Shown here piece by piece: positions 1 through 33,821 of a DNA stretch of 33,821 nucleotides. Every line of letters starts with the position of its first letter. Within the stretch, counting starts at the first letter, position 1. The stretch covers positions 1-33,821 of the forward strand of contig WIXG01000599.1 in NCBI GenBank assembly GCA_009869945.1, in the 5' to 3' direction. The notes under the pieces are model-generated. The model had not been told where the DNA came from and searched no databases. It saw only the letters and a list, made by a program, of their open reading frames with translations. The DNA comes from Mesaphorura yosii (lineage: Eukaryota > Arthropoda > Collembola > Poduromorpha > Tullbergiidae). The translations under genes were made by a program, and so were the position numbers.

Positions 1-7
1 TTCACCA

Positions 8-19
8 CCCCCCCCCCCC
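8..19. repeat. C homopolymer
   Basis: A run of cytosines close to the window start. It is a simple repeat with no visible function and its exact length is prone to sequencing error. Confidence 0.8.
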
Positions 20-60
20 TGAAATTGCACTTCACTGAAGGGAAAATCCTAAAGTTTTTC

Positions 61-240
61 CAAGTGTCCTGACACGAAACTGACATGGCATTGACATGAC
101 GCTGGACACTGAGTCGTCGCCATGTCAGAATGTTGCTCCTTGCATCCAAGTCTCCTGACGCGACACTGACATGACACTGAGATGACGGTTGACGACGTGT
201 CAGAACGCTGCTACTTGGGTCCAAGTCCTGTGACACGACT
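61..240. repeat. Imperfect tandem repeat, unit about 76-86 bp
   Basis: Two diverged units and the start of a third lie head to tail. Units begin with CAAGT at 61, 147 and 222, and each continues into a CCTGACRCGA-type segment. Units 1 and 2 share ACTGACATG, TGTCAGAA and the GCTGCT/TTGCTC end. No coding potential is apparent. It looks like a small decayed minisatellite. Confidence 0.65.
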
Positions 241-423
241 CTCAATTAACCTCTACACCATCTCGACGCAGCGTCAGAAGAAAAAGCATTGCCTCAAAGT
301 CCTTGGAAACCACTCCGGACGCGTCGGACACGGACCAAGAGGCCAAATTAGACACAGGGGCATAGTAGGCCCTACTGAAATACATGGAACACTTGCCGAA
401 TACATTGCATTTCTTCTTAAAAC

Positions 424-438
424 CCTAACCTAACCTAA
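424..438. repeat. Interstitial telomere-type repeat (CCTAA)3
   Basis: Three perfect CCTAA units, the complement of the TTAGG telomere unit used by most arthropods. They are preceded by AAC and lie in non-coding DNA. The array is too short to be a telomere. It is either a repair insertion or part of a dispersed element. Confidence 0.8.
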
Positions 439-439
439 G

Positions 440-1013
440 ACCACTGTATACAAGTTGGTTCTGTTTCTTGTTCAACAAACTTTCAAGACGATACTTTTGG
501 AAAACAGTTGAAGTGATGAAGTAATGAAATGAACTCATGAAATCATAAGTCGAAGTCGATGCGATAGATTATTACTTAGTTATTGCTATAATGTTCACCA
601 ACCACGAGGCAATGATCAGCATTGGCATCACCAACCTGACTATATAATTTTGACCAAGGTCATTCCTGTAGTCCTACAGGCTCCAAGAATGTGGTCACTC
701 CGACGAACAAAGCGAGCGACGACCTTGTGCACGCGTATATGGGACGTGTCTAAGTACTTAATACGAGGTACTCGTATCTACTGTATTTACGTTGTAATGT
801 ATGTATGAACGAATGAATTTGCCTCTGCAATTTATCAAAATTGCGAAAATTTCGTGACCCATGAATTAATGAGCAATTCGCATACTTTGCGATAATAAAT
901 TACCTAAAATTACATAATTCCAGTTTGAAACAGCCAGTGCAAACTTCTGTTCAATTTGACCAGGTGTCTACGAAGTCTACGTTAGTGTGCCGGTTGACCT
1001 AATCAGCTTTAAA
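440..1013. other. Intergenic spacer upstream of the first GR gene
   Basis: About 570 bp of AT-rich DNA with no convincing ORF or RNA gene. It should contain the promoter of the GR gene starting at 1014, but I see no clear TATA box at a suitable distance. Confidence 0.6.
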
Positions 1014-2281
1014 ATGCGGCCAGCGACACCGCCATCGCGAAGGACGACCCGGCGAATTGTGACATTTTTCATCCGATTTTGTGCCGCTCTTGGCGCGTGT
1101 CCCTTCACGATTAACCCAAGGGAAAAGCGTTTTGAGCCAGTGCGCAGCAGGCCAATCCGTGCCCTATTCTACTGGAATGTTTTCGCTATAAATTTCAACA
1201 CCGTCCTCGTTTGCGTGACACTCTTTCTTCTCTTAGCCGGCCGAATTCCGAGCGGATCGACTGGGGAAACGGGCGTACACTGGCAATTTGTCTTGGTCAT
1301 GCTGACAATTAGCGGACTGAATTTCTTCATCCTGTCATACAAGGAGGAGTTGGTGTCAATGCTGAATTTTTTTATGCGATTTTGGGGGGAATTCGAAGGT
1401 GAGCAGGACTCCAGTTCCATTAGTAAGTATTAGACCTAACCTAACCTAACCTAAGTTTGACTTTGTTTTGTTCAAAAGATTCGTACCACGTGAGCGACAA
1501 AGTCAGTGGAAAAGAGCGAATGATGCAGCAGGGGCTGGTTACGGGACCCCTGCTGCTGGCAACTGGTGGCCTACTTGTGTATTGGAGCGAGCCGTTCAAC
1601 CCACGGTACCCGACATGGCTTGCAGTGACTCCGTATGAAGGTGATCTGAACTCCGCACCCGCATCGACCGCGATGGTTGCCATGGGTGCCCTGATTTACT
1701 GCACATTCGCGATTTGCACATTCGCAAACACTCTCCTGCTCATTCCCATGGGTTTCGTCGTCTATGCCTACAAGCTGTCCCTATGGCTCGGGCATCTCAG
1801 GGACATCCCGGCTGGCGAAGTGTCCTTGAGGCGTCTACTGCGATCGTATCACCAAATTCAAGTTTTGCACTCCATCTGCCGAAATCTCGTCTGCCCCTTG
1901 CTGCTCCCGTTTGGAATTTTCGCCATTTACTGCCTCGGCATCCTGTTCAACGTCCTGCTCCTTGTCCACCATGCATCTGTTCCCATCCCTTTTCTATTCA
2001 TGTACTCGTTTGGCGCTCAGGTCTGTGCAGGAGTGCTTGTTGAGCTGGGCTCTTCCGCAGCGAGCATTCACATCAATTCTGGGCAGGTGGTGCGACGATG
2101 GACCCAGCATGCCAAGATCTTGGGAAACAAGTGCCTGACAGCACACGTCAGGGCGTGCACCCGCGTCGGAATGAATGTCGGCCCATTCTTCGTGCTCAAG
2201 AAGAGCACACAGTACAACATGATCTTGTTTCTTGTGCTAAACACATTCAAGGCCGCACTAACATTTGCAAGACACACATAA
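1014..2281 (+). CDS. Gustatory-receptor-like seven-transmembrane protein (two exons)
   Basis: Predicted chemoreceptor of the arthropod GR superfamily, a multi-pass ligand-gated channel of chemosensory neurons. Exons 1014-1422 and 1479-2281 are joined by a 56-bp GTAAGT...AAAAG intron with consistent phase, giving 403 residues. I chose the ATG at 1014 because the longer open frame begins at a GTG. Several hydrophobic segments are visible, for example around YWNVFAINFNTVLVCVTLFL, TALIYC-like and LLLPFGIFAIYCLGILFNVL. The C-terminus has the GR-like pattern RVGMNVGPFFVLKKSTQYN followed by a last hydrophobic helix. It matches the end of the gene at 7724-9046 (HVGPFYFLAKSSHYKMTM). The intron carries four CCTAA telomere-type units. 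The fold family is fairly sure and the ligand is unknown. Confidence 0.8.
1435..1454. repeat. Telomere-type repeat (CCTAA)4 inside a GR intron
   Basis: Four perfect CCTAA units occupy 20 of the 56 bases of the intron 1423-1478 of the GR gene, between the GTAAGT donor and the acceptor tract. In transcript sense the intron reads CCUAA repeats, each close to a branch-point consensus (CTAAC). Confidence 0.9.
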
Positions 2282-2546
2282 ATAATAGTTGCATGCAAGC
2301 GCGCGTTTAGATTTCAAGATTTCAAGTATGAAAGTTGACGGGCTGCAATAAGACTTAAAAATTCATTAAAATTCTACGACCGTCTTCACTTTCTAATTCG
2401 GACGTCACCTCAGCTCGGTTTGACTGTAGTTTGGCGAAAACATAATCATCTAAGGAGTATCAATGCAGGTGCGAATTCTTAATTTAAATAGAAGTACATT
2501 CACTTCATATGAAGTACATATCGAATATAGTTGCATTCGTACTCAC

Positions 2547-2733
2547 CGTATTCGTGGAGTTTTCGAATCTTGAATTGATTCCACGTTTCAGAAGGTTGTG
2601 ACTCGTGGTTTTTAATTAACTTCGATAATTTGGGACCTCGCGGGCAGAAACAAACGTCTTCAACTACCCATGAGCTCGGGACGACCTCTACTGAATCGCC
2701 ATCGACAAAGTTCACCACGCAATACTTTTTCAT
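2547..2733 (-). pseudogene. Orphan first exon, DUF4806-associated N-terminal type
   Basis: Starting at the ATG at 2733, the minus strand encodes about 62 residues beginning MKKYCVVNFVDGDSVEVVPS and then SWVVEDVCFCP, ending in W-N-Q-F. This style (Y-x-V-V-x-F, V-x-V-V-P-x-x-W) is what I recall at the N-terminus of uncharacterised arthropod proteins that often carry DUF4806. A strong donor, G|GTGAGT, follows at 2546. No matching downstream exon lies before the GR gene that ends at 2281, so this is probably a lone exon or remnant. The family recognition is from memory and tentative. Confidence 0.45.
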
Positions 2734-2869
2734 TGTTGCTATTTTGAACTTAATCCTTTTTGTCACAATCCGCACGCACGGAACTCTGAATACAACTGGC
2801 CACTTAGTGCGATGTTGTGATGCATTGATGCATCCGTTAAGATTTAACACATGACAAAGAACCTGCATG

Positions 2870-3205
2870 AGATGATTTGGTCATGGCGCGCAGGCATGCA
2901 TGCAGTACGCGGTTCGCCCTTATTTGGGCCTCTGCTGGCCTTTTAACTCGTGCACATGAAAGAATTACTTTTCTCGCAGTTGGCCTAGACGCGTTTGAAT
3001 GCGCCTCTGCGCATGATCGGTGGCCCACATTCCCGAGGCACCGAATTAACAGTTGGCCCTACTGCGTATGATTGGTGTGGCCTGCGCGTGGACCCACTGC
3101 TCAGCACGTGTGTTTCCCACTCCCCGAACAAGCCCCGAGCTTACGAGGAAAATCCGAACTTGGGCCGACGATTCATTCTTTATGGGGTATTGTGAAGCAA
3201 ACTAA
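2870..3205. other. Spacer without a recognisable gene
   Basis: Short open frames are present on both strands, but their composition is unconvincing and none shows a start context, splice sites or a familiar motif. I see no RNA gene. Confidence 0.5.
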
Positions 3206-3365
3206 AGTGTTTCGGTGAAGCTAAACTTCATTCATGGCTCGAATTTCAGGCATTCCGTAAATAAAATGTTTTCCACCATAGTTAAATTATTGAAGGTTGT
3301 TTTTGAAAAATTTCGAGGAATAAGCGAATGTCGAGGATCGACGGAGTTGGAATTCGAAGCTGCTT
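3206..3365. repeat. Direct repeat A, copy 1 (3' flank of the broken GR)
   Basis: The segment beginning TGTTTCGGTGAAGCTAAACT and ending GGATCGACGGAGTTGG is clearly similar to 5119-5270 (TGATTCGGTGAAGCTAAAAT ... GGGTCGACGGAGTTGC). It marks the left edge of a tandem segmental duplication that includes the broken GR gene. Confidence 0.8.
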
Positions 3366-3414
3366 TTTGGAGGATACAGTAATCTCCACTTAATTATGTG
3401 TGCTTGGTCATTAA

Positions 3415-4954
3415 TTAGCGGAGAGGAAACCTAGTCATGAGCACGATGCTTTTGTCAACGATTTGATCCCAGGGGACAAGCGCCGACATTTGGTCGTAAA
3501 AGTACATCGAGCCCGCGGCGACGCGCATTGGTCTCAGCGAACGAAAAACACGACGTTGAATTTCCCATCGCCTTTTCCCCCACGGTGCGGGCGCGCTTGG
3601 CCCTGCTCCAATGTAGTTGTGCTTCCAGTCATTGAGCAGCCGGACGCTAAACATATGAATTTTCCCGCACATGGTAAACACAAAGGTCCCGATGTACCCC
3701 AAGAACACAAGCAATTCTAGCACAAGAAACCGAGCAACGGGCTCCGAGGCGTTGCAAACAAGAAGAGCATGCGAGGATCATCGCGAGCTCCGAGACGCAA
3801 AGACAGTTTCCGATCAGCTCTGTGACAATGTCCTGTAGAATGTACATGCCGCGGTGGACTCTCATTCCGTTCGAAGGGTGCCTGGCGAAAAACTCAGACA
3901 TCTCAGCAGTTCCCTCTCCGCAGAGGTAACTGTGAGTCAGGACAAACACTCTACTACATTACAGAACTTAAAGTACGTGGACGTCATAAATCCCGATTAC
4001 CTGAGCTTCCTGTGCAAAATGTACCCCCAATAGTAGACGAGCGTGCAGACGAGTGTCATGAGACTATACAGGACCCATATTTGACAAAGAGCGAGATAGT
4101 CAACCATGAAATATATCCAACCACAGCCACAACAACTACAGACTTGTAACCATCACAATTGTAATTTACTTGGCAGATCAACTCGGCCACAATGGTGTAG
4201 TGGGCGTCCAAGTACAGGATCGATAAGATTATGATTGCTGGCTGCAAGACGAAACTAAGGAATACACGGACAGTGACCAGCGCTCTTCGTAACCGCTTGC
4301 CGAGTCGGACCTCTGCTTGCTTCTCGGCTGTTGAATATGCCTCGTATCCTAAAATAGCAATAATAAGCACGGGGTGTTAGGACAGGATGTACTAATTCAT
4401 TGACTGATGATTGATTAGGGAAGAAATTGAGGCTCGGAAGTGAGATTCTCAGGATTCGAGAGCCGAAAAAAAATTAAATTCTCAACCTCGAAATTGTTGA
4501 TTTTCTCCAGTCTCGAAATTCGGAACTCAACTCCGAAAAAAATCTCTTCTCTAGATTAAAATGTCGAGAGTATACCAACTTACGATCAAAGCTCTCCGAC
4601 CACAAAATGGGTGTTGCAGGCCTGAACGAATTCCGCCGCGTAGATTCGAAGAAATCCGATCCAGCCAAGAACACACAGCTGTGCGAGTGACTCAGATATC
4701 AAAATTGCCCAGAGGAGCGTTGGAAATGTTGAACGATTTTTTAGGTGACACGCTGCGCTCGTCGCCCAGGTCACTACACCGACTCCGGCGAGCATGAGTC
4801 CCGCATTCAATACCGACCGCAAGAGAAATGCTCTCGAGTTGAGAAGCGTGCAACGTCGGGTCTTCACGTCCACGCCAAAGGGCAGTTGACCAGTCAACTC
4901 CGTGAGCTTAAGCGCGGGAGAGATCAACGCAACGGTCTCGGTTTCGATCAGCAT
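3415..4954 (-). pseudogene. Gustatory-receptor-like pseudogene
   Basis: A GR-type gene on the minus strand with recognisable exons but several frame breaks. Exon 1 (4954 to 4584) has hydrophobic segments and a GTAAGT donor, but its opening frame hits TGA two bases before that donor; the frame that fits the next exon is a different one. Exon 2 (4348 to about 4000) starts after TATTTTAG and switches frame inside. Its last part (VDYLALCQIWVLYSLM) reaches a GTAATC donor. Exon 3 starts after CTGACTCACAG near 3930 and shifts frame once more near 3780. The final frame gives the GR C-terminus RSLRPMRVAAGSMYFYDQ and stops at 3415. Three frame shifts argue for a dead gene. Sequencing error could explain one but hardly all. 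Confidence 0.7.
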
Positions 4955-5118
4955 GGCTGTAAATCCATGTCAAATTCGCTGCACCGGTTCGCCAACAACA
5001 AGGGATGATGCCCAAGCAAAAATGTTCATTATGACCAACCTTTTGACAAAGCTTTTGAATGGAAGAATTTGTGAGTATTCTTGCATCAATTATTCAACAT
5101 ATGCTAAAACAAAGCAGG

Positions 5119-5270
5119 TGTGATTCGGTGAAGCTAAAATTTATTCATGACTCGCATTTCAAGCGCCCAGCAAATAAAATGATAAAATTTAAATTATTCA
5201 AGTTTGTTATTGAGTGGAAAAAGTTCGAGGACACGTCAAGGTGAATGTTGAGGGTCGACGGAGTTGCAGG
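5119..5270. repeat. Direct repeat A, copy 2
   Basis: Second copy of the 3206-3365 flank. Right after it, near 5270-5290, the sequence TTCGTATCCTAAA resembles the exon 2 acceptor region of the first GR copy (4341-4355). The middle of the duplicated unit, equivalent to exons 2 and 3, therefore seems to have been deleted here. Confidence 0.75.
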
Positions 5271-5459
5271 GGTACGCTTCGTATCCTAAACGGTAATGGA
5301 ACAATAATCCGTTTTTTTAAACTACTTCAACATTGCGAAGTCGATGTTTACAATTTCTTTCACGCCAGTACAACCTAACCTTAAGATACTAAAAGTGGAA
5401 ATACGTTAACTTTGAATTTTTATGATGCATAAAAATTTCTTCGTGAAATATTCTCAAAT

Positions 5460-5870
5460 GGCGAGATTTATTTCCGATTTTCGAGTCGAAAAACTACGAT
5501 CCAGCAAACCAGAAACTGTTGAGCGAGTGACTCGAACATCAGGATTGCCCATATGAACGTTGGGAAAGTCGAGCGTTGCTTTAATTGGTATGCAACGATA
5601 GTGGCCCACACGAGTACAGCCACTCAGGCGAGCCTGAGCCAACCATTCATCGCCGACCGCCAGAAGAACGCTCTGTAGTTGAGAAGCGTGCAACGGCGGG
5701 CCTTCACGTCCAAGCCAAGGGGAAACTGACCCATGAGCTCCTTGGGCTTGAGAGCCCGGGAATTCAATACAAGTGTTTCCGTTTCGATCAATATTGTTGT
5801 AAATCAAACTCCAGACACGGATTCGCTAACGCTCTGGCTCAACCTTGCCTTTTTGTCACGGAAGGACAAA
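5460..5870 (-). pseudogene. Truncated tandem copy of the broken GR (exon 1 only)
   Basis: Nucleotide similarity to exon 1 of the neighbouring GR pseudogene (about 4640-5000) is obvious along the whole stretch. Shared blocks include GTTGAGAAGCGTGCAACG at 4838 and 5679, TCTTCACG/CCTTCACG, and GTTTCCGTTTCGATCA versus GTCTCGGTTTCGATCA. No frame reads through. Together with repeat A this defines a tandem duplicate that has lost its later exons. Confidence 0.75.
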
Positions 5871-5944
5871 GTTTCAAGGCTGTACGGCTCATTTTTTACG
5901 ACATAAGTCAAATGATCATATGTGTGCTTGAGCCAACAAAATAA

Positions 5945-6510
5945 CGGTCGTTTTCATAATTACAATACGCGGAAAAGTGCCCAGGAAGCGAGAAATTTAC
6001 GACCACACTCGCGGTCAACTATTTCTATTATTATTCAACACATCGTAAAATGGAGCTAAGATGAGCGAGTGGTTCGGAGGATGCAACTTCAATTGTGTTG
6101 ATTAGTGTCAATGCTCTTTATTACACAAACACAAATTCAATATTAACGAACTTGACTTAGAAAAGTACGAGTAAATAAAAATACAGGCAAAAGCAAAGCT
6201 GCTTAGGCGTACCACGTCCAGAGCTTGAAGGTCCGATCAAACAAGGAGGCGTGACCTGGCTCTATATGCTAGCGTATGGAGCTGCAGGTGCTTAGCACTG
6301 ACATTCTGGCATGCTTTGCAATCAAATTGGCAATGTCGCCCACAACTAACATAATCTTGACAATCCTCGTCAAACCCTATCAAATGTTCTGCTGGTTGTC
6401 GAGTCAGTCTGCGGCACTTGAGCGCGAGTCCGCACGCGCGGGCGGCCAAGCAATCGGAACCCCGGTCGTCATAAATATTCGAAAGCAGAGCAGAGCACGA
6501 AACCGGGGTT
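5945..6510. other. Spacer without a recognisable gene
   Basis: AT-rich DNA followed by a more GC-rich stretch near 6400-6450. The short ORFs here lack family features. I see no tRNA-like or other RNA fold by eye. Confidence 0.5.
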
Positions 6511-6514
6511 AGTT

Positions 6515-6521
6515 TATAAAA
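6515..6521 (+). promoter_or_regulatory. TATA box (TATAAAA)
   Basis: TATAAAAG lies about 345 bp upstream of the start of the secreted repeat protein at 6865. If it drives that gene, the 5' leader is long or contains an intron. A tract TCTAATCGCATTCAG at 6666-6680 would serve as a branch point and acceptor. Confidence 0.45.
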
Positions 6522-6864
6522 GTCAATTCATTCGGCGAGCCACTCAACGATGATTCGAATCATGAAACCAGTTTTCATGCACGATCCTCCTGTGATTTCA
6601 CTACCTTTTGCACTACATGACACGTCTGACGTCTGGCTGACCACTTTCACATTCTTTTCGATTATCTAATCGCATTCAGCATTCGTGCACATGCAGGAAG
6701 TGCATCAATGCAAAACTGGTTATGAATCAGCCGGCTAAATTACAAAGAATCAACAGCATTCGTATTCAGTGCCGCAGAGTGAACGGGTGCTTGCTATTTG
6801 CCAATTTTGTGACTTTTGCCACTGTGTCTCGTCAATTTTACATTTCGTGTTCCAAACGAAGAAG

Positions 6865-7464
6865 ATGCGCTTTCAGGACTTCTTCCTTGCTCTCACAGTT
6901 GGGCTTCAATCGATTGCACTGGGCTCCATGACCACGGGTGAGGGCGGGGCGCCACTCCAGCGGCGGATTGGAGCTGTAAGCCTCAAAACTGGTGGTCACA
7001 TCAGCCTTGGCCTGCACCGGGATCCGCCACACAGACACCGACAGCCGAAGCACGTGCCCTTGAATCCGGTAGCCGCCGCGGCGTACGGAGTGAGCAACGC
7101 CTTCCGAAACGTTGGTAACCTTCTCAATGGTCACGGCGGCGGGGCGGTCGCGACGCCAAAGCTTCAGTTACCAAACCAAGTTCGGGAGGTTGCCGGCGGC
7201 CTCCGCACCATCGCCCTGGATGTGGGCTACAACGTACGGAATGCAGTCGGGATCAAATCAGTGCCCCGCAAACCATCCGCGCTGCAGCCGGTGCGTGCGG
7301 TGTTCGGTGGAGTGACAACGATTGTTCGGGACGTGGGCTACAACGTGCGAAATGTAGTGGGAATCGGGCCGACGACCACTCACCGACCACCCACACTCTT
7401 GCAAGGTGTTCGGAACAGCGTTCGGCATGCGGTTGGGGAATTTAGACACGTTCTGCATGGGTGA
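6865..7464 (+). CDS. Secreted, basic, internally repeated protein of unknown family
   Basis: 199 residues starting at the ATG at 6865. I prefer this start to the in-frame codon at 6769 because it gives a good signal peptide (MRFQDFFLALTVGLQSIALG) with cleavage near residue 20-23. The mature part is rich in Gly, Val, Arg and His. Two units 37 residues apart carry DVGYNVRN followed by (A/V)VGI at residues 119-130 and 156-167. Weaker echoes occur at 74-88 (GVSNAFRNVGNLL) and 181-197 (GVRNSVRHAVGEF). There are no cysteines in the mature chain. An AATAAA at 7515 ends the transcript. I do not recognise a family. The short amphipathic basic repeats could suit a cuticle, silk-like or antimicrobial secreted role, but nothing proves any of these. 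Confidence 0.75.
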   Translation: MRFQDFFLALTVGLQSIALGSMTTGEGGAPLQRRIGAVSLKTGGHISLGLHRDPPHRHRQPKHVPLNPVAAAAYGVSNAFRNVGNLLNGHGGGAVATPKLQLPNQVREVAGGLRTIALDVGYNVRNAVGIKSVPRKPSALQPVRAVFGGVTTIVRDVGYNVRNVVGIGPTTTHRPPTLLQGVRNSVRHAVGEFRHVLHG

Positions 7465-7514
7465 ATCGTTAATTTGTTTTTTTCCTCCTCAAGTCAGGGT
7501 TTCCAGTCATGTGT

Positions 7515-7520
7515 AATAAA
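7515..7520 (+). terminator. Polyadenylation signal AATAAA
   Basis: AATAAATAAAATAAAT, 51 bp after the stop of the secreted repeat protein. Confidence 0.7.
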
Positions 7521-7723
7521 TAAAATAAATATTAAATTAGCAAATTATAGGCACCCAATGCTGATTGTTTTTGCTGAAAAGCGGCAGCGGCAGCCCCAAA
7601 TTACCGAAAATCATAAATTAACTAGCAATTGGAAGCTGGAGCAAATTAACGGTTTGGTTTGGTTTCGGCTTCATCTGATCGCCCGAATTAATCAGGGCCA
7701 ACAATTTAGAAAATTGGAAAATT

Positions 7724-9046
7724 ATGGAGTTCAAGTTCTGCGAATCCATAAATCCATTTCGACTGAGCCAGTGCCCAGTCCCGAGGCGCGGCGAAATGGA
7801 GCTTCACGAATCTACTCGGCGCGTCATTGAGCGATACTTCTCCGCTGCGTCCTGCCTGCGCCTTTTTCCGATCCGGTGGAATGCGGGGGCGGGGAAGTGC
7901 GAGCCTGTGTCACCCACCAGCCTCAGAGTCCTCCAGCTGTACGTCCTCGTCTTCAGCGCCTACCTGTGCTATGGGTGGACAACCTTCGTCTTCATCCAAC
8001 GCGGCCATGTCCGAGCGGTAGATCTGGTCGAGACGGAGCTGCTGTTTGCATTCCTTGCAGGCACAACCACTTGTGCCCTGTGGTACTTGGAAATCCTGTT
8101 CAAGGGCCCAGAGATTTGTCAGGCTCTCAACTCGGCCCTCAACCTTGTCAACACCCTCGTGGATGTGTACGGGATTCCATCAAAAGGAAAGGTTTACAAA
8201 ATCACCCGCGTCAGTGTACCCGCCCTGCCGATTTGGGAGTACGCGCTGCAGGTCGGTATCCTTGGGTTCGCCATCGGCTACACTCTGACGATCCTCCTGT
8301 TTTACCTTGCACTGCCCCTCCACAAATGCTTCCCCATTTGGCTTCTAGTCCCCGATGTCCACCAGCCACTGGAGCCGCGCGTGTATTCCCTGATCGCCCT
8401 CTACGCGTTGCCCCACGGAGTGGTGGCCGCCCTGACTGCCAACATTTCGCTGGTCATGACCGCATTTGGGTTGCTGACACTGTACAACTTGCTCTATTGG
8501 CTCAACCGCATTCAACCTTCATTTCACGGCTCCAGTGGCGCCGCAGGGCTCCAATTCGATTCCACACGCGCCGTGCAAGTCTTCCGGTGCCTGCAGCTCA
8601 TCTTGGCCCATTTCATGGAGCTCACACGCCCTTTTCATGTCCCGTTCTCTTTCTGCATGATGTACACCACTGGAATCACGTCGAATTACATCATCATCAG
8701 TAACCGCCACCAGTTGCCGCCACTTCTCTTCGCCCTCTTCGTCAACATCTCGGCCTTGGTCCTCATGTACCTTCAGACGGTCATCCCGGCGGGTGTCCGC
8801 ATTCACATTGGGTCGCTTCGCTTCGCCGCGGGTTGGACGGCGCTTGAAATGGAGCAGGCCGGTGGCCGCAGTGGCAAAACTGTACGCCAGAAGGCGCGGT
8901 TGGCATCGCTACGCGCGTGCATGCCGCTCAAGATACACGTGGGTCCGTTCTACTTCCTGGCCAAGAGTTCGCATTACAAAATGACAATGTTTTGGCTCCT
9001 GTACAGTATGAAGGTGCTGCTCATGTTTGGCAAATTGAAGGGCTGA
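7724..9046 (+). CDS. Gustatory-receptor-like seven-transmembrane protein (one exon)
   Basis: 440 residues from the ATG at 7724; a later in-frame ATG at 7796 would give 416. The open frame has no stop or splice break and alternates hydrophobic segments with short loops, as expected for a GR. Examples are LQLYVLVFSAYLCYGWTTFV, ILGFAIGYTLTILLFYLALP and ALFVNISALVLMYLQTVIP. The N-terminal CLRLFPIRWN and C-terminal MPLKIHVGPFYFLAKSSHYK are typical of this group and match the gene at 1014-2281. It is probably a plasma-membrane chemoreceptor of sensory neurons. It is more GC-rich than the GR at 10191-11552. The absence of introns distinguishes it from its neighbours and could reflect intron loss or retroposition. 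Confidence 0.85.
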   Translation: MEFKFCESINPFRLSQCPVPRRGEMELHESTRRVIERYFSAASCLRLFPIRWNAGAGKCEPVSPTSLRVLQLYVLVFSAYLCYGWTTFVFIQRGHVRAVDLVETELLFAFLAGTTTCALWYLEILFKGPEICQALNSALNLVNTLVDVYGIPSKGKVYKITRVSVPALPIWEYALQVGILGFAIGYTLTILLFYLALPLHKCFPIWLLVPDVHQPLEPRVYSLIALYALPHGVVAALTANISLVMTAFGLLTLYNLLYWLNRIQPSFHGSSGAAGLQFDSTRAVQVFRCLQLILAHFMELTRPFHVPFSFCMMYTTGITSNYIIISNRHQLPPLLFALFVNISALVLMYLQTVIPAGVRIHIGSLRFAAGWTALEMEQAGGRSGKTVRQKARLASLRACMPLKIHVGPFYFLAKSSHYKMTMFWLLYSMKVLLMFGKLKG

Positions 9047-9074
9047 ATTGAATTGATCGAACTATTGACAACGA

Positions 9075-9500
9075 TTGAGTTCGCACCAAGAGCTCCACAC
9101 TGTGGTTCGAGAGTGGGGACTTGGGCGTGACCAGTCGTGGGTCCCTGAGCTCTTCACCAGCATTCAAATGACGGACAGTCTCCTCGGGGGGCTCTTTAGC
9201 GCCTGGTTTGCAGACGCGTACGAGAGGAGACTCGCCCTCTTCTTCATGGCGTTAGTGCTCGGGGGTTCGGGTATGCTCTGCGCCCTGGTACCCAACCCGA
9301 CGGCGTACGCTGCGGCGAGGTTCGTGACGGGATTCTCGTTTTCAGCGACATTCGTGGTGCATTACAACTACATGATTGAGCTTATGACTCCGAAATGGAG
9401 GCCACTCTGTGGTTGCCTCAATTTCTGATCTAAGGGGGAACTGTTGATGGCGCTCGGCCTTGAGAGTTCTACAAGCCTTGTGCCAAATGCGTCATTCCTT
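9075..9500 (+). pseudogene. SLC22-type (organic ion transporter) fragment
   Basis: The open frame has the layout of the second to fourth helices of SLC22/major-facilitator carriers. EWGLGRDQSWVPEL is followed by MTDSLLGGLFSAWFADAYERR, which is the G-x-x-x-D-R-x-G-R-R loop in a diverged form, and then ARFVTGFSFSATFV and MTPKWRPL. There is no ATG start. An in-frame TGA at 9426-9428 interrupts it, and the same frame continues with transporter-like SKGELLMALG. The rest of the roughly 500-residue family is missing. It begins only 28 bp after the GR stop. This is a remnant, or exons of a gene whose other exons I cannot see. Confidence 0.65.
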
Positions 9501-9544
9501 GCAAGGAGAGAAATTGGTCGCTCATCAGGGATCAGCGAACCCAT

Positions 9545-9982
9545 TTGTTTACATTGAACAAATTAGTGTCAGGAAATTACATTACCGTCTTGTCAAACGC
9601 ACGGTACGCGAATTCATTGAGTCTGGTATTTGTGACAGATGGGACAAGAGTAAATGGTCAGTACCGATTATTGGACACAATACTATGCGAAACGCGCTCT
9701 ATATCCAGACTTGGAGCAAAAAGCCGACCATACAAACTGCTTTGCTTGGCCTACCTCAGCCACCTGCATGGGCAAAGAACTCTGCTTCAAATTCCACTCG
9801 TCCCTTTTGCATTGATGACTTCAGTTTCTACATTCGTGTTTTTATTCAAAATCACTCCAATTGGTCTCATATTGGGAAAGAGGAAAGAATGTGTATTTGC
9901 TCCTTTTGTTGCATTCTTCGTGCAGAGTGTTCAAGCAAACGATTGGCACACTTTTCGTTCATGTGCAATTGCAAGCACGTAA
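9545..9982 (+). CDS. Uncertain ORF with two hydrophobic segments
   Basis: A 145-residue open frame in AT-rich DNA. Two hydrophobic stretches (around IPLVPFALMTSVSTFVFLF and VFAPFVAFFVQ) give it a membrane-protein flavour. An AATAAA at 10098 could end a plus-strand transcript. An overlapping ORF in another frame (9460-10059) makes a chance origin possible. I do not recognise it. Confidence 0.25.
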   Translation: MFTLNKLVSGNYITVLSNARYANSLSLVFVTDGTRVNGQYRLLDTILCETRSISRLGAKSRPYKLLCLAYLSHLHGQRTLLQIPLVPFALMTSVSTFVFLFKITPIGLILGKRKECVFAPFVAFFVQSVQANDWHTFRSCAIAST

Positions 9983-10113
9983 ATAGTAAGGTGCAATCCG
10001 TCCGTTCGGATGATCAAGGTGCAAACAAACCTCATAAAACACACGAAGAAATAATTTAATGCGGCATAGAATATTAAAGATCTGCTGAAAAGGAATTGAA
10101 TAAATAACGGTTT

Positions 10114-10124
10114 TATTTTATTCT
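10114..10124 (-). terminator. Polyadenylation signals of the minus-strand GR
   Basis: The minus strand reads AATAAAATAAA about 70 bp past the GR stop at 10191. A plus-strand AATAAA at 10098 faces it, so transcripts from both sides may converge here. Confidence 0.6.
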
Positions 10125-10190
10125 GACAAAAGTGGTGAATTTTGATTCATGAAATTTGGGAACAATTCTGCAACCAAATTCTTTGTCTGA

Positions 10191-11552
10191 TTACCCAAAT
10201 GAAAAAGTACATTTAAACAAGATTGCTTTATCAGCGACCACACACCAGAACTGAAGCACGACCAATTCTTGTAAGAAATAGAGACCCGCTGCGCTGATCC
10301 GAATTGGGCATAGTGTCCTAACCACGCGTTTCTCTATCTCAAAATGTTTCTGGGTACCAAAGTGACCATGCGTTTGTCGGTGCTGGTGCTCATGACTCGC
10401 CGTAAACAAGCTTCTGAGGTACTGAACGCGCCATGTTTGAAGTAGGACCTTGCTTTGCATATAAGTGGCTTCAAATGCTTGTAGGATGAATGTCGCATAA
10501 ACACCAACTGTCGTGAAGATGGCTCCAACTAACAAACGTTCGAACACTGAGCCTCTGGTGTGGTGCCTGATGCAAAGTACACGAAGTAGAAATGGTTCGA
10601 CAATTATACTCACGACTGCTCCTCCATAAGCTATCATGTGTGAATAAGTTTGGAAAATTATCTTGCACATTAAAAACACAGTTTTGTAAGTCTTGATTGC
10701 ATGTTGTGGATGTCTCATCGAATCGATGTTCGATTTTATTTGCCAGTCGTCCACCAAACTGCAGAACAACATATGCCATAGAGTTTTTTCTGATTATGTT
10801 CAAGTCAATCGTACTTACCTGATCTTATTCCGCAGTACATGATTGCCGTACAACGCCATTGTCCCCGTGGTCATTACAAACATTAGTATACGATGTACAA
10901 GCCCAAATCCAAAATACATGTAACTCAAGATGATTCTAACAACTTCAAAACCAACAAACACCCATGGCAGTTGAAATGGCAAAACTGATTGGAGAAGTTG
11001 GTGAAATTCCAGTACTAATGCTACGACAGAATGGTAATAAAGTGGCCATGAACAAATGGCAACAATTGGTGCCCATTTTAATGAGCCGTGCAGAATTTTG
11101 AGCATCTGAAGAAGTATCACCCGAACTGTCTCATCTTTTCGTTTCTCTTCCACGTCGGTGGCTGCATTCATTTCAGATTCTGCAATCTTCTTGCTGAGCA
11201 TTATGAATGAATTAATGACCGAAACAATATCTTGACGACAGTTCCAGTGGATATGATCCATGAGCATGAGAACTGGATTGAAGAGGCTTATGAGGAGAAG
11301 AAACAAGACAAATGTTGGTGTGACATGCTCGTTCTTGTGCAGAATCCTCCAACCAAGCCAAGTACCGAAGATGGTTGTCAGTAGCCAAACCACGCCAAAG
11401 ACACGGTTCAACATGAAGTGAAGGTAGAATAATGTCGAATGAATCCATCTCATACGACGTTTCCTTACACTGAATGCAAATGGTGACACACCACTGAATC
11501 TGTTGAATTTTTGCATCTTGGCTAAATACTCAAATACTTCCTTCTCAAACAT
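10191..11552 (-). CDS. Gustatory-receptor-like seven-transmembrane protein (two exons)
   Basis: Exons 11552-10819 and 10758-10191 are joined by a 60-bp intron (AG|GTAAGTAC ... TTCTGCAG|T). The split codon AG+T keeps the frame and gives 433 residues. Hydrophobic segments are spread along the chain, for example HFMLNRVFGVVWLLTTIFGT, FVLFLLLISLFNPVLML and LLVGAIFTTVGVYATFILQ. The C-terminus RTLCPIRISAAGLYFLQE is the GR-type signature and is close to that of the broken GR at 3415. The coding DNA is AT-rich. The complete frame and clean intron suggest a working receptor. Its ligand cannot be told from sequence. Confidence 0.85.
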
Positions 11553-12109
11553 GATGGCCGAGTTTGGAGAAAATATAGCAAAAAAAACGAGGAAATTCAG
11601 CTCAAATTGAGCGAGGAAAACGCGCTATATACTAAACTCGTGTAGTGTAAGAGACTAGAAAATTTCCACCAAGTGAACCTTAAAATATTTAGAGACAGGA
11701 ATTCTTTACTTTAGGCTAAATAGAATTTATCGACTAGACTCATCCATTAGCATAAAAAATTGCCAAATGGATATTTCCAATTCTGTAACAGAAGAATTTA
11801 AGTGAATGTTCTTGGTCTGTGTTCAAACACGTCAAATATGAGTGGTCGTGCTAATGCAGTGTCAAATTAAGGTCATGGCCTCATGACTTAGTAGTTATGC
11901 AGAATTTTATTAAGACGTCACAGCTCATATAAGCTATATTCTTGTAAACAAGCTAGCACTGCTCTCGGACTTTGGTCATGTCCATCTGCTATCGCACGGC
12001 ATGATCATCATTTCGTTCATCATCTAGGAATTTTTGCGCAACTCAATCTTATTATCCGAAGGTACGCAGACAGTGTTTAAAATATTTCGTAATCATTTGC
12101 ACCGGTGAA
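11553..12109. other. AT-rich spacer with divergent promoter-like sites
   Basis: No gene seen. TATATT elements occur on the minus strand just upstream of the GR start (near 11570). On the plus strand TCATATAAGCTATATT near 11925-11940 may serve the small ORF at 12110. Confidence 0.45.
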
Positions 12110-12271
12110 ATGAAGCTATCGTTACGAATATTTCTGCTACTCGGCGTGATTGCCTTGGGGCATGGTGCCCGGGAAGGACGAGGCAGGAATCGAATCACGG
12201 CTTCATGGCATTGTGTCGGATGTACAATTTCCAATACTCGTCCAGAATATTGGATCAGTCACTGTGATTAA
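12110..12271 (+). CDS. Possible small secreted peptide (53 residues)
   Basis: The ATG at 12110 opens a 53-codon frame whose first 20 residues, MKLSLRIFLLLGVIALGHGA, look like a textbook signal peptide. The short mature part contains three cysteines. A TATA-like site lies about 170 bp upstream. It overlaps a minus-strand frame at 12203-12457 that also looks protein-like, so one of the two may be fortuitous. No family is recognised. Confidence 0.35.
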   Translation: MKLSLRIFLLLGVIALGHGAREGRGRNRITASWHCVGCTISNTRPEYWISHCD

Positions 12272-12490
12272 GTGGCCATCAAGCTCGCCTTTCCTCCACG
12301 CCATCCCGTTCAGTCGAATCATCCCCTGCTGGTCCGACCGCATCCCGATGTTTATCCCAAAGTAGTCGGGGAAACCAACGTCAGGAAGGCCCAGGAGGCT
12401 ATGATCAATCAGTCCATGACGTGTGTACGTGAACGAAGCGGACAAGGCCAGTTTCAAAGTACCAGTGACCAGGAAACTGATACCGGAGAT
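12203..12490 (-). pseudogene. Protein-like frame of unknown family, probably an exon or remnant
   Basis: The minus-strand frame is open from about 12490 to the stop at 12203. It has natural-looking composition with segments such as LPDVGFPDYFGINIGM and WRKGELDGHLITVTDPIFW. A possible acceptor (CCGGTATCAG) sits at its 5' edge. It lies just downstream of ribB on the same strand. I do not recognise it. It could be the last exon of a gene or a second passenger of the ribB insertion. Confidence 0.35.
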
Positions 12491-12548
12491 GGAGAATCAG
12501 CACTGAACTCGAATTCAGAGACCTAACCCAGCCTACTCTATGTCATAC

Positions 12549-12554
12549 TTTTAT
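12549..12554 (-). terminator. AATAAA overlapping the ribB stop codon
   Basis: The minus strand reads CAATAAAAG, where TAA is the ribB stop and AATAAA surrounds it. A eukaryotic polyadenylation signal therefore overlaps the end of this bacterial-type gene. Confidence 0.6.
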
Positions 12555-13171
12555 TGGAATTTATGGCGTATCAGATCTTGAATTGTAATCAGCTTCAGGT
12601 TATGCTGGTCAGCAAACTCTGCGCATTCCTTCAGTCGCTTCATCGTACCATCCGGATTCATGAGCTCCCCGATTAGGGCGACGGGCGGGTCGATTCCTGC
12701 AAGGTAACACAGCTCCACTGCTGCCTCAGTATGTCCAGCACGCTCCAGAACCCCACCTGCTCGAGCAATGAGCGGAAAGATGTGACCAGGCCTGCGTAGC
12801 TCCGTCGGTGTACAATTGGTGGCTCCGAGCCGCTGGAGGGTCAGAGCGCGATCGATTGCGCTGACGCCCATAGGTATTCTGTCGGCAGCGTCAGTACTTA
12901 CCGTGAAGCTCGTTCAATGCAACTCTGTATTCGACTCCGACTCCACCATCAACGGAAGCTCGAGCTCTACAGCACGCTTTGCTGTCATTGGTGCGCAAAG
13001 TATCCCTGATGTGTGACGAATGTAGAAGGCCACCTGGGTGGATGTGGCACCAGCGGCGGCCATGACGAGGTCACCCTCGTTCTCACGGTCCTCGTTGTCC
13101 ATCACTATCACTAATTTCCCATCACGGATGTCGGCCACGGCGGCTGGAGTTGTGTCAAAGTATGTAGCCAT
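12551..13171 (-). pseudogene. ribB: Bacterial-type 3,4-dihydroxy-2-butanone 4-phosphate synthase with one in-frame stop
   Basis: RibB converts ribulose 5-phosphate to 3,4-dihydroxy-2-butanone 4-phosphate in riboflavin synthesis, a pathway animals normally lack. The frame from the ATG at 13171 covers the whole domain without introns. It shows DNEDRENEGDLVMAA (metal and substrate loop), IRHTSGILCAPM, then NTELH, an in-frame TGA at 12914-12916, then TSFTVSTDAAD, GVSAIDRA, RRPGHIFPL, AGGVLERAGHTEAA and GELMNPDGTM, ending with TIQDLI. About 206 codons is normal for bacterial RibB. The bacterial ending (NPDGTM ... ITIQDL) speaks for bacterial rather than fungal origin. The TTG before ISA in most RibB is PMG here. 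A GTAAGT lies just after the TGA, but the frame continues through it with family-like residues, so splicing is not needed. Either a single-nonsense pseudogene or a readthrough case. Confidence 0.88.
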
Positions 13172-13345
13172 TGAATACGTAAATGATGGGTTCATGGAGT
13201 CAAGTATTAGGCATTCATTCATAGAGTGTATGAATAACCGCAGTTTGCGATTACAGAAACAGCGAGATCAACACGAAGCCACCCTTTGTCTTTGCCTATA
13301 TCTACAACTTTCATCAGTGCAGTTTAGAGGTCGAGTCAATTAGCA

Positions 13346-13543
13346 TTAACGCGAATAAAGAGTCTTGTGGCCACAACTTGGCGGGCCACCTTCCAGTATC
13401 TCCTTCATACCCTCGAATCGACGGACGATTGTGAATGTGAATGTCTTTCCATCATGCTCCTGCACCTCCTTCAGAGTGTCTTCGCCTTCCAGTCCAGAAA
13501 ACACAATCACAATCACGCAACATGTAACTCTATTTCGAGCTTG
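13346..13543 (-). pseudogene. Possible C-terminal fragment of a fatty-acid-binding protein
   Basis: A 65-codon minus-strand frame whose last 50 codons look like the end of a cellular FABP/CRABP: GEDTLKEVQEHDGKT, then TIVRRFEGMKEIL, and a terminal SCGHKTLYSR before TAA. FABPs end in the same manner (L-x-x-V-Q-x-x-D-G-K, I-V-R, C-x-R-x-Y-x-R). The N-terminal half is absent and no good acceptor is visible. Recognition is tentative. Confidence 0.4.
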
Positions 13544-13662
13544 TCAGGTTATACTTGGTTTTGTACTGCGCACTCCCAGAGCCGAACCTACGCTCCGTGA
13601 ATTGAACTGAATTTATTCTTCGTCGTCTCATGCCCATGGATTCCCGTTTCATATTTGACTGA

Positions 13663-13992
13663 CTATAGGTCACCTTTCTTCTTTACGACAGTGTAAATCT
13701 CCTTATGGTTAGCATGCGTTGAAATGAACTCCTCGTGGTGGTCCTTGGCCCGTAGGGATTTCCTCCTTTTCTTTGGATTTTCCGAATGACGGGATTTAGA
13801 CGGCCTTCGTGAATACAGTTGTAGAACCCTGCGCCTGGACATTCTACTGATCCGCACCTGACTCAGCTTCTCTCTCACTTTCCTGGCCAGGATATTCAAC
13901 TGTGGAGCATTTGGCGTCGGCGGTGCAGGATGGTTCGCATCCTGTCCAGACCAGTCCAGATGCTCTTCCTCGTCGCCTTGGCGGCCTGTTTC
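13663..13992 (-). CDS. Unrecognised lysine/arginine-rich ORF or exon
   Basis: Minus-strand open frame of about 109 codons from 13992 to the stop at 13663. The first part is acidic and proline-rich (GDEEEHLDWSGQD, PAPPTPNAPQLN). The rest is strongly basic (SRMSRRRVL, NPKKRRKSLRAK), so a nuclear or RNA-binding protein would be conceivable. A possible acceptor (TTATGTAG) precedes it. No family is recognised and there is no independent proof of expression. Confidence 0.35.
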   Translation of the reverse strand, partial: ETGRQGDEEEHLDWSGQDANHPAPPTPNAPQLNILARKVREKLSQVRISRMSRRRVLQLYSRRPSKSRHSENPKKRRKSLRAKDHHEEFISTHANHKEIYTVVKKKGDL

Positions 13993-14014
13993 CTACATAA
14001 GAGTGGCTAGACCC

Positions 14015-14281
14015 CACATCTCCCGCCCTACTCCTCTATTTCTTCAAGACTGTGCTTGGTGACTTATTGGCTGGAAAACAGGACCATAGCGATTGGTTCT
14101 GGGGTCTTTTGGTCTCTACGTTTGCTTGGGTCGCACTGGCTTGGCTCCTGCCTTTATTTTCCAACCCGGTCTAAGCAACATCGAGACTTTGGGACCTGTG
14201 ACTCTTTTGGTTGTATTCACGGCTGCTCATTTTGTACGTGAACTCGGAGACCGGAAATGGGAGGACCGCTGGTTCTGGTGA
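14015..14281 (+). pseudogene. Fragments of an unidentified membrane protein in two frames
   Basis: One plus-strand frame, open from about 14004 to a stop at 14172, gives LLLYFFKTVLGDLLAGKQ and FWGLLVSTFAWVALAWLLPL. An adjacent frame gives LGPVTLLVVFTAAHFV and then GDRKWEDRWFW, stopping at 14281. Read together they look like two or three helices split by a frame shift. I cannot name the family. Intron-exon structure could be an alternative, but there is no good donor at the break. Confidence 0.3.
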
Positions 14282-14446
14282 CATCGATACTCGTACGAGC
14301 TGATAAGCGTCATGATTTTCCTTTTATCATCTTTTAATTCTAACACTAGCAAACAGCTGATTCTTTTCGATGGAGTTGCATCATTATTTTATCGCATCAT
14401 AAAATTGTTACTTTAAAAATTAAAAGCAAATAGTAACTTTTAGATT

Positions 14447-14452
14447 TTATTT
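14447..14452 (-). terminator. Polyadenylation signal of the DUF2236 gene
   Basis: AATAAA on the minus strand, 38 bp after the stop of the DUF2236-like gene. Confidence 0.7.
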
Positions 14453-14489
14453 CTTGAATTTCACTTAAAATGAGTATTTTTTTTAGAGA

Positions 14490-15895
14490 TCAGCCATAAG
14501 CAGAGGTCACAATATCTACTGGATCCGATCCATCAAAACCAAATACATCCTGTGAATTCGATTGAAAGTAGAATTTTTTCGCCATCTCATTCAATCCATC
14601 GCGGACTGAATCGAATTGGGACATCCAAATCAGCTGCTTTAGCCCGGCGTTGAGTGCGCTCTCCGTAATCGAGAGCCGAGCCCTCACATTCGTCGCTCGG
14701 ACGCCCATAAATTCTTCCAGTATCAAAATAATGAACTGTTCCTTTCTCATAAATTGTCCTATGCGTCCCGATCCAAAAATTGCTTCAATAAATCCGGTGA
14801 AGAATGCTTCCCATAAAATCTTGCCGTCATGTCCAAACTGGAACATGCTCGGGACAAAATAAGTCTCGTAGAGTTCTCGATAATATTCTCGGGTCCCTCC
14901 AAGGCCTCCAGGCTGCAGTGCAACGTTGTACTCATCTTCCATTCCCATCGCATAGCCCAAAACTGCCCAAAAATGGTTAAAAGCCTCAAACTCTTCGTCA
15001 CTGGCTCCATGAATTCCACACGCTTCAGGGAACAACACCTGCGGCCCGCCAAGCATCCACTGCGTTAGGCTCATTGATAAGTGACTCATCGGCTTCACAC
15101 CAGCTTTCCTAAGCTTAACCGCCTCAGGATATTCACGAAACTCCTTCGGAATGGTGGAAGCCTCCAAATCTTGGCGCACAGCCTCCCAAAATTCTGTGTC
15201 AGGCTCCTGCCGATCAGGTGAACCTTTTGCGGCCTCCGTTGGAACTTTACGCTTGAGTTGGTTAATAATTTGATGATGAATGCCACGAACGTTGAGCAGA
15301 CTCTCAAGAATCAGGGAATTGACTCCGGGCTCCGTCTGCTCGGCCTCGGGCTCCGCCAGAATCTCAAACCAGAGTTTCATGTGAAGCATTGTTGCTAAGT
15401 AACGTCGATTGGATCGTGACGCCGTATCCGATTTGTTTGTGCTCATGAGAACAGGGACAATGTCTGGAAAACTGGTGAACATTGAAAGTGCCAAAATTGG
15501 ACCATAAAATTGTGAGTAAAAATATTTGGTTGCAAATTTCTGGCCAGCTTCAAAGGAGGTTGCATTGAACCATGAAGGCAACTGGCTCGAGCGTTTTGCG
15601 GATACGCCACTGAATGACTGACCTTCGTAAAGAAGTTCGACTGGTCTTGCACAACTAATCGCAGGCCTGCCAAAAAATAAATCCGCAAGTTAGTGCATAA
15701 ATCCTGAATACTGCTACTTTGACAGCATGGTTGTTAACTTCTGACTTACTTTTCCAATGCATTACTGGCCTCATCCCACGGCGTACACGGAGCCTCCGGA
15801 TTTTTGCCCTGTGCCACTTGCAGGCAGCCTAACACCAAGCAAAGGACGCAGGTGGTTAGGACTTGAATTTGCAGTTTTGTTGTCCAGCACCACAT
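14490..15895 (-). CDS. Secreted DUF2236 / MpaB-like oxygenase family protein (two exons)
   Basis: Exon 1 (15895-15750) begins MWCWTTKLQIQVLTTCVLCL, a signal peptide, and ends in a split lysine codon. An 83-bp intron (GTAAGTC...TTTTTTGGCAG) leads to exon 2 (15666-14490). The joined frame is continuous and gives 440 residues. The body fits the ER-bound oxygenase MpaB / latex-clearing-protein family. NRRYLATMLHMKLWFE lies near residue 135, VRGIHHQ near 177 (the family has an R-x-x-H type heme-ligand motif), and FNHFWAVLGYAMGMEDEYN near 278. Known family members are heme b proteins; some cleave C-C double bonds with oxygen. The animal substrate is unknown. AATAAA follows at 14452. Homologs are patchy in animals and common in fungi and bacteria, so an old transfer is possible, though the intron shows long residence. 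Confidence 0.75.
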
Positions 15896-16515
15896 TTTGT
15901 ACCAAAATTATTAACGACGACACAAGATTCAGCCTTCAGAACTCAAGTCACTGTCTGCATAATTAAAATTGGCTGACACGTGCAAATGCAAATTGAAAAT
16001 CACAAAACCTATGCTGAAAATGAGTTTTTTGAGTGTGCATTTCTGATTCTGTGCTAAAAATGGTAAAGAAGCAGGTTTCAAGCAAATGTAAACGCACTTC
16101 ACTGCTCTTGCTCGTCCTCGTCCAGCCTCGAGTGTTGCAAAAAAACAAAGTCTAAGCCTAACAACGTGATGACATTGTTACATAACGTTAACAACGATGC
16201 CTGCCTGTGAGAGTGGACAGAGGTTGCGTAATCCTGTATGCAACATTCTTGACATTGAAAACTCACTTTCATTATGCAATCGTGCGGCAAGACTTAACGT
16301 TGAAGTATCGATCTTGACTTCGGAAACATGTGAAAACGCTCTGTTCTTGTCTTCAGAGAATTGGAATGGCAAAAATGATACACTTTGGACTTCAGACACA
16401 AAAATACTTCATCCTGCCAATACAAATTTGTTATTTATTAAGCCACTTTTGATTATAATTTAATTCTGTGCCTTCGTAAAATTTTTCACGGGCTACAACG
16501 ACGAATTTAAATCAA
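15896..16515. other. Spacer without a convincing gene
   Basis: About 620 bp. Short ORFs occur on both strands (16197-16463 plus, 16178-16399 minus), but neither shows a family motif and they overlap each other. This stretch should hold the promoter of the DUF2236 gene. Confidence 0.45.
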
Positions 16516-17135
16516 TCAAAGAATGGACGACTCCTCCCAACAAATGTTCAAATAATCGCCTTTCCGACCACGGCTACTATCTCCTGTCCAACGTTTCCAA
16601 CCACCGTGCGCTGGACTTGAATCTTCACTTGCATCTCTCCACAACTTAACCTTAGTAATCCTCGACGATAACGAAGGATCGTACAACATTTCAATATAAC
16701 GATACTGGCCACCTGCACCTTTGGCCAAATCTTGAAAACGGTTCTCTTTATCTTCTTCAATAAATTCTATGGTCGTCGCAGCTTTGCTAGGGTTTCTCGT
16801 CCAAACTGGAACCAACGACACAAATTCACCACCAAAACCAGCATTAAAGTCTGCATGTCCATGTTCAAGCTCAATACTTGTACTTGGCTTACTTACAGCA
16901 TCTCCAGTGTACACAACGCTTATCTTCTCCAAGTATGTAGTTTGTCGAATTGTACGGTCAATAATGAGTTCATCTTGTGGTTTGGGGGCCAATTTAAATT
17001 CTTTCCAGTTTCAGTTTTTTGCCAAGTTGTTCGCTCAAATTTGGCTGCCACACCCCGACTCAAGTCCACAACGAACGTTTGCGGACAAGATTTGAAAATT
17101 TGTACCGAATTCATAGCCAAGATTCAGTTTCACGA
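16516..17135 (-). pseudogene. Broken beta-rich protein with MABP-like repeats, possibly of pore-forming type
   Basis: The minus-strand frame ending at 16516 has no ATG. Its N-terminal side is rich in alternating beta-type residues. Its C-terminal side holds two related motifs, DLAKGAGGQYRYIEM and SSRGRKGDYLNICW, of the 'D-x-x-x-G-x-G-G-x-Y-x-Y' kind seen in MABP/beta-prism domains. Upstream, protein-like reading moves between two frames: one with a G-Y-E-F-G segment near 17130-17100 and another near 17080-17000. The upstream frame has two stops in it. The outline resembles aerolysin/ETX-MTX2-like proteins fused to a carbohydrate- or membrane-binding prism, but that is a guess. The frame changes indicate a decayed gene, or introns I could not place. 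Confidence 0.4.
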
Positions 17136-17147
17136 ACTGTACAGAGA

Positions 17148-17153
17148 TTTATT
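17148..17153 (-). terminator. Polyadenylation signal of the GR remnant
   Basis: AATAAA shares its first base with the final stop codon TAA (17155-17153) of the GR remnant. Confidence 0.55.
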
Positions 17154-18157
17154 TACTTCTTTACGACTAATTGAATCAGAATTTGATGTGTTGTCAATGC
17201 CAAAGAGTAGTTCCCAGCTGTATTTGCCGGTGAGCGTAGCTCTTACAACAATTTGCCAACGTTTACGCCCCGTGCGAGTTTGAAGTAGTTTCGGTCAGTA
17301 GCCGCCACAAGACAGCGGAGAGAACTGTTTAAAAAGTTGTACACAATCATTGTGGGGCTGGCATATCCAGCTGCGGTTGCTACTCCAATTGCAATGGGAC
17401 CCCAACCACCAAGTGCAAGTAACACACCAGAGACGGATTTGTTGGTACAAAAAATGAAGGAGATTATGAACAGCAGCGGTTCGATTCATCAGTGATCATG
17501 TGGAAGAATTGGAGGAGGTAAATCACAAGAATTGGGGACGACAAGGAGAGAGTCAGCACCGTGGCCTTGAGAGTGCGGAGAGTGGTTTCCAGGCTGTCAC
17601 AAGTTTACCAATCGGACTGCTTATACGTACGAGCTAAGCCAAAGTGCGAGTAATTCTTAAAATCCAAAAGTAGCAGTTGTAGCAGGCCTCCAGAGCTTTC
17701 AAACTTACCCATCGGTTCATTCAGGAGCATCAGCGCGTTCAGGAGTTTTGCCAAGCTCTCACCTAACTTGAGGAACCATACCAAAATAGGCATAGCTATC
17801 AGTAAACCCGTAATCAAGAAAATGTTCCCAGGCAACTCCCATATTTTCATTCTCTCTCCATATGTAATTACAATTACAATGAAGTGAAAACATGTCGTGT
17901 ATGATCATGTAATAAAGCAGAATGCTCGAACAATAAATTGATGGCGCACGCGGACTTCAATTCTTAATTGAAAGTGCTTGACCAAGTAGAGTGACGATGA
18001 CTGATGCGCGTCGAGCCATTCTATTCACCACCACGGTGATCGTTTTCCAAATCACACGCCGATTAGCGAGACCAAGCTCTACGATGAGTGCGGTCACGCA
18101 CACGCTCAAACAAATCCCGTACACTGCAAGCGGGATACGAAGGACCTCCAGTGACAT
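17153..18157 (-). pseudogene. Gustatory-receptor-like pseudogene (fragments)
   Basis: Minus-strand frames in series look like pieces of a GR. 18157-17957 has LRIPLAVYGICLSVCVTALI. 17850-17605 has FLITGLLIAMPILVWFLKLG. About 17600-17490 has LSLSSPILVIYLLQFFHMI. 17489-17243 has GWGPIAIGVATAAGYASP. After an in-frame TAA at 17245-17243 the same frame continues with the GR-like tail RSPANTAGNYSLALTTHQ to the stop at 17153. One further TAA near 17607 and one frame change separate the middle pieces. No set of splice sites repairs these, so it appears dead. The 18157-17957 piece may belong to a different copy. Confidence 0.5.
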
Positions 18158-18816
18158 CTTTGGTGAGTTGATCTATTGTTACCTGAACACAGGAGAGAGG
18201 CGGGAAATGTCTTAGCGCAGTAAGTGCAACTGTATGTCTGTTGTTTCTCAAATTGTTGATGCATCTTCTGGTGATAATACGCAACGTGCCAAAGGTTTGG
18301 AACTGCTGCTTCCATACCTTGCACTCGAAACTTCTCATATTGGTGAATTGATTTTTGATTCTTGAGCCCTGTCTTGCTGGTGAAGGTCTTGTTGCAATCC
18401 TCTATGCTGACTGCTCCTTTTTTATGTGCCCGCAAGTAGACTTGATTGCTAAACTTTGCCCCACATTCGCAACGATGTGGTTTCTCGCCTGTATGAGTTA
18501 GCGAGTGTTGAGCCAACTCCTTCCTTGTTATCCACGATTTCCCACAAACCGCACAAATATGAAGTTTTTCATCAGTATGGAGCGCCGCATGTCTTCGATA
18601 GTCACTCTGGTTGCTGTATGATTTCGCAGAGTGAGCAAGCAAAAGGCTTTCGCCTGTATGAGTTCGACGGTGCGAGACTAATTGTGATTTGCAGAAGAAG
18701 CTCACCTCACAGTCTTCGCATTTGTGGTGCGTCTCTTTGTCATGGACTCGTCTCTTGTGCAGAAGTAAGGTGTTCCTTGATTTGAAAGCCTTCAGACACG
18801 CGTTACACTTGCATAA
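18106..18816 (-). pseudogene. Decayed C2H2 zinc-finger protein
   Basis: The frame is open from 18816 (right after a TGA, no ATG) to 18106. It begins with CNACLKAFKSRNTLLLHKR and CEDCEVSFFCKSQLVSHRRTH, two good fingers. A third finger has lost its cysteines (HSAKSYSNQSDYRRHAALH), a fourth is intact (CAVCGKSWITRKELAQHSLTH) with the linker TGEKPH, and later fingers are degenerate. Missing start, missing zinc ligands and overlap with the GR-like frame at 18157 all suggest a pseudogene, perhaps of a DNA-binding transcription factor. Confidence 0.65.
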
Positions 18817-18831
18817 TCAGTAGAATTTCGT

Positions 18832-18837
18832 TTTATT
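18832..18837 (-). terminator. Polyadenylation signal of the secreted kelch gene
   Basis: AATAAA on the minus strand about 105 bp after the kelch stop at 18941, immediately before the zinc-finger remnant. Confidence 0.6.
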
Positions 18838-18940
18838 GATAAGCCAAGATCGGTTCAGAACAATTCTAATTATTTGCACATTTTTAGAGTGCCTATACAC
18901 TTGCAAAATAATTAATAGCAACAAGCTTTAATTTTGTTGA

Positions 18941-20917
18941 TTATGAATCTGAAGCCAAATCTACAAAAGAAATCTTATCACTCAATCGATTCTCAGTCGT
19001 CGACTGACCTTTAAACCGCCCGTAGCCTCCAAGGATGTAAATCCGGTTCAGCCTCGACACATAAACACATGCAGTCATGTCTAGATTCGTGGGCCAGACG
19101 TCAACTCGGATTTCTTCAGCTTGTAGAGTTACAAGGTTGAACATGACAAGGTCACGACCGCCACTGATAATGTACGCCGACGCTGATTGGTTATCTCCAA
19201 CTGCCACCTTCACAGCGCAAGGATTGCCGGCATCATGAGGCAAGGATGATGCCTCTGAAGGAAGTCTGGTCACTTTTTCTTTGGCAGCAGGGTCGAATTG
19301 CAAAATCTGGCGTTTTGCTTGCTTCGTAGCACCAAAAATGTAGGCTACGGCGCTTTTTGGGTCCCAAATTGCTGCTGCTTGATACCCAGCATCTGATAAA
19401 TCTGCAATATGGTCGATTTGATTGCTTGTTACATTGTAACGCAGTACAAAATCTTCGTGGTAATGCAATGTTGGACCATTAGCATTGCCAAACAGATACG
19501 CGATGGCGCTAACGTCATCCCACGCCACTGCCATGGTCTCAATGACCACAGGAAATGTGGCCAGTAACGTGAAATTGTTGGCGGTCGTCGAATAACTGTA
19601 AATCCCCGCCCGCTCTCGGGGTAGACCCACGAAGAAGATGATTTCTTGCCCTTCGTTCGTAATTGTGGCTGCCCCCAGTACGGAGCCTGACAGGAACCTG
19701 CCCACAACTTCCACAGCTCCTGACCCAATGGAATATTTCACCACTTTGCCATCGTGGTCTTTTTTGCTAGTGCTGCCCCAATCGTCTGCTTCTCCGCCAA
19801 TCACGTAAATCGAGTCACGTCCATCGTACAAAGCTTGATGAAGTCGAATTCGGTTTGGAAGTCGTGAATTCGTGACTGTAAATTTCAAATTTCGCTTTAC
19901 CCTGGGCCGCGGCTCTATTTTTGGCAGCTGGATGTAAGAAATACGTTGCCGAATTCGACTTTGTTCTTGTCGAAACTTTCCTGAACCCCCGACGATGTAA
20001 ATACGGTGCATTGCGGGTACGTAAGCGCAGGAGCTTCGGAAAAGGACGTTGGGCCAATCGTAAACGTGGACAGTGTCCAGGACAGGCTGTTGGCCGGAAG
20101 ACCAAGCGGGGTCAAATCGGAAGAGGTCACTGCTTCCAGCTATGTAGACGCTTCCCATTTCCTCCATGACAGCTACTGCACATGGAAATTCGACTCCATA
20201 CGGAAACGAAGCTCCTTCCGGCAGTTTTAGGAAGTGTTTCGTCAAAGGATCGTACTGCAATACATCCAATTTCCACGCGAACCTCGAATAACCTCCAAAT
20301 ACGTACGCAACTTGCCGATGCGGATCCCAAATGGCCCCTGCCCACGTCCTGCCACCCTCAGGAAGCTCTACGCCATGTATTTTGTGAGCTTGGTTCGTGT
20401 CGACGTTGTATTGCAGGATTTGTTTTGAAAACGATCCATTTCCCGCGTAGCCACCAAACAAGTACGCCATCTGGTTGCGGTTGTCATAAGCAATTGCGAT
20501 GCCAGTCAAAGCTTCAGGCAATGATACCAGTTGCGTGTAGTTGCGTGCACTTATCGAAAAGCTGTACACAATTTCACTGTATCCTTGCCCGCGAACGTAG
20601 CCGCCAAAGTACAAAATATTGCCCGCATTCAAGATGGCTGCGCCTGAAATTACGTTGATGAAGCGTCCAACTTTCTCCACTATCGTTGAATTTGTGCCAA
20701 GTTCACATTTAAGCACGGTGTCTTGATACTGCGTCTCATTGCGTCCGCCAATAATATACAAAGAATTTGTGATTGGATCATGCACCACTGCATGAGACTC
20801 GCGTGACGACGGAAGTGGCCACGTCGTCTCAACCCGAAACGTTTCTTCTTGGTTCTCCACAACTGCTGCTGCTGCTGCGAGTAAGCTCAAAACCAAAGTC
20901 GCCCATATCTTCTTCAT
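18941..20917 (-). CDS. Secreted protein with two six-bladed kelch propellers
   Basis: 658 residues from the ATG at 20917. I chose it over the upstream ATG at 20968 because it opens a clean signal peptide (MKKIWATLVLSLLAAAAAVV) and because a TATA/TCAGT promoter places transcription start near 20940. The chain holds about twelve kelch-type blades. The first six include SLYIIGGRN, ILYFGGYVRG, MAYLFGGYAGN, VAYVFGGYSRF and RIYIVGGSGKF. After a linker (PRPRVKRNLKF) a second set includes SIYVIGGEADD, IAYLFGNANG, VAYIFGATKQ, SAYIISGGRD and RIYILGGYGRF. The last blade of each half aligns, so the propeller was duplicated internally. Many N-x-S/T sites fit secretion. There are no introns. A related propeller is at 29079. 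Function unknown; binding of an extracellular ligand or cell-surface receptor is a reasonable guess. Confidence 0.85.
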   Translation of the reverse strand: MKKIWATLVLSLLAAAAAVVENQEETFRVETTWPLPSSRESHAVVHDPITNSLYIIGGRNETQYQDTVLKCELGTNSTIVEKVGRFINVISGAAILNAGNILYFGGYVRGQGYSEIVYSFSISARNYTQLVSLPEALTGIAIAYDNRNQMAYLFGGYAGNGSFSKQILQYNVDTNQAHKIHGVELPEGGRTWAGAIWDPHRQVAYVFGGYSRFAWKLDVLQYDPLTKHFLKLPEGASFPYGVEFPCAVAVMEEMGSVYIAGSSDLFRFDPAWSSGQQPVLDTVHVYDWPNVLFRSSCAYVPAMHRIYIVGGSGKFRQEQSRIRQRISYIQLPKIEPRPRVKRNLKFTVTNSRLPNRIRLHQALYDGRDSIYVIGGEADDWGSTSKKDHDGKVVKYSIGSGAVEVVGRFLSGSVLGAATITNEGQEIIFFVGLPRERAGIYSYSTTANNFTLLATFPVVIETMAVAWDDVSAIAYLFGNANGPTLHYHEDFVLRYNVTSNQIDHIADLSDAGYQAAAIWDPKSAVAYIFGATKQAKRQILQFDPAAKEKVTRLPSEASSLPHDAGNPCAVKVAVGDNQSASAYIISGGRDLVMFNLVTLQAEEIRVDVWPTNLDMTACVYVSRLNRIYILGGYGRFKGQSTTENRLSDKISFVDLASDS

Positions 20918-20937
20918 TGTCTTGATGCTGAGTAAAC

Positions 20938-20974
20938 ACTGAGTCTTTTTGCTCACTTTTTTGTGCAATATAAA
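20938..20974 (-). promoter_or_regulatory. Core promoter of the kelch gene (TATA + TCAGT initiator)
   Basis: The minus strand carries TTTATAT at 20974-20968 and an arthropod-type initiator TCAGT at 20942-20938, about 32 bp apart. The predicted start is at 20940, between the stop of the upstream kinase gene (21005) and the kelch ATG at 20917. Confidence 0.6.
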
Positions 20975-21004
20975 TGCTCAGAGATTCAACGCGTACCCGG
21001 AATG

Positions 21005-22328
21005 TTAATGAGAGGGTTCAACGCGATGTAATGCATGTCCAACGTGTGGCTGCGGCTGAAGGGTTGCCATGACCACCAGCCGCTCATGCACCTCTTCAAA
21101 CGACGGCCGGCTATCAGGCTCAAGTGCCCAGCAATCTTGTAAGAGTTCATACACTGGATCTGGAGCCCTTACTGGTTTTTGTAATCTCATTGTCCCGTTG
21201 CAAACCCCTTGTACAAACTCCGGCCCATAGTTAATGCCCAAGCTCACGTACGGGACCTCTTCAAGCGAATAAATCTGCCACAATGTCACTCCAAATGCCC
21301 AAACGTCGGATGGAGTTGAGAACCGAAGGTGCGTCAATGCTTCAGGGGCCATGTGCTGCCATGGCAAGGGAACATCTTCACTCTGCTGCACATATCCTGT
21401 GATGTATGTGTACAGTTTCCTTGACAATCCAAAGTCACTGATCTTGGCTACGAGGTCTGTAGTGAGGAGCACGTTACGTGTGGCCAAATCACCATGGATT
21501 ATATGCCGACTCGCGAGATACGCCATGCCAGCACTGATTTGTACGCACCATTTCTCAATACGACCGGCCAGATCAACTGGGATGTAAACTGTAGTACCTG
21601 AAGTTGGTGGCCGGACTCGGGTGATGAATTTGTCCAGGCTTCCATTCGCACAAAACTCGAGAAACACGTAAAAGTGACCTGAACTGCCAGCGACGCCAGT
21701 CTGACAAAGGCCCTCTGTGTAGGCTCCGAGTAAACTCACAATATTGGCATGTGAACCAATACGAATCAGAGTCTTGAGTTCGTGCACGAGGCCCAGCAAA
21801 TGTTCTTGATGCTGGCCACGGATCCCGGCACGTACTGTCTTGGCTGCAACCGGAGTTCCACGCAAGAAGGCAAGGAGTACAACAGAAAAGTGACCGCTGC
21901 CCAAGATTTTGGAGTGTTCGATGCTAAAATCGGTGGCTTGAACTTCTACATTGCTACTGGTCTCAATGATCACGTCCTGTAATTCTAATTCGATGCAAGT
22001 GAGTGACTTGCCTTGTACTTGGGACGTGTTTTCCTTCTTTTTTCTATGTCGGCTCCAAAGAAAAAAACTAATCACTGCCAGCAAGATCAGGAGAATTAGT
22101 GAAACGCCAACGATAAACCATGTGACTATTGAGAAGGGTTCGGATTTTGAACCTGTCGCTGTGGACGTGCAAAATCCTGTTGGGTGCCCATTAAGGACAG
22201 TGCAGACTGCTGCTCCAACTTCTGAAGAGCAGCATATGGGCACTCCGTCAAGGTGACACGGGGATTGGAGTTCGAGGCAATCGTCCATGTCCAGACGACG
22301 AAGTGGATTCAAAGCAGTAATTTGGCAC
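21005..22328 (-). CDS. Small receptor tyrosine kinase, 5' exon(s) missing
   Basis: The frame from about 22328 to the stop at 21005 encodes a short cysteine-rich ectodomain (CHLDGVPICCSSEVGAAVC), one transmembrane helix (WFIVGVSLILLILLAVISFF, then RHRKKK) and a complete tyrosine kinase. The kinase has the glycine loop GSGHFSVV, AAK lysine, IIHGDLATRNVLL, DFGLSRK, MAPEAL and DVWAFGVTLWQI. HGDLATRN replaces the usual HRDLAARN, keeping the catalytic Asp. There is no ATG at the 5' edge; CCTAG|TG at about 22328 looks like an acceptor, so a first exon with the signal peptide should lie upstream, and I could not place it. The stop is only 37 bp from the next gene's longest frame and I see no polyadenylation signal between. 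It resembles small orphan RTKs of arthropods; the ligand is unknown. Confidence 0.85.
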
Positions 22329-22911
22329 TAGGCTCAAGCTCCATGGGTTTCAAGAGAACACAATCAACAGAAGAACGAACCTTACGCCGCAGGTACATAG
22401 GCAATCAATCAAGAGAGCAGAAACTGAAACACGTAATTGAAATTTATGTAAATCAAGGATTGCATACCACCAAGATCTGTACATTTACACTCAAGTCACG
22501 GGCATGACCACACGGCTGGCTAAAAATAGCATCGACCATGAAGAAAGCGAAGACAATGACAAAGAGCAAATTACTTGTGCATCGTATCGTTTGCTCAAAC
22601 AACTCGCACGCGCTTTGAAGTTCAGTCCATATTTGATTATTATTTGTCCAATTTATGTAATGAAAAACTCACATCGCCGAATCCGGAACAAAAATTTTAT
22701 GTAATTGATTAAAGTGTAGCACTAACTGAACAAGAAAGTGATGCCTAATCGGAGCGGTGAGCACGAAATTGTAAAGTGGAACTAATATTAACTTCAAAAT
22801 CATTTCCACAAAAAAGAAAAAAGAACTCGTAACGCCTGACAAATTGGCGACGACAGTTGGCGTCGCACCCTCCGTCTCTGCCGCACCCGCACTATGTCCC
22901 CCAAGAAAAGG
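22329..22911. other. Spacer that may hide the first exon of the kinase gene
   Basis: AT-rich DNA. On the minus strand near 22590-22505 one frame reads a hydrophobic stretch, LLFVIVFAFFMVDAIFSQP, followed by a cysteine, which could be a signal-peptide exon. It lacks a suitable upstream ATG and I see no donor that fits well. No RNA gene seen. Confidence 0.3.
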
Positions 22912-23214
22912 TCAAGCGATCGTAGTACGGGTCATGTTCGGACAACTGCAAATAAATCGATTTGTGAGGAGGAAACAATCGTTTGAAGCCAGACGCTTCT
23001 GCTCGTCCTCGAGGTGTATCAAAACTCGGGCGTCATCTGGCGTCAGGTCCTCGAGAATATTTGCCTGCGCCTGACGCTTAAATGGCGGTGGTTTGCGGCA
23101 GCTGATTTGGTCAGCGTTCACCGGTGTAACGGCTGGTCGAAGGTATAGAGCCTGACTCTGGATGAGGCGATTTTCGACTGCAGCACGTACATGTGCGGGC
23201 AGAGTTGGCGTCAA
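22912..23214 (-). pseudogene. Tubulin-tyrosine-ligase-like (TTLL4/5 type) fragment
   Basis: Minus-strand frame of 100 codons containing ANILEDLTPDDARVLIHLED and EQKRL. This is the pattern L-T-x-D-D-x-R-x-L-x-x-x-E-D-E found after the catalytic core of TTLL4/5-like polyglutamylases. No catalytic ATP-grasp region is present nearby and the frame ends soon after. It is probably a remnant copy, or an isolated exon. Confidence 0.45.
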
Positions 23215-23306
23215 TTAGATTCCGAGTGGCCAGGACTGTACGGCGGCTGACCCCTTGAAAGTGGAGCTCGAAGTCTGACGGGCAGGAGTGGAGGAGGGGG
23301 TAGCTG

Positions 23307-23609
23307 TTAAACTCGACAACAAACATACAAATATATTCCGTCAGCTACTGCAATTACTGATCCAGGAGACTCTCCGAGGATTGCTTGTGCAAGTGTTGTG
23401 TTGTACGTGGCGAACTCTTCATGACTCAAGTGATTGTAACCCAAATAGTTCGGGGCAAATTCTTCCAGATTCTTGGCCATGGTAGAGATAATCTCACTGA
23501 TGAAAGACTCTGAGTCGATGTCCAACAGGAATTCAATAACCTTTTGTGACAGATTGAACCGCAGCTTCATCAGGAATATGCCCAGAGCGGATGCTGGTGT
23601 TCGATTCAC
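23307..23609 (-). mobile_element. PIF/Harbinger-like transposase remnant (DDE_Tnp_4 type)
   Basis: The minus-strand frame has RFNLSQKVIEFLLDIDSES (the helix-turn-helix-like 'L-S...F-x-I-x' region), then FAPNYLGYNHLSHEEF, and a degenerate DDE start VIAVADGIYLYV, where functional relatives have D-G-T-Y-x-Y. The protein stops right after, so the second and third acidic residues are missing. I see no terminal inverted repeats. It is a dead fragment of a DNA transposon, or of a domesticated relative. Confidence 0.5.
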
Positions 23610-23611
23610 AA

Positions 23612-24194
23612 TCGACGATTGACGAAATCCGTTGGGCGGTCGTACTTATCAGCTTGAGTCGTGCACAGAGCTTTGGAGCTGCAAATCTGCGTGAATTGAT
23701 GGGTTTAATGACGGCTCGTGACCGTGAACGGACGTCGGAGGTGTCTGGCCGGTTAAGTACTCTAGCTTAGCTTAGGTGGGATTCCAAATCCAGGCCTAGA
23801 GTTGGCTTTCGTTTCTCTTGAGCCAAGCACAGGCACTGATAAGAGAACAGAGTAATCAATAAAAAACAGAAACATCAACTAATTAGTGCACGGCCAACCC
23901 AATCAGCAACAAAACAAAATAATCCGTCTGCGTTCCGTGACTGGGATTGATGGCAAGGTATTGAACTGTCCGTCATGCAATGCTCTCATTAGCTGCACTG
24001 AAATGAGACTTGCTGGCGAGCCTCGGCCTCGGCTCGAGTCTTCGCGCCAAGTCGAAATGTCGATAAATACGAACCAATCAGCCATTTCGTGCACATTTGC
24101 ACTTGCTTTGAGCATACGAAAACACGATACGAATTGCATTACACGAAATTCTTGCGTCTTACATAACATTGAATACAAGAGTGAATTCACCGTC
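23612..24194. other. Spacer with the promoter region of the mannosidase gene
   Basis: No gene seen. The frame 23886-24347 on the plus strand simply extends the first mannosidase exon upstream into non-coding DNA. Confidence 0.5.
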
Positions 24195-27100
24195 ATGTCG
24201 ACGTACAGCGCCAAGGCGCCGATGCACAAGAACCGGAACACGACGCTCAACCGCGTGTCCGGATTCTTCAACCCTTCGCCCCTCTTCGAAAGCGTCGGCC
24301 TCCCGTCGCAGCTGTACACGGAAACGGCGCCTTTTCAAAGTACGTAAAATGAGAACAGGCATTCAATGGATGAATTCGGGGTAATTAATTTATAATTTGC
24401 TTTTGCAGTCTTCGAAGTCTGGTCGCTCCCCGGCGGCTCGGGCGCCTGGAAGAATTACACGTTCGAGGAAGTCCTCCAGCAGACATTCGTGCCAGCTGCC
24501 GTCGGCCAGAGTTTTGGTCCGCTGTGGAGCACGCACTGGTTTCGAATCGTCGTGAATGTACCCGCGGGCTGGACGGGCCAGGAAGTGCACCTTCGCTGGC
24601 TGGCGGGCAACAGCAACCGAGACCAAGGCGCCGAGGGCACGCTCTGGAGTGCGACGGGCCAAGTGCTGCAGGGGCTGACTGCCGGATTCCGCGAGGAGTA
24701 CATCATTTCTCGGTCGTGGGGCGGTGGCGGGCCCGTCACGTTCTACCTCGAGATGGCGTGCAACGTTCTCGGAGGCAACGGTCTTGGCGATGGAGGCCCA
24801 GGAATCATCCCCCCGAGGGAGGATCGCTACTTCCCCATCACCTTTGCCGAGCTCGGGCTCTTCAACCGCCAAGTCTTCAAGCTGCTCGTCGACCTCGAAA
24901 CGCTGCACGGAATCGCGAATGCAGGCGGGGCGCTGACAAATGACCACATCGGCTACCAGGCACTCTTTGCCGCGAATGAAATTGTGACCCTCATCAAAGA
25001 CGGGGAGCACGCCGCCGCGAGTGCCGTGGCGGACGGATTCTTCGCGGAGGGCAACGGTGCGAAGGCGCACACGCTGCACGCGATGGGACACTGTCACATC
25101 GACACGGCGTGGCTCTGGCCGTATGATGAGACGATTCGAAAGATCGCGCGTTCGTGGTCGAGTCAGATGGGACTCATGGACGAATACCCAGACTATGCCT
25201 TTGCGTGCTCGTCAGCGCAGCAGTACGCCTTCTTGCAGGAGTGGTACCCAGAATTGTTTGAGAGGCTCCGGGAGCGAGTGGTGTCTGGAAAATTTGTCCC
25301 GGTAGGCGGCGCCTGGCTGGAAATGGACGGAAACATGCCGAGTGGTGAAGGATTCATGCGCCAATTCTTCTACGGGCAGCGATTCTTTATCCAGGAATTT
25401 GGCATTCAATGCACGGAATTCTGGCTTCCGGACACTTTTGGCTACTCGGCACAGATTCCACAAATTATGAAGGTGGGGCTGCGTGTTCGTTTTTCCTTGA
25501 AAAATGTAGGAAATTTGACCGTGCACTTTTCTTACAGCACGTCGGCATCACCCGCTTCATCACGCAGAAAATATCCTGGAACCTAGTCAACAAGTTTCCG
25601 AACCACAATTTCTGGTGGGAGGGTATCGACGGAACGCAGGTGCTCGTTCACTTTCCTCCGGGCGACTCGTACAACATGGAAGGAAGGTAGAATCGACGAT
25701 TTCGGCTGAATTCGTTGACAGCGGGTCAGCTGGTGTTGAATTCTTGCTTTGCAGTGTCAACTCAATTCTCTTCTCCCGCAACAATTCGGAGGACAAAGGC
25801 CGTTGCAACGTTGGCATGTACCTCTTTGGGTTTGGTGACGGCGGCGGAGGCCCAACTCGCAAGATAATCGAGCAGCAACTTCGGTGCCGGGACGTGGACG
25901 GGATTCCGAAGGTCCAGCTCAGCACTCCGGAACAATTCTGGCAGGCGTTGGAGCGTGAGTCCAGCAAATTGTACAAGTGGGTTGGCGAACTGTATTTGGA
26001 ACTGCACAATGGAACTTACACGAGTCAGGTAGACCGAAGTTACTAATTAAAATGGCAAACGGAGAAGTAATTAATCAGGCAACTGGCTTAATTGCAGGCG
26101 AAAATTAAGTGGTACAATCGGAAAGGAGAGTTTTTCTTCCGTGAAGTTGAGCTCCTGTTTGCATTCGCAGCCGTTCGCGGCCTCGTCACTCAAGCTAAGC
26201 TAAACGCGTGAGTCACGTGAGAATTGAGCAAGGACGAAATTTAAAGATGAAATGCAAGGATCCACTCGTCTTGTCTCTTTTGTTTCAGGGACCTCGCGAT
26301 TCTTGACGTAAACTGGAAGAAGCTGCTCCTCAACCAGTTTCACGACGTTCTGCCCGGGACGAGCATCGAGCTCGTGACGGAGGACGCCTGGCGGATTTAC
26401 GAAGAGGTATTCACGGCGCTGACGGTCCTCCGAGCCGAGTACAACCAAATCATGCTGGGGACGGGCACGGCTCTACGCGTGTACAACGTCCTGCCTTGGC
26501 CTATCCGCACAGTCATTTTCCAGCGCCCCGACACCGGCGAGGCTCCAAGCGGCCCCAACACGCAGGTCGTCACGCTGCGAGCAGAGCCGATCGAGCAGTC
26601 GACGGCTGGTCGTTACCGCGTGCCAAACTCGTTCAGCGCGAGTCTAGTTCAGATGGCTGCGTCGGGCTACAGCGACTTCGCGGCTCTCGCTCCGAGCAAT
26701 CCTGTCGTTTACTCCTCGGCGGGGAACGTCGGTCAATTCAGCAACGGGCTCGTTCGGCTTACATTTCCGCTGACGGGCCTGCCCGTCGAGAGCCTCTTCT
26801 TCACCGGCAGCGCGTCCGGGCGGGAACTCTCCGTGTACAACGACCGCCTAGCGACGGGGACCGACCCAGGAATGCTGTACATTTACGACGACGTGCCGAT
26901 GTACTGGGACGCGTGGGACGTGATGGACTACCATCTCGAGACACGTCGGCTGCCGAATTTCAGCAACCTCACCAACGCGACCAACTTCGCTACAGGGCCG
27001 ATCGTCGGCGGCTACCGCTGGACGGGCACTTTTGGGGCTGGCGGCTCGACGTTCGAGCGTTACACGTTCATTCGTGCCGACTCTCCATTGGTGGAGTACC

Positions 27101-27888
27101 TGCTGATCGTCGACTGGAAGGAAGACCACAAATTCCTGAAGTTGGAATTCCCCGTCGACGTGCTCGCCCGCGAGGCGACGTACGAGATTCAGTACGGCCA
27201 CGCCCGGCGGCCGACGCACATCAACACGTCGTGGGACATGGCCAAGTTCGAAGTGTGTGGGCACAAGTGGATGGACATTTCGCAGGCAGACAAGGGCGTC
27301 ACCTTCATCACGGACGCAAAGTACGGCTGGCACGTGCGGGACAACATCGTCAAGCTGTCGATGCTCAAGAGCCCAAAGAACCCAGACGCCCACTGCGACA
27401 TGCACGCCCACTTCATCCACTACGCCGTGATGCCGCATGAGGGTAGGTTTCAGGATGCGGAAGTAATTCAGCGAGCGTACGAACTCAACTTTCATGGAGC
27501 GAACAACGTCCCACTCCTCAATGGAGCGCCTGCCACGGTCCCACCCGCGAATTTGGTGACAGTGAGCACGAATTCGGTCATCGTGGAAGCGTGCAAACCC
27601 GCACACGATGTTACCGGCTCCATCGTCGTCCGCCTGTACGAGGCGTTTGGAGGAAGGGCGGACGGCACAACGTAAGCCTTAAGTTGTGAAGACTCAATTA
27701 GCATAGCTTGGCCTGACTCGTGGTGAATTTGAATTTCCCGCAGAATCAACCTCGGCTTCAATGTTACATCGGTCAACGAGTGCGACGGGCTCGAGCGTGT
27801 CGGAGTGACGGTACCTTTCACAGGGAATTCGTTCTCCACAGACTTTGGGCCCTTCCAACTGCGCAGTTTCATTATCACTTTTGCGTGA
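24195..27888 (+). CDS. MAN2C1: Cytosolic-type alpha-mannosidase, GH38 (MAN2C1 ortholog), seven exons
   Basis: Trims free oligomannosides in the cytosol. Exons 24195-24339, 24409-25472, 25538-25686, 25755-26028, 26098-26207, 26289-27671 and 27744-27888 all join at GT-AG sites with matching phases and give 1089 residues, slightly longer than vertebrate MAN2C1. The start MSTYSAKAPMHKNRNTTLNR fits the short MAN2C1 N-terminus, with no signal peptide. Key motifs are SFGPLWSTHWFRI, GHCHIDTAWLWPYDETIRK (metal and catalytic site), GGAWLEMDGNMPSGEGFMRQ, EFWLPDTFGYSAQIPQIM (nucleophile Asp), FWWEGIDGTQVLVHFPPGDS, LFGFGDGGGGPT, WVGELYLELHNGTYTSQ, NQFHDVLPGTSI and DDVPMYWDAWDVMDYHLETR. Introns are 65-81 bp. 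AATAAA at 27952 closes the gene. Nothing looks broken. Confidence 0.96.
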
Positions 27889-27951
27889 AGTGGAGCGCGC
27901 GGAAATGTGGGAATCAATTAAATGGCATCAACCTTGGAGCAAGTGCCCCTA

Positions 27952-27957
27952 AATAAA
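27952..27957 (+). terminator. Polyadenylation signal of MAN2C1
   Basis: AATAAA 64 bp after the mannosidase stop codon. Confidence 0.75.
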
Positions 27958-28056
27958 ATGCGCTGTTAAATGCATGCATGAAGACTCCCTCCAATAAATC
28001 TAATTACCACCAAGAAGGACACGATTAATAAACTACTAGATTATATTGTTACCAAT

Positions 28057-28425
28057 TTAATTGCTTACTAACTTCGTCCACGGCACCGAGCGGTACGGTT
28101 TCTCGCCGGTGTTAGAGTGGTTTCCCAATAAACCAGTATTTGTAAAATGAACGTAAAAATTACACTCTTGCGCCAATGCAAAAGTTGCGCAAAAAGTGTC
28201 CGCTTTTTTAACGTACCTGTAAGTGATGAGTTGGCTATAAAATTTACGTAAAGAAGGTGCAAGTTTCTCTGGAATGAACTGACACGATATTTGCGTTAAA
28301 TGGATGTAAAATTTATGTTTCTGCATTGCAGCTATTTTGTTCCTCCTATGCGAAGTCTCCATGAAACGTGCATAAAAATTACGCTGTTTATGTTTTATTC
28401 GTGAAATAATGGTTACAATATTCAC
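28057..28425 (-). pseudogene. Degenerate repeat region, possibly an eroded zinc-finger gene
   Basis: A minus-strand frame of 122 codons. Near its end it has NTGEKPYRS, close to the C2H2 linker H-T-G-E-K-P-Y. Upstream, loosely periodic segments (KFYIHLTQISCQF, NFYVHFTNTG) repeat around short motifs of the type GTAAAAATTAC in the DNA. Zinc-ligand spacing is lost. It could equally be a simple AT-rich repeat with a chance linker. Confidence 0.3.
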
Positions 28426-29078
28426 AAAGTTCGCTATAAATAGATTACTTAATTATGAAAGTAATTTTAACAATCGAGACCTTCTCATACATTTAACCAA
28501 AGTGTATCTGCCGCATCGTCCCCTATCAGAACGGCTTTATACACTTGTGATATACCCAACCTTTTGAGATTTTAGATATGTGCTTCCGTTGACTTTCTTT
28601 GTCAGCTTCAGTCTCCTTGTATTGTGACTCAAACTGAGTGTATGCCTGTTGTAGAACTTTATTCAATAATTCACTGTCTGTCGAGCTCGATAGCCGTGGT
28701 CCAAACTCTGCTTTTACGCTCTCCATGATACGTCTTGATTCTAAATTAAAATCGTGCGTGTACAGATTTGTGACTACCTGTTTTCTTTAATTTTATTTCA
28801 TCGAGGCACTATTCGTCCAACTTTACTCGAAGGAGTAAAATTAAATTGTTACCCATTGAATTGCGCTTCATGCCCATTAGCCTGCAATTATTTACCAAAT
28901 AAAAACCATGACTTTATTGCTTTATTTCGTTTCATTCTCTTTGAGTATGATTTTAGTTCCATGAAAATCACTTGAACTTTGACCATTATGTAATACGATT
29001 ACATTCTGTGTAGAACTTAAAACTGATACGAATTCGTATTGAAGTATGTGCTAATGCAAAGCATGTGGGAACTGCAAA
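28426..29078. other. AT-rich spacer with small ORFs
   Basis: The minus-strand ORF 28726-28526 (66 codons, starting MESVKAEFGPRLSSSTDSEL) is polar and could form a coiled coil, but nothing identifies it. The rest has no recognisable gene. The promoter of the kelch-Death gene should be here. Confidence 0.4.
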
Positions 29079-30485
29079 ATGCGGGGAGAACTTCGTTTCA
29101 ATCCTACAAATAAATATCATAGTCAAAATCGCAATCTAGTGAGTCAACGAATGGAACCAAACGGGAAGAGTTGGACCCTCACAAAGACACAAATCCCAGG
29201 TGGTCTCAAACCTGGCATTGCATTTTACGATGGTATCGATTCCATTTACATGTTTGGTGGATTTGATGGTCGTGGACGTAAAAATACACAAATTTTCAAG
29301 TATAACGTGAAGAGTGACGACGTTAACGCAGTCACAGTTTGTGGGGAATTTAAATTACCAACGTTTGGAGCGGGATTTCTGTACGGTGACAAATTGTACT
29401 ATTTGGGAGGTCAATCAGAAGACTTTCAATATGTTTGGCGTATCCACACGTACTCCCTATCAACTGGTAAACAACAACAGGTCGTGCCATTCTTACCAGT
29501 CAAAATGAAAGACATGGCATCAGCATGGGATGGAGCCAACAAAGTGTTGTACACATTAGGTGGGTATAATGGTGTCAGACTGAACCTTATATACAAATAC
29601 AATCCATTTCATGATCGAGCACAAAAAGTAGGCGTACTACCAGAAGGCAGGCAATGTGCGAATGCAGTTTGGTGTCGCGTTGATGGAAATATTTACATAA
29701 TTGGTGGACTTGCAGATGATATTGATTGCAGCATTTCGTATCGAGAGATCCTACGATTTGACACGACCACAAATAAGACAACGAGACTTGCCACTGAATT
29801 ACCACACGAAATGGGCCATTCGAGCCAACATTTAGCGTACTCCGATGGTGATAAGCATGTGTACATATTTCATTTTCGCGGTCTCATGAAATTTAACCCT
29901 TTAACTGGACAAGTTACGAAAGTAGACGTAGATTCATCGTGGCCCACAGAAATCCGTGACGTGAACTGTGTATATCTGAATCAATTGAATAGGATTTATT
30001 TGCTGGGTACGAGCGCCAGATTTAAAGGGCAATCCCCGTCTGAATACGGGCGCCATGATGAAGTTGTGTTTGTGCAGCTGAAGAACGAGACGACAGCTCG
30101 TGATAGGAATAACCACACCGTCATTTCAAGGCCTGAGACTGGAAAACCAGCGTCACCTTCTGAGATAACGACGAAGATTTCAGCAGCCGTCAGCAACGCT
30201 CCGATAAGAATTGAGAATCAAGACTTGCACCAGATCGCCATGAAGCTTCTTGACAATGTAGCCGTTGTAAATAGTTTAACAATGCTTTACGGAGAACTTG
30301 GATTGCCTCTAGCCGCATGCCATTCGCTACGAAAATTGTATCCTCTTGATTATGATTTCCTCATTAATATGCTAGCAAAATGGCTGGAATTAAAGAGTGA
30401 TGAAGCTACATGGAATGCATTAATTAACGCTTTAACGAGTTGTAGGCTACATGACGGAGCCAGTAAGTTACGATGGAATTCGTAA
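29079..30485 (+). CDS. Kelch propeller fused to a Death-like domain, intracellular
   Basis: 468 residues, no signal peptide or membrane segment. Blades run from about residue 45 to 340: SIYMFGGFDG, KLYYLGGQSED, VLYTLGGYNG, NIYIIGGLADD, HVYIFHFRG and RIYLLGTSARFKGQS, which is one six-bladed propeller. The last blade is very close to the final blade of the secreted kelch protein (RIYILGGYGRFKGQS), so the two are paralogs. After a polar linker, residues about 380-465 look like a Death-fold domain: helical, with LYGELGLPLAACHSL, MLAKWLELKSDEATWNALIN and ALTSCRLHDGASKL, matching the family pattern L-x-x-x-L-G-L, M-L-x-x-W, A-T-x-x-x-L-x-x-A-L. A GTAAGT at 30464 could be a donor, but no good following exon was found. 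It may link substrate binding to apoptosis or immune signalling; this is inference. Confidence 0.78.
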   Translation: MRGELRFNPTNKYHSQNRNLVSQRMEPNGKSWTLTKTQIPGGLKPGIAFYDGIDSIYMFGGFDGRGRKNTQIFKYNVKSDDVNAVTVCGEFKLPTFGAGFLYGDKLYYLGGQSEDFQYVWRIHTYSLSTGKQQQVVPFLPVKMKDMASAWDGANKVLYTLGGYNGVRLNLIYKYNPFHDRAQKVGVLPEGRQCANAVWCRVDGNIYIIGGLADDIDCSISYREILRFDTTTNKTTRLATELPHEMGHSSQHLAYSDGDKHVYIFHFRGLMKFNPLTGQVTKVDVDSSWPTEIRDVNCVYLNQLNRIYLLGTSARFKGQSPSEYGRHDEVVFVQLKNETTARDRNNHTVISRPETGKPASPSEITTKISAAVSNAPIRIENQDLHQIAMKLLDNVAVVNSLTMLYGELGLPLAACHSLRKLYPLDYDFLINMLAKWLELKSDEATWNALINALTSCRLHDGASKLRWNS

Positions 30486-30561
30486 TCCATGATTTGTTAC
30501 CATAATAATTTGTCATTCGCACGTAAGTTTAAGTTTGCATTAATGCTACTGCCAATAGTAA

Positions 30562-30567
30562 AATAAA
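30562..30567 (+). terminator. Polyadenylation signal of the kelch-Death gene
   Basis: AATAAA 77 bp after the stop. Cleavage after it would run into the 3' end of the minus-strand gene at 30575, so the two genes meet tail to tail. Confidence 0.6.
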
Positions 30568-30574
30568 TTCACGT

Positions 30575-30793
30575 TCAGTGCTCTTTTTCTCTCGTGAGAA
30601 TAAATTCCATGACTTCACGAGCCACTTGACTGGCGTGCTCAATGGCGATGAATTCTGCGCCTAATCCTAAGCCAGCGGCTTTCTTTGGTTTCGGAAATTT
30701 TAAATTTCGAATTGTGAACTTCGCATTTCGCAACGTGGAAAAGCAAAAACACAAAGGGATTCTGGCCAGTAATTCAGTCAGAGTCACCGCCAT
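30575..30793 (-). CDS. Small, possibly mitochondrial protein (72 residues)
   Basis: A compact frame with natural composition. Its N-terminus (MAVTLTELLARIPLCFCFST then LRNAKF) is hydrophobic and basic without acidic residues except one, as in mitochondrial import signals. A lysine-rich middle (KFPKPKKAAGLGLGAEF) and an amphipathic helical end (IEHASQVAREVMEFILTREK) follow. I cannot name it. It looks like a conserved small protein rather than a chance frame, since the overlapping plus-strand frame is less natural. It is convergent with the kelch-Death gene, with 89 bp between the stops. Confidence 0.5.
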   Translation of the reverse strand: MAVTLTELLARIPLCFCFSTLRNAKFTIRNLKFPKPKKAAGLGLGAEFIAIEHASQVAREVMEFILTREKEH

Positions 30794-31041
30794 TGTCTGT
30801 CATTGCCATTGCTCTGACGCGGCTGCACTGCGCACGACACCGACGGGGAAACCGGCTCCTGAGCCACAGTTAAGCCAGGCCACTGGCCATTGGCCGCTCA
30901 CACTGGCGCTGTGACGGTGTTTGGCCGTGGCACTGACAAAAGCTGAGGATAAAGAGCTCAAGACATCACTCACCTGTCAAGTGTCACCGTTTAGTACGTC
31001 AACTCACGCGCATGCCTCACGCGAGCACGGAATCCCGATTT
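30794..31041. promoter_or_regulatory. Divergent intergenic region
   Basis: The 250 bp between the small minus-strand gene and the TATA box of the M28 peptidase gene should contain both promoters. It is GC-richer than its left side and contains repeated CACTGGC/CACTGAC words, without a clear palindrome. Confidence 0.4.
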
Positions 31042-31047
31042 TATAAA
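31042..31047 (+). promoter_or_regulatory. TATA box of the M28 peptidase gene
   Basis: TATAAA in GATTTTATAAAGC, 66 bp upstream of the ATG at 31108. Transcription would start near 31072, which rules out the in-frame ATG at 31012 as the translation start. Confidence 0.7.
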
Positions 31048-31107
31048 GCTGACGGGCAAACCAGCTGGCCAGCACCATTTCGCTTTTGCTCCAATTCCCG
31101 CTCAGCG

Positions 31108-32241
31108 ATGCATTCTGCTCTTTTCCTCGCCTTCGGGCTCGCGCTCGCCGTCGCCGTCGTCGCCGTGCCCCCACCCGACTACGCGCAGCAAGTCGCTGCG
31201 GGGAAGCGCCTGATTCAAACCAGCGAGGAGGGCGCCCCCGTCTGGATGACTGAGCTGCAAGTGGAGAAGCTCATACAAGAGGACCTGATTCACTTCATGG
31301 ACATCACCGACCACCCCGAAAAGCCCGCCATCAACCACCCCCACGCGATCGGGACCTTCGACTTCCCCCCACAGCTTTTCTACCAGCGCGTGGTCGCCGA
31401 AATCACGCCCCGCCTCTCCGCCGCCCGCATGGAGGCCTTCATTGAGGAGTTCAGTTCCTTCAACAACCGGTACTACAACTCGGCAACGGGACGCCAGAGC
31501 TCCGAGTGGCTGCAGGGAGTCGTGCAGTCCGTGCTTGACGACGCCGTCGCGGGCGGGTACACGGGCACCGTCTCCGTGGCTGCCGTGACCCACTCATGGC
31601 CACAGAACAGCGTCGTGGCCCGTATCGAAGGCTCCGACCCTGTGCAGAAAGAGCAGATCCTCATCCTTGGTGCGCACCAGGACTCCATTAACTCAGGCTC
31701 ACCCGCCAACGGTAATGCACCCGGCGCGGACGACGACGGCTCTGGCTGTGCTGTGCTGCTCGAAGTCCTCCGCGCCCTGCTCGAGTCGGGCTTCGTCCCC
31801 CGCCGCACGATTGAGTTTCAGTGGTACGCCGCGGAGGAGGTGGGACTCCGAGGTTCGCTGGACATCGCTCAGGACTACAATCGACGCGGCGTGGACGTCG
31901 TGAGCATGATGCAGTTTGACGTGGTCGGCTACAGCGTCGGCCGGCGCGAAATCGGGATCATCACCGACTTCACCGACGCGGCCGCAAATGTGTTCCTCAG
32001 GAAGATCGTTGACGAGTACTGCACGTACAGCTGGACGAACCTCCAGTGCGGCTACGGCTGCTCCGACCACGCGTCCTGGTACCGCACCGGCTACACAGCG
32101 TCCATGCCCGTCGAAGTCGTTTTCTTCCCGTCCATGCACACTGTGCGCGATGTCATCGCCGTCGTCGACTTTGACCAAATGATGGAATTTGCAAAGCTCG
32201 CGGTTGGCCATTCAGTCGAGCTTGGCTTGAGCACCATGTAA
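31108..32241 (+). CDS. Secreted M28 family zinc aminopeptidase
   Basis: 377 residues from the ATG at 31108, which opens a signal peptide (MHSALFLAFGLALAVAVVAV). The first 110 or so residues form a propeptide-like region. The catalytic domain shows all M28 zinc ligands and catalytic acids: His190 in LGAHQDS, Asp208 in PGADDDGSG, Glu243/Glu244 in AAEEVGLRGS, Asp271 in QFDVVGY and His344 in FPSMHTVRD. CGYGCSDHASWYRTGY is the typical cysteine-containing loop of the M28E leucine-aminopeptidase type (Vibrio and fungal Lap). It should cleave N-terminal residues from peptides outside the cell, for example in digestion. The gene has no introns and is strongly GC-rich. The family is most abundant in fungi and bacteria, so transfer is possible, but animals also have M28 proteins. 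Confidence 0.9.
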   Translation: MHSALFLAFGLALAVAVVAVPPPDYAQQVAAGKRLIQTSEEGAPVWMTELQVEKLIQEDLIHFMDITDHPEKPAINHPHAIGTFDFPPQLFYQRVVAEITPRLSAARMEAFIEEFSSFNNRYYNSATGRQSSEWLQGVVQSVLDDAVAGGYTGTVSVAAVTHSWPQNSVVARIEGSDPVQKEQILILGAHQDSINSGSPANGNAPGADDDGSGCAVLLEVLRALLESGFVPRRTIEFQWYAAEEVGLRGSLDIAQDYNRRGVDVVSMMQFDVVGYSVGRREIGIITDFTDAAANVFLRKIVDEYCTYSWTNLQCGYGCSDHASWYRTGYTASMPVEVVFFPSMHTVRDVIAVVDFDQMMEFAKLAVGHSVELGLSTM

Positions 32242-32508
32242 AGCCAACGCTAGCACCTTTGCATTCTCTACCGTCAATTCAATTTAGTTATTAGTACATC
32301 GTCAGTGTACATGCCATCAGCACGCCGTAATAAAAAGAAAGGCAATTCGCGAATTGGCCAATTGCCCAACTTGTTTTTATTTGTGGTCGTGTTTTTGCAT
32401 TTTGACGTTGCATTGTTAAGATTATTGCGAAATCTCCTGCGTGAGCGAGCGTGAGCTCTGGTGTGAGCCAGTCTCGTTCTGTGACTCGCAAACTCAACAT
32501 CGCTCACC
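32242..32508. other. Spacer between the peptidase and the small gene
   Basis: No gene seen; it carries the 3' end of the peptidase transcript and the promoter of the small gene at 32509. Confidence 0.5.
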
Positions 32509-32703
32509 ATGGCGTTCGAGTTTCCCGACAGCTTCCACCGGTGGCTGGCGCTCTTCTGGACGTACTTTGCCGTCGTGTACGAAGGCCTCCTCGCAGCGTC
32601 GAGCATGTGCATTCCCGACCAGCACAAACTGTTGGACGACGGGCCCGAGAAGCAGGCGGGAACGAGGCGGAGGGCCATCACGACGATTCACGAAGAGGAA
32701 TAG
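32509..32703 (+). CDS. Small protein with one hydrophobic segment (64 residues)
   Basis: The start context CTCACCATGG is ideal for translation. The first half (FHRWLALFWTYFAVVYEGLL) is a hydrophobic, aromatic segment that could cross or lie on a membrane. The second half is polar and ends RRRAITTIHEEE. No signal-peptide cleavage site is obvious. I do not recognise a family. It is convergent with the sarcosine dehydrogenase gene, whose AATAAA at 32762-32757 lies close to its 3' end. Confidence 0.5.
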   Translation: MAFEFPDSFHRWLALFWTYFAVVYEGLLAASSMCIPDQHKLLDDGPEKQAGTRRRAITTIHEEE

Positions 32704-32756
32704 GACAACAAAAACACTGCATGCATTCAACGTTCTGGAGTTCCAGCTCAGTTAAT

Positions 32757-32762
32757 TTTATT
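32757..32762 (-). terminator. Polyadenylation signal of the sarcosine dehydrogenase gene
   Basis: AATAAA on the minus strand, about 225 bp past the stop codon. Confidence 0.6.
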
Positions 32763-32985
32763 CTGCTTTATCGTGTGACTTGTGATTTGTAAATACGAGT
32801 ACGAATACGAAAGGATTTTACGTTGCATTGCATTAAAGTGACACAGTTCGCTTGATTTTGCTTTGTGTGCCTTGTGAATTTGTGACCCAGATCGACTTTC
32901 CCCTTTTGCAAGTTGTGAATTGCAAACCGGTTTTGGTGATCGACTCGGCTCTGCTCGTGAATCATTCAGCGCACGCTCACGGCGC

Positions 32986-33821
32986 TCACGCATACCCCCC
33001 TCGCACGCGTTTGTTCTGCGGGTCAAAGGGACTTCGGAGGTGCGCCCGTGCCGGGACGCGTTCGCCCATGACTTCCACCCACCAACGACGGGCCTCGAGC
33101 CCCTTCCACCAATCGCCGCCCTTCGACTTCAATCTGTCCCGTTCCACGTAGCCGTAGCCCAGACTCCGGTCGAGCATGAAGGAGAAGTCCGCCGTGCGCA
33201 GGAAGCCCGCCAGGACAAGGCCATCGCCTTTGCCGCTGCCCTCCGCCTGCGCCTCCGTCCACACAGTTTCCAGCCCCCACAACGGCGTCCTGCGCTGCGC
33301 ATCGTCTCCCTCGCCCTCCAGCGTGAAGCAGACGAGTCGCTTAGGCAGGCCTTTACCCTCGCCGCCCGTGGCCGGCCCTCCGCGCGCGCGACGCTGTTGC
33401 TCCTCAAGCGCGGCCCGCCCCCTGAATTCCACGTCGGTCCCCAGCTTGCACGTGAAGCCCAGCCCCGCCTCCAGCGGGCTGTCGTCGGGGCGCAAATCCG
33501 CGTGCCAGTGGCGGTACCCCTTCTCGATGCTCAGCGAGTCGATGGCGCGGTAGCCGGCGTCCCGCAGGTCAAAGTCGGCGCCAACACGCGTGAGCAGGTC
33601 GTAGACGGCAGCGCAGTGCTCCCGAGGCACGTGGAGCTCCCAGCCGAGCTCCCCGACGAAACTGACGCGGATAAGGTGGACGGGGAGCCTTTCTCGGCCA
33701 TCGCATGCGAAGGCGATTTGGTGCGTTGAAAACGGGAAGGCACCCTCCGACAGGTCGCAGTCAGGGAAGACGCGGGAGAGGAGTGCCCTGCTCCGGGGGC
33801 CTTGCACAGAGAGCATTCCGT
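32986..33821 (-). CDS. SARDH: Sarcosine dehydrogenase, C-terminal part (gene continues beyond the window)
   Basis: SARDH is a mitochondrial FAD- and folate-dependent enzyme that demethylates sarcosine to glycine. The visible 278 codons form the GcvT-like folate-binding end. LSVQGPRSRALL, VSFVGELGWELHVP, YRAIDSLSIEKGYRHWHADL with RPDDSPLEAGLGFTCKLGTD, KRLVCFT, SLGYGYV, and the terminal AHLRSPFDPQNKRVRG are all as in animal SARDH. A low-complexity basic stretch (EEQQRRARGGPATGGEGKG) and an insertion around GGDWWKGLEARRWWVE lengthen the loops. There are no introns in this part and the coding DNA is very GC-rich. The FAD-binding half lies outside the window. Confidence 0.93.
   Translation of the reverse strand, partial: GMLSVQGPRSRALLSRVFPDCDLSEGAFPFSTHQIAFACDGRERLPVHLIRVSFVGELGWELHVPREHCAAVYDLLTRVGADFDLRDAGYRAIDSLSIEKGYRHWHADLRPDDSPLEAGLGFTCKLGTDVEFRGRAALEEQQRRARGGPATGGEGKGLPKRLVCFTLEGEGDDAQRRTPLWGLETVWTEAQAEGSGKGDGLVLAGFLRTADFSFMLDRSLGYGYVERDRLKSKGGDWWKGLEARRWWVEVMGERVPARAHLRSPFDPQNKRVRGGYA

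Follow-up and report, generated by a model that had tools for sequence, protein, structure and literature searches.

Introduction

An intact RibB converts ribulose 5-phosphate to DHBP and formate, as described in PMC5228156, and animals are described as being without riboflavin synthesis in PMC10366380. Riboflavin genes have been reported from insect nuclei, namely ribC in psyllids and ribA and ribD in the mealybug Planococcus citri (PMC5664097 and PMC7643613), and for the lone ribC of the psyllid Pachypsylla venusta it has been proposed that it is the remnant of a joint function with a symbiont that has since been lost (PMC5664097). Beta-lactam genes are known from springtails and one plectid nematode, according to PMC10531068, and the abstract on an enchytraeid worm likewise mentions isopenicillin (PMC8460440). 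Among the titles and abstract openings covered, with subscription journals outside the scope, we found no prior report of ribB in the nuclear genome of a springtail or any other animal.

Here we describe a ribB frame from a springtail (Collembola), found in the stretch of DNA that we call the window. The window comprises contig C599 in full (33,821 bp), one of the 1127 contigs of an assembly of 93,006,257 bp. Judging from sequence comparison, we regard it as probable that this frame is a ribB copy that was acquired horizontally and died recently.

The ribB reading frame

The window frame consists of 206 codons and a stop and contains no introns and no frameshifts. Its features are as follows.

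12551..13171, minus strand: putative ribB (DHBP synthase) pseudogene frame, by reading frame, Pfam and alignment
13169-13171, minus strand: start ATG, in agreement with MANFATIP and MSTFATIP, with which the two other copies begin
12917..13171, minus strand: upstream half of 85 codons, the maximum expected from normal translation
12932..12943, minus strand: region with a two-residue insertion common to copy C543 and present in 0 of 219 relatives, its exact placing depending on the aligner
12914..12916, minus strand: in-frame TGA, codon 86 of 206, by reading frame
12869..12871, minus strand: Met codon replacing Thr107 (E. coli count), which is Thr108 in V. cholerae; candidate second lesion, by alignment, with Thr in 219 of 219 relatives
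12551-12553, minus strand: terminal stop codon of the frame, by reading frame

Translated along the minus strand (13171 to 12551), the frame starts MATYFDTTPAAVADIRDGKLVIVMDNEDRENEGDLV, passes through RPGHIFPL and GHTE and ends LITIQDLIRHKFQ before the stop. The half upstream of the TGA matches positions 2-73 of the Pfam DHBP_synthase profile PF00926 (E 1.6e-25) and the half downstream of it positions 77-190 (E 1.3e-42), so that both halves are in register and far beyond chance, and the frame furthermore matches TIGR00506 and holds all three of the motifs DRENEGD, RPGHIFPL and GHTE. We can conclude that the frame is RibB over its whole length, with a domain that is complete apart from the TGA and is for that reason not contained whole in one open frame. 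A first-pass annotation of the window had claimed this frame, its coordinates, its RibB identity with the three motifs and the TGA, all of which agree with what we find when the reading frame is checked, the minus strand being our addition.

A GTAAGT string resembling a splice donor occurs within the frame just past the TGA (12895-12904, minus strand), and the protein alignment contains no insertion matching an intron at this string, so that no intron is suggested. Splicing around the TGA was considered and rejected on the ground that cutting out the stop would also cut out conserved active-site residues, a matter judged by eye and not computed.

Lesions of the window copy

The alignment comprises the three copies found in the assembly and 219 relatives, these being the domains of the matches listed by two RibB protein searches together with six PDB chains, with P0123, P0124, P0241 and P0242, and also exact duplicates, left out; as top matches the 219 are biased towards close relatives. 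In 51 columns at least 97% of the residues are the same, and the window copy differs at four of these, carrying D34N (Asp in 215 of the 219), A94S (Ala in 218), T107M (Thr in all 219) and D159E (Asp in 216). Between 0 and 2 such departures are seen in 213 of the 219 relatives and three in P0002 and in the E. coli chain, while four other PDB chains, those of V. cholerae, M. tuberculosis, M. grisea and C. albicans, in that order, have 4, 5, 7 and 8. Four departures are therefore not extreme, since active enzymes of the PDB have 3, 4, 5, 7 and 8 of them, and only the invariant Thr is telling. The column preceding it holds Thr or Ser in 205 of the 219 relatives and Pro in the window copy. Nine active-site positions are kept, namely Arg37, Glu38, Glu40, Asp42, His136, Arg150, His153, Thr154 and Glu174 (E. 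coli count).

The counterpart of this Thr in the V. cholerae enzyme, Thr108, is termed strictly conserved in a passage of PMC5228156, where exchange of Thr for Ser at the same position is also reported to abolish the activity of the M. jannaschii enzyme, the V. cholerae results of the authors themselves being simulations. The mapping of Thr107 in the E. coli count to Thr108 is our own and uses a one-residue shift via the TTGVSA motif. By this alignment Thr107 is the predicted active-site Thr and the Met in its place a second lesion of the window copy. The claim of the first-pass annotation that the gene is whole except for one TGA thus holds for the frame and fails for the enzyme, whose Thr107 column is Thr in every relative and Met here. 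Furthermore, the enzyme would not be a normal one even if the TGA were a sequencing error or were read through, because T107M remains, and to judge from these residues the window copy is very unlikely to work. Lesions predicted to abolish the product are accordingly of more than one kind, a stop and an invariant residue in this copy and frame breaks and truncation in the others described below, as is typically asked of a pseudogene. At most, the present locus would give a truncated and inactive product of 85 residues.

The column of the TGA is occupied in the 219 relatives by Arg (138), Gly (36), Cys (18), Gln (6) and others (21), in the 11 other full-length eukaryote-like rows by Gly (8), Cys (1), Ser (1) and Glu (1), and in copy C543 by Cys. 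The position had been described as often Arg or Gln in bacterial relatives; the CGA-to-TGA change drawn from it is not what the near relatives suggest, as these mostly have Gly and C543 has Cys, and a lost Arg at this column was rejected on the same ground. The N-T-E-L-H said to precede the column is found in 0 of the 11 bacterial-like rows listed, most of which have N-S-E-S-H or N-T-E-S-H.

The frame has a single stop in 206 codons, no frameshifts and a family-like sequence on both sides of the TGA, all of which would be expected if the gene were live and the TGA an error of sequencing or assembly, or if the TGA marked a polymorphic null allele. Such an account is however quite improbable, since it leaves in place a Met, outside the TGA codon, at a Thr that is invariant in all 219 relatives and is reported in a passage of PMC5228156 to be necessary for activity, and since both other copies found are broken and the remaining pathway was not found in the assembly as far as four families are concerned. 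That the TGA is read through, or that the half protein was kept for a new use, likewise draws on the family-like frame after the stop, but the stop and the Met both lie in the active-site part and the sister copies are broken as well, and we give this account hardly any credence. Neither of the two live-gene options of the first-pass annotation, error and readthrough, is thus favored.

Two further copies and the rest of the pathway

A profile search of the assembly with PF00926 finds three ribB places, on the window contig C599, on C543 and on C1089, and protein searches with the window copy, P0002 and C543 recover the same three. No fourth place was found with these three protein queries and the one family query, P0002 adding just a match on C33 with an E value of 0.43. 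The C543 copy retains 125 codons up to GHTE, where the family match stops, the 3' end being gone; its start MANFATIPEALADIAVGGIVVVLDDED is out of frame with the remainder, which amounts to a frame break, and Lys stands in place of its Glu40, a residue that all 219 relatives have. The C1089 copy retains about 60 codons, with a frame break following MSTFATIPKA and then sequence without family likeness, and has Ser for Asn39 in a column that is Asn in all 219. As judged from the alignment, all three copies found are damaged, each by different lesions; there may be an intact copy that the assembly does not include.

The frames around the C543 copy are of kelch, adhesion-GPCR and ABC-transporter type, and C1089 also bears a kinase piece and pieces of a nonribosomal peptide synthetase (NRPS), and the surroundings of both copies are host DNA. 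A segmental duplication of the region was considered and rejected, since comparison of the whole window with C543:2000-18000 and the whole of C1089 gives matches of only 106-132 bp, all of them within ribB.

Four other families of the riboflavin pathway gave no match in the assembly, namely lumazine synthase (PF00885; controls positive in 14 of 14 genomes), riboflavin synthase (PF00677; 11 of 14), GTP cyclohydrolase II (PF00925; 10 of 14) and RibD_C (PF01872; 14 of 14). In an animal without the remaining pathway DHBP has no known use in making riboflavin, and a working RibB would need uptake by a symbiont, a pathway since lost, or some other use of its product.

Relatives and origin

The closest database protein to the window copy, with 7999 candidates scored and the best 120 of them listed, is P0002, which is the hypothetical protein AAVH_36236 of the nematode Aphelenchoides avenae (58% identity). 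In the first set of proteins P0002 is also the closest to C543 (57%) and to C1089 (73% over 45 residues), while among 22 rows compared together C543 is marginally nearer to P0129 and P0130 (59%) than to P0002 (57%) or to the window copy (55%). Identity of the window copy to six solved enzymes is 42-48%, and a prokaryote genome collection holds five RibB loci with best-segment identities of 44-48%.

In a first tree, built from 74 of the 240 collected proteins, the window copy, C543 and P0002 fall in a group of 13 rows (support 99/94), and the same 13 rows are united (99/93) in a second tree of 39 of those rows and the six PDB chains, where two fungal chains adjoin the group with poor support (81/23). 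Labelled rows in the group are few, one being from a EukProt transcriptome, one from MERC, a eukaryote catalogue, and one from the nematode, and several others are long proteins whose RibB domain is preceded or followed by a GTP cyclohydrolase II domain. The window copy does not group with bacterial rows in either tree but stands among eukaryote-like ones, and the description of the gene as bacterial-type should therefore be given up. A eukaryotic source appears likely from this placement, and we infer that the gene came from a eukaryote (a protist or fungus), or from something sharing its RibB, rather than from a bacterium.

The RibB domain of P0002 is intact, and the protein is partial and ends at the end of a 3.6-kb contig. 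At residues 300-341 a lumazine-synthase-like domain seems to begin (PF00885, E 0.0099, below cut-off), which makes a RibB-RibH fusion possible by sequence. It had been held against a transferred RibB that the best matches might be to an animal family, and the top match is indeed a nematode protein, but AAVH_36236 is a RibB of the eukaryote-like group, does not belong to a native animal family and may have contaminated the A. avenae assembly.

Grouping with eukaryote-like rows and with a nematode row is also what would be expected if RibB had been retained from a eukaryote ancestor in a few animal lines. Such vertical inheritance would however require many parallel losses, animals being described as without riboflavin synthesis (PMC10366380), and no other gene of the pathway was found in the assembly among the four families searched, so that we consider it most improbable.

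Genomic setting

The cuticle family PF00379, which is typical of arthropods, has 66 matches in the assembly and none in 14 control genomes, all of them prokaryotes. The window contig itself carries animal-type kelch, tyrosine kinase and GH38 alpha-mannosidase frames, which links the ribB frame to the host, and the GC3 of ribB (0.57) lies within the range of ten other window frames (0.38-0.81). An intronless RibB gene in an animal contig may in itself raise the suspicion of bacterial contamination or of a chimeric contig. This is however exceedingly improbable here, since the window copy stands outside the bacterial part of the trees, since three copies are found on three contigs with animal-type kelch, adhesion-GPCR, ABC-transporter and kinase frames, since GC3 is in line with that of the neighbours, and since a contaminating bacterium with a riboflavin pathway would be expected to bring PF00885, PF00677, PF00925 and PF01872 along. 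The first-pass annotation had likewise placed the RibB in an animal contig, and the tree position, the two further copies on animal-type contigs and the missing pathway families are all in agreement with this.

The nearest neighbours of the frame are the following.

14490..15581, minus strand: upstream neighbour, 363-aa frame, no Pfam match
10815..11552, minus strand: downstream neighbour, 245-aa frame, nothing above cut-off in Pfam

The 363-aa frame has two relatives among 1489 candidates, a piece that is 97% identical (ENA contig) and one that is 42% identical (Logan contig). Elsewhere in the window, 31012-32241 (plus strand) holds a 409-aa secreted-looking M28 aminopeptidase frame, whose top NCBIfam match is the bacterial LapA (E 2.7e-50, below cut-off) and which to our mind resembles fungal leucyl aminopeptidases; it may be a further acquired gene. 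Kelch-repeat frames are found at 18941-20968 (minus strand), at 29079-30485 (plus strand) and at L014:1668-3965, two of them with secreted-looking starts, and the one at 29079-30485 has a weak C-terminal Death-domain match (E 0.0028, below cut-off).

It should also be mentioned that a beta-lactam-type gene set is found at C420:14344-33336 (L024-L026). It includes an open NRPS frame of 3156 aa with three condensation-domain matches, a frame at C420:14344-15279 that matches solved deacetoxycephalosporin C (DAOC) synthases with an E value of 1.8e-112, and, by eye only, a second frame like DAOC synthase at C420:15743-16762. Taken together with the cuticle family, such beta-lactam genes point very strongly to a springtail as the host. 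The NRPS pieces at C1089:1-8477 (L016), which lie beside the third ribB remnant, are broken and comprise an adenylation end, a carrier, a condensation and a thioesterase piece; in appearance they are a duplicate of the C420 NRPS that has decayed.

History of the copies

Nonsynonymous and synonymous differences were compared with the stop codons and the four codons before the C543 frame settles excluded. For the window copy and C543, compared over 120 codons, pS is 0.90 and pN 0.30, giving a ratio of 0.33 (bootstrap 0.25-0.41); the ratio is 0.29 (0.17-0.46) between the window copy and C1089 (42 codons) and 0.19 (0.10-0.33) between C543 and C1089 (35 codons). The copies are about 55% identical in protein and their synonymous sites are saturated, and since the proteins have stayed alike in spite of this saturation, the separation appears to have taken place mostly under selection. 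As far as these ratios go, the ancestors of the copies were long under selection, be it in the donor or in the springtail.

The window copy itself shows little decay of its frame. In a neutral-decay simulation of the ribB frame, which assumes one indel per ten substitutions, at most one stop and no indel remain in 55% of the runs at 0.01 changes per site, in 4% at 0.05 and in 0.25% at 0.08; by stops alone, 86% of the runs still pass at 0.05. Little frame decay suggests a young pseudogene, and under this model the window copy probably died only recently. The recently dead transfer was one of four options offered by the first-pass annotation and is the best of them.

The copies may be the descendants of one gene or of several. 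Separate transfers from related donors, dead on arrival, would place the constraint in the donors, and no copy would ever have worked in the springtail. This account would explain that the copies are so far apart, with saturated synonymous sites, that the three places are dissimilar outside ribB in the stretches compared, and that the four other pathway families searched, with which RibB could have had a function, yielded no gene. It is also consistent with the best trees, in which the window copy and C543 are not sisters; support for this is however weak, and a forced union of the two is not rejected (p-AU 0.396). The two-residue insertion that the window copy shares with C543 and with none of the 219 relatives argues on the other hand for a single ancestor, three independent uptakes of one gene are less simple, and an old copy that was dead on arrival should be more decayed than the window copy is. 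We therefore regard separate transfers as a serious yet unlikely account, and the best reading is that the three copies form a small horizontally acquired RibB family of which all copies found are broken.

In such a family, the intact ancestor would have been a DHBP synthase turning ribulose 5-phosphate into the four-carbon piece of riboflavin, a single ancestral gene would have been taken up and then duplicated in the springtail lineage, and the copies would have worked for long before their use was lost. A more specific proposal, which is speculative and on the whole rather doubtful, is that the springtail lineage long used a eukaryote-derived RibB without the rest of the pathway, for feeding a symbiont or for some other use of DHBP or the enzyme, that the related gene in a fungus-feeding nematode belongs to the same picture, and that the use was lost recently in this species. 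Whether ribB ever worked inside springtails is the interesting question. Springtail genomes numbered 134 as of April 2025, according to a passage of PMC12693562, and with these it could be possible to date the gain, the duplication and the loss and to test if an animal ever profited from a DHBP synthase on its own.

Comparison with known systems

The window ribB is like the DHBP synthases, that is bacterial RibB and fungal RIB3 (PF00926, TIGR00506), in the length of its domain, in the RENEGD acidic loop and in RPGHIFPL and GHTE, but differs from them by its in-frame stop, by having Met in place of the invariant active-site Thr and by lying in the genome of an arthropod where the other pathway families searched were not found. 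AAVH_36236 of A. avenae belongs to the same eukaryote-like group as the window copy, but its RibB domain is intact and its host is not certain. The beta-lactam genes of springtails and a plectid nematode are, like ribB, acquired microbial genes common to springtails and a soil nematode, but that set is reported to be in working order in PMC10531068, whereas the ribB described here is in all probability dead.

The acquired vitamin genes of arthropods are usually presented as gifts of bacteria by which the pathway of a symbiont is completed, whereas here a eukaryote-looking RibB stands without the four other pathway families searched and with all three copies found broken, and three broken copies expose the loss side of gene acquisition. 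As described in the papers on them, the psyllid and mealybug genes are, like the springtail ribB, riboflavin genes gained by an arthropod nucleus, and the psyllid ribC is moreover also a lone leftover; those genes are however bacterial and tied to symbionts, whereas the springtail ribB is eukaryote-like and present in three broken copies. The window ribB would thus be a vestige like the ribC of psyllids, one step further on in that it is probably dead.
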